Shown: positions 1 to 48,328 of the stretch, piece by piece
Position numbering within the stretch: position 1 is the stretch's first letter
Layout of the letters: each line of letters begins with the position of its first letter
The notes under the pieces: model-generated
Database searches by the model: none
What the model saw: only the letters and a program-made list of their open reading frames with translations
Told to the model about the DNA's origin: nothing
NCBI GenBank assembly: GCA_021324635.1
Contig: JAJPIS010000057.1
Span: 1 to 48,328 of the forward strand
DNA from: Gemmatimonadota bacterium
GTDB taxonomy: Bacteria; Gemmatimonadota; Gemmatimonadetes; Gemmatimonadales; Gemmatimonadaceae
Reading direction: 5' to 3'
DNA length: 48,328 nucleotides
Program-made: the position numbers and the translations under genes

Positions 1-255
1 CAGGGATGAGTCACGGTGAGGTTCGACACATCTGGGCGTCGAGCCCACGTGGATTGGCAAACACCGTTCCACGTCCCCGGGTTCCACATCCGCGAGCGTT
101 GGGGCGGCCACCGGCCGGTCGAGCTGTTCACACGGCCCTGGCGCTTGGCCGATTTGTGACGGTCGCGCGGCGTGGCGTGGGCGGCCGAGTGGCGGACCCG
201 CACTCTTCTTGCGTCGGGGACCAGCGCGCGTCCGTCCACTTTCGCCGAGGATCCG

Positions 256-768
256 ATGCCGAACCAGCCGCGGGCCGACGAGGCGTCCGCCCGCCAACAG
301 CTCATCGACGGGCTCCAGGGCGACCTCGCCCGTGAGTACAAGGCGATCATCCAGTACGTGATCTTCAGCCAGACGCTCGATACGGCGCGCTACATGAACA
401 TCGCCGATCAGCTCGCCGAGCATGCGCACCAGGAGCTGAATCACGCGCTCGCCGTGTCCCGCCAGCTCGACTACCTCGGCGCCTACCCCGTCCACGAGCC
501 GGCGGCGGTCGAGGTGTCGGAGGAGAACGAGGGGATGCTGTGGGCGGACCTGCGCGCCGAGGACGACACGATTCGCAACTATCGTGAGCGGATCCGTCAG
601 GCCGAGGCGTTGGGGGAAGTGGCGATGGCCGAGATCCTGAAAGGGATCGTGCGCGAGGAGCAGGACCATCAGATCGACCTCGCGACCGCGCTCGGCGTCG
701 TTCCGGACGATCGCGTGCGCAAGGAGCGGGGGCCGTCGAGCGGCTCGGGCGCGAAGGCCAGGCGGTAG
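256..768 (+). CDS. Ferritin-like (bacterioferritin-type) di-iron protein
   Basis: A 170-residue four-helix-bundle protein of the ferritin/bacterioferritin superfamily, probably cytosolic and active in iron oxidation, storage or peroxide handling. Visible ligand-type residues are Glu27 in LAREYKAIIQY, the Glu60-x-x-His63 pair in HQELNHA, acidic residues 102-104 and the second Glu-x-x-His (135-138) in REEQDHQ. The tail after about residue 153 is short, basic and Ser/Gly-rich. The start at 256 is chosen because GAGGA lies four bases upstream and the family match begins just after it; a longer in-frame reading from 172 adds unrelated residues. No haem-ligand Met can be assigned with confidence, so bacterioferritin versus a Dps-like or rubrerythrin-like role is open. 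Confidence 0.85.
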   Translation: MPNQPRADEASARQQLIDGLQGDLAREYKAIIQYVIFSQTLDTARYMNIADQLAEHAHQELNHALAVSRQLDYLGAYPVHEPAAVEVSEENEGMLWADLRAEDDTIRNYRERIRQAEALGEVAMAEILKGIVREEQDHQIDLATALGVVPDDRVRKERGPSSGSGAKARR

Positions 769-880
769 TCGCGATCGGCTGCCGCCTCCGTGGTGACGGC
801 GGTAGCGGGTCGGTCTCCGAACAGCCGGACACGCCGAGAGGCAGTCGCGAGCGGCGGCTGCACGACGCTACTCTTCACGG

Positions 881-1630
881 ATGACCCCGTGGGTGCGGCG
901 ACTGCTCGTCGCCAACGTCGTCGTATTCTTTCTCCAGCAGACGGTCCCGTCGACGACGATCGCGCTGGCGTTCGTGCCGGCGCTCGTGCTCGTCCGCCCG
1001 TGGACGATCGTCACCTACATGTTCCTCCACGGGTCGTTCTGGCACATCCTGTTCAACATGCTGGCGCTCTACTGGTTTGGTCCGCGTGTCGAGGAGCGGC
1101 TCGGCGGGCGTCAGTTCCTGGCGCTCTACTTCGTGAGCGGAATCGCCGGGGCGCTGTTCTCGCTCCTGACCTCGGCGGCCGCGATCATCGGCGCCTCGGG
1201 GGCGATCATGGGCGTGATGGTCGCCTTCGCGCGCTACTGGCCGCGCGAGCGCCTCTACATCTGGGGCGCCGTGCCCGTCGAAGCGTGGCTGCTGGTGCTG
1301 ATCTACGTCCTGCTCGACCTCGGCGGGTTCGGCGCCGGGATCGCGCACTTCGCGCACCTGGGCGGTGCCGGAGCGGGGTTCCTCTACTTGCGCCTGACGG
1401 AGCTGCTCTCGCCGGCCCGGCGCTGGCGGCGGAAGCTCGAGGTGCGGCCCCCGGCTCCCGCGTTCGCCGACGGCGAGCAGCTCCGGCGCTGGCGTGACAT
1501 CCGCCTGGACGACCTGCACCCGATCAACCGCGACGAGGTCGTCCGCCTGCTCGGCAAGGTGCAGCACACCGGGACGAAGAGCCTGACGCCCGACGAGCGC
1601 GCGACGCTCGACCGGTTCGCCTCGAAATAG
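881..1630 (+). CDS. Rhomboid family intramembrane serine protease
   Basis: A 249-residue polytopic membrane protein with the rhomboid core. The catalytic serine is Ser106 in GASGAIMG and the catalytic histidine is His159 in AHFAHLGG. The oxyanion-type residues sit in HILFN (His55, Asn59) after the WR-like loop. About six hydrophobic segments fill residues 5-170; the remaining 80 residues form a charged cytosolic tail. Rhomboids cleave transmembrane substrates within the lipid bilayer; the substrate here is unknown. The first ATG is used, giving an N-terminus typical of compact bacterial rhomboids. Downstream lies a repeat-rich gap shared convergently with the next gene. Confidence 0.9.
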   Translation: MTPWVRRLLVANVVVFFLQQTVPSTTIALAFVPALVLVRPWTIVTYMFLHGSFWHILFNMLALYWFGPRVEERLGGRQFLALYFVSGIAGALFSLLTSAAAIIGASGAIMGVMVAFARYWPRERLYIWGAVPVEAWLLVLIYVLLDLGGFGAGIAHFAHLGGAGAGFLYLRLTELLSPARRWRRKLEVRPPAPAFADGEQLRRWRDIRLDDLHPINRDEVVRLLGKVQHTGTKSLTPDERATLDRFASK

Positions 1631-1743
1631 GGGCGGCCTGGCGGTCGCCCGCTGATCGCAATCCACATGGATGCCCGGCCCGGCATTGCACGCGGCCCGG
1701 CGTTGGCGGAACGGCCCGCGGGACATGGCGAACGGCCAATGCC

Positions 1744-2172
1744 GGGCGGCATGAATGCCGGCCCCGCATTGGTGCGGGATGCGAATCGCGGGCGGCATGA
1801 ATGCCGCCCCTACGCGCGGGGCACGTTGGCCTGCGCCGCGACGACACCATCATCCCGCCCGCCGTTCCCGGTGCCGCGGGCATCCACGCCCCCACACGCG
1901 CGCTCGCACCGCCACGACGGGCTCACCATCGTGCCCGGTCGTTGCGTTCCCGGTACCAGGGGCAAATCGCGGAGCGATTTGCCCCTGGTACCATCCAACA
2001 AACCCCGTTCCTTCGGTTGCCGCGGGACGCGGGCGGCGGGACACGGCGAACGGCGGGCGGCATGAATGCCGCCCCTACGCGCGGGGGCGCGCGGTGCGGG
2101 CGGCGGGACACGGCGAACGGCGAACGGCGGGCGGCATGAATGCCGCCCCTACGCGCGGGGCGGCCTGGCGGC
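1744..2172 (-). repeat. Composite dispersed repeat, locus 1 (reverse orientation)
   Basis: This gap between convergent genes has no credible gene. It holds four copies of a near-perfect palindrome GGGCGGCATGAATGCCGCCC (1744-1764, degenerate on its right arm; 1790-1809; 2055-2074; 2129-2148), three followed by CTACGCGCGGG. Read on the minus strand, 2031 down to 1744 is collinear with 41852-42222: a CGCGTCCCGCGG module, a long hairpin, a conserved spacer ending near GTGGATGCCCGCGGCACCGG, then the palindromes. The last two palindromes lie in a direct duplication of period 74 bp. The block stops a few bases before the stop codon of the GlcG-like gene. Confidence 0.85.
1952..1992. repeat. Perfect 19-bp hairpin inside repeat locus 1
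   Basis: GGTACCAGGGGCAAATCGC at 1952-1970 is followed by a GGA loop and its exact reverse complement at 1974-1992. The pairing is perfect over 19 bp. A homologous 18-bp hairpin with the same GGA loop lies at 41890-41928. There is no T-tract, so it is not a classical intrinsic terminator. Confidence 0.9.
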
Positions 2173-2179
2173 CGCCCCG

Positions 2180-2695
2180 CTACGGCGACGACGTGCGCTG
2201 GCCGTGACCCAGGGCGTCGAGGCCGGCCTGGGCAATGATCTCGTCCTGGTCGGACGACATCCCGCTCACCCCGATCCCGCCGATCACCTTGCCATCGGCC
2301 GCGATCGGCAGCCCACCCGCGACCGGGACCACGCCGGCGAGCGCCACGAGCCCGGGGTTCCCTTTGACGGCATCGGCCAGCGCACGCGTGGGACGCTTGA
2401 AGCGGGCGGCCGCCCGGGCCTTGGCGATCGCCACGTCGAGACTGCCGGTCTGCACATCGTCGATCCGGTGGAAGAGGATCAACTCTCCGCCGACATCGAC
2501 GACCGCGATCGCCACCGTCCAGCCGCGCTTGTGCGCCTCCGATTCGGCGGCCGCGGCCATCGTCTTCGCCCCGTCGAGGCTGACGACCTTGGCATCGAGG
2601 AACTGCGCGCGGGCCGCCACGGGGCGGAGCGCCGCCACGGCGAGAAGCGACAGAGCGGCAGTCAGCGTGCGGTGACGGCGGGGCTGAAGGGACAT
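2180..2695 (-). CDS. Exported GlcG/HbpS-family (DUF336) heme-binding-like protein
   Basis: A 171-residue protein with an Arg-rich N-terminus and hydrophobic stretch ending in ARA (about residues 8-29), read as a Sec signal peptide; the mature part would be periplasmic. The rest matches the GlcG/HbpS family: an alternating AVVDVGGELILFHRIDD strand region, KARAAARFKRPT, then the glycine-rich GGLPIAADGKVIGGIGVSG and a SSDQDEIIAQAGL helix. Family members bind heme or small molecules or accompany glycolate and redox enzymes; the ligand here is unknown. The start at 2695 is chosen because it places the signal peptide at the N-terminus; the longer reading adds a Gly-rich artefact. Confidence 0.8.
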   Translation of the reverse strand: MSLQPRRHRTLTAALSLLAVAALRPVAARAQFLDAKVVSLDGAKTMAAAAESEAHKRGWTVAIAVVDVGGELILFHRIDDVQTGSLDVAIAKARAAARFKRPTRALADAVKGNPGLVALAGVVPVAGGLPIAADGKVIGGIGVSGMSSDQDEIIAQAGLDALGHGQRTSSP

Positions 2696-2843
2696 GTCGG
2701 GCGCTCGAGGACGGAAGAGGGAGAGGAGGTCCAACCAACCGCGAGCGCCCAAGCTACGCGGACCGCCCGGAAGCACGCCAGGGCGAGGCGCCGGTGGGGC
2801 GCCCCCGCCCCCGCCCCCACCCCCGTCCCGAGCGCGCACTCGG

Positions 2844-2963
2844 AGGTCCTTCGTCGGCGACGACCAACGTCGCCCCGCCCAGCGGGTAGGTGCGGAGCAG
2901 ATCGATGTGCAGCAGATCCTGACGCAGGTCGTTCCGGACCGCGAGCGGGGTCCAGCACATCAC
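2844..2963 (-). pseudogene. Relic of an ABC-exporter permease
   Basis: A 40-codon island in an otherwise non-coding 560-bp gap. On the minus strand it reads VRNDLRQDLLHIDLLRTYPL followed by GGATLVVADE. From memory this resembles the region of putative ABC-exporter permeases where the chain reads roughly NDLR-DLL-DLLRTYPLRG. Flanking codons in the same frame are low-complexity Gly/Arg/Pro with no homologous continuation. It is called as a decayed fragment; a chance resemblance is possible. Confidence 0.4.
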
Positions 2964-3149
2964 CCCCCGATTGGGCTCCCGGCCCGGGCGCGGAGCGGGA
3001 GGGGCACTGCACCGCCCGGAGGGTGCATCCGAGCCGGGCCCCACCGGAACCCGAGCGGGCGAGGTAGCACTCGACCGTCCGGTCCTCGCGACTCATGCGC
3101 CGGAGACAACGGACCGAGGACCGCCTGTCCGGGACAGACCCCTATCGTG

Positions 3150-3179
3150 TTGCGGCTAGACGACCGGTCGTCTTATAAT
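3150..3179 (+). promoter_or_regulatory. Promoter with TetR-type operator upstream of the TetR-thiolase operon
   Basis: A consensus -10 TATAAT (3174-3179) lies 18 bp after a -35-like TTGCGG (3150-3155). The spacer holds the perfect 16-bp palindrome AGACGACCGGTCGTCT (3158-3173), abutting the -10. NemR-like repressors recognise GACCGGTC-cored palindromes, so autorepression of the downstream gene is the likely logic. The 5' leader would be about 70 nt. Confidence 0.75.
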
Positions 3180-3257
3180 ACGTAGCACCCGTGGGCTGTA
3201 TTACGCCGCGGCGGGCCGCACGCGTGCGCGACCAGCTCGGTCCACGAGGGTCACCGT

Positions 3258-3952
3258 ATGGCCGAGAGCACAACACGTATCCCGCCGGCTGGCGCCCCGC
3301 CGCCGGCGTCCCGGCCCGGGCGCCCGGGGCGGCCCGGAGGGCCCGAGCGGCGCGGGCGGGGGCGGCCGGCGGGCTCCGGCGTGCGCGAGCGCCTGATCGA
3401 CGCGGGACTCCGGGTGATCTATCGCGCGGGATACACGGGCGCCGGGATCAGCGACGTGGTCGCCGGGGCCGGGGTTCCCAAAGGGTCGTTCTACAACTAT
3501 TTCGATAGCAAGGAGGCGTTCGCGGCAGCGGTCGTCGACCGGTTCGCCGATTGGAACCTGGGGCGACTCGTGGCTGCGCTGGGCGATCGGCGGCGGACGC
3601 CGCTCACCCGGCTGCGGACGTACTTCGCCGAGCGACGGCGGGCGCTGGCGGAACATGGGCACGGCCGCGGGTGTCTGCTCGCCAACCTGGGGGCCGAGAC
3701 GGCGGATGTCGTCGGCGTCGTCCGCGAGCGGCTCGCGGCCCGCTTCGCGGAGTGGCAGCGGGTCGTCGCCGGCTGCCTCCGTGAGGCCCGGGAGCTGGGC
3801 GAGCTCTCGCCGGCCGCCGACGTCGATGCCCTCGCCGCGTTCGTGATCCACAGTTGGGAGGGCGCGCTGATCCGGATGAAGGTCGATCGGTCGGCCGCCC
3901 CGCTCGCGACGTTCGATCACTTCGTGTTCGACGTGCTTCTCACCGAGAGCAG

Positions 3953-3956
<4 letters not shown>
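3258..3956 (+). CDS. TetR/AcrR-family repressor, NemR/AcuR-like
   Basis: A 232-residue regulator. After a disordered Pro/Gly/Arg N-terminus (1-40) comes the TetR helix-turn-helix (about 42-90), with the diagnostic [17 protein letters not shown] at 72-88. The ligand domain contains [12 protein letters not shown] with Cys139, aligning with the redox-active cysteine region of NemR-type repressors; electrophile sensing is therefore an inference. A perfect palindrome overlaps the promoter (3158-3173). The stop codon overlaps the start of the thiolase by 4 bp (ATGA), so the two are translationally coupled and the thiolase is the probable regulated target. Confidence 0.88.
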
Positions 3957-5194
<1,238 letters not shown>

Positions 5195-5295
5195 CGTCCA
5201 CCGCGCGTGGACAGGAGCACGACGGCGACGACGGTGAGCGGACCGCCCGGGTCCGGCGGTGCCGGGGCCGCCGGGGGCCGAGCGCGCGGGCCCGC

Positions 5296-6522
5296 ATGAC
5301 CGCGGAACAGACGCGGGCCGCCGCGGTGCCACGCCCATCGATCGCCCGGGGCATCCTCGCCCCGGGGAGCGCGATGCGCTTCGTCGTGCTGCTCGGCGTC
5401 GTCAGCCTGTTCGCCGACATGACGTACGAGGGCGCACGAAGCGTCGTCGGCCCGTTCATGGCGGTGCTCGGCGCGGGCGCGGTCGTCGTCGGCACCGTGA
5501 GCGGCGCGGGAGAGCTGATCGGTTACGTGCTCCGACTGCCGGCCGGCTACACGGCCGACCGCACGCACCGCTACTGGCCGATCACGATCGCCGGCTACGC
5601 CATCAATCTCGTCTCCGTCCCGCTGCTCGCGCTGGCCGGGAGCTGGCCGGTCGCGGCAGCCCTCATCATTCTCGAGCGCGCCGGCCGCGCGGTCCGCAAG
5701 CCGGCGAGCGACGCCATGCTGTCGCACGCCGCATCGGCGATGGGACGTGGATGGGGGTTCGGGCTGCGCGAGGCGATGGATCAGACGGGGGCCGTGCTCG
5801 GGCCGCTCATCGTGGCGCTCCTTCTGGCGCGTCACGACTCGTACGGCACGGCGTTCGGCCTGCTCGCCATCCCGGCGGTGCTGGCGCTGCTCGCGCTGCT
5901 CGTCGCCCGCGCGGCGTATCCGCACCCGGAGTCGCTCGCGGTCAAGCGGCCGGTCCTCGGCGAGACCGCCGGCATCCCGCGGGCGTTCTGGCTGTACCTC
6001 GTGGCCGGCGCGTTCCTCGCTGCCGGGACGGTCGACTTCCCGCTCGCGGCCTACCACTTCGCCCGCGGCGGGACGGTGCCGGCGGCCCGGATCCCACTCC
6101 TGTACGCGGTCGCGATGGCAGCCGCCGCCCTGTCGGCGCCGGCGATCGGGCGACTCTACGATCGCCTGGGGCTGACGATCGTCGCCGCCGCGAGCCTCGT
6201 TCCCGCCGTCGCCGCCCCCCTGCTCTTCCTGGGCGGCCCGACGAGCGCCGCTGTCGGCGTCGCCCTCTGGGGCGTCGGGATGGGCACGCAGGACGCGACC
6301 GTCCGGGCCGCGATCGGAGATCTCACCCCCGCGCACCGTCGGGCGAGCGCGTACGGTGTGTTCGATTTCACCTTCGGCGCATCGTGGTTCGCCGGCAGCG
6401 CGCTCATGGGGCTCCTCTACGGCCGTGCGCCGCTCGCCCTGGTGGCGTTCTCCGTCGCGGCCCAGTTGGTCGCCGTCGGCCTGCTCGCGGCCGCCGCCTG
6501 GTCGCGGCGCCAGGGCGGGTGA
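5296..6522 (+). CDS. MFS transporter
   Basis: A 408-residue protein with about 12 hydrophobic segments from residue 20 to the end. The MFS loop after TM2 reads GYTADRTHRYWP, followed by a helix with ERAGRAVRKPASDAMLS. The C-terminal half has a matching RLYDRLG loop. Substrate cannot be assigned; the family covers drug and metabolite efflux. The start at 5296 is the first ATG before the hydrophobic core. Its stop overlaps the GTG of the following gene (GTGA, 4 bp), so the two are probably one transcript. Confidence 0.85.
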   Translation: MTAEQTRAAAVPRPSIARGILAPGSAMRFVVLLGVVSLFADMTYEGARSVVGPFMAVLGAGAVVVGTVSGAGELIGYVLRLPAGYTADRTHRYWPITIAGYAINLVSVPLLALAGSWPVAAALIILERAGRAVRKPASDAMLSHAASAMGRGWGFGLREAMDQTGAVLGPLIVALLLARHDSYGTAFGLLAIPAVLALLALLVARAAYPHPESLAVKRPVLGETAGIPRAFWLYLVAGAFLAAGTVDFPLAAYHFARGGTVPAARIPLLYAVAMAAAALSAPAIGRLYDRLGLTIVAAASLVPAVAAPLLFLGGPTSAAVGVALWGVGMGTQDATVRAAIGDLTPAHRRASAYGVFDFTFGASWFAGSALMGLLYGRAPLALVAFSVAAQLVAVGLLAAAAWSRRQGG

Positions 6523-7964
6523 CGCCTCTCCGCGCGCGCCGCGTCGCGACGTTCACCGCGACGCTGACGGCGACGCTGACGGCGACGCTGGTGGCGCTCG
6601 ACGCGTGCGCGTACCGGGCGCCGGCGCAGACTCCGCCAGCGGCAGGCCCGCGCGCGGGCGTCCGCGTCGCGCTCCTCACCAAGCCGGTCTCGTTCCAGAT
6701 CCTCGAGGACTACGACGCGGGCGACGACCTCCACGACGTGGCCCGGGATTTCGCCCTCTTCCGCGACCTGGGCGTCACGACCTGGCGGGGCGGCATCAGT
6801 TGGCTGGAGGTCGAGCCCGCGCGCGGACAGTTCCAGCTCGGCTGGATCGACCGCTTCGCCGCGCTCGCCGCCGACTCGGGGATCACCCTCCGGCCGTATG
6901 TCGCGTACACGCCCGCCTGGGCGGTGACGCCGGACGGCGCGGGGGCGACCGCGGGGGCGACGGCCGGCCCGGCGGCGCCGACCGGCGAGACGTGGCACGA
7001 TCCTCCGCGTCGCCTCGCCGACTGGACCGCCTTCGTCGATACGCTCGCGCGGACGCTCGGGCGCCATCCGAATGTGCGCTCGATCGAGATCTACAACGAG
7101 GAGAACACGACCCAGTGGTGGAGCGGCTCGGCGGCCGCCTACGACTCCGTGCTCGCGGCCGCCGCGACAACGATCCGCCGCGTAGCGCCTCGGCTCCAGG
7201 TGATCCTGGGCGGGATGGTCTGGCCGGACTCGGCGTGGACGGTGCGGGCCTGTCGATCGACGCGGGTCGACATCGTGCCCTTTCACGCCTATCCGGAGAC
7301 CTGGACGCCGGATTCGGTCACCCTCGAGACGTACCTGCACGACTTCGGCTACGCGCGCTTCCTCCCCGCCGAGCGCACGTCGTGCGCCGGGGCGCCGGTC
7401 TGGATCAACGAGACGGGGTTCGCGACGCTGCCGGGGAAGACCGAGCAGGACCAGGCCCGATGGTGGGCGCGCGCGGTGGCGACGTTTCTCGCCGAGCCGG
7501 CGGTGCAGGAGATCGGCATCTACGAGATCAAGGATCTGCGATCGTCCGCGCCCGCGATCGGGGGCGCGCCCAACTATCACCTGGGCATCACGTACGCCGA
7601 TCGACGGAAGAAGCTGGCGTTCGAGACGCTCCGGACCCTCGTGCGGCTGCTCGGGACGACGACGCTGACGCTCGGCGACCCGCAGCTCGACGTCACGGTG
7701 CGCTCGGGGCCAGAGCCGGAGGGGCGCCGCATGGACGGGCCGCAGGTCCATGTCTTCCTGCGCCCCGACGGGCGGCAGGTGGTCATCGCGTGGGACAGGG
7801 CGGGGCCGGTGGTCCTGGACCTGCGGCTCCCCCGCGCCGGTCGCACCGCGCGAAGTTTCGCCCTCGACGGGACGAGCACGTCGCTGTCGGGTCTGGCCGG
7901 TCGTGCACTGCGCGGTCTCGCCATCGGCGCGGGCGAGGTGCGCGTGGTCGAGGTCGACCCCTGA
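6519..7964 (+). CDS. Exported glycoside hydrolase-like protein (clan GH-A fold)
   Basis: A 481-residue protein starting at GTG and overlapping the upstream stop by 4 bp. The N-terminus is hydrophobic and ends in LDAC (Cys30), an imperfect lipobox. Residues 48-390 look like a TIM-barrel glycosidase of clan A: the acid/base candidate is Glu194 in IEIYNEENTTQWW and the nucleophile candidate is Glu298 in VWINETGF. A short beta-rich C-terminal part (about 395-481) follows. GH39 or GH5-like activity is plausible but the substrate is unknown. The signal-peptide region contains three 12-bp tandem repeats coding TATL. Confidence 0.75.
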   Translation: MTPLRARRVATFTATLTATLTATLVALDACAYRAPAQTPPAAGPRAGVRVALLTKPVSFQILEDYDAGDDLHDVARDFALFRDLGVTTWRGGISWLEVEPARGQFQLGWIDRFAALAADSGITLRPYVAYTPAWAVTPDGAGATAGATAGPAAPTGETWHDPPRRLADWTAFVDTLARTLGRHPNVRSIEIYNEENTTQWWSGSAAAYDSVLAAAATTIRRVAPRLQVILGGMVWPDSAWTVRACRSTRVDIVPFHAYPETWTPDSVTLETYLHDFGYARFLPAERTSCAGAPVWINETGFATLPGKTEQDQARWWARAVATFLAEPAVQEIGIYEIKDLRSSAPAIGGAPNYHLGITYADRRKKLAFETLRTLVRLLGTTTLTLGDPQLDVTVRSGPEPEGRRMDGPQVHVFLRPDGRQVVIAWDRAGPVVLDLRLPRAGRTARSFALDGTSTSLSGLAGRALRGLAIGAGEVRVVEVDP

Positions 7965-8056
7965 TGGTCCTGCTGGCCCTGCTGGCCCTGACGAGCCTCA
8001 TCACCCCGGCGACCCCGCTGCCTCGCCAGCCCGAGCGGCCGGCCGACGGCCCCGGA

Positions 8057-8512
8057 TCAGTCCCGGTAGGGTGAGTCTTCGTCCGAGCGGATGGCGGCGC
8101 TGAAGGCGCCGAGCGGGCCGGCGATCTCCTCGGCGAGCCCCACCAGCATGCCGCTCAGATGGTCGCCGTAGGCGAGGAGCCGCGCGGCGCGGGTCCGGTC
8201 AGCGAGCAGGAAGGCCAGTAGCGGCGTGTCCGCCTTGGCCGCGTTACACATGCGGCAAGCGAGCACGAGGTTGTCGCGGCGGTCGTACGCGAGCTGGCCG
8301 CGGCGCGGCGTGACGTGGTCGAGGGTCATCGACCGGGCAGCCCCGGTGCGTCCACAGTACGCGCAGACGGGTCCGTGGCGATCGAGGAGCCACTGGCGCG
8401 TGGCGGTATACGCCGCGCGGCCAGTCGGTTGCGACGTGAGGCGTGGCGGCGCCGACCGGGGGGCTCGAGCTCGCGAGCTGCGCCGCCGGCGGCGTGAAAC
8501 AGACTTTCTCAT
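8057..8512 (-). CDS. HNH endonuclease domain protein
   Basis: A 151-residue protein: a basic Arg/Ser-rich N-terminus (1-30), then an HNH domain with CAYCG (Cys50, Cys53), the catalytic LDHVTP (Asp65-His66), and the second zinc pair in CRMCN (Cys86, Cys89) followed by AAK. The C-terminal 50 residues are helical and unassigned. Such stand-alone HNH proteins are common; a DNA substrate is known for the fold but not for this protein. A TATCTT hexamer lies eight bases before the ATG on this strand and no Shine-Dalgarno is seen. Confidence 0.82.
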   Translation of the reverse strand: MRKSVSRRRRRSSRARAPRSAPPRLTSQPTGRAAYTATRQWLLDRHGPVCAYCGRTGAARSMTLDHVTPRRGQLAYDRRDNLVLACRMCNAAKADTPLLAFLLADRTRAARLLAYGDHLSGMLVGLAEEIAGPLGAFSAAIRSDEDSPYRD

Positions 8513-8608
8513 CCCGAGGAAAGATAGCGCCGACCGGACCCGTTCGCGGTAGCCGGCGGTCCTCCAGTTGCGTGGTGCAGCCCCATCGCAGCCAAGACGA
8601 GAGGCGAC

Positions 8609-10651
8609 ATGCATTGGTCTCGACTTCTGTTCGGGCGGCCGTTGCGCACGAGCGAGGAGCAGGGCGAGCGGATCGGAACGCTCCGGGGGGTGCCCGTGCT
8701 GGGGCTCGACGCCCTGGCGTCGGCCGCCTACGGCCCCGAGGCGGCGCTCACCGTCGCGCTTCCACTCGGCCTCGCCGCCACACGGCTCATCGAGCCGATC
8801 GTGGCCGCGATTATCGTCGTGCTCGCCCTGGTCGCGCTCTCCTACCAGCAGACCATCGCCGCCTACCCGGACGGCGGCGGCTCGTACACTGTCGCCTCGC
8901 AGAACCTCGGCCGGATGGCCGGCCTGGTGGCGGCGAGCGCGCTCGCCCTGGACTACATCCTCAACGTCGCGGTGGCGATCGCCGCGGGGGTGGGCGCCAT
9001 CGTGTCGGCCGCGCCGACGCTTCTCCCGCTCACGCTCTGGCTCTGCCTCGCCATCCTCGCCGGGCTCACGATCGTGAACCTGCGCGGCGTCCGCGAGGCG
9101 GGGCTCGTGTTCATGGCCCCGACGTACCTCTTCGTCCTCTGTCTCGGCGGCGCGATCCTGCTCGGGGTCGTGAAATCCATCGCCGCCCACGGGCATCCGC
9201 TTCCGATGAGCCCCCTGCCGCGCCCGCGGCCGATCGCCGGAACGGCCCTCGGCGCGTGGCTCCTCCTCCGCGCGTTCGCGAGCGGCACGACGGCCATGAC
9301 GGGCATCGAGGCCGTGAGCAATGGCGTGCCGCTCTTCAAGGAGCCGCGCACGGTACGCGCGCAGCGGACGCTCGTGACGATCGCCGCCATCCTCATCCTG
9401 TTGCTCGCCGGGATCGCGTTCCTGTCGCGCAGCTACGGCATCGCGGCCACGCCGCCGGGCCGGGCCGGCTACGAGAGCGTGCTGTCGCAGCTCGTCCGCG
9501 CGGTTGCCGGCCGCCATGCGTTCTACTACGTCACGATCGCATCGGTCGTGACCGTGCTCTGCCTCTCGGCGAACACGAGCTTCGCGGACTTCCCGCGACT
9601 CTGCCGGCTGCTGGCGCTCGACCAGTATCTCCCCTCGGGCTTCGCGCACCGTGGGCGCAGGCTCGTCTTCTCGGCGGGCATCATCGTCCTGGCGCTGCTC
9701 GCGGGCGCGCTGTTGGTGGTGTTCGGCGGTGTCACCGACCGCCTCATCCCCCTCTTCGCCATCGGCGCGCTCCTCGCGTTCACGATGTCGCAGTGGGGGA
9801 TGGTCGCCCACTGGCGGCGGCGCCGGGGTGCGCACGCGCGGCGCTCGATGCTGCTCAACGGCGCCGGTGCCGTCGCCACGTCGGCGACCGTGCTCGTGGT
9901 CGCGGCGTCGAAGTTCACCGAGGGCGCGTGGATCACGGTGCTCGTGATCCCGCTCTTCATTGCCCTGCTGCTCCGCATCCACACGGCCCACGTGCGAGTC
10001 GACCGCGAGCTGGCGGCCGCCGGGCCGTTCGACATCGCACCGCTGCCACCGCTCGTCGTCGTCCTGCCGATCAAGCGCCTGGACCGCGTGGCGCGCAAGG
10101 CCCTCCGGCTGGCGATGCGGATCTCCCCCGAGGTGGAGGTGATCCACGTTCTCACGGACGAGCCACGGATGGAGGACCTCCGCCGCCGCTGGACGGAGCT
10201 GGTCGCGAGCCCGGTGCGGGCCGCCGGCTATCCCCCGCCCACGCTCGTGTCCGTACCGTCGGCGTACCGCGAGTTCGTGCGCCCGGTCGTGCGACACATC
10301 CGCTCGCTGTGCCGCGTGCATCCCGACCGGTATGTCGCGGTGGTCATCCCCGACGTCGTGGAGCGGCGGTGGTACGACTATCCGATCCGCAACCTGCGGG
10401 CGCTGATGCTGCGGACCGCGCTCCTGCTTCGCGGCGGCCCGCACGTGCTGATCGTCGACACGCCGTGGCACCTGCGCGGCGGGCCGCGCTCGGAGCAGGA
10501 GCAGCCACTGGGCACCACTCCGCGGCCGACGGCACGGCACGCCACGGCACACGCCGCCGCGGGGTCGACGCCGCCGCGTGGCGAGTGGGCGGCCCGCGGC
10601 GCCGACGAATCCCGAACGGAATCTCGCGTGGACGGGTCAGGAGCGGCTTAG
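8609..10651 (+). CDS. APC-superfamily amino acid/potassium permease with cytosolic domain
   Basis: A 680-residue membrane protein. Residues 20-455 carry about 12 hydrophobic segments of the APC fold, with LGLDALASAAYGPEAAL and YPDGGGSYTVA near the N-terminus, typical of large amino acid or K+/APC transporters. Residues 470-620 form a soluble alpha/beta domain (LVVVLPIKRLDRVARKALRL, HVLTDEP) resembling a universal-stress-like module, then a disordered tail. The ATG follows GAGAGGCGAC. The 3' end overlaps the convergent hydrolase gene by 15 bp. Confidence 0.87.
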   Translation: MHWSRLLFGRPLRTSEEQGERIGTLRGVPVLGLDALASAAYGPEAALTVALPLGLAATRLIEPIVAAIIVVLALVALSYQQTIAAYPDGGGSYTVASQNLGRMAGLVAASALALDYILNVAVAIAAGVGAIVSAAPTLLPLTLWLCLAILAGLTIVNLRGVREAGLVFMAPTYLFVLCLGGAILLGVVKSIAAHGHPLPMSPLPRPRPIAGTALGAWLLLRAFASGTTAMTGIEAVSNGVPLFKEPRTVRAQRTLVTIAAILILLLAGIAFLSRSYGIAATPPGRAGYESVLSQLVRAVAGRHAFYYVTIASVVTVLCLSANTSFADFPRLCRLLALDQYLPSGFAHRGRRLVFSAGIIVLALLAGALLVVFGGVTDRLIPLFAIGALLAFTMSQWGMVAHWRRRRGAHARRSMLLNGAGAVATSATVLVVAASKFTEGAWITVLVIPLFIALLLRIHTAHVRVDRELAAAGPFDIAPLPPLVVVLPIKRLDRVARKALRLAMRISPEVEVIHVLTDEPRMEDLRRRWTELVASPVRAAGYPPPTLVSVPSAYREFVRPVVRHIRSLCRVHPDRYVAVVIPDVVERRWYDYPIRNLRALMLRTALLLRGGPHVLIVDTPWHLRGGPRSEQEQPLGTTPRPTARHATAHAAAGSTPPRGEWAARGADESRTESRVDGSGAA

Positions 10652-11746
10652 AAACTCACGGATGTGCGTGTTGAGGAACGCGGCGTCGGCGGAGTCGGCG
10701 GCGGCGCCGGCCGGGTGGCCCCAGAGCGAGGGGATCGGGAGGAACTCGACGTGGCGGATGAACTGCCGCTCGTACTCGGCGTCGGTGAGCGGGAAATAGA
10801 GGTCGGTGGCCGACGGCATGTAGAGCACCGGGACGGTGATGGATCGGAGCGCACGCTCGATGTCCCCACCGAACCCGGGCGTCGTGCCGACGTCGTGCCG
10901 CTCCCAGGTGCGAGCCTGGAGGATGTAGTCGTTGGCGTCGGCGCCCTCGAAGCCGTGCACGATGGCGGCCATCGCGTCGGCGACCGATTTGGCGGGTGGG
11001 GTCGTCGTCCGCCACAACTCCTGCCGCCACCACTCCTGCGAGTACAACCATCCGGCCCACACGGCGCCGAACGCGCGAATGCCGCGCGCCGGCTCGTGCT
11101 GGTAGTCGCCGCTGCGGAAGTCCGGGTCGGCTTCGAGGGCGGCGATCTGCCCCTCGAGTCGCACGACGCCGTGGCCGTAGCACTTGGCCGTTCCGGACGT
11201 CGCGACGATCCGGTCCATGAAGTCCGGGTAGCTCACGGCCCACTGGAACGCCTGCTCGGCGCCCATCGAGAACCCGATCACGGCCTCGAGGTGCGTGATG
11301 CCCAGCTCGCGGGTCAACAGGGTGTGCACCGCGGCCACGTTGTCGCGAATGGTGGTGACGGGGAAGCGCGGGCCGTGGAACGGCTCGGGCGTATTGCTCG
11401 GCGACGACGAATGCCCGTTGCCGAACATCTCGGTCGCGATCAGGAAGTAGCGCGTGGTGTCGAGCGCGAGCGTCGGCCCGATCAGCCAGCCGTAGCCGGT
11501 GTGGTCGGCCATGTAGTGCGACGGGAGCAGGATGGCGTTGTCGCGCTTGGCGTCGAGGTGTCCGTAGGTCGCGTAGACGAGCCGCGCGTGCGGAAGGGTG
11601 GTGCCGCTCTCCAGTTTGAAGTCGCCGAGATCGTACACGCGGGCGGCGCGATCGGGCGCCCGCTGCGCGGTCGCCGGACCCGGACGCGACAGGGCGGCGA
11701 GGGCCAGCAGGGCGATTCGGGCGATCGGCAGCGGCAGGACGCGCAT
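10637..11746 (-). CDS. Exported alpha/beta hydrolase, homoserine O-acetyltransferase-like
   Basis: A 369-residue protein with a signal peptide (MRVLPLPIARIALLALAAL, cleavage near ATA-Q). The alpha/beta-hydrolase core has the nucleophile Ser160 in VIGFSMGAEQ and catalytic candidates Asp315 (SATDLYFP) and His344 (LWGHPAG). Overall pattern resembles the MetX/homoserine acetyltransferase group (LLPSHYMADHTGYG, FGNGHSSSPSNTPEPFHGPRFP), but the export signal argues against methionine biosynthesis; an esterase or acyltransferase acting outside the cytoplasm is more likely. The start at 11746 is chosen because it begins the signal peptide. Confidence 0.82.
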   Translation of the reverse strand: MRVLPLPIARIALLALAALSRPGPATAQRAPDRAARVYDLGDFKLESGTTLPHARLVYATYGHLDAKRDNAILLPSHYMADHTGYGWLIGPTLALDTTRYFLIATEMFGNGHSSSPSNTPEPFHGPRFPVTTIRDNVAAVHTLLTRELGITHLEAVIGFSMGAEQAFQWAVSYPDFMDRIVATSGTAKCYGHGVVRLEGQIAALEADPDFRSGDYQHEPARGIRAFGAVWAGWLYSQEWWRQELWRTTTPPAKSVADAMAAIVHGFEGADANDYILQARTWERHDVGTTPGFGGDIERALRSITVPVLYMPSATDLYFPLTDAEYERQFIRHVEFLPIPSLWGHPAGAAADSADAAFLNTHIREFLSRS

Positions 11747-11799
11747 GCGCACAGGGGCCTCGGGCAAGAACGGGAAACGTGGGCGGGACGGATACGCCG

Positions 11800-11998
11800 G
11801 CGTCCCGCGGCCACCAAAGGAACGGGATTGTTGGCGATGGTGCCAGGGGCACCCGTAGGGGCGGCATTCATGCCGCCCGCTACTCCCATTTCGCACCGAT
11901 GGCTGGCCCGGCGTTCACGCCGTTTGCCGTTGGCGTTCGGCGTTCATGTCGCCCGCGATTCGCATCCCACACGGATGCCGGCCGGCCCCCGGATGCCG
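11800..11998 (+). repeat. Composite dispersed repeat, locus 2 (deleted copy)
   Basis: In the divergent gap between the hydrolase and GNAT genes. The CGTCCCGCGGCCACCAAAGG module (11801-11820) is followed by a shrunken hairpin GGTGCCAGGGGCACC (11839-11853) in which the inner stem found at the other loci is missing. Directly after it comes the palindrome GGGCGGCATTCATGCCGCCC (11859-11878) and degenerate copies to about 11998. The central spacer module of the complete copies is absent. Confidence 0.75.
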
Positions 11999-12006
11999 AC
12001 CGGGAT

Positions 12007-12012
12007 TATAGT
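12007..12012 (+). promoter_or_regulatory. -10 element (TATAGT) for a possibly leaderless GNAT transcript
   Basis: TATAGT ends five bases before the ATG at 12018. The intervening GGAGG touches the ATG with no spacing, so it cannot act as a normal Shine-Dalgarno; transcription starting at or near the A of ATG is the simplest reading. Confidence 0.5.
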
Positions 12013-12017
12013 GGAGG

Positions 12018-12560
12018 ATGCGCCAATCGCCGACCGGGCGTCAGGGTCGCCCCGCGCCCGAGATCCGGCCGCTCGAGCCGCACCATCGGGAGCCGGTCCG
12101 GGGGATCCTCGAGCGCACCGGATACTTCACGGCCGTCGAGATCGGAACCGCGCTCGAGCTGGTGGACGACTGGCTGGTCCGGGGCGACGCCAGCGGCTAC
12201 CTCTGCTTCGTCGCCTCGTCGGGTGCGAGTTCGGTCGACGGCTACATCTGCGTCGGCCCGACGCCGCTCACCGAGGGCACCTACGATCTGTACTGGATCG
12301 CCGTGGATCCGGCGGCTCAGGGCCGCGGCACGGGGCGCCGATTGCTGGCGTTCGCCGAGGGGCACGTGCAGGGACGGGGCGGGCGGCTGCTCCTGATCGA
12401 GACATCGTCGCAGCCACTCTATGCGCCGACGGTGCGATTCTACGAGCGGTGCGGGTATGCGCTCCTCGCGCGCATCGCGGACTTCTACCGTGCGGGCGAC
12501 GACAAGTTGATCTTCGGTAAGTCGCTGGTCCGGGGCGCGGCACCGGACGCGAGCCGGTGA
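12018..12560 (+). CDS. GNAT-family N-acetyltransferase
   Basis: A 180-residue acetyltransferase. The acetyl-CoA-binding motif A is clear: LYWIAVDPAAQGRGTGRRLL with the Q-x-x-G-x-G/A-type pyrophosphate loop, preceded by a strand (YICVGPTPL) and followed by motif B (APTVRFYERCGY). The substrate is unknown; amine, amino-acid or protein N-acetylation are all possible. The start at 12018 may be leaderless. A hairpin follows the stop between this gene and the convergent DUF4142 gene. Confidence 0.83.
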   Translation: MRQSPTGRQGRPAPEIRPLEPHHREPVRGILERTGYFTAVEIGTALELVDDWLVRGDASGYLCFVASSGASSVDGYICVGPTPLTEGTYDLYWIAVDPAAQGRGTGRRLLAFAEGHVQGRGGRLLLIETSSQPLYAPTVRFYERCGYALLARIADFYRAGDDKLIFGKSLVRGAAPDASR

Positions 12561-12565
12561 GCAGC

Positions 12566-12595
12566 GCAGGCCCACGCGCGGGCGCGTGAGCCTGC
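12566..12595. terminator. Hairpin between convergent genes, probable bidirectional terminator
   Basis: GCAGGCCCACGCG pairs with CGCGTGAGCCTGC across a CGGG loop: 13 positions with one mismatch. It lies just after the GNAT stop and before the DUF4142 stop. No T-tract on either side. Confidence 0.5.
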
Positions 12596-12625
12596 ACCGT
12601 GGGCCGATCCGACTTCCGCTCCGGT

Positions 12626-13207
12626 CTACCGTCCGGACATCCCGTTCATGCCACCTGCATGGTCGAGCAGGTTCTGGGCGGCGATCATGTGGGCCTGGAA
12701 GGCCGGGGCGACCTTGACGACGAGCGCCTTCACATCCGCGCTCTTGAGGGCTGGCAGGAGTGTGCCGTTGATGGCGTCGATCACGGCCTTGTGATACGAG
12801 ACCTCGTGCTGGAGGAACGCGCGGTCGAAGGCGGGGCCGGTCGCGGACGCGAGTGTCTTCATCGCCGCGACGTGGTCCTGATAGAGGGCGAAGTCCGGGC
12901 CGGGCGGTGTGGGAGTGACGCCGAGCTTGGCGGCGAGGTCGCGGCCCTGCTGCCGCACCGCTTCGTGGTCGCGGCGGATCATGGCACCGTAATCACGGAC
13001 CGCCTTCGTGCTCCCCTTGGTGGCGGCGAGTCCGCCGGTCTCCATGTCCCACGTGTTCGCCGCATCGAAGATCGCGACGATCGTGGGGTCGTCGAGCGCG
13101 CCCGTCTGGGCGGACTGCATCTGCGCCGGCGCCGAGTGGCTGAGGGCGAGGAAAGCGCCGAGGGCGCCGAGGGCGAGCGCACTGGCGCGAGCGGTCAGGG
13201 TACGCAT
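12626..13207 (-). CDS. DUF4142 exported protein (ferritin-like fold)
   Basis: A 193-residue protein with a signal peptide (about residues 1-29, ending SAPAQ) and a DUF4142 domain: TIVAIFDAANTWDMETGGLA, YGAMIRRDHEAVRQQG, FDRAFLQHEVSYHKAVID and a C-terminal AFQAHMIAAQNLLDH helix. These helices follow the ferritin-like pattern of the family, whose function is not established; conserved His and Glu/Asp suggest metal binding (His80, His146 and His151 region). It heads a minus-strand neighbourhood of three small exported proteins. Confidence 0.85.
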   Translation of the reverse strand: MRTLTARASALALGALGAFLALSHSAPAQMQSAQTGALDDPTIVAIFDAANTWDMETGGLAATKGSTKAVRDYGAMIRRDHEAVRQQGRDLAAKLGVTPTPPGPDFALYQDHVAAMKTLASATGPAFDRAFLQHEVSYHKAVIDAINGTLLPALKSADVKALVVKVAPAFQAHMIAAQNLLDHAGGMNGMSGR

Positions 13208-13306
13208 GGATGCTTACTCCGGTCGAGGAGGGAAGTGGGTCGGTGCGACGTCGACTCGCACCCGCCATCCTCTACGCCGGCCGCCGCGGGTCGGATCTCC
13301 GGGCCG

Positions 13307-13840
13307 TCAGGGTGCCTCGATCGTCAGCGGAACGACCGTGTCGCCCCAGTGGAGATCGAGCTCCGCGTGCGTGCTGTCGACCATCGGGAAATCGAACGTC
13401 AGCGTCTCGAACGGGTCGCCGTGCCGCGGGGTGGCCGAGACGCGGAGGGCGTCCTTCCCCTGCGGGTACGGGATGTGGAAGACATGGGCGGCACGACTGA
13501 AGATCATCGTCCATCGCGACGAGTCGGGGATCGCCCACAGACTGTACGTCCCGGCGGGCAGTGTCCGCCCGTTCACCGTCACGGCGCGGCTCACGGCGAG
13601 CGTCGTCGCCTGATCGGCGCCCGGGTCCCAGGGCTGGCCCCACGGCACGAGGGCCCCGAACAGGCGACGGCCGCGGGCGACCGGGCGATTGTAGACCACG
13701 GTGATCTCGGTGTGGCCGACCGTCTGCGACACCGAGCCGTGCTGGCTCTTCTTGATCGCGCCATGGCAGCCCGCAACGGCGAGCGTGGTCGCGGCGGCAG
13801 CGGCGAGCGCCCGCCCGGCAGCGCGTGCAACGGTGGTCAT
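13307..13840 (-). CDS. DUF2911 lipoprotein
   Basis: A 177-residue protein. The signal peptide ends in LAVAGC, a good lipobox with the lipidated Cys at about residue 25, so it should be membrane-anchored in the periplasm. The domain shows YNRPVARGRRLFGALVPWGQ, PAGTYSLWAIPD and a C-terminal THAELDLHWGDTVVPLTI strand pair, the pattern of DUF2911. Function is unknown in this family. The start at 13840 is chosen to expose the lipobox; the longer reading is Arg/Pro-rich noise. Confidence 0.83.
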   Translation of the reverse strand: MTTVARAAGRALAAAAATTLAVAGCHGAIKKSQHGSVSQTVGHTEITVVYNRPVARGRRLFGALVPWGQPWDPGADQATTLAVSRAVTVNGRTLPAGTYSLWAIPDSSRWTMIFSRAAHVFHIPYPQGKDALRVSATPRHGDPFETLTFDFPMVDSTHAELDLHWGDTVVPLTIEAP

Positions 13841-13875
13841 GCGCGCCGGGGGCGCTCCGGGATGACCCACGGTCC

Positions 13876-14325
13876 TCAGGACGCTGACGGAATCTTGCTG
13901 AAGTGGGACGCGACGATCTGCCAGCGGCCGTGCTGCTCGTGGTAGACGCGCGTGTACCGGTACGCACCGCTCAGGTCCGTGCCTCTCGCGATCACTCCGG
14001 TCCAAGTGGTGACGCCGGTCGCGACCGCGACGCGGTCGTAGACCCGGGCCGTGCAGCTGTCGATCGTCGCGCTCTGCATCCGCAGCTCGGGTGAAGTGAA
14101 GAAGGCGATCTCGTCGTGCTTGTTGGCGACGCCGCCCCGGAAGTTGATGTGCTCGAAGTCGTCGGCGAAGAGCCCCTCGAGGAACGCCGCGTCCTTGGCG
14201 ACGAAGGCGTGGGCCGCGTCGCGCTCGAGCTGGCAGACGGCGTCGGCCGCCGACGGGGCGTTGGCGGCGGTGATCGGGGTGGCAGGAGCGAGGGTCACGA
14301 GAAGCGAGACGAGGAGGGCGTGCAC
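13876..14325 (-). CDS. Exported SnoaL-like/DUF4440 (NTF2-fold) protein
   Basis: A 149-residue protein starting at GTG with GGAG about ten bases upstream. It has a signal peptide (to about residue 21) and an NTF2-like domain: LERDAAHAFVAKDAAFLEGLFADDFEHIN, then AVATGVTTWTGVI, YRYTRVYHEQHGRWQIVASHFSKI. This is the DUF4440/SnoaL pattern, a cone-shaped fold that binds small ligands; the activity is not predictable. It lies 35 bp upstream of the DUF2911 gene and may share its transcript. Confidence 0.78.
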   Translation of the reverse strand: MHALLVSLLVTLAPATPITAANAPSAADAVCQLERDAAHAFVAKDAAFLEGLFADDFEHINFRGGVANKHDEIAFFTSPELRMQSATIDSCTARVYDRVAVATGVTTWTGVIARGTDLSGAYRYTRVYHEQHGRWQIVASHFSKIPSAS

Positions 14326-14485
14326 GTGGTCGGTCTCCGGGTGACAGGGTGCGGTCGAGGTTGGTGAATGAAGGTCAGGCCCGATCGGACACCGAAGGTG
14401 CCCAACGCCCGGGTCGGTGACGGCCTATAAACGTACGGCGCGGGACCGGCCGCAACTCGCGTGGCTGTTGGGAGATACAAAAAAG

Positions 14486-14521
14486 TTCAATATTGAAACG
14501 GGGCCGCTGGTGTTGTATTTT
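14486..14521 (+). promoter_or_regulatory. AT-rich promoter with a 12-bp palindrome
   Basis: A sharp local drop in GC. TTCAATATTGAA (14486-14497) is a perfect palindrome. Its right half overlaps a -35-like TTGAAA (14493-14498), followed 17 bp later by TATTTT (14516-14521). This would serve the small gene at 14596. The palindrome is a candidate operator for an unidentified regulator. Confidence 0.5.
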
Positions 14522-14595
14522 CGCGCACCGGATACCGGACCGCAAGCGGCCGTCGGGCCATCGGGCGAACACGCACCCTCTGGAACGAGAACGCC

Positions 14596-14907
14596 GTGGG
14601 AGACCCTCAGTCCTCGGACGCGTCTGTCGCGCCCCTACCGAGCATCCGTGCCCTGCGCGAGGTGCTGATCGCGCATCTCGACCATCCTGAGCCGGTCGAC
14701 GGCGAGTTGCATCGGGCCTTGCGGGCGGTCACGGACGAGGCTCGGCAACGGGACATCGCGGCGGAGCAGTTGCTGGTCCAGCTCCATCACCTGTGGGACG
14801 GGCTGCCGGCGGGGCCGAGTGTGGGCGGAGCGGCCCGGGGGGAGCGGGCGCGGTTCCTGGATCGGGTGATCACGCTCCTCATCCGGCAGTATTACAGGCC
14901 GGAGTGA
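14596..14907 (+). CDS. Small conserved-type hypothetical protein
   Basis: A 103-residue cytosolic protein starting at GTG. It is mostly helical: IRALREVLIAHLDHP, GELHRALRAVTDEARQRDIAAEQLLVQLHHLWDGLP, and a C-terminal RARFLDRVITLLIRQYYRPE. No cysteines, signal peptide or membrane segment. I do not recognise the family. It has its own promoter-like region (14486-14521) with a palindrome, suggesting regulated expression, and converges on the next hypothetical gene. Confidence 0.6.
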   Translation: MGDPQSSDASVAPLPSIRALREVLIAHLDHPEPVDGELHRALRAVTDEARQRDIAAEQLLVQLHHLWDGLPAGPSVGGAARGERARFLDRVITLLIRQYYRPE

Positions 14908-14918
14908 GCGCCGCGGGG

Positions 14919-15266
14919 CTACCCGGCGCGCCGGCGCTCGGGGCCGGTGTAGGTTCCCCAGCGCGGGTGGCGGCGGTCGGCGGTCACCGGCGCATCGTAG
15001 ATCTCGAGGCAGGCGTCGAGTGCGGCGTTGATCGCGGGCGCGGAGCCGATCCCGACGAACGCCGGCCAGACGGCGGCGATCACTCGGTCACGCCCGATGC
15101 CCGCGACGCGAAGCTCTCGAGTGTAATCGCAGAGGGCGTCACGGAGCTCCTTGCTCGCGAACGGCGACGGCTCGTCGGGACTCGCGCGGATGGCGGCCGC
15201 GGCGGCCACGAGGCGTGGCGGAAACGGTGGCAACTCGTGCGCGTCTGCGGCTCTCGAGCGTTTCAT
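14919..15266 (-). CDS. Hypothetical protein
   Basis: A 115-residue protein, start placed at [12 protein letters not shown] because the residues upstream of it are Arg/Pro noise. Two helices are predicted around [10 protein letters not shown] and [30 protein letters not shown], and the C-terminus ends [13 protein letters not shown], a basic tail seen in many small soil-bacterial proteins. No function can be assigned. It is convergent with the small gene at 14596 across only 11 bp. Confidence 0.5.
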
Positions 15267-15567
15267 CGGCACCGTGTTCGGTCTGACCGATCGACCGCCG
15301 GCCGATCCCCGCCGCCTCTCTGGCATCACCCTCCCGGGCACTCCCTCCCGGTCACTGCACGAACGTTGCCGCGGGGGGCGCCCCGACCCGTTGGCGGGTA
15401 AACTCGGGCCCGGCAACGTATTGGAGCACGGCATTGCGTCGAATGTTCCCAGGGTCGCCCCCGAGCGAGCTGAGCCGTGGGGCGCACGCGGCGGCGGCTC
15501 GCCGGCGCGGCGGTCCGCCGCGCCGCCCGTTTTAGATTTCGGCCTTCTCGGCTACGGAGTACCGCGG
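15267..15567. other. 301-bp gap with a GC-rich hairpin; possible structured RNA
   Basis: No coding potential seen. A GTAAAC-like hexamer near 15400 is followed by CGCCCC and GGGGCG arms (about 15455-15485), then a perfect 10-bp hairpin, GGCGCGGCGG (15504-15513) with its complement (15515-15524), and TTTT at 15530. This could be an intrinsic terminator of a short RNA, but the T-run is short and offset by five bases. Confidence 0.3.
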
Positions 15568-16089
15568 ATGACCGGATCGGTGGAGCGCGCGATTCTCGCC
15601 GGCGGATGTTTTTGGGGTGTACAGGATCTGATCCGCCGCCAGCCCGGCGTACTCTCGACGCGGGTCGGCTATTCGGGCGGTGACGTGCCGCACGCGACCT
15701 ACCGCAATCACGGATCGCACGCCGAGGCGGTGGAAATCATCTTCGACCCGGCGACGATCAGCTACCGCCGGCTGTTGGAGTTTTTCTTCCAGATCCACGA
15801 TCCCACCACCCCGAACCGGCAGGGCAACGATCGGGGGCCGAGCTACCGGTCGGCGATCTTCTACACCACGGACGAGCAGCGGCGGATCGCCGAGGACACG
15901 ATTGCGGACGTCGACGCCTCGGGTCTCTGGCCGGGGAGAGTGGTCACCGAGGTCGTCCCGGCGGGTGACTTCTGGGAGGCCGAGCCGGAGCATCAGGACT
16001 ACCTCGTGCGCGTCCCGGACGGCTACACGTGCCATTTCATCCGGCCCGGCTGGGTCCTTCCGGCGAGGGCGAAAGCGCAACTCGCGTAG
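15568..16089 (+). CDS. msrA: Peptide-methionine (S)-S-oxide reductase
   Basis: A 173-residue MsrA, reducing methionine-S-sulfoxide in proteins with thioredoxin. The catalytic Cys14 is in the signature GGCFWGVQD. Other family landmarks follow: [45 protein letters not shown] and [13 protein letters not shown] second Cys155 in YTCHF could serve as the resolving residue. No signal peptide, so cytosolic. The start follows CGGAG at good spacing. It lies 28 bp upstream of phosphofructokinase on the same strand. Confidence 0.95.
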
Positions 16090-16117
16090 GGTCGGCGTTC
16101 CGGACTGCATTCGCCCC

Positions 16118-17197
16118 GTGCGTCTAGCCCTCTCCACGGGCGGCGGCGACGCGCCCGGCCTCAACGCCGTCATCCGGGCGGCGGTGCTTGCGGCGGTGAA
16201 CCGCGGCTGGGAGGTGCTCGGCATCAAACGCGGATTCGCCGGGTTGCTCGGCGAGGACGACGTCGTGCCGCTGACCCGCGAGTCGGTGCGCGGGATCGGG
16301 CATCTTGGCGGGACGATCCTCCGCACGAGCAACCGCGGGAACCCGTTGCACTACCTCCGCCCGGGCCCCGACGGCTCGCCGGTCGCGGTCGACCGGTCCG
16401 ACGAGCTGATCGCCAACGCCCGGGCGCTCGGGATCGACGCCGTGATCAGCATCGGCGGCGACGGATCATTGGCGATCGCGCAGCGGCTGCACGAGAAGGG
16501 CCTGCGCGTGATCGGCGTGCCGAAGACGATCGACAACGACGTGAGCGGGACGATCACGACGTTCGGGTTCGACACCGCCGTCAATACGGCGATCGAGGCG
16601 GTCGACAAGCTGCACACGACCGCCGAGAGTCACGATCGGGTCTTCGTGATGGAAGTCATGGGGCGGGACGCCGGGTTCATCGCGCTGCACAGCGGGCTCG
16701 CCGGCAGCGCCGACGTGATCCTGATCCCGGAGATCCCCTACGACATCGACCGGGTGTGCGAGAAAGTGCGCGCGCGCGACCGCGTCGGCCGGTCCTTTTC
16801 GATCGTCGTGGTGGCCGAGGGGGCGTTTCCGGTCGGCGGCCGCGCATCGACGCTCGGCGCATCGCTGCCGGGCGAGACGATCCGGCTGGGCGGGATCGCC
16901 GAGGCGCTCGCCCGGCAGATCGAGCAGCGGACCGGCAAGGAGGCGCGGTCGTTGGTGCTCGGGCACCTCCAGCGGGGCGGGATGCCGACCGGCTACGACC
17001 GTCTCCTGTCCGCGCGCTTTGGCGCCGCCGCCGTCCGGGCGGTGGCCGAGGAGCGGTGGGGGCACATGGTCGCGCTCCAGTCGCCGCGCATCGTGACGAT
17101 CCCGATCGCCGACGTGCTCGCGTCCCCGAAGCGGGTGGACCCGCAGAGCGACACCGTGCTGACGGCGCGGGAGATGGGGATCAGCTTCGGCGACTGA
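16118..17197 (+). CDS. pfkA: 6-phosphofructokinase
   Basis: A 359-residue phosphofructokinase starting at GTG, phosphorylating fructose 6-phosphate in glycolysis. Landmarks: TGGGDAPGLNAVIR (7-20), GGDGS (113-117), PKTIDNDV with the catalytic Asp (135-142), MGRDAGFIAL, and GHLQRGGMPTGYDR. At the two phosphoryl-donor-determining positions it has Gly116 (GGDGS, like ATP enzymes) and Lys136 (PKTIDND, like PPi enzymes). The Gly/Lys combination is known from the actinobacterial/mixed-substrate group and most often means ATP use. Length is slightly above the 320-residue E. coli type. Confidence 0.93.
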   Translation: MRLALSTGGGDAPGLNAVIRAAVLAAVNRGWEVLGIKRGFAGLLGEDDVVPLTRESVRGIGHLGGTILRTSNRGNPLHYLRPGPDGSPVAVDRSDELIANARALGIDAVISIGGDGSLAIAQRLHEKGLRVIGVPKTIDNDVSGTITTFGFDTAVNTAIEAVDKLHTTAESHDRVFVMEVMGRDAGFIALHSGLAGSADVILIPEIPYDIDRVCEKVRARDRVGRSFSIVVVAEGAFPVGGRASTLGASLPGETIRLGGIAEALARQIEQRTGKEARSLVLGHLQRGGMPTGYDRLLSARFGAAAVRAVAEERWGHMVALQSPRIVTIPIADVLASPKRVDPQSDTVLTAREMGISFGD

Positions 17198-17265
17198 CGC
17201 GCGCCGCACCCGCGGGAACCGATCGGTTTCGTCGCCGTGCGCCCGACGTGAGCTCGTTTGAGTAC

Positions 17266-17295
17266 TTGACGCGCCGACGCTCGTCTTTTTACAAT
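17266..17295 (+). promoter_or_regulatory. Strong promoter for a leaderless ArsR operon
   Basis: TTGACG (17266-17271), an 18-bp spacer, then TACAAT (17290-17295), which ends five bases before the ATG at 17301. There is no Shine-Dalgarno in those five bases, so the mRNA should begin at or next to the start codon. Confidence 0.75.
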
Positions 17296-17300
17296 ACCGA

Positions 17301-17702
17301 ATGGTTTACCAGAACCTCGACGCCACGTTCCTGGCGTTGGCCGACCCGACGCGGCGGGCGATCCTGTCGCACCTCATCCCGGGCGAGCTGTCGGTGAGCG
17401 CGCTGGCGGCGAACTTCCCGATGACGTTGCCGGCGGTGCGCAAGCACGTGCGCATGCTCGAGCGTGCGGGGCTGGTGCGGGTGCGGCAGGACGGGCGCGT
17501 GCGGCGGGCGCGGCTCACGGCGGCGCCGCTGCGACTCGCCATCTCGTGGATGGAGCGCTACCGCGCGTTCTGGGAGTTCCAGTTCGATCAGCTCGAGGCG
17601 GCGCTCACCGACGGCGCCGTCCCGCCGCACGCCACCGGGCGGCGCGCGGTCGCGGCGCGGCGGCCGACAACGCGGAAGGCTGGCCGGCGTGCACGCCGCT
17701 GA
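17301..17702 (+). CDS. ArsR-family winged-helix regulator
   Basis: A 133-residue regulator. DATFLALADPTRRAILSHL and SVSALAANFPMTLPAVRKHVRMLERAGLVRV form the winged helix (about residues 8-70), the pattern of metal-independent ArsR/SmtB-like proteins paired with SRPBCC proteins. No metal-binding cysteine motif (ELCVCDL type) is present. The C-terminus is basic. First gene of a three-gene operon: its stop overlaps the SRPBCC start by 14 bp. Expression is probably leaderless from the promoter at 17266-17295. Confidence 0.9.
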   Translation: MVYQNLDATFLALADPTRRAILSHLIPGELSVSALAANFPMTLPAVRKHVRMLERAGLVRVRQDGRVRRARLTAAPLRLAISWMERYRAFWEFQFDQLEAALTDGAVPPHATGRRAVAARRPTTRKAGRRARR

Positions 17703-18150
17703 GGCCGAGGGGGTCGAGGTCCGTCGGGTCTTCTCGGCCACCCCGGAGCGCCTGTTCGATGCCTGGACTCGACCGGAGGTGATCAAGCGGTGGAACACGC
17801 GGCCGGGCGTGACGGTGCCGGTGGCGGAGGTCGACCTGCGGGTGGGCGGCCGCTACCGGCTCCATCTCTGCGGGCCGGACGGGACGGTCCATCGGGTGGA
17901 GGGGGTGTATCGGGTGGTGGAGCCGCCGGTGCGGCTCAGTTACACGTGGGTGGCAGAGATCGACGCGACGCGCGCGGAGTCGGTCGTCACCGTCGACTTC
18001 CGCGAGTGTCCGGGCGGCACCCAGGTCACGCTCCGACACGAGCATCTACCGACGCGGGACTCGCGCCGCCGGCATGCCAGCGGGTGGTCGGCGTGTCTCG
18101 CACAACTCGACCAGGTCATCACGGACGATGAAAGAGGACGCAATCATTGA
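17689..18150 (+). CDS. SRPBCC-domain (AHSA1/START-like) protein
   Basis: A 153-residue protein starting at GTG inside the end of the ArsR gene. It shows the AHSA1-type SRPBCC pattern: VRRVFSATPERLFDAWTRPEVIKRWN, VGGRYRLHLCGPDG, then PPVRLSYTWVAEIDATRAESVVTVDF and GTQVTLRHEHLP, ending with a long helix. The fold forms a hydrophobic ligand cavity; the ligand is unknown. ArsR-SRPBCC pairs are common and the regulator is usually thought to control the partner. Its end overlaps the DinB gene by 23 bp. Confidence 0.88.
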   Translation: MHAAEAEGVEVRRVFSATPERLFDAWTRPEVIKRWNTRPGVTVPVAEVDLRVGGRYRLHLCGPDGTVHRVEGVYRVVEPPVRLSYTWVAEIDATRAESVVTVDFRECPGGTQVTLRHEHLPTRDSRRRHASGWSACLAQLDQVITDDERGRNH

Positions 18151-18682
18151 ACGGACGAGCGCTGGTCCCGTCGACCGCACCTCGTCGGGACCGGGCGGGC
18201 TCGAGCGAGCGCTGGTCGATCGATTCGACGCCGAGCACCGGACGACGATGCGAGTGCTGCGGGCGTTCCCGGCGTCGCGTGGTGCGTTCCGGCCGCACGA
18301 GCGGTCGGCGACGGCGTTGGAGATCGTGGCGACGCTCGTCCGGGAGCAGTGCGGCGTCCTCTCGGTGCTGGACGGGACGTGGTCGATGCCGCCCTCCTTC
18401 CCTGCGCCGCCCGAGAGCTGGTCCGCGGCGGTCGCCGCGATGGAGGCCGTCGGGCCCCGAGTGACCGCCGCGCTGGAGCGAACGCCGGCCAGCCGACTCG
18501 ATGAATCGGTGCCGTTCTTTGTCGGTCCGCGGCAGGTGGCGCCGATGCCGGTTCGGGAGCTTCTCTGGTTCTGGCTTCTCGATTCGGTCCACCACCGCGG
18601 GCAGCTCTCGGTCTACCTGCGCCTGGCCGGCGGCCGGGTGCCGGCGATCTACGGGCCGTCCGCGGACGAACCGTGGACCTGA
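18128..18682 (+). CDS. DinB-family protein
   Basis: A 184-residue protein of the DinB/YfiT-like four-helix family, putatively a metal-dependent thiol transferase or hydrolase. The typical C-terminal motif is present: WLLDSVHHRGQLSVYLRLAG followed by VPAIYGPSADEP. A HERSATALEIVATLVREQ helix lies in the middle; His ligands would be in the first helix (AEHRTTM) and in VHHRGQL. The start at 18128 is chosen over an upstream in-frame ATG because it lies at the end of the SRPBCC gene. Third gene of the operon. Confidence 0.88.
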   Translation: MKEDAIIERTSAGPVDRTSSGPGGLERALVDRFDAEHRTTMRVLRAFPASRGAFRPHERSATALEIVATLVREQCGVLSVLDGTWSMPPSFPAPPESWSAAVAAMEAVGPRVTAALERTPASRLDESVPFFVGPRQVAPMPVRELLWFWLLDSVHHRGQLSVYLRLAGGRVPAIYGPSADEPWT

Positions 18683-18807
18683 TCTGATCCGCAGCCGGTC
18701 GTACAGGTGGCGACGGCGAGTCCGACGCCGGCTCGCACGGGCCTAGCGGGGTACGAGGGCGAGGGTCGTCGGCCCCGCGAGTGCCGCCGCCCCGGACCAG
18801 AGGCCGC

Positions 18808-18824
18808 CGGGGAGTCGAACCCCG
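18808..18824 (-). other. Isolated tRNA T-arm-like sequence
   Basis: On the minus strand CGGGG-TTCGACT-CCCCG forms a perfect 5-bp stem with a seven-base loop matching the T-psi-C-R-A-N-Y rule. No matching 5' acceptor strand or anticodon arm exists at the right distance, so it is not a functional tRNA. It may be an attachment-site relic or a coincidence. It lies in the gap before the PadR-permease module. Confidence 0.35.
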
Positions 18825-18870
18825 CTACCGCGTGCTGCGCCGCCTCCGAGAGCGCTCCACCCCCTGCCAG

Positions 18871-18908
18871 TTGACAGCGCTGGCATCCGTGACATAGACT
18901 GTCTATGT
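18871..18908 (+). promoter_or_regulatory. PadR promoter with interrupted palindrome operator
   Basis: TTGACA (18871-18876), an 18-bp spacer and TAGACT (18895-18900). The palindrome ACATAGAC-T-GTCTATGT (18892-18908) covers the -10, the predicted transcription start and the first bases of the GTG start codon. Autorepression by PadR is likely. The start codon lies six bases after the -10, so the mRNA is probably leaderless. Confidence 0.75.
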
Positions 18909-19245
18909 GACGGTCGGCGCTCGCGACCCCATCCCTCCCGGTACCCTCGACATGGTCATTCTCAAGACCTTGTCGGGCGGCCGCGAGATGCACGGTTTCG
19001 AGATCGCCAATGCCATCCAGCAGACATCGCACGATGTCCTGCAGGTCGAAGAAGGCTCGCTCTATCCCGCCCTCCAGCGCATGCTGATCAAGGGGTGGAT
19101 CGTTGGAGAGTGGAGTCGCACGGCCGGTAATCGCCGGGCGCGCTATTACCGACTCACCGCCGCCGGACGCAAGCATCTCGCCGAGGAAATCGACGCGTAT
19201 CAACGCGTGAGCTGGGCGATCGGGCGTATCCTGCGGCCTGCCTAG
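18907..19245 (+). CDS. PadR-family transcriptional regulator
   Basis: A 112-residue PadR regulator starting at GTG. The winged helix is complete: PPGTLDMVILKTLSGGREMHGFEIANAI, QVEEGSLYPALQRMLIKGWI, and RRARYYRLTAAGRKHLAEEI. Length fits PadR subfamily 2 (no long C-terminal domain). It sits directly upstream (8 bp) of an ADOP permease, a pairing frequently seen in Acidobacteriota and Gemmatimonadota. The palindrome at its own start codon indicates autoregulation of the pair. Confidence 0.93.
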   Translation: MTVGARDPIPPGTLDMVILKTLSGGREMHGFEIANAIQQTSHDVLQVEEGSLYPALQRMLIKGWIVGEWSRTAGNRRARYYRLTAAGRKHLAEEIDAYQRVSWAIGRILRPA

Positions 19246-19253
19246 GAGGCTCG

Positions 19254-22022
19254 ATGCTCGTCGGCGAATTGTGGCGACGGCTGCGGTTCTGGCTGAATCG
19301 AGACGCCTCGAGCGCGGACCTCGATGAGGAGATGCGTCTGCACCTAGCGCTGCGCGCCGAGCAGCTGGCCGCCTCCGGCAGTCGCGGCGCCGAGAGTGCG
19401 GCACGCCTGGCGAGGAAACGCTTCGGAAACGTGGGGCGCCTCGCCGAAGTGAGTCGCGGGATGTGGAGCGTCCGGTGGCTCGATGATCTCTCGATGGATG
19501 CGCGATTCGCCGTACGACAGCTTCGACACGCGCCAGGATTCGCCACCGTCGCCATCCTGAGTCTCGCCCTCGGCATCGGCGCCAATAGCGCGATCTTCAC
19601 GCTCGTCAACGCGGTGTTGCTCACGTCTCTTCCGGTCCGCAACCACGGCGCGCTCTATCTGATCGGCGATGCCACCGCGTCCGGCGTCGGATCCGGCTTT
19701 CCGGGCGGACCACTGGTGGTCGCGTCGTACGACCTCTACCACCAACTCGAGGACACACACGTATTCGATGACCTCTGCGCGGTGCAGAGCGAACCTGTAA
19801 CGAGCGTCAGCGTCCGCCGTGGCGCATCGAGCGTGGCGCAGCCTGCGCACGCCAAGCTGGTCTCCGGCAACTTTTTCAGCGTGCTCGGCGCTGACGCGGC
19901 ACTCGGACGTGTGCTTGCTCGGAGCGATGATTCCGCCTCGGCCACCCCGGTCGGCGTCGTGAGCTACCGCTACTGGAGAGACGTCCTCAACGCCGATCCG
20001 ACGGCCGTCGGATCTGTCCTCGACGTGACGGGGATTCCCATCACGATCGTCGGGGTCGCGGGCCCGACCTTCTACGGACAGACGTTGCAGGCCGATCCGC
20101 CCGACATCTGGCTGCCGCTCTCACTCGACCGGCGGCTCGAACCGGAGAGAAAGCTGCTCGACTCCCCGGAACAGCGGTGGCTGTACCTGATCGGCCGGTT
20201 GACTCCCTCAGTACCACCGGCGCAGGCGCAGCTTCGCCTGACGGTCGCATTTCAGGATTGGCTCCTCAACAGGTTCGGCCAGGATCTCTCGGATCACGAA
20301 CGTCGGGAGGTGAGCAAGAGCTACGTCCGCCTGTCGCCGGCAGGCGGTGGGGTCGGAGGCATGCGAAGCGAATACGCGGGGACCCTCCGCCTGCTCCTGG
20401 CTGCCTCCATGGCGGTGCTGCTAATCGCCTGCGCGAATATCGCCGCGCTCCTCGTGGCGCGTGGAACGGCGCGACGGACGGAGCGCTTCGTGCGCCTGGC
20501 GTTGGGCGGCGGCCGCTGGCGATTGATGCGACAGGCCCTGACCGAGAGCTTGACGCTGGCGCTCACCGGAGGAGCGCTGGGTCTGCTCGTCGCCGCCATA
20601 GGCACGCGGATGCTCATCGCCGCGGTTTTTCGCGGCGCCATCTATGTGCCGATCCACAGCACGCCCGATCTCCGCGTGCTCGCGTTTACGTTCGCGCTCT
20701 CAGTGGTTGCGGCGGTCACCTTCGGTCTGTTCCCTACGCTCCGCACGGACGCGGAGATCACCTCCGCCGTGACAACCGTCCGGGTCAAGGGTGAGGGACC
20801 TCGGATCAGGCGACGCCTGGGCCCTGGACAAACGCTGATAATTGCGGAAGCGGCGCTCGTGGTCGTGGTCCTCGCCGCGGCCGGCGCTTTCCTCCGCAGT
20901 CTGGCCAATCTCACGCATCAACAGTTGGGGTTTGACCCGACGCACGTGCTGGCTGTCACGATCGATCCTGCACACGCCGGCTACGATCACCCGCGGCTGG
21001 AGCCGCTATATCGTCAACTGGACGCTCGACTCAATGCGCTTCCGGGGGTCGAGAGCGCGAGCTTCTCGACGTACAGTCCTTTCGATGAGTGCTGCTCCCA
21101 GTTCACGATCGCCGTCGACGGTCGCGAGCCCTCTCCGGGCGCACGCTTCTTTGCGCGCATCGATCGCGTCTCGGCGCGATACTTCCGCACTATCGGAACC
21201 CCTGTACTCCAGGGGCGCGGCTTCGACGACCGTGATGCACCGGCCGCGACGCCGGTGGCCGTCGTCAATCAGGAGTTCGCCCAGCGGTACTTCCCGAACG
21301 AGAATCCGATCGGCAAGCGATTCGGGTTCGGGGGAGATCCCAGGCACGGGCGCGACTTCGAGATAGTCGGCGTCGTCGAGACGGCGAAGTACGAGGATGC
21401 CCGTGAGGAGCCGACGCCCATGGCGTTCCTGCCCTTTCTGCAGCAACCCCGGAACGCGATCTCCGTTGTGTCGGAGACTGACTTCGCGCACGTGATCCAG
21501 CTCCGGTCCGTAAGCCGGCCGGAGACGCTCGCTCGCGAGGTCCGCGCGGCACTTGCGGACATTAGCGCCGATCTTTCGCCGTTACGCATCGCGCCGATGG
21601 CGGACGACCTCGGCGACACGCTGAGCCAGGACAACGTGCTGGCTGAACTAGTGACCGCATTCGGCATGCTTGGGCTCATGCTCACGTGCGTTGGCCTGTA
21701 CGGCATCACCGCCTTCGCCGTGCATCGCCGGACGAGTGAGATCGGCATCCGGATGGCGCTCGGCGCCCAGCGCGGCCGCGTGACCCTAATGGTGATGCGG
21801 ACGGTGCTGATCCAGGGTTTGCTCGGATTGGCGATTGGGATCGTGGCCGCTGTCGCGGTCAGTCGATTCATCGCCAGTCAGCTCTATGGCGTCAGCGCCA
21901 CTGATCCCCGAAACGCGGTGCTTGCCGTGATCGGACTCGCCGCATGTGTGGCGCTCGCGGGCTTCCTCCCCGCGCGACGGGCTTCGCGTATCGATCCGGT
22001 GACCGCCTTGAGGCACGACTAG
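19254..22022 (+). CDS. ADOP-type ABC transporter permease (FtsX/MacB family)
   Basis: A 922-residue permease. An N-terminal soluble part (DLDEEMRLHLALRAEQL, about 1-85) is followed by TM1 (about 95-118, SLALGIGANSAIFTLVNAVLL), a long periplasmic MacB-like domain, three TMs (about 375-510), a second periplasmic domain and a final three-TM FtsX module ending HRRTSEIGIRMALGAQRGRV and FLPARRASRIDPVTALRHD. This is a fused pair of MacB-type halves, typical of the ADOP group; no ATPase is encoded next to it. AGGAGG lies five bases upstream of the ATG. Codon use is slightly less GC-biased than neighbours, compatible with acquisition. Confidence 0.93.
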   Translation: MLVGELWRRLRFWLNRDASSADLDEEMRLHLALRAEQLAASGSRGAESAARLARKRFGNVGRLAEVSRGMWSVRWLDDLSMDARFAVRQLRHAPGFATVAILSLALGIGANSAIFTLVNAVLLTSLPVRNHGALYLIGDATASGVGSGFPGGPLVVASYDLYHQLEDTHVFDDLCAVQSEPVTSVSVRRGASSVAQPAHAKLVSGNFFSVLGADAALGRVLARSDDSASATPVGVVSYRYWRDVLNADPTAVGSVLDVTGIPITIVGVAGPTFYGQTLQADPPDIWLPLSLDRRLEPERKLLDSPEQRWLYLIGRLTPSVPPAQAQLRLTVAFQDWLLNRFGQDLSDHERREVSKSYVRLSPAGGGVGGMRSEYAGTLRLLLAASMAVLLIACANIAALLVARGTARRTERFVRLALGGGRWRLMRQALTESLTLALTGGALGLLVAAIGTRMLIAAVFRGAIYVPIHSTPDLRVLAFTFALSVVAAVTFGLFPTLRTDAEITSAVTTVRVKGEGPRIRRRLGPGQTLIIAEAALVVVVLAAAGAFLRSLANLTHQQLGFDPTHVLAVTIDPAHAGYDHPRLEPLYRQLDARLNALPGVESASFSTYSPFDECCSQFTIAVDGREPSPGARFFARIDRVSARYFRTIGTPVLQGRGFDDRDAPAATPVAVVNQEFAQRYFPNENPIGKRFGFGGDPRHGRDFEIVGVVETAKYEDAREEPTPMAFLPFLQQPRNAISVVSETDFAHVIQLRSVSRPETLAREVRAALADISADLSPLRIAPMADDLGDTLSQDNVLAELVTAFGMLGLMLTCVGLYGITAFAVHRRTSEIGIRMALGAQRGRVTLMVMRTVLIQGLLGLAIGIVAAVAVSRFIASQLYGVSATDPRNAVLAVIGLAACVALAGFLPARRASRIDPVTALRHD

Positions 22023-22051
22023 CGCGGTCGAAATCGCGGGGCCTCGCGCGT

Positions 22052-22090
22052 CAGACGTTGGCCGTTAGGCGTTAGACGTTGGACGTTGGG
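22052..22090. repeat. Degenerate short tandem repeat (CGTTRG units)
   Basis: After the ADOP stop the sequence repeats units close to GACGTT(A/G)G about six times (CAGACGTTGGCCGTTAGGC, then GTTAGACGTTGGACGTTGG). It is non-coding and lies about 95 bp before the next start. Confidence 0.6.
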
Positions 22091-22183
22091 CAACGGCCGG
22101 GCGACGCAAACGTCCAGCCTCCAGCGCTAGCGGACGCCGCGGCTTCACGTACACTTCCGGCGCCATACACATCGGAGCGTTGC

Positions 22184-22612
22184 GTGACAATCTTTGCTCG
22201 TCTCGCCCTCGGACTTGGATTCCTGTCGGCGGTTGCCGACCGATTCGGACTGTGGGGGCCGCCCGGTGCGCCCAACGTAGCCTGGGGGGATTGGGCCCAT
22301 TTCGTCGCTTACGCCGGGCGGATCAACCCCGAGCTTCCCCCTTCGCTCGTACCCGCTGTCGGCGCGATCGCCACGGCAGTCGAGGTCACGATCGCCGTGG
22401 CGTTGATCATCGGATTCGAGACCCGGCGTGCGGCACTCGCGGGCGGCGTGCTGCTGTCGCTCTTCGCCCTCGGCATGACGTTCGGCACCGGCGTCAAGAC
22501 GGCGCTGGACGCGTCAGTCTTCGCCGCCTCCGCCGGTGCGTTCCTCCTGTCGCGCGCCGCCACGTTTCCGCTGAGCGTGGACGAACGGCGACGGCGCGGG
22601 ACGATGACTTAG
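22184..22612 (+). CDS. DoxX-like membrane protein
   Basis: A 142-residue protein starting at GTG with GGAG about seven bases upstream. Four hydrophobic segments: IFARLALGLGFLSAVADRF, VPAVGAIATAVEVTIAVALIIGF, AALAGGVLLSLFALGMTFG and a C-terminal one. AVADRFGLWG and the later EVTIAVAL with Glu fit DoxX-type proteins. Function is not established for most of the family; some are quinone- or redox-linked. An earlier in-frame ATG would add a non-homologous stretch containing the repeat. Confidence 0.72.
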   Translation: MTIFARLALGLGFLSAVADRFGLWGPPGAPNVAWGDWAHFVAYAGRINPELPPSLVPAVGAIATAVEVTIAVALIIGFETRRAALAGGVLLSLFALGMTFGTGVKTALDASVFAASAGAFLLSRAATFPLSVDERRRRGTMT

Positions 22613-23035
22613 GCGCTACGGACCTCTGAGCCAGGAAGCCGTCGGCGCATGTCGTCCGCAGACTCATTGAGCAGATTCGGCAATGCCTCGCTGCCCGCAT
22701 GAATCAAATAGCGGTGCTGGCGACTCTCACGCTTCCTGACATGTGTGCCACATGTGCGCCGCAGCAGAGCCCGTTGATGCGGAGGCCCCGGGCCCCCGAT
22801 ATCAGGCTTGGATAGAGGCGCATGTAGCGCCCAAGTCTGTGGACGCCAATGGCAATAAGACGCTAGGCGGGGCTGAGATGTGGCCTTCCGTTGTGCGGTT
22901 GCGCATCAAATGAGGCTGACACATCCACAGAACGAGCCTGTTCGTCAGGCGAAGGAGCGGTGGATAGGGCGCCGAACGCCCGCGACCGCGTGTGCGGTTC
23001 AACGCGAATCATCGAGTGTGCAACAACTTAGAGAG
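22613..23035. other. Gene-free stretch of lower GC beside tRNA-Cys
   Basis: About 420 bp without a convincing gene on either strand. Composition is visibly less GC-rich than the surroundings. A minus-strand frame open from about 22800 down to 22609 (ending LPNLLNESADDMRRRLPGSE) has plausible amino-acid usage but no recognisable domain and no clear start. It may be a decayed gene tail. Confidence 0.4.
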
Positions 23036-23107
23036 AGGCGCGGGCCGGAATCGAACCGGCGAATAGCGGTTTTGCAGACCGCTGCCTTACCACTTGGCTA
23101 CCGCGCC
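23036..23107 (-). tRNA. tRNA-Cys (anticodon GCA)
   Basis: 72 nt on the minus strand. The acceptor stem GGCGCGG pairs with CCGCGCC, with discriminator U73 as required for tRNA-Cys. The anticodon stem GCGGT/ACCGC encloses CTGCAAA, giving GCA. The T-arm GCCGG-TTCGATT-CCGGC is perfect. The 3' CCA is not encoded. It stands alone next to a lower-GC gene-free stretch. Confidence 0.95.
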
Positions 23108-23202
23108 ACAACCGGGCCGTAAGCTATTTCGAGCGAGCGACTTGAACAAGTCGGACCGGGACGTGTCGGCGGAGAATGGATCCGCCTCGGCGCGCCAGGG
23201 CG

Positions 23203-23751
23203 CTACATGAACTTGATCCGCTCCGCGCGCGCGGAGTGTTCGATCAGCTTCACGAGACGGCGACGGCGGGTCGCGTCCTGTTTGGCGCTCGCCACCCAGG
23301 CGATGGCCATCCGGCGGTATGAAGGCGGGAAGGCGTTGAAGGCCGTCCACGCGCGGTCCTGCGGCGCAAACGTCGCCACGAGCTCGGGCGGGAGGACCGT
23401 CGGCAGCGGTGCGGTGACGCGCGATTCGTGGCCGGCGAACGCGGCGCGACCGGCGGGCGTCATGAGGCCGAGGCGCTCCAGTCGAACCACGCGGTCGATG
23501 TTCCGCTGCGTCCACCGACTCCGCGGCCGCCGCGGAGTGAATCGCTGGACGTAGCTCTCGGCGTCCAACGCTCGTACCGTCGAGTCGATCCACCCGAAGC
23601 AGAGCGCCTCCTCGACCGCGTCCTCGTAGGAGACGGTCGCCTTCCCCGTCCCCTTCTTGTAGTAGCGCAGCCAGACCTCGGGCTCCCGCGCCGCGTTCCG
23701 CGTGAGCCAGCGCCGCCAGGCCGCGCGATCGGCACAGTGGAGAGGGCGCAT
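23203..23751 (-). CDS. YdeI/OmpD-associated family protein
   Basis: A 182-residue cytosolic protein of the YdeI/bacteriocin-protection family. Recognisable segments are WLTRNAAREPEVWLRYYKKGTGKATVSYEDAVEEALCFGWIDS, then YVQRFTPRRPRSRWTQRNI, and a C-terminal FNAFPPSYRRMAIAWVASAK followed by TRRRRLVKLIEHSARAER. The last motif is the DUF1905/YdeI C-terminal helix pair. Exact biochemical function is unknown. The start at 23751 is chosen because the DUF begins immediately after it; TATACT lies 12 bases upstream on this strand. Confidence 0.85.
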   Translation of the reverse strand: MRPLHCADRAAWRRWLTRNAAREPEVWLRYYKKGTGKATVSYEDAVEEALCFGWIDSTVRALDAESYVQRFTPRRPRSRWTQRNIDRVVRLERLGLMTPAGRAAFAGHESRVTAPLPTVLPPELVATFAPQDRAWTAFNAFPPSYRRMAIAWVASAKQDATRRRRLVKLIEHSARAERIKFM

Positions 23752-24069
23752 GAGCGTACGGCCAGTATACTGCCACCGGGCCGCACCGGGCCGCCACCTG
23801 GACCCACATGCCGGCACTCCGCCGCGTCGGCGGGCGATGGCGACGCCCGTGGGCGCCCGGACCGGCGACCGGGAGGCGAGGCCGGACGGCCGGAGGCCGC
23901 GCGCCTGCCGCCAGGGCGCCATGCCCCTTCGTGTCGACGCCCACCTTCACGCCGGCCGTGCGGGTGTCGATCTTGGCAACGCTCGATCGACGTTCAACAC
24001 AGGCGGGGAGGCACGCCCGACCCGCACCGCCAGAGCCGCGTCCGGAACCCCCAACCCGCCGAGGGAGCG
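23752..24069. other. Divergent gap between YdeI-like and DoxX genes
   Basis: 318 bp with no gene supported. The only signal noted is TATACT on the minus strand (23764-23769), a good -10 for the YdeI-like gene that leaves a leader of roughly five bases. No palindrome or repeat stands out in the rest. Confidence 0.5.
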
Positions 24070-24516
24070 ATGCCGACCGAGTCGATCACCCGCCGCCGAA
24101 CCGCCAACCGCGTCCTGTGGACCATCCAGGGACTGCTGGCGCTCCTCTTTCTCTTCACCGGCATCACCAAGCTGGTGCTGCCCGCGGCCGCCCTGGAGGG
24201 TCCGGTGCACTTCCCCACCGCCTTCCTCCGCTTCATCGGCGTCTGCGAAGCCCTGGGCGCCATCGGCCTCGTCGTCCCGTCCCTCCTTCGCATCCTGCCG
24301 GTGCTGACGCCACTCGCCGCCTGCGGCCTCGCCATCATCACGACCGGCGCGACGGTCGTGACACTGATGGGCGGGCTCTTCAGCATGGCCCCCCTCCCGT
24401 TCGTCGCCGCCCTGCTCGCGGCGTGGGTGGCCTACGGCCGGACACGGATCGCCCCCATCGCCGCAAAGTCGGGACGTTCGACACCGGGTCAGGGCGGCCG
24501 AACGCTGGCCGCCTGA
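24070..24516 (+). CDS. DoxX family membrane protein
   Basis: A 148-residue protein with four membrane segments: LWTIQGLLALLFLFTGITKL, FLRFIGVCEALGAIGLVVPS, LTPLAACGLAIITTGATVVTL and PFVAALLAAWVAYG. The FTGITKL signature at the end of TM1 and the E in VCEALGAIGLV are classic DoxX-like features. The ATG is preceded by GAGGGAGCG, a good ribosome-binding site. The C-terminal tail after residue 130 is short and basic. Function is unassigned; the second DoxX-like protein in this window. Confidence 0.85.
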   Translation: MPTESITRRRTANRVLWTIQGLLALLFLFTGITKLVLPAAALEGPVHFPTAFLRFIGVCEALGAIGLVVPSLLRILPVLTPLAACGLAIITTGATVVTLMGGLFSMAPLPFVAALLAAWVAYGRTRIAPIAAKSGRSTPGQGGRTLAA

Positions 24517-24643
24517 CCGCGAACGCCTCACGGGACACCGGTGACTGGTCGCCGGCGCTGACGCCGGATCGGCGCCGTATATTCGGCACCGTGCAGGGAC
24601 CGAGGGGCTCGACTCGCAAGGGAGGACGGGAGGACGTGGACGC

Positions 24644-25132
24644 ATGACACGCGGGAAGAAGGGGGCGCCGAGCCGCACGACGGCCAAGGCGCCGGCGCCC
24701 AGGCGAACAGCGACGGCCCGGCCCCCATCGCGGGCCGGCGCCAAACGCACACGAGGCGCGACGCCGGCGGCAGCGGGGGCAGCGGGGGCAGCGGGGGCAC
24801 CGGCTACGCCGGCGGCGGCAGTGGACCCGCGGTTCGAGCGGGTGGTCGCGGCGTTCGCGGGGGACCGGTCGGTCGTGAAGCGACGGATGTTCAGCTCCGA
24901 GAACGTGCTCGCCGTCGGCGGGAAGATCTTCGCCATGCTCACCCGCGGCGCGCTCGTCGTGAAGCTGCCCCGGGACCGCGTCGATCAGCTTGTCCGCGAC
25001 GGCATCGGCGACCGCTTCGATCCCGGCCACGGACGCGTGATGAAGGAGTGGGTCGTCATCGGGGCCGGCGGGCCGGACTGGACGGACATCGCCCGCGAAG
25101 CCCGGGCGTTCGTGCGCGATGGCGCGCGCTGA
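24644..25132 (+). CDS. TfoX-like protein with basic histone-H1-like tail
   Basis: A 162-residue protein in two parts. Residues 1-60 are Lys/Arg/Ala/Pro-rich and disordered (PRRTATARPPSRAGAKRTRG), similar to an H1-type DNA-binding tail. Residues 62-160 resemble the TfoX N-terminal/MmcQ-like fold: RRMFSSENVLAVGGKIFAML, ALVVKLPRDRVDQLVRDG, FDPGHGRVMKEWVVI. TfoX-type proteins are linked to competence in proteobacteria but in other phyla the role is unknown. The tail suggests nucleic-acid contact. It is followed 30 bp later by the VIT-like gene. Confidence 0.75.
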   Translation: MTRGKKGAPSRTTAKAPAPRRTATARPPSRAGAKRTRGATPAAAGAAGAAGAPATPAAAVDPRFERVVAAFAGDRSVVKRRMFSSENVLAVGGKIFAMLTRGALVVKLPRDRVDQLVRDGIGDRFDPGHGRVMKEWVVIGAGGPDWTDIAREARAFVRDGAR

Positions 25133-25162
25133 TCCGCCCGCAGCCGCACCGCTCACCCGCGG

Positions 25163-25771
25163 ATGACGGGCACGCCACCGACCGGCACGCCACCGACCGG
25201 CACGCCACCGACCGGCTCGCCACCGACCGGCTCGCCCGCGAGCCGCACATCGGCATCGGCCGGTGAGCAACCCGGCGAGGCGAGGGCGCGCGCCGAGCAA
25301 CAACGGCTCGTGCTCCAGGTCGTCCAGCCCGGACTGCTCGGGCTCATGGACGGCTCGGTCTCGACGCTCGCACCGCTGTTCGCCGCCGCGGCGCTCACCG
25401 GCCGCCCGCTCAGCGCGTTCTACGTCGGCCTCGCCGCGTCGGTCGGCGCCGGCATCAGCATGGGACTCGCCGAAGCGCTGTCGGACGACGGCGCCGTCAC
25501 CGGCCGCGGCAACCCCATCGTCCGCGGCGCGATCACCGGCGGTGGCACGGCCCTCGGCGGGATGTTCCACACGCTGCCGTTCCTCATCCCACACCTCCGC
25601 ACGGCACTCTCGATCGCGTACGTGGTCGTGGTCGTCGAGCTGGTCACGATCGCCTACATCCGCTTCCGATACATGAAAAGCCCTCTCCTGCGAACGATCG
25701 TCCAGGTGATCGGCGGCGGCGCCCTCGTCTTCCTCATCGGCATCTGGCTGGGCCGCCTCGGCGCCTCCTAG
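25163..25771 (+). CDS. VIT-type iron transporter domain protein (MbfA C-terminal-like)
   Basis: A 202-residue membrane protein. Residues 1-45 are a disordered Thr/Pro/Gly repeat. From residue 50 it matches the membrane half of MbfA-type iron exporters: [20 protein letters not shown], then [36 protein letters not shown] and two more membrane segments. MbfA normally carries an N-terminal ferritin-like domain of about 140 residues, missing here. Iron or manganese export is the best guess. The start is uncertain: the ATG has no clear ribosome site, and a GTG near 25312 would drop the repeat. Confidence 0.8.
25166..25240 (+). repeat. Five 15-bp tandem repeats in the VIT-like gene
   Basis: Units close to ACCGGCACGCCACCG repeat five times in exact 15-bp register, coding [10 protein letters not shown] pentapeptides. 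Copy-number changes would stay in frame and alter only the length of the disordered N-terminus. Confidence 0.85.
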
Positions 25772-25776
25772 GCCCC

Positions 25777-25791
25777 GCGCGGGTCCCGCGC
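25777..25791. terminator. Short GC hairpin between convergent genes
   Basis: GCGCGGG-T-CCCGCGC six bases after the VIT-like stop, before the convergent lhr gene. The loop is too small for the full stem and no T-tract follows, so this is a weak call. Confidence 0.3.
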
Positions 25792-25938
25792 AGGCCACCT
25801 ATCCAGCTCAGCAGCGCGTAGCGCGCGCCGCTCACCCCGCCCGCCCGACTCGCCCCGCCCGCCCCGCCCCCGCCGGGGCGACGGCCACGCCGCCGAGCGC
25901 GCGCCAGGACTCGCCAGGACGCGCGCCGGCACGCGCCA

Positions 25939-28900
25939 TCACGGGTAATCCAGTGCCAGGCCGCCGTGCCGGAAGCCCGCGCGACGAACAGCGGCCGCCC
26001 GTGGACTGCTCGCGGCCGCGATCCCGTCGATCGTCTCCAGTGACCGCGGCCGACGCCGCGGGTCGCCCTCCCCGCTCCCGGCGCCGCGCCCGAGATACTC
26101 GACGAGCGCCCGCACCGCGGCCGTCACCTCCTCGTCCGTCAGCCCCGGGGCGAGTCGCACCCGCCGGCCCCGACCCTCGGCCGCCAGCACGACCACGCCG
26201 CGCCGCGTCACCAGGATGGCCCCGGCACCCCGCGGCCGCGTGAGTGGATCGCGCTCCCCCGGCGGCTCGAGCGGCGAGCGGGGAAGCGAATAGATGTTCG
26301 CCGGATCGGTCGCCGCGAGCGCCACGTACGGCGCCTCCGGATCGTCCCGCGCCCCGCGCAACCGCTCGACCGCGTCCGGCGTCGCGAACTGCGCCCCACC
26401 CAACCCCTCCACGAAGTACCCGCGCCGAACCTCGCCCCGATACTCGAGGCGCCTGAGCTCCCGATAGATCGCCCGCCAACTCACCGGCGGACGCTCCCGC
26501 CGCCACCACTCGCGCGTCACGACGCCGTACCGCACGAGCCACACCTGGGCGATGCGCGCCGCGTGCGTCTCCTCGTCCGGCCGCTCACCCATGACGCCGG
26601 GCGCCGACAGCAACGACCACCGCCCGATCCACCCGGCCCCGCCCCCACCGCCGCCCCCCCCGCCGCCGGTCTCGCCCGGCCGGTCTGGACGCCGCCAACG
26701 CGGGAGCCGCGTGACGTTGACACGGCGCTGGACGATCCGACCGACCGACGGAGTGAAATCGGAGGGCAGCCAGCGTGTCGGATCGGGCTCGTTCCGCCTC
26801 GGGCGCCACGGCAACGGACGCGCCCGCACGACCTCGCGTAGCGCCTCCACGGTGTCGTTCGTCGCGAGACCGGCCGCCACGAGCTCGCGCAGCGCGTCGC
26901 GCGTGGCGAGCGGTCCGAGCGACGCGCCGGCCGTGAGGTCGGCGACGAAGGACGCGCCCTGCCCTGCGAGCACATCACGCACCGCGGCCGCGGCGTCGCT
27001 GAGCGGCGGCGCATCGGCGGGGTCGAGCCAGAGCGCGCCCGCCCCACGCGGGAAGAACCGCACCGTCGCCAGCGTCGCCGTCGCTCCCGGCGAGGTGGAC
27101 GCCCCCGACGATGCGCTTTGTGCCGATGCCGCGCCCTCGGCCCGCGACGCCCCGCCCGCCCACACGATCGACCCGGCCGCGGCGAGCCGCCCGAGCCAGG
27201 CCGGATCGTACCGCTCGACGCGCGACCGCAGGTAGTCGCGCTCCCACCCGACGGCGGGCCGCGCCAGGCCCGCGAGCTGGTCCACGACTGCCGCCAGTCC
27301 TTCCTCGCCCGTCACGCGGTCGCGCGGGTCGACGTGCTGCCATCGCTGGAGGAAGCTGGCGAAGGTCGCACGGTCCGTCGCCCGAATCTCGGCCCGGAGC
27401 GCCGCGAGCGTCCGCCGCCGCGCCCGCTCCAGCAGCGCGCGACTGCACCACTCGGGCGCCCCGTCCCCCGACTCACCCCGTTCCCCGTCACCAGCGGGCC
27501 GCGGACGAATCGCGCCGCGCACGAGCTTCCCCGCACGATGCCAGTCGGCGAGCCGCGACTCGATCCAGTCGGCGGGCCACGGATACCGGGCCACGATCTC
27601 GGCAACGGTCACCGGACCGCTGAGGGCGAGGAACCGGCCCAGGATCTCGCGCCGCGCGGTCCGGTCGCCGCCCGCGGCCGCCTCGTACCGGGACACGAGC
27701 TCCCGCGGCACGATGCGCGTCTGGTCGGGCGCTCCGGGCGCCGCGGCGCCGATCGGCACCGCCGCCACGCGGTCGCTCTCGAGGAGCGCCGACAGGGGAT
27801 CGGCGCCGCCACGCCACTCGGCGGCCGGCGCGACCCGCGTCCGCAGCTCCTCCGCCGTGAGATCGCCGGCACGCTCGAGCAGCAGCAACAGCTCGTCGGC
27901 GTCGCGCGCCCGACGCCGGGCCACCGTCCCCCGCCGCTCCGCGAGCAGGACCTCGAGCGCGCGCGCTGTCGGGTCGTCGAGTCGCGTGCCGTCGACGCCC
28001 ATCAGCTCCTCGAGCATCCCGCGATCGATCGACAGCAGCGTCGCCGCCCGCTCGGCGCGCGGCGTGTCGTCCGTGTAGAGCCAGTCGATCACGAACCCGA
28101 ACTGGAGCCCGCCCGCGAACGGCGACGGCCGCTCCGTCTCGACCACGTGCACGGCGATCCGCCGCTCAGAGATGCCCTGCACCACCGCGCGGACCGCCGG
28201 CAGGTCGAAGGCATCCTGAAGCACCTCGCGATAGGTCTCGACCAGCACCGGGAAGGTCGGGAAGTCCCGGACGACCTCGAGCAGGTCGAGCGCCTTGAGC
28301 CGCTGGAGCCAGAGCGGCATCCGCCGGCGCGGCGAGCCCCGCGGCAGGAGCAGCGCGCGCGCCGCGTTCATCCGGAAGCGCGCCCCGAAGAGCGGCGCCC
28401 GCCCGACCTCGTCGACGATCCGGCGCTCGGCGTCGCCGGCGCTCATCTCGAGGAGCGCCGCGACCGGCGGCGCGCGCCCCACGTCCGGCAGCCGGAGCAT
28501 GATCCCGTCGTCGCTCGTCTGCACCTGGAGGTCGACCTCGCCACCCAGCAGCTCGCGCATGCGATGCGCGAGCGCCATCCCCCACGGCGCGTTCACGCGG
28601 CCGCCGAAGATCGAGTGCACGACGATCCGCACCGCCCCCATCTCATCGCGGAAGTGCTCGACGACGAGCGTCTCGTCATCGGGGACGACCCCGGTCGCCG
28701 CGCGCTGCTCGGCCACGTACCGGCGCAGGCTGCCGACGCTGGCCGCGTCGCACCGATAGCGGGCCTCGAGCGCGACATCGTCGAGCGCGCCGCCCGCGAG
28801 CTCGCGCCGGATCTCGCCGACACGTCGCGCCAGCTCGACACTCCGGGTCACGAACTCCCCGTGCCAGAAGGGCATTCGCGCCGGGCGGCCGGGCGCCGGC

Positions 28901-30633
28901 GTCACGATCACGCGATCGTGCTCGATCGCCCCGATGCGCCAGGTCGCCGAGCCGAGCTGAAAGACATCGCCAACGCGCGACTCGTGGACGAACTCCTCAT
29001 CGAGCTCGCCGAGTCGCGTCCGGTCGGGCAGGTTGACGGTGTAGAGTCCACGGTCGGGGATCGTCCCGCCCGAGATCACCGCCGTCAAACGGCTCCCACG
29101 GAGGCCGGCGACGCGGCCGGTCGCCCGATCCCACGTGAGACGGGGCTCCAGTTCGGCCGCCAGGTCGGTCGGGTACTTCCCCGCCAGCATCGCCAACGTC
29201 TCATCGAAGGCGGCGCGCGAGAGCCGATGGTAGGGGTACGACCGTCGCACGAGCGCGAACAGGTCGTCGGCCGTGCGCTCCTCGACCGCCGCCATCGCGA
29301 CGAGCGACTGCGCGAGCACATCGAGCGCGTTCTGGGGCACGCGCAGGGCCTCGACCTCGCCGGCGAGCATCGCGGTGCCGATCGCCACGCACTCGGCGAG
29401 ATCGTCGCGATAGGTGGGCACGAGCACGCCTCGGCTGACGTCGCGCAGCGAGTGGCCCGCACGGCCGACACGCTGAAGCCCCGCCGAGACGCGCTTCGGG
29501 CTCTGAAGCTGGAGCACGAGATCGATCGAGCCGATGTCGATCCCGAGCTCGAGGGAACTGGTCGTCACCAGCGCCCGCAGCTCGCCCGCCTGGAGCGCGC
29601 GCTCGAGCGTGAGCCGTCGCTCCCGGGAGAGCGAGCCATGGTACGGTCGCGCCAACGGCTCGCCGGCGAGCTCGTTGATCCGGGCGGCGATCTTCTCCGC
29701 CTGCGCGCGATTGTTGACGAAGACGAGCGTCGTCCGCGCCCCGCGGATCGCCTCCACGGCGAGGGCCGCCACCGCCGGCCACACCGAGCCGCCGACCCGC
29801 GCCAGATCGGGGACGGGCGACCGGATCGTCAGCGCCATCGGCTTGAGCAGCCCGCAGTCGACGATGCGCACCGGGCGGAAGCGCGGCCCGCCGTCGTCGG
29901 CACCGGCGGCGGTGCCAGCCGCGGAACCGCCCTCGCGCGCGGGCTCGCAGCCCCCAAGAAAGCGGGCCACTTCGTCGAGCGGCCGCTGCGTCGCCGACAG
30001 GCCGATCCGCTGGGGCGGATCGGCGCCCGCGGCGCGGCACAGTGCGTCGAGCCGCTCCAGCGTGAGCGCGAGGTGCACGCCGCGCTTCCCCGCGGCCACG
30101 GCGTGGATCTCGTCGATGATCACCGCCCGCACGCCCGGGAAGAGCGTTCGCCCGCGCGACGTGGTGAGGAGAATGTTCAGCGACTCGGGGGTCGTGATCA
30201 GGATGTGCGGCGTCACCCGGAGCATCCGGGCGCGGGCCGCCGGCGTCGTGTCTCCGCTCCGCACGGCCACCCGGATCTCCGGGAACGGCTCACCGGCGTC
30301 GGCGAATCGCCGCGTGAGCTCGGCGAGCGGACGCTCGAGGTTTCGATGGATGTCGTTGCCGAGGGCCTTGAGCGGCGAGACGTACAGGATCTGGACCGCG
30401 TTCGGGAGCGGCGCCCTCTGGCCATCGACGATGAGGGCGTTCAGCTCCCAGAGGAACGCGGCGAGCGTCTTACCGGTCCCGGTCGGCGCCAGGATCAGCG
30501 TGTGGCCACCCTCGGCGATCGCCGGCCACCCGGACTCCTGAGGCGGGCTCGGCGCGCCGAGCGTTTCCTCGAACCACCGGCGGACGAGCGGATGGAAACC
30601 CACCGACGAGCCCGGCGGCGATCCCGGCGACAT
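25939..30633 (-). CDS. lhr: Lhr-family ATP-dependent helicase (large form)
   Basis: A 1564-residue superfamily-2 helicase. The DEAD/H core has Walker A APTGTGKT (49-56), VSPLKALGNDIHRNL (Ia), TPESL (148-152), DEIH (174-177), LSAT, and motif VI QRVGRAGHS. The Lhr-specific winged-helix and beta-barrel domains follow to about residue 850 (YTVNLPDRTRLGELDEEFVHE, FGGRVNAPWGMALAHRMRE). A large C-terminal extension to 1564 matches the long Lhr form. A run of about ten glycines (TGGGGGG region, encoded near 26640-26675) forms a linker. Lhr unwinds DNA or RNA:DNA hybrids in repair. A -10 sits six bases before the ATG. Confidence 0.95.
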   Translation of the reverse strand: MSPGSPPGSSVGFHPLVRRWFEETLGAPSPPQESGWPAIAEGGHTLILAPTGTGKTLAAFLWELNALIVDGQRAPLPNAVQILYVSPLKALGNDIHRNLERPLAELTRRFADAGEPFPEIRVAVRSGDTTPAARARMLRVTPHILITTPESLNILLTTSRGRTLFPGVRAVIIDEIHAVAAGKRGVHLALTLERLDALCRAAGADPPQRIGLSATQRPLDEVARFLGGCEPAREGGSAAGTAAGADDGGPRFRPVRIVDCGLLKPMALTIRSPVPDLARVGGSVWPAVAALAVEAIRGARTTLVFVNNRAQAEKIAARINELAGEPLARPYHGSLSRERRLTLERALQAGELRALVTTSSLELGIDIGSIDLVLQLQSPKRVSAGLQRVGRAGHSLRDVSRGVLVPTYRDDLAECVAIGTAMLAGEVEALRVPQNALDVLAQSLVAMAAVEERTADDLFALVRRSYPYHRLSRAAFDETLAMLAGKYPTDLAAELEPRLTWDRATGRVAGLRGSRLTAVISGGTIPDRGLYTVNLPDRTRLGELDEEFVHESRVGDVFQLGSATWRIGAIEHDRVIVTPAPGRPARMPFWHGEFVTRSVELARRVGEIRRELAGGALDDVALEARYRCDAASVGSLRRYVAEQRAATGVVPDDETLVVEHFRDEMGAVRIVVHSIFGGRVNAPWGMALAHRMRELLGGEVDLQVQTSDDGIMLRLPDVGRAPPVAALLEMSAGDAERRIVDEVGRAPLFGARFRMNAARALLLPRGSPRRRMPLWLQRLKALDLLEVVRDFPTFPVLVETYREVLQDAFDLPAVRAVVQGISERRIAVHVVETERPSPFAGGLQFGFVIDWLYTDDTPRAERAATLLSIDRGMLEELMGVDGTRLDDPTARALEVLLAERRGTVARRRARDADELLLLLERAGDLTAEELRTRVAPAAEWRGGADPLSALLESDRVAAVPIGAAAPGAPDQTRIVPRELVSRYEAAAGGDRTARREILGRFLALSGPVTVAEIVARYPWPADWIESRLADWHRAGKLVRGAIRPRPAGDGERGESGDGAPEWCSRALLERARRRTLAALRAEIRATDRATFASFLQRWQHVDPRDRVTGEEGLAAVVDQLAGLARPAVGWERDYLRSRVERYDPAWLGRLAAAGSIVWAGGASRAEGAASAQSASSGASTSPGATATLATVRFFPRGAGALWLDPADAPPLSDAAAAVRDVLAGQGASFVADLTAGASLGPLATRDALRELVAAGLATNDTVEALREVVRARPLPWRPRRNEPDPTRWLPSDFTPSVGRIVQRRVNVTRLPRWRRPDRPGETGGGGGGGGGGAGWIGRWSLLSAPGVMGERPDEETHAARIAQVWLVRYGVVTREWWRRERPPVSWRAIYRELRRLEYRGEVRRGYFVEGLGGAQFATPDAVERLRGARDDPEAPYVALAATDPANIYSLPRSPLEPPGERDPLTRPRGAGAILVTRRGVVVLAAEGRGRRVRLAPGLTDEEVTAAVRALVEYLGRGAGSGEGDPRRRPRSLETIDGIAAASSPRAAAVRRAGFRHGGLALDYP

Positions 30634-30639
30634 GTGGGA

Positions 30640-30645
30640 AATGTA
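30640..30645 (-). promoter_or_regulatory. -10 element (TACATT) just before the lhr start
   Basis: TACATT on the minus strand ends six bases upstream of the lhr ATG, with TCCCAC between and no Shine-Dalgarno. A leaderless transcript is implied. No clear -35 is seen. Confidence 0.5.
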
Positions 30646-30761
30646 CCCGCCGCGGCGCCGCGACCCCGGCCTGCGACCGGCATTGTCCCTCGGGCATGTC
30701 CCTTGCTTTGGCTGGGCCTGCGCGGCGGAAGCGGATCCAGACACTTGCCGGGGGAGAGCCA

Positions 30762-31016
30762 ATGTTGCTCTGGTGGATCATCGTCGGACTCATCGCGGGA
30801 TGGGCGACGGGTAAGATCATGCGGGGCTCGGGCTACGGGCCGTTGCTCGACATCGTGCTGGGGATCGTCGGAGCGTTGATCGGCGGCTATATCATGGCCG
30901 CGCTGGGTTTCTCCAGCGCCGGCGGGACGATCTACACGATCCTGGTGGCGATCGTCGGTGCCTGCATTCTGGTCGCACTCGTGCGACTCATCACCGGCAG
31001 ACGAGCGGCCATCTAG
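30762..31016 (+). CDS. GlsB/YeaQ/YmgE family membrane protein
   Basis: An 84-residue protein of the transglycosylase-associated (GlsB/YeaQ/YmgE) family: LLWWIIVGLIAGWATGKIMRG, then GPLLDIVLGIVGALIGGYIM and ILVAIVGACILVALVRLI, three small glycine-rich membrane segments. These proteins are often stress-induced in the cell envelope; the name reflects genetic association, not enzyme activity. GGGGGAGAGCC precedes the ATG. It is divergent from lhr across a short promoter region. Confidence 0.92.
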   Translation: MLLWWIIVGLIAGWATGKIMRGSGYGPLLDIVLGIVGALIGGYIMAALGFSSAGGTIYTILVAIVGACILVALVRLITGRRAAI

Positions 31017-31058
31017 CGCGGGTCCTCCTCGCTCGGGCCCGAGCTCGCGGACGGACGC

Positions 31059-31091
31059 GGGGGCCGGCTGCGTCACGTGCAGCCGGCCCCC
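31059..31091. terminator. Strong 13-bp hairpin between convergent genes
   Basis: GGGGGCCGGCTGC (31059-31071) and its exact complement (31079-31091) around a seven-base loop. It lies between the GlsB-like stop and the convergent membrane-protein stop and probably ends transcription from both sides, though no T-tract is present. A very similar hairpin follows the gene ending at 47689. Confidence 0.6.
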
Positions 31092-31111
31092 GTCGCGTTC
31101 GATCGGATCGG

Positions 31112-31606
31112 TCAGCGATCCGGCGGGCGAGGGGACGAGCGGGCCGCCACACCGACCCGCGCGCCGAGCGCCCCGCCGAGTGCCGCGGCGACGGCCGTGC
31201 CGACCTGCGCCGCGCTACCGGCCAGGAGGGCCGCGAGGGCCAGCGCCAGCAGCACCAGCAGGGCGCCCGGGATGCCGACTACATGCCCGAGCGCGGTCAC
31301 GAGCGCGCCCAGCGGGCCACGCGTCGCCGTCCAGAGGAGGAGCGCGCCCCAGGCCAGCGCGGCCGCCACGCCGGCGGTGACCGCACCCGTCGGCTCGCCC
31401 ACGGGCCGCGGTCGCCGGGCCGTCCAGACGCCCCAGAGAAACGCCACGACCGCGACGTCCCACCATGGCCCGACGACCGTCGCCAGCACGAAGGCCGCGA
31501 CCAGGAGGAGGAGCGCGCCACGCCCGCGACGCATGCCCGATCGCGAGTGGGGCCGATCCCGAGGGACCGAGCCGGCGTCGATCATCGGTGCGGGCGATAC
31601 GCTCAT
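31112..31606 (-). CDS. Hypothetical membrane protein
   Basis: A 164-residue protein with about four hydrophobic segments: GALLLLVAAFVLATVVGPWWDVAVVAFLWG, TAGVAAALAWGALLLW, GIPGALLVLLALALAALLAG and AQVGTAVAAALGGALGAR. No family recognised. Its start overlaps the stop of the penicillin-acylase-like gene as ATGA, so it is translationally coupled to it. That coupling fixes the start; a longer frame inside the acylase gene is a shadow. Confidence 0.65.
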   Translation of the reverse strand: MSVSPAPMIDAGSVPRDRPHSRSGMRRGRGALLLLVAAFVLATVVGPWWDVAVVAFLWGVWTARRPRPVGEPTGAVTAGVAAALAWGALLLWTATRGPLGALVTALGHVVGIPGALLVLLALALAALLAGSAAQVGTAVAAALGGALGARVGVAARSSPRPPDR

Positions 31607-34170
31607 GGCGCCGGCTCCAGTGCCAGCGTCGAGCGCACGTCGGACGGGGCGAGATCTGCGGGCCGCAGCGGGAAGCGAACCGAGTCGAGCGTGCCGGCGA
31701 GCCACCCGGGCAGGCGATCGGCGTAGCGCGAGCTCACCGGGTTCCCGGACTGACCGCCCGGGTAGGTCGCCCACCCGTGCACCGACGGCCCGAGCGCCAC
31801 GACCATGCGCCAGCTCGGCCCCTCGGTTCCGTCGCCCGACGATGGGCTGAGCGTCTCCGTCCCTCCCTGCACCGCGAGCCCGAGCCGGGAGAAGGCGGGG
31901 ATGTGCAGCAGATGGAAGATGTTGTCATGCCGGATCCGATCCCACCGCCAGCCGCCGGCGTCCGGCGGACCGTAGCGGCGCACGGTGGTGTCGTACGCCG
32001 CCGCGAGGCTCGCCGCGAGCACATCGTCGCGCTGTCCGACGACGCCGGCCCCGTGCTCGGTCCACCACACGCTGGTCGAGTCCCGTAGCAGCTCGGCCAG
32101 CACCGCGCTCGACGGAGTCGCCACGCGTGGTCCCGCGCCGGGCGGCTGCAACTCGTCCCAGGTCCGGCGCGTGAGCTCGCGCATCGCCGCCTCGAACAGG
32201 ACGGCCCGCACGTTGTCGCGCGTGTACCGGCGGTCCCACTGCGCGAGCAGCCGCGCCGCCGCTCGCGCGGTCGAGGAGGCGCGGTGGGCGCTGTCGGCGC
32301 GACGTGCGGCGGCGAGGAAGTACGGGACGAAGTAGTCGGCGCGGGCGCTGCCCGGATCCGTCTGCCACCGCCGCATGTCGTCGGGCGTCACCGATGAGTC
32401 GGCACGGAGGAGCGCGTTGATGCGCATGGCGCGCCAGGGCGGTGGCCAGTCGGACCCGAGGTACAGCCCGCGCGCCGGCCCCGCCGCGGTCGGGTCGACC
32501 GGCTCCTGGTTCGCCGAGGCGAGGTAGCCCTGCGCCGGATCGACCGCCGTCGGGTACTGGCCGATGGCGAGCGCGCCCTGCCAGTCGCTGGCGCTGCTCG
32601 CGCCATCGCGCATCACGTCGCCCCGCCCGGTGCCGGGCCGGAGTGGGTAGCGGCCGGTCGACCGGATCGCGATGCTGCCGCCCCGGTCGGCCACGAGCAT
32701 GTTCTGCGCGGGGACGTCATAGTCAGCGGTAGCGCGCAGCCAGTCGGCCGTCGAGTGCGCGTGCATCCCGTCGAGTAGCGTCCGGAGCGCGTGTCCGCCC
32801 TCGAGCGCGGTCCAGCGCATGGAGACCCAGCGGCCGTCGACCTGCCGGAGGGGGCCGCGGTGTGTATAGCGGACGGTGTCGACGGCGAGCGCGCGGCCAC
32901 TCGGGTCACGGTAGACCTCGACCCTGCGCGTGAGAGGCCGCCAGGACCCGTCGAGCCGGTACCGCGTCGGGCGCCGCGCGTCGTCCACGGTCTCCCAGTA
33001 GAAGTCCGTGACGTCGGCACCGGTGTTCGTGAACGTCCACGCCACATCGCGGTTGAAGCCGAGGATGACGCCGGGCCCGCCGGCGAGCGCGACCCCTTCG
33101 ACGTCGAGATGCCCGGGCACGACGAGATGCACCTCGTACCAGATCGAGGGAAGCGTCAGCTCCAGGTGCGGGTCACCGGCGAGCAGCGCGACGCCATCGC
33201 GCGTCCGGCGCGGCGCGACCGCCCAGTTGTTGCTCCCGAGCGTCGGCCCCTCCCCGGCGACCGCGTCCCGCAGCGCGTCCCGCAGCGCGTCCCGCAGCGC
33301 GACCCGCCGCGACGTCGAGCCGCCGCCGAGTGGTGCACCCGGTCCGGGCGCCCCGGGCGGCGGCAGGCGTCCGCCGACGACGTGCGGCTCGGGAACGGAC
33401 GGCACCGGCGGGACGATCGGTTCCTGGATCGGGCTGTGCGTCGGCAGGAGCGCTCGCGCCGCCGTATCACCCACGAGCCGGGCCACGCGCCAGCGCGCCA
33501 GCTCCTCGGCGGAGTAGGCGAGCGTGTACGACATGCGGTCGAGGAGATGAAACGCGTCGACCGGGCGCCAGTGCGATGGCCGCCGCCCGAGGAGCCGGTA
33601 CTCGATGGGAAGATCGGCGGCCCCGAGCTGATCGATCCACGCATTCACGCCGTCGGCGTACGCGCGGATCGCACGGGCGGTGGCAGCGGTCGAGTCGAGG
33701 GCGGCGACCGAGCGCTCCGCGGCGCTCGGAAGCCCGAGCGCGCGCGTGTCGCGGTCGAGCGGGAGCGCGGCCGCGCCGACCAGCTCGGTCAGCGTGCCGG
33801 CGCCCGCGCGGGCCTGAAGCTCGATCTGGAACAGGCGGTCCCGCGCGACGACGTAGCCCTGGGCCCGGTACGCGTCCTCCTCGGACGTCGCGAAGATGTG
33901 CGGCACGCCGCGGGCGTCGTAGCGAACGTCGACGGGCGCCGTGAGCCTCGGGATCCGTCCGGCGGCGGAGCGCGGCAGCTCGGCGCCGCGCGCGACCGCC
34001 CACACACCCGAGATCGGATCGAGCAGCGCACCGAGCGGCGGGAGCTGGCCGAATGGCACCGCGCCGGCCACCACGACGGCGGCCAGCAGAGCGAGCGCGA
34101 GGGCCGCGCGAAGCGGATGCGCCGGCGGGCGCGATACGGTCGGGACGGAGCCGTGTCGCTCGCGTTGCAT
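31603..34170 (-). CDS. Penicillin acylase family (Ntn hydrolase) protein
   Basis: An 855-residue exported or anchored enzyme. A hydrophobic segment at residues 20-45 follows a short charged N-terminus. The alpha-chain pattern (VDVRYDARGVPHIFATSEEDAYRAQGYVVARDRLFQ) leads to a spacer, then the self-processing site LGSNNWAVAP, where Ser313 becomes the N-terminal nucleophile of the beta chain. Beta-chain landmarks include GDPHLELTLPSIWYEVHL and FNRDVAWTFTNTGAD. Substrates in the family range from beta-lactams to acyl-homoserine lactones. The spacer contains tandem LRDA repeats. The start at 34170 exposes the signal/anchor. Confidence 0.92.
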   Translation of the reverse strand: MQRERHGSVPTVSRPPAHPLRAALALALLAAVVVAGAVPFGQLPPLGALLDPISGVWAVARGAELPRSAAGRIPRLTAPVDVRYDARGVPHIFATSEEDAYRAQGYVVARDRLFQIELQARAGAGTLTELVGAAALPLDRDTRALGLPSAAERSVAALDSTAATARAIRAYADGVNAWIDQLGAADLPIEYRLLGRRPSHWRPVDAFHLLDRMSYTLAYSAEELARWRVARLVGDTAARALLPTHSPIQEPIVPPVPSVPEPHVVGGRLPPPGAPGPGAPLGGGSTSRRVALRDALRDALRDAVAGEGPTLGSNNWAVAPRRTRDGVALLAGDPHLELTLPSIWYEVHLVVPGHLDVEGVALAGGPGVILGFNRDVAWTFTNTGADVTDFYWETVDDARRPTRYRLDGSWRPLTRRVEVYRDPSGRALAVDTVRYTHRGPLRQVDGRWVSMRWTALEGGHALRTLLDGMHAHSTADWLRATADYDVPAQNMLVADRGGSIAIRSTGRYPLRPGTGRGDVMRDGASSASDWQGALAIGQYPTAVDPAQGYLASANQEPVDPTAAGPARGLYLGSDWPPPWRAMRINALLRADSSVTPDDMRRWQTDPGSARADYFVPYFLAAARRADSAHRASSTARAAARLLAQWDRRYTRDNVRAVLFEAAMRELTRRTWDELQPPGAGPRVATPSSAVLAELLRDSTSVWWTEHGAGVVGQRDDVLAASLAAAYDTTVRRYGPPDAGGWRWDRIRHDNIFHLLHIPAFSRLGLAVQGGTETLSPSSGDGTEGPSWRMVVALGPSVHGWATYPGGQSGNPVSSRYADRLPGWLAGTLDSVRFPLRPADLAPSDVRSTLALEPAP
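33262..33297 (-). repeat. Three 12-bp tandem repeats in the acylase spacer
   Basis: CGCGTCCCGCAG (plus strand) repeats three times in register, coding the LRDA units at residues 291-303, ten residues before the autoprocessing serine. It lies in the linker peptide that is normally cut out during maturation. Confidence 0.8.
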
Positions 34171-34208
34171 GACGCCGGCCGTCACGCCGCGCGCCCGCGG
34201 GACGCCAT

Positions 34209-34244
34209 ATGCGACGCCGTATGCGACGCCGGATGCGGCGTCGT
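34209..34244. repeat. Three 12-bp repeats upstream of the acylase gene
   Basis: ATGCGACGCCGT, ATGCGACGCCGG and ATGCGGCGTCGT follow each other in the divergent gap between the acylase and YciE/F-like genes. Non-coding by my start choices; a regulatory role is possible but not shown. Confidence 0.6.
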
Positions 34245-34376
34245 GGTACGGCCCGTGCGGCACCCATCGGCTCCCCGCGCCGGGCGCAGGTGCACCGAGG
34301 GGGTGGGACGGCCTACGGCCCCGCTCGACATCGGGGCCCGTCGGGCAGCGAAGCAAACCGCATCAAGGAGATCACG

Positions 34377-34877
34377 ATGCCCAGCAACGAGAACCTGCAA
34401 TCGCTCTACGTCGACCAATTGCGCGATCTGTACAGCGCCGAGTACCAGATCCTCGACGCGCTCCCCAAGATGGTGAAGCAGTCGCACCACCGCGAGTTGG
34501 CGGACGCGCTCGACAAGCATCGGCAAGTCACCGAGACGCAGGTGCAGCGCCTCAAGGACATCTTCTCCGACCTGAACGAGAGCCCTGGCGGCGAGAAGTG
34601 CGAGGCGATGGAAGGCATCCTCAAGGAAGGGAAGCGCGAGATGGGGCAGTGGCACGATCGCGCGGTGCTGGACGCGGCGATCATCGCGTCGGCGCAGCGG
34701 GTCGAGCACTACGAGATGGCCGGCTACGGGACCGCCCGCTCGCTGGCGCAGACCCTGGGGCTCGACCGGCACGCCGATCTCCTTCAACAGACGCTCAATG
34801 AAGAGGGCGAGGCGGACCATACGCTGAGCGGCATCGCCGACTCCGTCGTCAACGCCGACGCGATGCGGGCGATGTAG
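34377..34877 (+). CDS. YciE/YciF-type (DUF892) ferritin-like protein
   Basis: A 166-residue cytosolic four-helix protein of the DUF892 family. The N-terminal helix LQSLYVDQLRDLYSAEYQILDALPKM carries the first ligand-type Glu22; KHRQVTETQVQRLKDIF, IIASAQRVEHYEMAGYGTARSLA (Glu110, His111, Glu113) and NEEGEADHTLSGIA (Glu142-Glu145, His148) give the rest of a di-iron site. The family is stress-induced; ferroxidase-like activity is inferred from the fold. AAGGAG lies six bases upstream of the ATG. Its 3' end overlaps the convergent H-domain gene by 29 bp. Confidence 0.93.
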   Translation: MPSNENLQSLYVDQLRDLYSAEYQILDALPKMVKQSHHRELADALDKHRQVTETQVQRLKDIFSDLNESPGGEKCEAMEGILKEGKREMGQWHDRAVLDAAIIASAQRVEHYEMAGYGTARSLAQTLGLDRHADLLQQTLNEEGEADHTLSGIADSVVNADAMRAM

Positions 34878-35886
34878 GCACCCCCGGGAGTGTCGGCGGG
34901 CGAGTCGCCTCCCCAGCGGATGCCCGAGGCGGCCCGCCGGCTGGCGCGGGGCGCACGCCCGAGGCCCTCGTCGCGGGATCGTGGAGGGCGGCGAGCGCCT
35001 CCAGCGCGATCGGGCCTGTGGGGTGGTCACCCGCCCGCCCCGCCTCGACCGAGCCCGCCCAGGGCTCGAGCGGCCGCGACACATCGACCGGGACGTCGTG
35101 ATCGAGCACCTCGTGGACGGCACGGGGCGGCTCGAGGGCGGCGACCCGGGCGCGCGCGTCGATCCAGGACTCCCCGTCGATCGCGCCGCTGCACGCGCAG
35201 CCGAGTCGCGGAGCCAGATCCAACAGCCGCCGCTCACCCAGCGTGATATGGTGAGCGACCTCGGCGAGATCGTCGCGGGCCGTGGGCTCGAGCAGCGCGT
35301 GGCCGCGCCGCTCGGCGTAGAGCCAGTTCGGCGCCGGCGCCCCGCCCGGCACCGAGTAGAAGCGCCGCCCATCGCGGAACCGCCGCTCGTCGACCGTCGG
35401 CGGCTGCGCGGCGGGGTCGATCCCGCGCTTGGCGAGGCTACGGAAGAGCGCGGCCGGCGTCGCGTGGCGGTCGACCGCGGGATCGGCCGCGCCCGGGCAC
35501 TCGCCAATGTAGGTGACGTGCACCCCGAACCGTCCGGCGCGCGCCCGGACGTAGCGGGCCGCGGCCACCGGCGGGGGGGCGAGCGACAGGACGTATGGCA
35601 CGAGGGCCGCCATGCGCCGGAGTCGCTCGGCGACGCGGGGGCAGACACAGAGCACGACAGGCGCTTCGGCCCGCCCCGGCAGGGCGCGCACGCAGGCGGC
35701 GGCGATGAGCTCATCCCCCCAGCTCGCCGGGATCACGGCACTGTATCCGGCCGCATAGCACGCGTTCGCCACCTGTGCGGGCGTGGCCGGACGCGCGGCG
35801 AGCAGCGTGTCGGCGCCCAGAACGATGACATTCGGAGTAGCGCTACCCGACCGCGCATGCGTCGCGGCGGCTGGAGCTGAGGACAT
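34849..35886 (-). CDS. Divergent [FeFe]-hydrogenase H-domain-like protein
   Basis: A 345-residue protein whose middle follows the [FeFe]-hydrogenase catalytic domain. LCVCPRVAERLRRM (Cys80, Cys82) corresponds to L1 (TSCCP-type), with LSLAPPPVAAARYVR matching the SPQQMFGAL helix. VTYIGECPGAADPAVD (Cys130) corresponds to L2 (MPCxxKxxE), FYSVPGGAPAPNWLYAE to the FGxTGGVMEAALRT loop, and RLGCACSGAIDG (Cys230, Cys232) to L3. The L2 lysine, the adjacent Cys-Cys of L1 and all N-terminal ferredoxin domains are missing. Hydrogen metabolism is unlikely; a 4Fe-4S-binding sensor or scaffold (as in Nar1/NARF-type relatives) is an inference. The C-terminal 60 residues are disordered. Confidence 0.65.
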   Translation of the reverse strand: MSSAPAAATHARSGSATPNVIVLGADTLLAARPATPAQVANACYAAGYSAVIPASWGDELIAAACVRALPGRAEAPVVLCVCPRVAERLRRMAALVPYVLSLAPPPVAAARYVRARAGRFGVHVTYIGECPGAADPAVDRHATPAALFRSLAKRGIDPAAQPPTVDERRFRDGRRFYSVPGGAPAPNWLYAERRGHALLEPTARDDLAEVAHHITLGERRLLDLAPRLGCACSGAIDGESWIDARARVAALEPPRAVHEVLDHDVPVDVSRPLEPWAGSVEAGRAGDHPTGPIALEALAALHDPATRASGVRPAPAGGPPRASAGEATRPPTLPGVPTSPASRRR

Positions 35887-36010
35887 CGTGCAGGAATGAG
35901 AGGTGCGCAGCGCCACCCGCCGGCTCTCGGCGCGCGCCCCGCGCATCGAGCCCGGTCGGAGCGAGGGCCCGGGGGATCTCACTACCCGACGAGCGGGGCA
36001 GGTCTCCGTT

Positions 36011-36565
36011 TCAGGCCGAGGCGGCCCGCTCGATCACCCGGAGGATCTCGTCGACCGTGCTCGCGCCGTGGTCCCGCGCGTACCAGCGGCGCACCTCACG
36101 ATACCGGCTCTCCTTGTCGAGGAGTCGGCCCTCCCCCACCACCCAGGCCTGGAGCTCGCGCGGCCTCGGGCCCCACCAGCCGCGCTCGCGGTACGCGGCG
36201 TCGAGCACGATCGCGATCGGGATCGACCGCGCGCCATTGCTCAGGTGCGCGTCCATGATGTCGAGGTTCGCGTCGCGCGGCAGGATCCGGAGGTCGAGCG
36301 TGTCGGCGGGGGCACGCTCCACGAGCCGCGCGATCACGGGCAGTGTGTTCACGGCGTCGCCGCACCAGTCCTCGGCCAGGACGAGCAGGTGCCAGCGCCC
36401 ACCGATCGCCGCCAGCCGGGCCACGGCCGCGTCGCTCACCTGGGCACGCGCGGCGACCGCGTGCCAGAGTGCGGCGTTGGCCGCGACCGAGGCGAGGAAC
36501 GCCGAGAACGGGACACCCGACTCGTACCGCTCTTGCGGGATCCGATCGATGCCGACGGACGCCAT
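36011..36565 (-). CDS. Thioredoxin-fold protein with a single active-site cysteine
   Basis: A 184-residue cytosolic protein. HLLVLAEDWCGDAVNTLPVIARL gives the thioredoxin strand-motif-helix; the CxxC position reads C68-G-D-A71, so only the first cysteine is kept. LRILPRDANLDIMDAHLSNGARSIPIAIVLD follows with the cis-proline loop (SIP). This matches the 'thioredoxin family' group of about 180 residues common in Bacteroidota and soil phyla. A monothiol role (glutaredoxin-like, trapping or transferase) is inferred. Divergent from endonuclease III across 43 bp. Confidence 0.83.
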   Translation of the reverse strand: MASVGIDRIPQERYESGVPFSAFLASVAANAALWHAVAARAQVSDAAVARLAAIGGRWHLLVLAEDWCGDAVNTLPVIARLVERAPADTLDLRILPRDANLDIMDAHLSNGARSIPIAIVLDAAYRERGWWGPRPRELQAWVVGEGRLLDKESRYREVRRWYARDHGASTVDEILRVIERAASA

Positions 36566-36608
36566 GTCGTGGTGGAGGGGGACCGGGTGATCTCAACCAT
36601 AACCGGCC

Positions 36609-37283
36609 GTGCCGGGTAGCGCATCGACGACATTCCCGATCGACCGCGTGCTCGACCACGTGCGTGCGGCGGTGCAGCGGTTCGCGGACGCCGCGATGTT
36701 CGAGCTCGCGGCGGCCGGCTATCGCACCGTGTTCCATCAACTCGTCGGGTGCGTGCTGTCGATCCGAACACGCGACGAGGTGTCGCTCCCGGCCGCGCTC
36801 CGCCTGTTCGCCCGGGCGCCCACGCCCGACGCGTTGGCCGCGCTCCCGCCACGCACCATCGACCGGCTGGTGCACGACGTCACGTTCCACGCACGCAAGG
36901 CCCGACAGGTGCGCGACATCGCCCGCCGAACGGTCGACGAGTTCGGGGGCACCCTACCGTGCGACCCGGCGATCCTCACCACCTTTGCCGGGGTGGGCCC
37001 GAAATGCGCCAACCTCGCATTCGGCATCGCCTGCGGCGGAGCGGGCATCAGCGTCGACGTCCACGTGTGGCGGGTCACGAACCGCTGGGGCTTCATCGCG
37101 GCCGCAACCCCCGAGCAGGCGATGTCGGCCCTCGAACGCGTGCTCCCGCGGCGCTACTGGGTCGAGATCAACCGGCTCCTCGTGCCCTTCGGAAAGCACA
37201 TCTGCACCGGCCTTCGCCCCCGCTGCTCGACCTGTCCGGTCCTGGCGTGGTGTGCCCAGGTGGGCGTGACCGAGCACCGGTGA
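36609..37283 (+). CDS. nth: Endonuclease III-type DNA glycosylase/AP lyase
   Basis: A 224-residue base-excision repair enzyme starting at GTG. The helix-hairpin-helix FAGVGPKCANLAF carries the catalytic Lys132, and SVDVHVWRV the catalytic Asp150. The C-terminal [4Fe-4S] cluster loop is complete: Cys199-x6-Cys206-x2-Cys209-x5-Cys215. The sequence diverges from the E. coli enzyme at GVGPKC (usually GVGRKT). A CATAAC hexamer five bases before the GTG might be a -10 of a leaderless transcript. Confidence 0.92.
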   Translation: MPGSASTTFPIDRVLDHVRAAVQRFADAAMFELAAAGYRTVFHQLVGCVLSIRTRDEVSLPAALRLFARAPTPDALAALPPRTIDRLVHDVTFHARKARQVRDIARRTVDEFGGTLPCDPAILTTFAGVGPKCANLAFGIACGGAGISVDVHVWRVTNRWGFIAAATPEQAMSALERVLPRRYWVEINRLLVPFGKHICTGLRPRCSTCPVLAWCAQVGVTEHR

Positions 37284-37373
37284 ATCGTGCCAGCGATATG
37301 ACCGCTCATGCGACCGCTGACGCGACCGCTGTCGTCGCGGTGACGGCCGCCGGCGCCGCCCACATGGCCGGCG

Positions 37374-37784
37374 CTATCGATCGGTCATCACGCCTCTGAC
37401 TCGGCCCGGGCCGTACGCGCCGGGCCCTGCACCGCGGGCCGCCGGTCGCCACCGGTCGGCGAGCGATCCCAGGGCGCGGACGACTTGCTCGTGACCTTCC
37501 CGGAGCAGGGCGGCCAGGATGTGCTTGCAGATCCGCTCGCGCCAGAGGTGGTCGCCACAGTCACACCGGGGGATCCTGGCGGTGTACAGATCGACCCAGT
37601 GCTCCTGGGCACCGCCGGTCACGAGGTATCGGCCGCTCCCGACACGCGCGCCCTGGAGCCCGAGGCTTCGCTCCAGACGGTCGAGATCGACGCCGCCGGC
37701 AGCCGCGAAGTCGATCGCCGGGGCAGGCAGAAAATCCGGTGTGTACACTGGCGTAACTCCCGCATTGGTAAGTGTTTGGCTCAT
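37374..37784 (-). CDS. SWIM zinc-finger protein
   Basis: A 136-residue protein with one SWIM zinc finger, RCDCGDHLWRERICKHILAALL (Cys74-x-Cys76-x9-Cys86-x-His88). SWIM domains bind DNA or proteins, often in recombination or transposase-related contexts. A strand pair (ARVGSGRYLVTGGAQEHWVDLY) precedes it and a Gly/Pro/Arg tail follows. A second in-frame ATG nine bases upstream exists; 37784 is used because TATGAT lies four bases before it. Function beyond zinc binding is unknown. Confidence 0.8.
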   Translation of the reverse strand: MSQTLTNAGVTPVYTPDFLPAPAIDFAAAGGVDLDRLERSLGLQGARVGSGRYLVTGGAQEHWVDLYTARIPRCDCGDHLWRERICKHILAALLREGHEQVVRALGSLADRWRPAARGAGPGAYGPGRVRGVMTDR

Positions 37785-37788
37785 GCGT

Positions 37789-37794
37789 ATCATA
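37789..37794 (-). promoter_or_regulatory. -10 element (TATGAT) for the SWIM gene
   Basis: TATGAT on the minus strand ends four bases before the SWIM ATG, with ACGC between and no Shine-Dalgarno. Upstream, TTCGGTG is repeated (TTCGGTGAGTGTTCGGTG). A leaderless start is likely. Confidence 0.5.
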
Positions 37795-37831
37795 CACCGA
37801 ACACTCACCGAAAGTGCCGCCCGGCGGGGGC

Positions 37832-38785
37832 TCATTTCCCCCGGGTCACTGACCCGGTCACCCCCTGGATCACCAGTGGCCCGGTGGGCTGGGCTGCCCC
37901 GCCAGCGGGCTCTTCGGTGACCGCGATCGCGCGGAGGGAATCGGGTGCGAGCGGATAGGTCGCCTCGAACTTCGCGCTCCCGTCCGCTTCGGGCGTGAAC
38001 GTACCGGCGCTGATTCTCGTTTTCGGCGTCACCAGCCAGAGCTGGTATGCGCGCCCGGGCGGCGGCGCGGGAACGGCGTGGGCCAGGAGCGTCCAATGGT
38101 TCGTGGCGTGGTTCCAGAACATCCACGCCCAGGGCGCCTCCGGAGCGCCCGCCGTCAACCGCACCGCCGAGACCTGGCGGCCCGTGAGCTGATTCAGGAC
38201 CGAATCGCGGGCCACGAGCGAATCCTGAAGCGCCGCCGCCCGGAGCCCGGTCGCCTCGGACTCGGCGGCCGTCCGCTGGATCTCGCGGGCCGACCGGGAC
38301 TCGCTGAGGAACACCACCGCTGCCGCGGCCAGCGCCGCGAGCGCGGCGACGCTCCACGGCAGCACCGTCGGGCGTACCGGGCGTGCCGGGCCGCCGGCCG
38401 AGCCGCCGGCCGACCGCGCCCGTCGGGCGCTGCCGCCGTGGGCCGGGGGCCGTGCGCCCGCCGCCCGGTCGGTCCCCCCATCCGGCGCCGCGGCCGATGC
38501 CGGACCCGTCGTCGCCGCCGGGACGTCGGCCACCGCGAGGTCGGCGCGGGCCCGTGCGAGCAACCGCGTCCGCACGCGGGCTCGGCGCACCGGATCGTCG
38601 GCCATCTGCGGGAGCGCGTACGCGAGATACGCCGCCGCATCGCGCAGCACGGCGAGCGCCGGCCCGCACTCCGGGCACGAGGCGGCGTGCGCGAGCACCG
38701 CCGTCTGCTCGTCGGCCGGCAGCACGTCGAGCGCTGCGTCGGGGAGCATCTCGACCGCTTCCGCGTGGCTCAGGTCGCGCGTCAC
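37832..38785 (-). CDS. RskA-type anti-sigma factor
   Basis: A 317-residue membrane protein. The N-terminal sigma-binding part has the anti-sigma zinc-finger-like HAASCPECG (His33, Cys37, Cys40). A Gly/Ala/Pro-rich linker leads to one transmembrane helix at about 145-161 (SVAALAALAAAAVVFL). The periplasmic domain matches RskA: AWMFWNHATNHWTLLAHAVPAPPPGRAYQLWLVTPKTRISAGTF. It overlaps the ECF sigma stop by 4 bp (ATGA), so the pair is co-translated. Release by regulated proteolysis of the anti-sigma is the known scheme for SigK/RskA systems. Confidence 0.92.
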   Translation of the reverse strand: MTRDLSHAEAVEMLPDAALDVLPADEQTAVLAHAASCPECGPALAVLRDAAAYLAYALPQMADDPVRRARVRTRLLARARADLAVADVPAATTGPASAAAPDGGTDRAAGARPPAHGGSARRARSAGGSAGGPARPVRPTVLPWSVAALAALAAAAVVFLSESRSAREIQRTAAESEATGLRAAALQDSLVARDSVLNQLTGRQVSAVRLTAGAPEAPWAWMFWNHATNHWTLLAHAVPAPPPGRAYQLWLVTPKTRISAGTFTPEADGSAKFEATYPLAPDSLRAIAVTEEPAGGAAQPTGPLVIQGVTGSVTRGK

Positions 38786-39459
38786 CGCCCTGCCTCCTCC
38801 ACGGTCGCGGCGCCCCCGCGTCCCCCGCCCTCTCCGCTCCGCAGCAGCGCGAGTGCGTCGCGTAACTTCTGGGCGGCGAGACGGGTCCGGGTCTTCACGG
38901 TGCCCAGTGGCTGGCCCGTGCGCTCGGCGATCTCCGTCTGGCTCAGTCCCCCGTAGTATGCCAGCTCGAGCACCTGCCGCTGCTCCGGTGGCAACGTGCG
39001 GAGCGCGCCGGCGACCAGGTCGCGGCGCTCCGCGCTCTCGACCCGCCGCGCCGGATCGTCCCCGGCATCGACCAGCCCGGCCGGCGACTCCGGACCGCCG
39101 GGCAGCACGGGCGTCAACGGCTCCTCACGCAGTCGGCGCCGCGACCGCAGACGATCGAGCGCACGACTGCGCGCGATCGTGAGCAGCCACGTCCCGACCT
39201 CTCCCCGTGATGCCTCGTAGCGGGATGCCTGCCGCCACGCCTGCCAGAACGTCTCCTCGACCACATCTTCGGCGTCGTCCCCATCGCGGACGAGGTGAAC
39301 GACGAGGGCGTACACCGGGCGAGACCAGCGATCGTACAACTGCGCGAGCGCGGCGTCGTCCCCGGCACTCAGCCGCGCCACCAGCTCGCGGTCCTCCGCC
39401 CTCGTCGGCGCTGCGGCCATCCGCATCTTATACGCGGCGTCCGAGTCGGGCGGATTCAT
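38782..39459 (-). CDS. ECF RNA polymerase sigma factor (SigK-like)
   Basis: A 225-residue sigma factor. Region 2 is at about residues 25-100 (ALAQLYDRWSRPVYALVVHLVRDGDDAEDVVEETFWQAW, then GEVGTWLLTIARSRALDRLR); region 4 is at about 150-210 (LRTLPPEQRQVLELAYYGGLSQTEIAERTGQPLGTVKTRTR). It pairs with the RskA-type anti-sigma overlapping its stop. The ATG at 39459 is chosen because TACATT ends seven bases before it; ATGs at 39426 and 39420 are alternatives. Expression may be leaderless. Confidence 0.93.
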   Translation of the reverse strand: MNPPDSDAAYKMRMAAAPTRAEDRELVARLSAGDDAALAQLYDRWSRPVYALVVHLVRDGDDAEDVVEETFWQAWRQASRYEASRGEVGTWLLTIARSRALDRLRSRRRLREEPLTPVLPGGPESPAGLVDAGDDPARRVESAERRDLVAGALRTLPPEQRQVLELAYYGGLSQTEIAERTGQPLGTVKTRTRLAAQKLRDALALLRSGEGGGRGGAATVEEAGR

Positions 39460-39466
39460 GCTGGCG

Positions 39467-39472
39467 AATGTA
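39467..39472 (-). promoter_or_regulatory. -10 element (TACATT) for the sigma factor gene
   Basis: TACATT ends seven bases upstream of the sigma-factor ATG on the minus strand; CGCCAGC lies between and gives no Shine-Dalgarno. CTGACG further upstream may be part of a -35. Confidence 0.45.
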
Positions 39473-39575
39473 CCACCGTCAGCGGTGCCGACGCTGGTGT
39501 CCGGCCCCGCGCGCCACGGCCGCCTGGTCGGTGACCTCCCGGGCGGTGGCGGCGGCGCGATCGGGGACGGCCATG

Positions 39576-39599
39576 GGCGAAAGTATAGTACTTTTCGCC
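39576..39599 (+). promoter_or_regulatory. Inverted repeat around a -10 for the zinc-ribbon gene
   Basis: GGCGAAAGTA (39576-39585) and TACTTTTCGCC (39589-39599) pair with one bulged T and enclose TATAGT (39584-39589), a good -10 thirteen bases before the ATG. A regulator-binding site or an ECF-type promoter element is possible. Confidence 0.55.
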
Positions 39600-39602
39600 T
39601 GC

Positions 39603-40532
39603 ATGTCCGGCCGCCACGAGAGTCCCGACTCCCCGCCCGCCTCGGTCCCCTCTGGGCCGACGGGTACCGCGTCAGCTCCCGAGCAGACCGTGCCCTGCGC
39701 GAGCTGCGGTGCCGCGGGGGGCAACGGTCGATTCTGTAGCGAGTGCGGGGCCCCGCGCGACGGGGCAATCTGCCCCGCGTGCGAGTCGGTGCTCAGCCCA
39801 GGGGCCAGATTCTGCCATCGGTGCGGGACGGCCGCCAACGCTCCGCGCTCCGCCGCCCGGACGACGTCCGCGCTCCCATGGGCCGGGGCGGCGCTCGCGC
39901 TGGTGGCGCTCGTGGCGCTCGTGGCCGGCCGGAACGTCGCGCTGAGTCGCCACGGGGCGAGCACCGAGGGCGACGGTGGTGCGGTCGAGACCCCGGTGGC
40001 CAGCGATGCGGGGACGCCGGACGCCCCCGGGATCGCCGATGCGTCAGCCGGCGGCACTGGCGGCGGCGCGGGCGCCGTGGGCGGCGGCCGCCTGCCCGAC
40101 ATCGCGTCCATGTCGCCGCAGGAGCGCGCCGACCGGCTGTTCGACCGCGTCATGCGACTCAGCGAGGAGGGCAAGCAGGACAGCGTCGAGTTCTTCGCGC
40201 CGATGGTGATGTCGGCCTATCAGATGCTGGGCACGCTCGACGCCGACCAGCACTACGATGTCGGCCGGCTCGGCGAGGTGACCGGCGCGCGGGACCTCGC
40301 GCGCGCGGAGGCCGATACGATCCTCCGCGCCGACCCCACCCATCTGCTCGGCCTCGCCCTCGCGGCGCATGTCGCCGCCGACGCCAAGCAGGACGCGGCC
40401 GCTCGCGCCTTTTCCCGCCGTCTCGTGGCCGCCCTCCCGGCCGAGCGGGCCAAGGACCGCCCCGAATACCGCCGCCACCAACACGACATCGATGCGGCCG
40501 TCGCCGCCGCCAGAGCGCTCGGCGTCCGCTGA
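39603..40532 (+). CDS. Double zinc-ribbon membrane protein
   Basis: A 309-residue protein. Two zinc ribbons lie at the N-terminus: CASCGAAGGNGRFCSECGAP and CPACESVLSPGARFCHRCG (eight cysteines). A single membrane helix follows (LPWAGAALALVALVALVAG, about 100-120), then a Gly/Ala/Asp linker, and a helical TPR-like C-terminus (MSPQERADRLFDRVMRLSEEG, ADQHYDVGRLGEVTGARDLARAEADTIL). The cytosolic ribbons and external helices suggest an assembly or tethering role. It is divergent from the ECF sigma gene across 143 bp. An in-frame ATG at 39573 lies before the -10 and is rejected. Confidence 0.75.
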   Translation: MSGRHESPDSPPASVPSGPTGTASAPEQTVPCASCGAAGGNGRFCSECGAPRDGAICPACESVLSPGARFCHRCGTAANAPRSAARTTSALPWAGAALALVALVALVAGRNVALSRHGASTEGDGGAVETPVASDAGTPDAPGIADASAGGTGGGAGAVGGGRLPDIASMSPQERADRLFDRVMRLSEEGKQDSVEFFAPMVMSAYQMLGTLDADQHYDVGRLGEVTGARDLARAEADTILRADPTHLLGLALAAHVAADAKQDAAARAFSRRLVAALPAERAKDRPEYRRHQHDIDAAVAAARALGVR

Positions 40533-40573
40533 TGGGTGTCGGCCGCCGGGCGCCACGACCTGCCGACCCGCAC

Positions 40574-40760
40574 CGGGCGGCACGATTGCCGCCCCGGCGC
40601 CGGCGCGGGATGCCGGATGCCGGCCGCGTAACATGCCGGGTCGGGCGTCCGTGCGGGATGCGAGCCGCGGGCGGCATGAATGCCGCCCCGACGCGCGGCG
40701 CCGCGGACGCGGCATGAATCCCCCCGACGCACGCCAACCACCGGCGGCGTGAAAGCCGCC
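40574..40760. repeat. Dispersed palindromic repeats, locus 3 (upstream of mqnD)
   Basis: Two palindromes of the family (GGGCGGCACGATTGCCGCCC at 40574-40593; GGGCGGCATGAATGCCGCCC at 40669-40688) plus degenerate copies (GCGGCATGAATCCCCCC; GGCGGCGTGAAAGCCGCC near 40742-40759). The hairpin and spacer modules are absent here. The last copy ends about 22 bases before the mqnD start. Confidence 0.75.
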
Positions 40761-40781
40761 CAACACGCGCCAACCACCACC

Positions 40782-41621
40782 GTGCCTCACACCCGGACGA
40801 TTCACCTCGCGCACAGCCCGGACTCGGACGACGCCTTCATGTTCTACGCGCTCGCGCAAGGGAAGATCGACACCGAAGGGCTCACCTACGTTCACGAGCT
40901 CCAGGACATCGAGAGCCTGAATCAGCGGGCGCGACGCGGAGAGCTCGAGGTGACGGCGGTCTCGATCCACGCGTACGCCTATCTCGCCGATCGCTACGCG
41001 CTCCTCCCGCACGGGGCATCGATGGGCGATCGCTACGGGCCGCGGCTCGTCGCCCGCACCCCGATGACCCGCGGCGATGTGCGGGGGCGTCGGATCGCCA
41101 TTCCCGGTCCGCTGACGACCGCGTTCCTGGTGCTCTCGCTCTACGAGCCGGCATTCGTGCCGGTGCCGATGCCATTCGACCGGATCGAGGAGGCGGTCAT
41201 CGCGGGTGCGGTGGACCTCGGGCTCCTGATTCACGAGGGCCAACTCACGTACGCGGAGCAGGGTCTCCACCTCGTGGCCGACATGGGTGAGTGGTGGTTC
41301 CAGGAGACGGGGCTTCCGCTTCCGCTCGGCGGGAACGTCATCCGCAAGGACCTCGGCCCGTCCCTCATGGCCAAGGTCTCGCGGCACCTGCGCGAGAGCA
41401 TCGCCTACAGCCTCGCCCACCGGACACAGGCGCTCGATCACGCGATGCAGTACGCGCGGGGCCTCGAGCGGGCCAAAGCGGACACCTTCGTCGGGATGTA
41501 CGTGAACGACTGGACCCTCGACTACGGCGAGCGCGGCCGAACGGCCGTCCGCACCCTGCTGGACCGGGGCGTGTCGAGCGGCGTCATCACGCGGCCGGTC
41601 GCAGTGGAGTTCGCCGACTGA
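40782..41621 (+). CDS. mqnD: 1,4-dihydroxy-6-naphthoate synthase (futalosine pathway)
   Basis: A 279-residue MqnD, converting cyclic dehypoxanthinyl-futalosine to 1,4-dihydroxy-6-naphthoate in menaquinone biosynthesis. Landmarks: HLAHSPDSDDAFMFYALAQG (8-27), EVTAVSIHAYAYLADRYALLPHGAS, IAIPGPLTTAFLVLSL and LLIHEGQLTYAEQGL, with His151 in the position of the proposed catalytic histidine. The start is placed at the GTG at 40782 because homology begins five residues later; a GTG at 40749 lies in the repeat block. Other mqn genes are not in the window. Menaquinone use by the futalosine route is implied. Confidence 0.92.
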   Translation: MPHTRTIHLAHSPDSDDAFMFYALAQGKIDTEGLTYVHELQDIESLNQRARRGELEVTAVSIHAYAYLADRYALLPHGASMGDRYGPRLVARTPMTRGDVRGRRIAIPGPLTTAFLVLSLYEPAFVPVPMPFDRIEEAVIAGAVDLGLLIHEGQLTYAEQGLHLVADMGEWWFQETGLPLPLGGNVIRKDLGPSLMAKVSRHLRESIAYSLAHRTQALDHAMQYARGLERAKADTFVGMYVNDWTLDYGERGRTAVRTLLDRGVSSGVITRPVAVEFAD

Positions 41622-41889
41622 CCGGCGCGGTGTGACCCAACCGTCGGGGCGGCATTCATGCCGTTCGCCGCCCGCCGTTCCGCACATCATGCCGCGCCGC
41701 ATCCGGCGGCCCCGGCGTAGGGGCGGCATTCATGCCGCCCGCGATTCGCACCCCGCACGGATGTCTGGCCCGGCATTCATGCCGCCCGCCGTTCGCATCC
41801 GCACGGACGCCTGGCCCGGCATTTCGGGCGGTCGCCGTTGGCGGAACGGCCCGCGTCCCGCGGCCACCAAAGGAACCGTTTTTGTTGAT

Positions 41890-41928
41890 GGTGCCAGGGG
41901 CAATCGCGGAGCGATTGCCCCTGGCACC
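41890..41928. repeat. Perfect 18-bp hairpin inside repeat locus 4
   Basis: GGTGCCAGGGGCAATCGC (41890-41907), loop GGA, and the exact complement (41911-41928). Compared with 1952-1992 one base pair is changed from A-T to G-C on both arms and one A-T pair is lost from both arms, while pairing stays perfect. Confidence 0.9.
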
Positions 41929-42035
41929 GGGAACCGCACCGACCGGGGCGGGATGGTGGACCCGTCGCGGCGGGGCCGGGCGCGTGTGGGTGCGTGGATG
42001 CCCGCGGCACCGGGAACGTGCGCGGACCGTAGGGG

Positions 42036-42222
42036 CGGCATTCATGCCGCCCGCGATTCGCATCGCACACCAATGCCCGGCCCGGCATTCATGCCGCCCG
42101 CGATTCGCATCGCACACCAATGCCCGGCCCGGCATTCATGCCGCCCGCCGTTCCCATCCCGCACCAATGCCGGGACGGCATTCATGCCGTTCGCCGCCCG
42201 CCGTTCCGCACATCATGCCGCC
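42036..42222 (+). repeat. 47-bp minisatellite
   Basis: Units starting CGGCATTCATGCCGCCCGCG begin at 42036, 42083, 42130 and 42176 (periods 47, 47, 46 bp). The first two are identical; the third and fourth diverge, and a degenerate fifth follows. Each unit contains the GGCATTCATGCC palindrome core. Confidence 0.88.
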
Positions 42223-42447
42223 CGCGTCCCGCATCCCGCACCGATGCCGGGACGGCCGCGTTCCTGGCTGCATCGGCGGCCGGTCATGGGCGCTTTCCAA
42301 TCCGGGCGGCCCCGCCCGCTCGGCGTCGGCCGGCAGGAGCGCGCGCCGTTGGGAGTTACAGGCAGATTTCGGCGCGCGTCCTAGAGCGTGGCCCCACAGA
42401 GGATCCCCCCCCGCCCGGAGCATCGCGTCTCGCGCTCCAGAGGCTCC

Positions 42448-44895
42448 GTGTCACCTGGCGGCGTGCTCTCGACGTGGGATCGCGTGGCGGGGGCCGCAGG
42501 CGACAGCGTCGCCGCGAGTCGGATCGCGCGGCGGGTGGCGGCGGCCACGTCGGCCGTGGCACTGCTCGACCAGATCGCCGCCGGGGCGGCTGCGCTCCTC
42601 GCCGCCGAAGGCGTGGTCGTCGCCCGACTCGCCGGCACCGGCTTTCGTGTGGACGCGGCGACCGGGTCGCTCATCCCGATGATCGGCTTTCACGCGCCGC
42701 TCGCGGCGACCCTGGCCGAGGAGGCGCTGCTCCAGGGCCAGCCGATGGTGGCCAACGACGCCGCTTCGGATCCGAGGGTGAGCGTGCACTTCCTCTCCGC
42801 GTTCGCGCCGCGTCAGGTCGCGATCGCGCCGCTCGTCGCCGGCGACCAGCCGCAGGGGTTCATCCTCGCTCTCAATAGTTGCCGGGGCGCGTTCGACGCG
42901 CCGGACGCCGCCACGCTTCAGCGGCTCGCCGACTACGCCGCGATCGCCCTGTCCCGCGCCGAGCCGGCGGCGCGAGCCGGCGGTGCGACCGCCGCCGGCC
43001 GGGATACGGGCGACGCCATCCGGCAGATGAATCAGTCGCTCGAGCCGGAGCGCGTCGCCGCGGTACTGGCCGAGCACGCCGTGGCCACGACCGGGGCGCG
43101 GGGCGCGCGGGTGCTGCTCATCGACGACGCCGGGGTCTCGATCGCGGCGACAGCCGGAGATGCGACCGATCCGATCGGGTACCTGGCCGAGCCGGATGGG
43201 TACCTCGGCATGCGTGCGATCGCGGAGCGGCGGCCGGTCGGCGCCGGCGACCTCCGGACCTGTGCCGACCAGTGGGCGCGTCCGGCCACCGGGCCCGGCG
43301 ACGCCGGGTGCGGGCAGGCGAACGGACTCGCCGTCCCCCTCCTCGTCGGCGGGGCGGCCATCGGGGCCGTGACCGTGTTCGGCAAGGAGCAGGTGGGTGG
43401 AGACTTCGATTCGGCCGATGAGGCCGCGCTCCAGGTGCTGGCGGATCATGCCGCCCTGGCGGTCGAGAGTGCCCGGCTTCGGCGGACCGCATCCGCCATG
43501 ACACGGCACGCCAACGTGCTCGCCGCGGTCGCCCGATCGCTGGCGCGGAGCAACACGCCCGAGGCCGTGCTCACCGGGGTGTTCGAGGTCGCCCGCGACG
43601 CGCTGGGCGCGCACGGCGTCAGCGTCTTCCTCGCCGATCCGGCCACGCGACGTGTCGACCTGGCGTACAGCGAGGGGGCGGGCGCGCACATCATCAACTG
43701 GACCGCCAACCGGTTCTGGTCGCTTCCGGTCGGCACGGTCACCGCGTCGGGCGTGCCGTTCTACGCGAACACCGAAGCCGCCATGCACAACGGGCTCACC
43801 CCTGACGAGGTGCCCCGCTATCGGGCCGCGGGGATCAAGAGCCTGGCGTTGCTCCCGCTGCCGGACGGTGGCCAACGCGGCACGATCGTCCTGCGGTTCA
43901 CATCGATGGAGCGCTTCGACCCGGCCGCTCGACGACTGCTCGAGGACTTCGCCGCGCAGGTCGCGATCGCGATCCGCAACGCACAGTTGGTCGAGGGCGA
44001 GCGGAGCGCGCGGGAGCGCGAGCGGGCCCTGGCCGAGTCGGTCCACCAGACGGACAAGCTCGCGGCGCTCGGCGAGCTCGTGGCCGGAGTCGCGCACGAG
44101 CTGAATAACCCGCTGACCGGCATCTCGGCGTTCGCGCAGCTACTGCTCGAGGAGCCGCTCACCGAGGAGCAGGCCGAAGCGGCGCGCGAGATCAAGCGCG
44201 AGTCGGACCGCGCCGTGAGCGTGATCAGCGACCTCCTCATCTTCTCCCGAAAGACGGGCCCGCGGCAGTTGCCGGTCGACCTCAACGCCGTCGTCCAGCA
44301 GAGCCTTCGGCTCCGGGCGTACACGCTCCAGTCATCCGGGATTGCCACCAAGACGGAGCTCGATGCGTCGGCACCGACCGTGCTCGGGGACGAGCGCAAG
44401 CTCCAGCAGGTGCTGCTCAATCTCGTCGTGAACGCCGAGTACGCGATGCGCCGGAGCGAGCAGCGTCTGCTGACGGTGCGCACGGCGACGCGGGAGATCG
44501 CCGGGTCGGTGCGCGCGATCATCGAAGTCGTGGATACCGGAAACGGTATGGGGCCGGACGTCGCGAAGCACATCTTCGAGCCCTTCTTCACCACCAAGCC
44601 CCCCGGTGTCGGAACCGGCCTGGGGCTCAGCGTCAGCTATGGCATCGTCCAGGGACACGGCGGGACGATCGAAGTGCGGACGGCGCCGGCCGCCGGTTCG
44701 ACATTCTCCGTCATCCTCCCGCTCTACGTGCCGTCTGGCGGGACCCTCCACGCGACCGGCGACGACACCGCGCGTCCGACGATCCCGCGCGACACCCCGC
44801 GGATCGGGATCCCGCTCCCCACGACCGACCGATCGCGCGATGCGGCCGGCGCCGGTGCTCGTACACCGTCCTTCCCCTCGCTGCATGTCGACTGA
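42448..44895 (+). CDS. GAF-domain sensor histidine kinase
   Basis: An 815-residue soluble sensor kinase. Three GAF-like domains occupy about 25-165, 185-340 and 360-520. A coiled coil (RSARERERALAESVHQTDKL) leads to the HisKA domain with ELVAGVAHELNNPLTGI, phosphoacceptor His550. The ATPase has LQQVLLNLVVNAEYAMR (N box), VVDTGNGMGPDVAKHIFEPFFTTKP (G1/F) and GVGTGLGLSVSYGIV (G2). No membrane segment. The start is uncertain: GTG 42448 has AGAGG at good distance; GTG 42388 is in frame but weaker. Its stop overlaps the response regulator by 11 bp. Confidence 0.9.
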   Translation: MSPGGVLSTWDRVAGAAGDSVAASRIARRVAAATSAVALLDQIAAGAAALLAAEGVVVARLAGTGFRVDAATGSLIPMIGFHAPLAATLAEEALLQGQPMVANDAASDPRVSVHFLSAFAPRQVAIAPLVAGDQPQGFILALNSCRGAFDAPDAATLQRLADYAAIALSRAEPAARAGGATAAGRDTGDAIRQMNQSLEPERVAAVLAEHAVATTGARGARVLLIDDAGVSIAATAGDATDPIGYLAEPDGYLGMRAIAERRPVGAGDLRTCADQWARPATGPGDAGCGQANGLAVPLLVGGAAIGAVTVFGKEQVGGDFDSADEAALQVLADHAALAVESARLRRTASAMTRHANVLAAVARSLARSNTPEAVLTGVFEVARDALGAHGVSVFLADPATRRVDLAYSEGAGAHIINWTANRFWSLPVGTVTASGVPFYANTEAAMHNGLTPDEVPRYRAAGIKSLALLPLPDGGQRGTIVLRFTSMERFDPAARRLLEDFAAQVAIAIRNAQLVEGERSARERERALAESVHQTDKLAALGELVAGVAHELNNPLTGISAFAQLLLEEPLTEEQAEAAREIKRESDRAVSVISDLLIFSRKTGPRQLPVDLNAVVQQSLRLRAYTLQSSGIATKTELDASAPTVLGDERKLQQVLLNLVVNAEYAMRRSEQRLLTVRTATREIAGSVRAIIEVVDTGNGMGPDVAKHIFEPFFTTKPPGVGTGLGLSVSYGIVQGHGGTIEVRTAPAAGSTFSVILPLYVPSGGTLHATGDDTARPTIPRDTPRIGIPLPTTDRSRDAAGAGARTPSFPSLHVD

Positions 44896-46039
44896 TCTGT
44901 GCTCCGTCGCTCCTCCCGCCGCCACGGCCCCGGCCACCTCGGCCGGCGCTCCGGCTCCGGCGGTCGGCCGCACCCGCTCGCGCGCCCAGGGCGCCCCGCG
45001 CCGACTGCTCGTCGTGGACGACGAGGCGTCGATCGCACACGCGCTCTCGCGGTATCTCACGTCGCGTGGGTTCCACGTCGACACGGCGGCATCCGGGCAG
45101 GATTCCCTGACCCTGCTGGCCGAGAACCGGTTCGAGCTGATGCTCTGCGACGTCCGGATGCCGGGCCTCTCCGGCCTCGACGTCGTCCCGCGCGCCCTCC
45201 AACTCGACCCGGACCTGGCGATCCTGATGTTGACCGGTGTCAACGATGCGCCGACGGCGACCGGCGCGCTCGCGATGGGCGCGCTCGACTACCTCGTCAA
45301 GCCGGTCGAGCTTCCGGATCTCCAGGAGGCGATCGAGCGTGCCCTGCACCGACGCGACCTCGAGATCGACCGGCGGACGGTGGAACGCATGATTCGGGAG
45401 GAAGTCGCCACCCGGACGGAAGAGCTCGAGCGGGAGAAACAGGCGCTCCGCGCCATGGTGGTGGGCACCGTCGAGGCGCTCGTGAATGCGATGGAGGCCA
45501 AGGACATCTATCTCCGGGGCCACTCGCAGCGGGTCTCCGAGCTGTCGGCCTCGATCGCGGCCGAGCTCGGGCTCGACGTCGACACCGTCGAGTACGTCCG
45601 CATGGCGGCCAGGATCCACGACATCGGCAAGATCGGGATCCAGGAATCGATCCTGAACAAGCCCGGCGCATTGACGCCCGAGGAGTTCGATCACGTCAAG
45701 GACCACGTGCGCATCGGCATGGAGATCCTCGCCCCGCTCAAGCCGCTCGGTCAGGCCTTGCAGTACGTCGAGGATCACCACGAGCACTGGGACGGCCAGG
45801 GCTATCCGGCCGGGAAAGCCGGCGCGGATATCTCGATCGGCGGCCGCATCCTGGCCGCGGCCGACGCGTTCGACGCGCTGACGTCGCAGCGCGCATACCG
45901 GGACCCGCGCAGCCCGCGGGACACCGTGCGGTACCTGGCCGCCCGCGCCGGCGATCTGCTCGATCCGCGCGTCTACGCTGCCCTCTCGAACGTCATCCTG
46001 CGCCGGAAGTCCCTCGTCGCGAGCTTCATCGAGGACTGA
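44885..46039 (+). CDS. Response regulator with HD-GYP c-di-GMP phosphodiesterase domain
   Basis: A 384-residue regulator. The receiver has the acidic pair at 45-46 (VVDDEAS), phospho-Asp89 (LCDVRMPG), Thr117 and Lys139 (YLVKPVE). A coiled coil (160-190) links it to the HD-GYP domain: EAKDIYLRGHSQRVSEL, RIHDIGKIGI (His245, Asp246), NKPGALTPEEF and DHHEHWDGQGYP (298-308), all hallmark residues of an active c-di-GMP phosphodiesterase. It is translationally coupled to the upstream GAF kinase (11-bp overlap), its likely phosphodonor. No GGDEF partner lies nearby. Confidence 0.94.
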   Translation: MSTDLCSVAPPAATAPATSAGAPAPAVGRTRSRAQGAPRRLLVVDDEASIAHALSRYLTSRGFHVDTAASGQDSLTLLAENRFELMLCDVRMPGLSGLDVVPRALQLDPDLAILMLTGVNDAPTATGALAMGALDYLVKPVELPDLQEAIERALHRRDLEIDRRTVERMIREEVATRTEELEREKQALRAMVVGTVEALVNAMEAKDIYLRGHSQRVSELSASIAAELGLDVDTVEYVRMAARIHDIGKIGIQESILNKPGALTPEEFDHVKDHVRIGMEILAPLKPLGQALQYVEDHHEHWDGQGYPAGKAGADISIGGRILAAADAFDALTSQRAYRDPRSPRDTVRYLAARAGDLLDPRVYAALSNVILRRKSLVASFIED

Positions 46040-46090
46040 CGGGAGAGGCGTCGGGTCGGGCCGGCTGTGTGGCCCGCCCGCCCCGCCGCG

Positions 46091-46708
46091 TCAGTGCGTG
46101 TGGCTCTTGGCGTGGGTCACCCACCCGGTGACCGTCGCCACCCGGGCACCCTGATGGCGCGCGACCGCCAGATCGGCTTCCGTGGGACCACCCGTTCCCG
46201 TCGTGCTGGTCGCGCCGTACGGACTGCCGGCCGTGAAGATGGCGCGGTCCGTGTAGCCGGGCGGCACCATGATCATCCCGAGGTTGGCCATGACCGTCAT
46301 GACCGACCAGAGCGTCGTCTCGTGGCCGCCGTGCGGCGTCTGGACGGTGGTGAAGGCCGCGCCGACCTTGTCGACGAACGCGCCTTTGGCCCAGAGCGGG
46401 CCGGTCTGGTCGAGCACGTGCTTCAGTTCGGACGCCATGACCCCGTAGCGCGTTGGTGACCCGAGGATCAGTGCGTCGTAGTTCGCGAGGTCGTGCACGG
46501 AGCCAAGCGTCGGATACATCGCGGCGAGTCGATCGCGGCTCTCTTTCCACTTGGGCTGCGCCTCGATGACGTGCTGGGGCGCGAGATCATCGATCCGGCG
46601 CGCGTCGACCTCGGTGAAGCGCACCGAGCGCGCGCCGTCGACGATCGCGTCGGCCAATTGTGCCGTGTGGCCGGTTCGGCTGTAGAAGAGAACGAGCAGT
46701 TTGGGCAT
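46091..46708 (-). CDS. wrbA: NAD(P)H:quinone oxidoreductase, WrbA family
   Basis: A 205-residue flavodoxin-fold quinone reductase. LVLFYSRTGHTAQLADAI is the FMN phosphate loop; DALILGSPTRYGVMASELKHVLDQTG and TVQTPHGGHETTLWSVMTVMANLGMIMVPPGY are typical of WrbA. It reduces quinones by two electrons, avoiding semiquinones, in oxidative-stress defence. The start at 46708 puts the fold at the N-terminus; an upstream GTG at 46744 would add 12 residues. Divergent from the low-complexity gene, with overlapping promoters. Confidence 0.93.
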   Translation of the reverse strand: MPKLLVLFYSRTGHTAQLADAIVDGARSVRFTEVDARRIDDLAPQHVIEAQPKWKESRDRLAAMYPTLGSVHDLANYDALILGSPTRYGVMASELKHVLDQTGPLWAKGAFVDKVGAAFTTVQTPHGGHETTLWSVMTVMANLGMIMVPPGYTDRAIFTAGSPYGATSTTGTGGPTEADLAVARHQGARVATVTGWVTHAKSHTH

Positions 46709-46734
46709 GGGAGGAATGTCGTCAGGGGCTGCGC

Positions 46735-46763
46735 TTGACGCCACGTGCCAAGCAGTGTATTCA
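46735..46763 (+). promoter_or_regulatory. Overlapping divergent promoters (wrbA / low-complexity gene)
   Basis: On the plus strand TTGACG (46735-46740), 17 bp and TATTCA (46758-46763), giving a leader of about 120 nt for the gene at 46889. On the minus strand TACACT (46755-46760) could be the -10 for wrbA. The spacer contains CACGTG-like CCACGTGCC. Confidence 0.5.
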
Positions 46764-46888
46764 GCGTTTCGGCACGCGGGGTGACAGCGCGATGCTCGCG
46801 GACCGGCGGCACGGGAGGCACCTCAGGGCATGGGCCCTGCACCGCCGGCATCTCGATGGAGCGATACCAAACTCTCAGGGAGGCGGCC

Positions 46889-47689
46889 ATGCCGCGCGGT
46901 GACGAGCTGCGGGAGGAGTTGACGGGCGGGTTCCGGTTCTCCGACCGCGACGACGAGGGCGAGGACCTGGGGTACGGCGGGATTGGCGGCGGAGGCGGCG
47001 GGTCCTCCTACGATGACGACGATGAAGAGGACGGCGGCTGGGCGATCACCAAGGACGCCAGCGACGACCTCTGGGATAGCACCGACGAGGACGACGACGA
47101 GGACGAGGAGGAGGGAGGAATCGTCGCCGAGGTGATCGAGGTCGAGGACGAGGAGGAAGGTGATCTCTTCGGCGGCGGCCCTCGACGCCGCGGGACCCGC
47201 GGCAGGCCGCCGGGGTCGACTTCCACGACCGGAACCGCCGGCGCCGGGACGGGCACGGGTGGCGGTCGCCCGAAGGGCGGTGCACTCGGCGGCTCGAGCA
47301 GCGGGTCGGGCAGCGGCGCGAGCGGCGCCGGCGCTCGGGCGGGCGGGACCGGCTCGGGCGCCGGGAGCGCCCGTGCCGGGGGGGGCGGCGCGTCGGGGGC
47401 ATCCGCTCAGAAGGCGGCCGGCCGGCCGACCTCCGCGAGCGGGAGCAGCACCGCCGGAAAGTCCGCGCACAAGGCAGCGTCCAAGTCGAGCGGCAAATCG
47501 GGACAGTCGCGGACACCCACCAGGAAGAGCGCTGGCGGCCGGTCGTCGGCCAAGTCGGCGAGTCGGTCGACCCGGAAGTCCGCATCCAAGCGGCCGGCGG
47601 CCAGGAAGGGGGGCTCCGCCGGCAAGGCGGGGCGGGACGGCAAGGGACGGAGTGGGTCGCGGAAACCCGGACGGAGCGGGCGCCGGTAG
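46889..47689 (+). CDS. Charge-segregated low-complexity protein
   Basis: A 266-residue protein with no recognised domain. Residues 1-20 resemble a short helix (MPRGDELREELTGGF). Residues 20-100 are acidic and Gly-rich with Asp/Glu runs. Residues 105-180 are Gly/Ser/Ala/Thr-rich. Residues 185-266 are Lys/Arg/Ser-rich with SAK, SGK and RKSA-type units like histone H1 tails. The strong GGGAGG six bases before the ATG at 46889 and the terminator-like hairpin after the stop argue for a real gene. DNA compaction or condensate formation is inference. Confidence 0.7.
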   Translation: MPRGDELREELTGGFRFSDRDDEGEDLGYGGIGGGGGGSSYDDDDEEDGGWAITKDASDDLWDSTDEDDDEDEEEGGIVAEVIEVEDEEEGDLFGGGPRRRGTRGRPPGSTSTTGTAGAGTGTGGGRPKGGALGGSSSGSGSGASGAGARAGGTGSGAGSARAGGGGASGASAQKAAGRPTSASGSSTAGKSAHKAASKSSGKSGQSRTPTRKSAGGRSSAKSASRSTRKSASKRPAARKGGSAGKAGRDGKGRSGSRKPGRSGRR

Positions 47690-47736
47690 CGCGGGCGCAT
47701 CGCGCGGCGCCCGGGTCCGCTCACCGGGAGCACGTC

Positions 47737-47767
47737 GGGGCCGGTCGCGCATCCTGCGACCGGCCCC
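47737..47767. terminator. 12-bp hairpin after the low-complexity gene
   Basis: GGGGCCGGTCGC (47737-47748) and its exact complement (47756-47767) around GCATCCT. It resembles the hairpin at 31059-31091 in sequence and in lacking a T-tract. Confidence 0.6.
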
Positions 47768-47788
47768 CGTTCGTGGTAGCTTCTCGCC

Positions 47789-48328
47789 ATGCGGGTCGGC
47801 GATCGGGAGACCCTCGAGACGCTGATCGACAGCGAGGGCCGGCTGTCGCGCCCGGGCGCGTCCGAGCGGGCCGGCCAGGTGGCGCTGGCCACCGCGCAGG
47901 AGCTGCGCACACCCATCTTCGGCATCTCGTCCGCGGCCCAACTGCTCCGCCTCCGGGGCGCCGACGACCCGATCGTCGAGAAGCACGCCGCGCGGATCCT
48001 GCGCGAGGTCGAACGCCTCAACCGAGTCGTCGCCGAGCTCCTCCAGTACGGCCGCGCGCGTCGCGCCGTGCGTGCGGCGGGGAACCCGGACGACGTGTGG
48101 GACCGGGTGCTGGCCGCCGACGCCGAGCTGCTGGAGCGCCACCGGCTGACCGTCGAGCGCCGGCGCGTCGAACCGCCCGTCCGGTGCCAGCTCGACGAGG
48201 AGGAGCTCGCCCAGGGGCTCCGGAACCTGCTGGCGCACATCGCTGGAGTCGCGCCGCCCGGGAGCGCGATCGCGATCGTGTCTGATGAAACCGCGTCGGG
48301 CGCGTGGCGCGTCCAGGTCCGGTACGGC
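47789..48328 (+). CDS. Histidine-kinase-like gene lacking the phosphoacceptor His (partial)
   Basis: An open frame of 180 codons that runs off the window end without a stop. Residues 30-90 form a HisKA-type helical hairpin: ATAQELRTPIFGISSAAQLL followed by AARILREVERLNRVVAELLQYGRARR. The phosphoacceptor His expected before ELRTP is Gln37. DEEELAQGLRNLLAHIAGVAPPGSAI resembles the N box, with His for the expected Asn-x-x-x-Asn pattern partly lost. It may be a pseudokinase or dimerisation/sensor partner. Whether an ATPase domain is intact cannot be seen. Confidence 0.75.
   Translation, partial: MRVGDRETLETLIDSEGRLSRPGASERAGQVALATAQELRTPIFGISSAAQLLRLRGADDPIVEKHAARILREVERLNRVVAELLQYGRARRAVRAAGNPDDVWDRVLAADAELLERHRLTVERRRVEPPVRCQLDEEELAQGLRNLLAHIAGVAPPGSAIAIVSDETASGAWRVQVRYG

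Follow-up and report, generated by a model that had tools for sequence, protein, structure and literature searches.

A GTAG-REP mosaic with an embedded hairpin module in the genome of a Gemmatimonadota bacterium

The window analysed here, a stretch of 48,328 nucleotides that constitutes contig 92 of a 4.09-Mb host genome assembled in 127 contigs, carries two inverted copies of a composite repeat, in which a short palindromic box and a long perfect hairpin are placed between palindromes of the GTAG-REP kind. We consider it likely that the composite is a mosaic of the BIME type (bacterial interspersed mosaic element), built of GTAG REPs with an embedded lineage-specific module, which is dispersed by the resident RAYT (REP-associated tyrosine transposase) and whose hairpin arms owe their identity mainly to template switching. 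The composite is read as a BIME-type mosaic with a passenger module because the precise joins at GTAG fit the chemistry of TnpA-REP proteins. Against this explanation, the score of the RAYT lies just under the cut-off of the family model, and the module is located between same-strand REPs, unlike the usual inverted doublets.

The first-pass annotation had placed the two copies at 1744–2031 and 41852–42222, and a repeat finder independently recovers complementary pairs between these regions: 1863–1901 with 41980–42018 (39 nt, 97% complementary), 1996–2034 with 41849–41887 (87%), and 1760–1827 with 42015–42082 (88%). The proposed module order was also found in both copies, namely a CCGCG-TCC-CGCGG box, GGAAC, a hairpin with 18 or 19 perfect pairs and a 3-nt loop, a spacer with GTGGATGCCCGCGGCACCGG, and then CGTAGGGGCGGCATTCATGCC. 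The proposed limits were too narrow, as REPs also precede the box in both copies, and copy 1 has a REP of a second type at each of its ends. The complete order is REP(s), box, linker with GGAAC and a T-rich stretch, hairpin, tail beginning with GGGAAC, and REP array, and it extends over 1627–2183 on the minus strand (copy 1) and approximately 41643–42256 on the plus strand (copy 2) (Table 1). The hairpin loop had been given as GGA, which is true of copy 2; copy 1 has TCC on its minus strand. All four loci that had been listed in 48 kb exist, but they are not equal: at 11.80–12.00 kb the module is cut inside the hairpin, and at 40.67 kb there is a REP without the module. Copy 1 is flanked by a rhomboid gene and, convergent to it, an HbpS-like gene, and its bounding REPs provide both stop codons: the TAG at 1628–1630 ends the rhomboid gene (881–1630), and the TAG of the opposite REP ends the HbpS-like gene (2180–2839). 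In same-genus relatives, the end of the rhomboid gene lies one or two codons later than in the window. Copy 2 has a menaquinone-biosynthesis gene and a gene for a GAF-domain histidine kinase as its neighbours.

Table 1. Features of the composite repeat and related loci in the window
Feature	Position	Strand
Copy 1, bounding REP, second body type (ATAG + GGGCGGCCTGGCGGTCGCCC)	1627..1650	+
Copy 1, GTAG-REP unit, 62 nt, module-downstream, foot at 1813	1752..1813	-
Copy 1, tail/spacer, begins GGGAAC	1814..1951	-
Copy 1, hairpin, perfect 19 bp, TCC loop on the element's strand	1952..1992	-
Copy 1, box CCGCG-TCC-CGCGG (small palindrome) and linker with GGAAC	1993..2033	-
Copy 1, GTAG-REP palindrome, box-upstream, foot 2078	2055..2078	-
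Copy 1, second GTAG-REP palindrome, box-upstream, foot 2152	2129..2152	-
Copy 1, bounding REP, second body type (GTAG-C-GGGGCGGCCGCCAGGCCGCCCC)	2157..2183	-
Truncated module: box, linker, 5' hairpin arm; break inside hairpin, joined to GTAG foot at 11855	11799..11854	+
GTAG-REP unit fused to the truncated module	11855..11916	+
REP palindrome, GTCG foot, without hairpin module	40669..40692	-
Copy 2, first upstream REP palindrome, GTCG foot (41643)	41643..41666	+
Copy 2, GTAG-REP unit, box-upstream, foot 41717	41717..41778	+
Copy 2, box CCGCG-TCC-CGCGG and linker with GGAAC and T-rich stretch	41851..41889	+
Copy 2, hairpin, perfect 18 bp, GGA loop	41890..41928	+
Copy 2, tail/spacer, begins GGGAAC, contains GTGGATGCCCGCGGCACCGGGAACG	41929..42028	+
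Copy 2, GTAG-REP unit, module-downstream	42029..42090	+
Copy 2, tandem palindrome units, ~47 nt, without GTAG foot	42091..42256	+

The palindrome is a GTAG-tagged REP. GTAG is present directly 5' of 112 of the 172 palindromes selected by their body (108 of the 130 with an exact body), and most of those without it follow TGCC or GCCG instead, which resembles the internal units of tandem arrays. Upstream of the foot, the information profile of the 112 GTAG REPs stays near 0.1 bit per position, apart from 0.84 at position -1 (a C); with the foot it becomes high, and it falls to background beyond position 62; as it was anchored on the palindrome body, positions 1–24 are high by construction, while positions 25–62 are not. 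This profile was used instead of a permissive all-against-all blastn search for element ends, which was discarded owing to over-extension through GC-rich DNA. The foot is preceded by 94 distinct 20-mers, including the box, a hairpin arm, the second REP type and the tail, and thus different sequences were joined exactly to GTAG. Twelve coding-like ORFs terminate at the TAG within the foot, with none in the other two frames; GTAG REPs often supply a TAG stop to flanking ORFs (Di Nocera et al., PMC3733652). Some variation was seen around the foot. Runs of GTC or GTT stand directly 5' of it at loci L121 (C25:3316), L067 (C85:771), L049 (C123:27058), L050 (C18:38636) and L036 (C96:32576), and where a gene ends there its product has a C-terminal run of serine or leucine; slippage or priming at the foot is possibly involved. 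A further palindrome, GGGRCATCGTGATGYCCC, with changes on both sides, lies directly 5' of several feet (L033, L039, L051, L061, L042 and others), and one REP, CCGTAGGGGCGGCATGAATGCCGCCCCTACGG, has GTAG at both ends (L059, C126:780–807).

The suggestion of a high-copy genomic family was borne out, with about 250 palindromes and about 70 modules in the genome. A 221-bp query taken from the composite gave 206 genomic matches, many of them REP or hairpin fragments, with a best E value of 6.5e-93 among the other copies. The covariance model of the box-hairpin module gave 91 matches, corresponding to approximately 70 separate copies after removal of opposite-strand hairpin echoes. The palindrome TAGGGGCGGCATTCATGCC occurs 248 times with at most two mismatches, and a longer REP pattern occurs 260 times with at most three, which is above the 100 copies that mark high-copy GTAG REPs; the pattern read backwards occurs 0 times. 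E values down to 6.5e-93, the ~70 module copies and the ~250 palindromes against none reversed exclude a chance origin of the family. An artefact of the draft assembly is extremely improbable. Several contigs do end inside the element (e.g., C1, C52, C55, C59, C63, C75, C113, and C115), but contig ends in repeats are expected of short-read assembly, and dozens of copies are located inside contigs with different unique flanks and different adjoining genes.

The sequence loci examined, approximately 240 kb fetched from the host genome, allowed the arrangement of modules and REPs to be compared. A same-strand REP was found within -400/+600 nt of 47 of 50 strictly detected modules, and the nearest REP is on the strand of the module for all 41 upstream REPs and for 35 of the 37 downstream ones. 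The module order is therefore conserved genome-wide, as had been predicted, and the similarity is not confined to short palindromes. Distances from the module to the upstream REP cluster at 54–56, 68–74 and 99–118 nt, the latter two classes being offset by about one palindrome unit of 46–47 nt. Comparison of palindrome positions with those of the covariance-model matches revealed many REPs distant from any module; hence, the module accompanies REPs, and REPs occur without the module. In the 45 multi-REP clusters, the outermost feet point outward in 14, inward in 1 and along the same strand in 30. It might be argued that the box-hairpin module is an independent, non-autonomous MITE-like element, moved by another enzyme and preferring REP arrays as landing sites. 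The many REPs without a module and the few modules without a detected REP would agree with this, and REP-targeting insertion sequences are known (PMC1525189). However, the strand agreement and the quantised upstream spacing are unlike the outcome of random landing, though both could arise from a site-specific inserter, and no long autonomous relative with these ends is present in the fetched loci. We regard such an independent element as quite improbable.

The second debatable issue is how the hairpin has remained perfect. Across 43 aligned copies, 98.5% of the cells are paired over the two helices and 99.0% in the long stem, which contains only two G-U cells. Changes on both sides affect 7 of the 18 stem pairs (81 cells compared with a shuffle mean of 21), these counts being inflated by shared descent among the copies. 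Extra base pairs appear symmetrically in both arms (AAAT/ATTT; GGGGG/CCCCC). The loop occurs in both orientations relative to the same flanks: GAC/GTC in 12 and 8 copies, GAA/TTC in 6 and 7, and GGA/TCC in 2 and 2. The loops of the two window copies, TCC in copy 1 and GGA in copy 2, are inverted relative to the rest, and two copies that are 99% identical outside the hairpin differ at all three loop bases. Template switching between the arms of an inverted repeat homogenises the arms and inverts the spacer (PMC8604942). We infer that this process fits the stems and loops better than slow compensatory change via G-U intermediates.

Perfect stems could also be caused by selection for a DNA or RNA hairpin, for instance, as a 3'-end stabiliser of mRNA or a barrier between convergent genes. 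The both-side changes in perfect stems are compatible with it, REPs elsewhere lie mostly downstream of genes (PMC3733652), and 16 of 50 modules are located between convergent and 6 of 50 between divergent genes; these orientation counts are suggestive, as they come from a crude codon-based gene caller that called 68% of the window coding. On the other side, the stem has so few G-U cells, the loops are freely inverted, and the module was found in none of the relatives searched. No intrinsic terminator (stem with T tract) was found in either copy, and the promoter scan was negative. No match at gathering score was obtained with Rfam in five element loci, where only sub-threshold matches occurred, and in the window it identified only a tRNA. 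Selection for the structure is thus an unlikely cause of its perfection, and with regard to host benefit, selfish or neutral DNA in 3' flanks is taken as the default. The mosaic reading with template switching is followed below. The variation of stems and loops is a natural record against which the correction of bacterial palindromes by template switching could be tested.

The trans-acting RAYT whose search had been advised was found as a single gene between inverted REPs. It is the only Y1_Tnp gene of the genome, located on contig 75 (~2458–2961, minus strand), and it encodes a 168-aa protein with the HUH motif PDHVHA. The protein scores above the cut-off of PF01797 and reaches 79.2 bits, just below the cut-off of 80, with the NCBIfam REP_Tyr_transpos model NF047646. 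A PDB search with the single sequence gave no match; a two-sequence RAYT profile matches solved structures of ISDra2-type TnpA chains and of TnpA-REP (4er8). The flanking REPs have feet at 2302 (+) and 3177 (-), facing outward, and a full composite is less than 1 kb away from the gene. In the same-genus genome G002, a RAYT 45% identical to this one lies between inverted copies of a different palindrome, for which exact counts are about 18 in G002, 6 in G001 and 0 in the genome of the window; one-mismatch counts are larger but partly doubled, as symmetric sites match both strands. The palindrome being multicopy there and absent here, RAYT and REP differ together between species. At G002 loci L157, L162 and L165, a second type of GTAG-foot palindrome, GTAGGGGCCGGTCGCGACCGGCCC, was observed beside GGCCGTTCTCGAACGGCC repeats.

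The approximately 250 REPs were probably spread by this single RAYT, a TnpA-REP of the Y1/HUH class, of which they are the likely substrates. Studied relatives of this enzyme bind REP hairpins in single-stranded form, with GTAG as their guide. TnpA-REP proteins of other species cleave ssDNA near the REP palindrome and rejoin the ends, and in other REP-RAYT pairs GTAG takes part in recognition and in the choice of the cleavage site (PMC8266576). By analogy, the RAYT described here would cleave at its REPs, and other sequences joined at GTAG would give new arrangements. Copying of a REP-module-REP stretch may then have carried the module as a passenger. During replication, template switching inside the folded strand would be the main process that keeps the hairpin arms identical, and it would flip the loop too. 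It can be speculated further, with considerable doubt, that the module represents a new REP passenger and a self-correcting palindrome (arms recopied from each other, loop flipping), amplified about 70-fold in one lineage via same-strand REP capture and RAYT copying. The hairpin module may itself aid the spread, for example, by exposing ssDNA at stalled forks to a single-strand transposase. As the spread of REPs is poorly understood, a species-specific expansion with long passenger modules and visible GTAG joins could show which DNA a RAYT joins.

The suggestion that no named composite of this order exists holds for a part of it. The palindromes are of the described GTAG-REP/BIME kind with a resident RAYT; the embedded hairpin module with a fixed head-to-tail order was not found described in the literature searched. 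Similar to E. coli BIMEs, the composite is a mosaic in which further short conserved motifs separate the REPs, and in which REPs form arrays, alternate in orientation (inverted REPs included) and are associated with a RAYT; here, the motifs are arranged as REP-module-REP and, in contrast to BIMEs, the internal one is an 18–19-bp near-perfect hairpin with a tail. BOX elements of Streptococcus pneumoniae are modular intergenic repeats with reiterated modules, presumably unrelated in sequence to the present family. The composite does not conform to the REPIN, in which an inverted doublet is the predominant repeated unit: the nearest REPs around the module are on the same strand, and the clusters are mostly arrays. 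As in GTAG REPs and REPtrons (Nunvar et al., 2010, PMC2817692; Di Nocera et al., 2013, PMC3733652), the palindromes of the family follow a GTAG foot, exceed 100 copies, form clusters and provide neighbouring genes with the TAG of the foot as a stop, and a single RAYT gene is enclosed by inverted REPs. Unlike those, the REPs described here enclose a long hairpin module, mostly in head-to-tail orientation, a layout said to be rare or absent, and the present sequence family was detected in a single species. According to PMC3733652, most REP families form inverted doublets, and head-to-tail pairs are rare. REPs regularly tied to a second palindromic repeat are known from A. variabilis (GTAG-15), T. 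roseum (GTAG-23) and H. neapolitanus (CGTC-1) (PMC3733652), but there the REPs are inserted within the palindrome, whereas the present hairpin is intact and stands at set distances from the REPs on either side. What is unusual is that the head-to-tail order is fixed and that the hairpin is self-consistent, the REP/BIME kind itself being already described.

The profile search that had been proposed for the genome and its relatives gave the ~70 module copies in the genome and no match of the covariance model in 40 relatives under strict filters. Among 394 sampled genomes of other Gemmatimonadota, with up to three mismatches allowed, the box had one isolated match and the REP five isolated matches in four genomes, with no family of either. 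No additional long hairpin was found beside the REPs at 19 REP loci of same-genus genomes. The exact hairpin core gave no match in a collection of 84,980 genomes, from which the genome of the window may be left out, or in a viral collection, and a REP scan of viral contigs was negative. The same-genus genomes contain the flanking genes of the window only in diverged fragments that are scattered over different contigs, and no empty-site footprint could therefore be read. The literature searched contained no paper about Gemmatimonas REPs. The best reading of these data is that the REP mosaic is species-specific. Two features of the window apart from the composite can also be mentioned. An 831-codon frame at 8060–10552 (-) has an HNH endonuclease domain (PF01844) near its C-terminus and is overlapped by a plus-strand frame of longer or comparable length, which the crude gene caller favoured; at 25150–25248, a 15-bp tandem repeat, GACCGGCACGCCACC, is present in about five copies.

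Follow-up and report, generated by a model that had tools for sequence, protein, structure and literature searches.

An H-domain protein of Gemmatimonadaceae with a rearranged cysteine site: a candidate iron-sulfur sensor

The locus and its gene neighbours

The window, that is the whole analysed stretch of 48,328 nucleotides (contig JAJPIS010000057.1, Gemmatimonadaceae), contains at 34849-35886 a reverse-strand open reading frame for a protein of 345 aa, here called P0001, whose location is as given in an initial annotation of this DNA (Table 1). Its translation has Cys80, Cys82, Cys130, the GGAPAPNWLY loop, Cys230 and Cys232 in the order claimed there, and, as also claimed, it has no ferredoxin domain, the Pfam scan giving 0 families for the protein. 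The convergent overlap with a YciE/F-like ferritin gene, also described previously, is real and covers the stop codon of P0001 within its 29 bases (34849-34877). Elsewhere in the window, a 1607-aa Lhr-type helicase (DEAD, WH_Lhr, DEAD_assoc) is encoded downstream at 25939-30762, and an 831-aa open reading frame at 8057-10552 has a C-terminal HNH nuclease as its sole family match (5.9e-9), with the remainder assigned to no family.

Table 1. Positions of P0001, its motifs and its adjacent genes in the window, and of the scanned Fer4-H-like-FeS-GGDEF proteins at their own loci
Feature	Position	Strand	Remarks and basis
P0001 CDS, H-domain-like protein, 345 aa + stop	34849..35886	-	ATG at 35886, stop at 34849; translation
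H-like domain, residues 17-270	35077..35838	-	aligned region A1; AlphaFold2 model
L1-type motif C80-V-C82	35641..35649	-	C82 in CpI C300 column; column mapping
Cys130, L2 position	35497..35499	-	CpI C355 column; column mapping
SVPGGAP loop, residues 178-184	35335..35355	-	GGV loop equivalent of HydA; alignment
L3-type motif C230-A-C232	35191..35199	-	C230 in CpI C503 column; column mapping, profile alignment
Short C-terminal tail, residues 271-345	34852..35076	-	no membrane helix, unlike same-genus orthologues
Thioredoxin_9 gene	36011..36565	-	directly upstream of P0001; PF14595, E 6.5e-33
DUF892 (YciE/F-like, ferritin-like) gene	34377..34877	+	convergent with P0001; PF05974, E 7.7e-52
Scanned Fer4-H-like-FeS-GGDEF proteins	L057 9245-10954; L055 1501-3246; L069 9005-10693; L142 7559-9283; L146 7971-9692		

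The two same-genus orthologues of P0001, L032 and L033 (69% and 65% identity, E 2.4e-135 and 2.8e-130), have 896 and 866 aa, each with a membrane helix, while no helix is predicted in the tail of the shorter P0001. Similarity to the L033 tail stops near 34951, at about residue 312 (E 0.001), and GC3 is down to 0.61 in the last segment of P0001. The DUF892 gene lies between P0001 and a penicillin amidase gene, and the latter two are adjacent in L032 and L033; most likely, insertion of the DUF892 gene removed the tail. The domain itself is, as judged from codon comparison, under purifying selection, with dN/dS values of 0.21 and 0.22 against the same-genus orthologues and 0.045 for L032 against L033.

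Taxonomic families are denoted here as f1 (that of P0001), f2 (a sister family in the same order), f3 (a third family), f7 and f9 (two more families of the same class) and f11 (a more distant family). After removal of near-identical loci, 47 f1 loci were left for comparison of gene order. A CRP-like gene lies divergently upstream in 24, the same block without this gene or with parts of the block is found in 12, and the H-like gene adjoins sulfocyanin, CtaG/SCO1 or acyl-CoA dehydrogenase genes in 6, Thioredoxin_9 and penicillin amidase genes in 3 (the window, L032 and L033) and an M20-type peptidase gene in 2; in these classes ORF starts were set by a simple rule, and small negative gaps are start-codon artefacts. 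The L034 (7436-11626), L035 (7924-8535), L073 and L077 loci form a subgroup by sulfocyanin (SoxE) together with CtaG/SCO1 or acyl-CoA dehydrogenase, a hint that this subgroup is linked to respiratory copper proteins.

The CRP-like gene was found in 16 of 60 genomes (E <= 1e-20), of which 9 have it next to an H-like gene and 7 carry it without one; no H-like remnant was found in the seven latter regions. The M28, CRP and ABH genes are consecutive in L159 and L164, and M28 and CRP are adjacent on one strand in some regions. The H-like gene is an optional occupant, on the other strand, of this conserved block. Since the block exists without the H-like gene, its adjacency to the CRP-like gene may be only conserved gene order, and the CRP-like gene as an obligate partner is weakened as a candidate by the seven genomes that carry it alone. 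The 24 CRP-like proteins lack an FNR-type cysteine set: Cys is present in half or more of them at a single column, with 12 of the 24. In the L159 to L165 regions the PDE, Smr, M28, CRP and ABH block is partly kept, with no H-like gene between M28 and CRP.

The searches revealed neither an effector nor a DNA-binding domain for the f1 branch, and no partner that recurs consistently. The Thioredoxin_9 gene is next to the H-like gene in all three same-genus loci, and its product is a possible operon partner of P0001. Because it has CGDA (CGDG in one orthologue) at the expected CxxC site, this protein is unlikely as a disulfide partner and is probably not a disulfide reductase.

Relationship to the H-domain and the search for hydrogenase genes

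P0001 is a true relative of the [FeFe]-hydrogenase H-domain, as the initial annotation had proposed. Searches of Pfam, NCBIfam and PDB sequences with P0001 alone gave no useful match, PF02906 (Fe_hyd_lg_C) being absent at E <= 10, yet this family matches 18 of 23 f1 branch members scanned singly (E <= 10, best 2.1e-8), which makes the H-domain match more than chance. An avirulence effector in the PDB row for P0001 (E 0.96) was rejected as a chance match. Three scanned f2 members have PF02906 at E 9.3e-17, 4.1e-10 and 8.8e-11, and the survey of the phylum has 8 matching genomes in the taxonomic family of P0001 at E <= 0.001, with the curated cut-off exceeded in 6. The f1 profile aligns with that of the GGDEF-fused f2 proteins at E 5.6e-38 over 250 columns (hhalign) and with the HydS-like profile at E 7.8e-12. 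Searched against the PDB, the 33-row f1 alignment profile matches a flavoenzyme at E 0.48 and reaches Fe-hydrogenases at no better than E 0.73 to 0.99, and the sister-branch alignment gives hydrogenases from E 5.7e-5.

The AlphaFold2 model of residues 10-285, made from an alignment of the window protein with 32 relatives, has a mean pLDDT of 91.5 and a pTM of 0.89. Foldseek ranks [FeFe]-hydrogenases first for this model (E 1.4e-8), and VIA-align superimposes it on T. maritima HydA with Z 18.8 and an rmsd of 3.4 A over 254 residues at 13% identity; all 50 matches listed by VIA-align are [FeFe]-hydrogenases or their subunits (Z 14.9 to 18.8, identity 9 to 16%). The predicted fold, on which the earlier proposal had been made to depend, is thus related to that of the H-domain. 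The term relic used at that time is misleading, since the family is conserved and the dN/dS value of the P0001 domain against its same-genus orthologues is about 0.21.

The host, a soil bacterium, appears to be without an iron-iron hydrogenase. In its genome, which is 96.8% complete, there was no PF02906 match at E <= 1e-3, and neither HydF nor HydG was matched over the curated cut-off. Among the 31 genomes searched, HydF exceeds the cut-off in 2 and HydG in 1, with a split copy of HydG in the other f11 genome, and none of the 29 genomes from f1, f2, f7 and f9 has either of them over the cut-off. Only such matches were counted, because weaker ones are widespread also among the controls: HydF is matched below the cut-off in all 31 genomes and all 14 controls, and any match to HydG, below the cut-off, was obtained in 12 of 31 genomes and 7 of 14 controls. 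These weaker matches presumably represent other GTPases and radical-SAM proteins. Without a PF02906 match and without HydF or HydG over the cut-off in the genome, a complete H-cluster in P0001 is very unlikely.

Relatives in the phylum and the cysteines of the H-site

Matches to P0001 were found in 34 of 60 genomes, its own included (17 of 36 in f1, 17 of 17 in f2 and 0 of 7 in f3), and 19 of 35 relatives of its taxonomic family gave none. A second copy (L031) is present in the same genome on another contig (G000:C42). No match was found on plasmids. The contig scan yielded 33 loci whose titles all name Gemmatimonadetes, Gemmatimonadaceae or Gemmatimonas, though as a scan with one peptide pattern it leaves room for other phyla, and the survey of the phylum with the f1 profile gave matches in 88 of 298 genomes (20 f1, 54 f2, 12 f7/f9 and 2 f11).

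The relatives within the phylum can be arranged as a series. At one end are sensors of the HydS type that have a real hydrogenase next to them: in the f11 genome G060 the genes for a NuoF-like subunit, HydA and a kinase fusion of 669 aa (Fer4 motifs, H-domain, FeS domain and histidine kinase) are consecutive, with HydG and HydF further on, and a second HydS-like protein carries a PAS domain; G065 has the same pair of HydA and kinase fusion. This arrangement, a hydrogenase operon of the distant family with the HydS-type histidine kinase fusion directly behind HydA, is seen at L139 (3433-13445) and L141 (2983-6977). Next come proteins with Fer4, H-domain, FeS and GGDEF domains, found in all 5 scanned proteins of f2, f7 and f9, a type of Gemmatimonadota protein for which we know of no name. 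In the f1 branch the H-domain stands alone and is followed by a linker, which has an [LIVM]PR-type motif in 28 of 47 proteins, and then by a predicted membrane helix in 27 of 47, these tail counts being based on a hydropathy threshold and a motif set by us and including some tails that a contig end truncates.

A maximum-likelihood tree was made from a 62-row H-domain alignment (29 f1, 17 f2, 10 f7/f9, 3 HydS-like and 3 HydA sequences, all of the same phylum). With long branches flagged, f1 forms one clade (100/99) and is sister to f2 plus f7/f9 (96/84), with HydA and HydS-like proteins on the other side; HydS is represented in this tree by the HydS-like proteins of the same phylum. Given this position and the architectures of the relatives, loss of the Fer4 and FeS domains in the f1 lineage is the simpler reading. 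We would refine the earlier description and place P0001 in a HydS-related radiation within Gemmatimonadota.

Among the 47 non-redundant f1 proteins Cys82 and Cys130 are invariant, and Cys230 and Cys232 are present in all 46 complete ones, L103 running off its contig before Cys230. Gly181 and Gly182 of the SVPGGAP loop are likewise found in 47 of 47, Cys80 in 42, Cys43 in 39 and Cys65 in 23. The full retention of Cys82, Cys130, Cys230 and Cys232 is to be compared with a mean column identity of 52% in the 33-row alignment A3. Because of its contig end L103 was omitted from the 33-row alignment; L051 was omitted from A1, L064 from A2, and the short L066 and L070 from one alignment.

In the 62-row alignment Cys82, Cys130 and Cys230 occupy the columns of CpI C300, C355 and C503, residue numbers that we presume for the columns from their motifs. 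The numbering of C299 as used here agrees with that in PMC8163306. The C299 column has Val in P0001 and Cys in none of the 29 f1 sequences, so the L1 Cys-Cys pair is lost as had been claimed, and so is the L2 lysine, replaced by Ala in 27 and Gly in 2 of them; the lysine is retained in the 3 HydS-like and 3 HydA sequences and in 0 of the 56 remaining ones. The previously proposed L3 pair stands in part: Cys230 corresponds to an old ligand, whereas Cys232 occupies a new position, with Cys in 29 of 29 f1 sequences and 0 of 33 other H-domains, and the C499 equivalent is lost (Arg in P0001, Cys in 2 of 29 f1). P0001 thereby retains a four-cysteine site that, to judge from the sequence, could bind one iron-sulfur cluster. 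Two HydA proteins, L139 5440-7164 and L141 5004-6977, have TSCSP for TSCCP in L1, which puts Ser in the C300 column, and otherwise resemble complete hydrogenases.

The four H-site ligands are kept in 9 of 17 f2 and 0 of 10 f7/f9 sequences, and all 29 f1 sequences have the rearranged four-cysteine set. Three or four of the H-site cysteines are lost in 18 of the 27 aligned Fer4-H-like-FeS-GGDEF proteins. Of the 30 sister sequences (f2, f7/f9 and HydS-like), 12 have Cys at all four ligand positions, 17 have it at none and 1 has a mixed pattern, a hint that the four may act as co-ligands, though the counts follow the tree and so represent few independent events. This joint retention or loss, the alignment of three P0001 cysteines with H-site ligands and the invariance of all four in the 46 complete f1 proteins speak indirectly for a grouping of the four cysteines in space.

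Possible function of the f1 branch

P0001 can be compared with several known H-domain systems. HydS is described in PMC8163306 as having two N-terminal [4Fe-4S] motifs, an H-domain without C299 and a C-terminal Cx2Cx4Cx16C motif, and as often sharing an operon with a group A hydrogenase. With HydS of groups C (M2f, TmHydS) and D (M2e, TamHydS) P0001 has in common the H-domain fold and the non-conservation of C299, and the HydS-type proteins of its own phylum, one kind of which has a histidine kinase, adjoin a group A-like hydrogenase and sit between HydA and f1 in the tree. In contrast to HydS, P0001 has no N-terminal [4Fe-4S] domains, C-terminal FeS domain, PAS, kinase or GGDEF domain, one of its four H-cluster ligands is replaced, and its genome lacks a hydrogenase match and HydF or HydG over the cut-off. 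The Fer4-H-like-FeS-GGDEF proteins are the nearest relatives of its domain, and the 14 tested genomes with them are all without HydF or HydG over the cut-off, but unlike P0001 they still have their accessory-cluster domains and carry a diguanylate cyclase as well. In the open-access literature we found no paper on a fusion of [FeFe]-hydrogenase with GGDEF (diguanylate cyclase) or on a repurposed H-domain. Nar1/IOP1/CIAO3 and NARF of eukaryotes share with P0001 an H-domain scaffold without an H-cluster. The group A [FeFe]-hydrogenases CpI, CrHydA1 and TmHydA share its fold over the whole H-domain and differ in the one ligand and the L2 lysine that P0001 has lost.

On balance we lean towards P0001 being a non-catalytic [4Fe-4S] sensor of redox state or gases on an H-domain scaffold, and the uncharacterised Fe-S sensor family suggested in the initial annotation remains a good reading. 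From the tree and the shared domain order, P0001 would descend from, or share an ancestor with, the HydS-type sensory hydrogenases, and would now be without the two ferredoxin-type clusters, the FeS domain at the C terminus and residues that are key to holding the 2Fe subsite, so that a putative four-cysteine site is left where the cubane of the H-cluster sat. This site would bind one [4Fe-4S] cluster, and the redox state or integrity of the cluster (under O2, NO, peroxide or the cellular redox state) may alter the conformation of P0001 or its binding to a partner. In most relatives the domain would be tethered to the membrane through a long linker and one helix, and the tail-less window copy may act in the cytoplasm, perhaps with the upstream thioredoxin-like protein. 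The fusions of the domain in sister branches, with GGDEF or with a histidine kinase, provide a signalling context that was counted in favour of a sensor role.

The ligand-free H-domains of sister proteins are still recognisable, so the domain can have a use even with no cluster there; of all arguments this weighs most heavily against a cluster-centred picture of the domain in general. It also speaks for cysteines that bind zinc or form disulfides, with P0001 as a structural adaptor or thiol switch that has no Fe-S cluster, as do the CxC pair formed with the near-invariant fifth cysteine, Cys80, and the thioredoxin-like gene beside all three loci of the window type. We regard this as unlikely, however, because three of the four invariant cysteines are in H-cluster ligand columns and the CGDA or CGDG of the thioredoxin-like neighbour makes it a doubtful disulfide partner. 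A bacterial analogue of Nar1/IOP1, whose scaffold would carry a [4Fe-4S] cluster transiently and pass it to client proteins, has a precedent in Nar1 itself, a known H-domain protein without H-cluster that is called a repurposed scaffold in PMC12991071, and would suit an H-site cysteine set kept where the genome shows neither HydF nor HydG over the cut-off. According to that paper, Nar1 conserves eight cysteines, an N-terminal set among them, and has a conserved tryptophan at its end. P0001 has neither, the usual f1 form is membrane-tethered by its predicted helix, and absence of the gene from more than half of the family relatives would be odd for an assembly factor, which leaves such a carrier improbable.

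Decay of the window copy, truncated by insertion of the ferritin-like gene while the paralogue on the other contig does the work, would account for the missing tail and helix with DUF892 in their place, for the presence of that paralogue and for a dN/dS value against L032 above that between the two orthologues. The intact reading frame with all invariant residues kept, the dN/dS value well below 1 and the tail-less members found elsewhere (L040, L046, L047 and the paralogue L031) make it a poor prospect nevertheless. The chance that P0001 is a working [FeFe]-hydrogenase of unusual sequence is, in spite of the same predicted fold, close to nil: the C499 equivalent, the L2 lysine and the accessory electron-transfer clusters are gone, HydF and HydG over the curated cut-offs are lacking, and this reading was rejected for the lost ligand and lysine and for the lack of these two maturases over the cut-off.

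Returning to the [4Fe-4S] sensor, we would tentatively extend the proposal to the phylum, where Gemmatimonadota may harbour a radiation of hydrogen-blind HydS relatives. The GGDEF-fused branch would often drop the H-site cluster and keep the accessory clusters, and the f1 branch would do the opposite, with a rebuilt four-cysteine H-site (C499 lost, Cys232 gained) as the sole sensor, usually tethered to the membrane. If true, this would add to the [4Fe-4S] sensors a new class that is built on the scaffold of a hydrogenase. The f1 and sister proteins form a natural dissection, with H-site cysteines alone in one and accessory-cluster domains without H-site cysteines in the other, and comparing them would reveal where in the scaffold a signal is carried and whether signals other than H2 can be reported. 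The f1 family also suggests a bacterial counterpart of Nar1 in the sense of an H-domain protein that works without an H-cluster.
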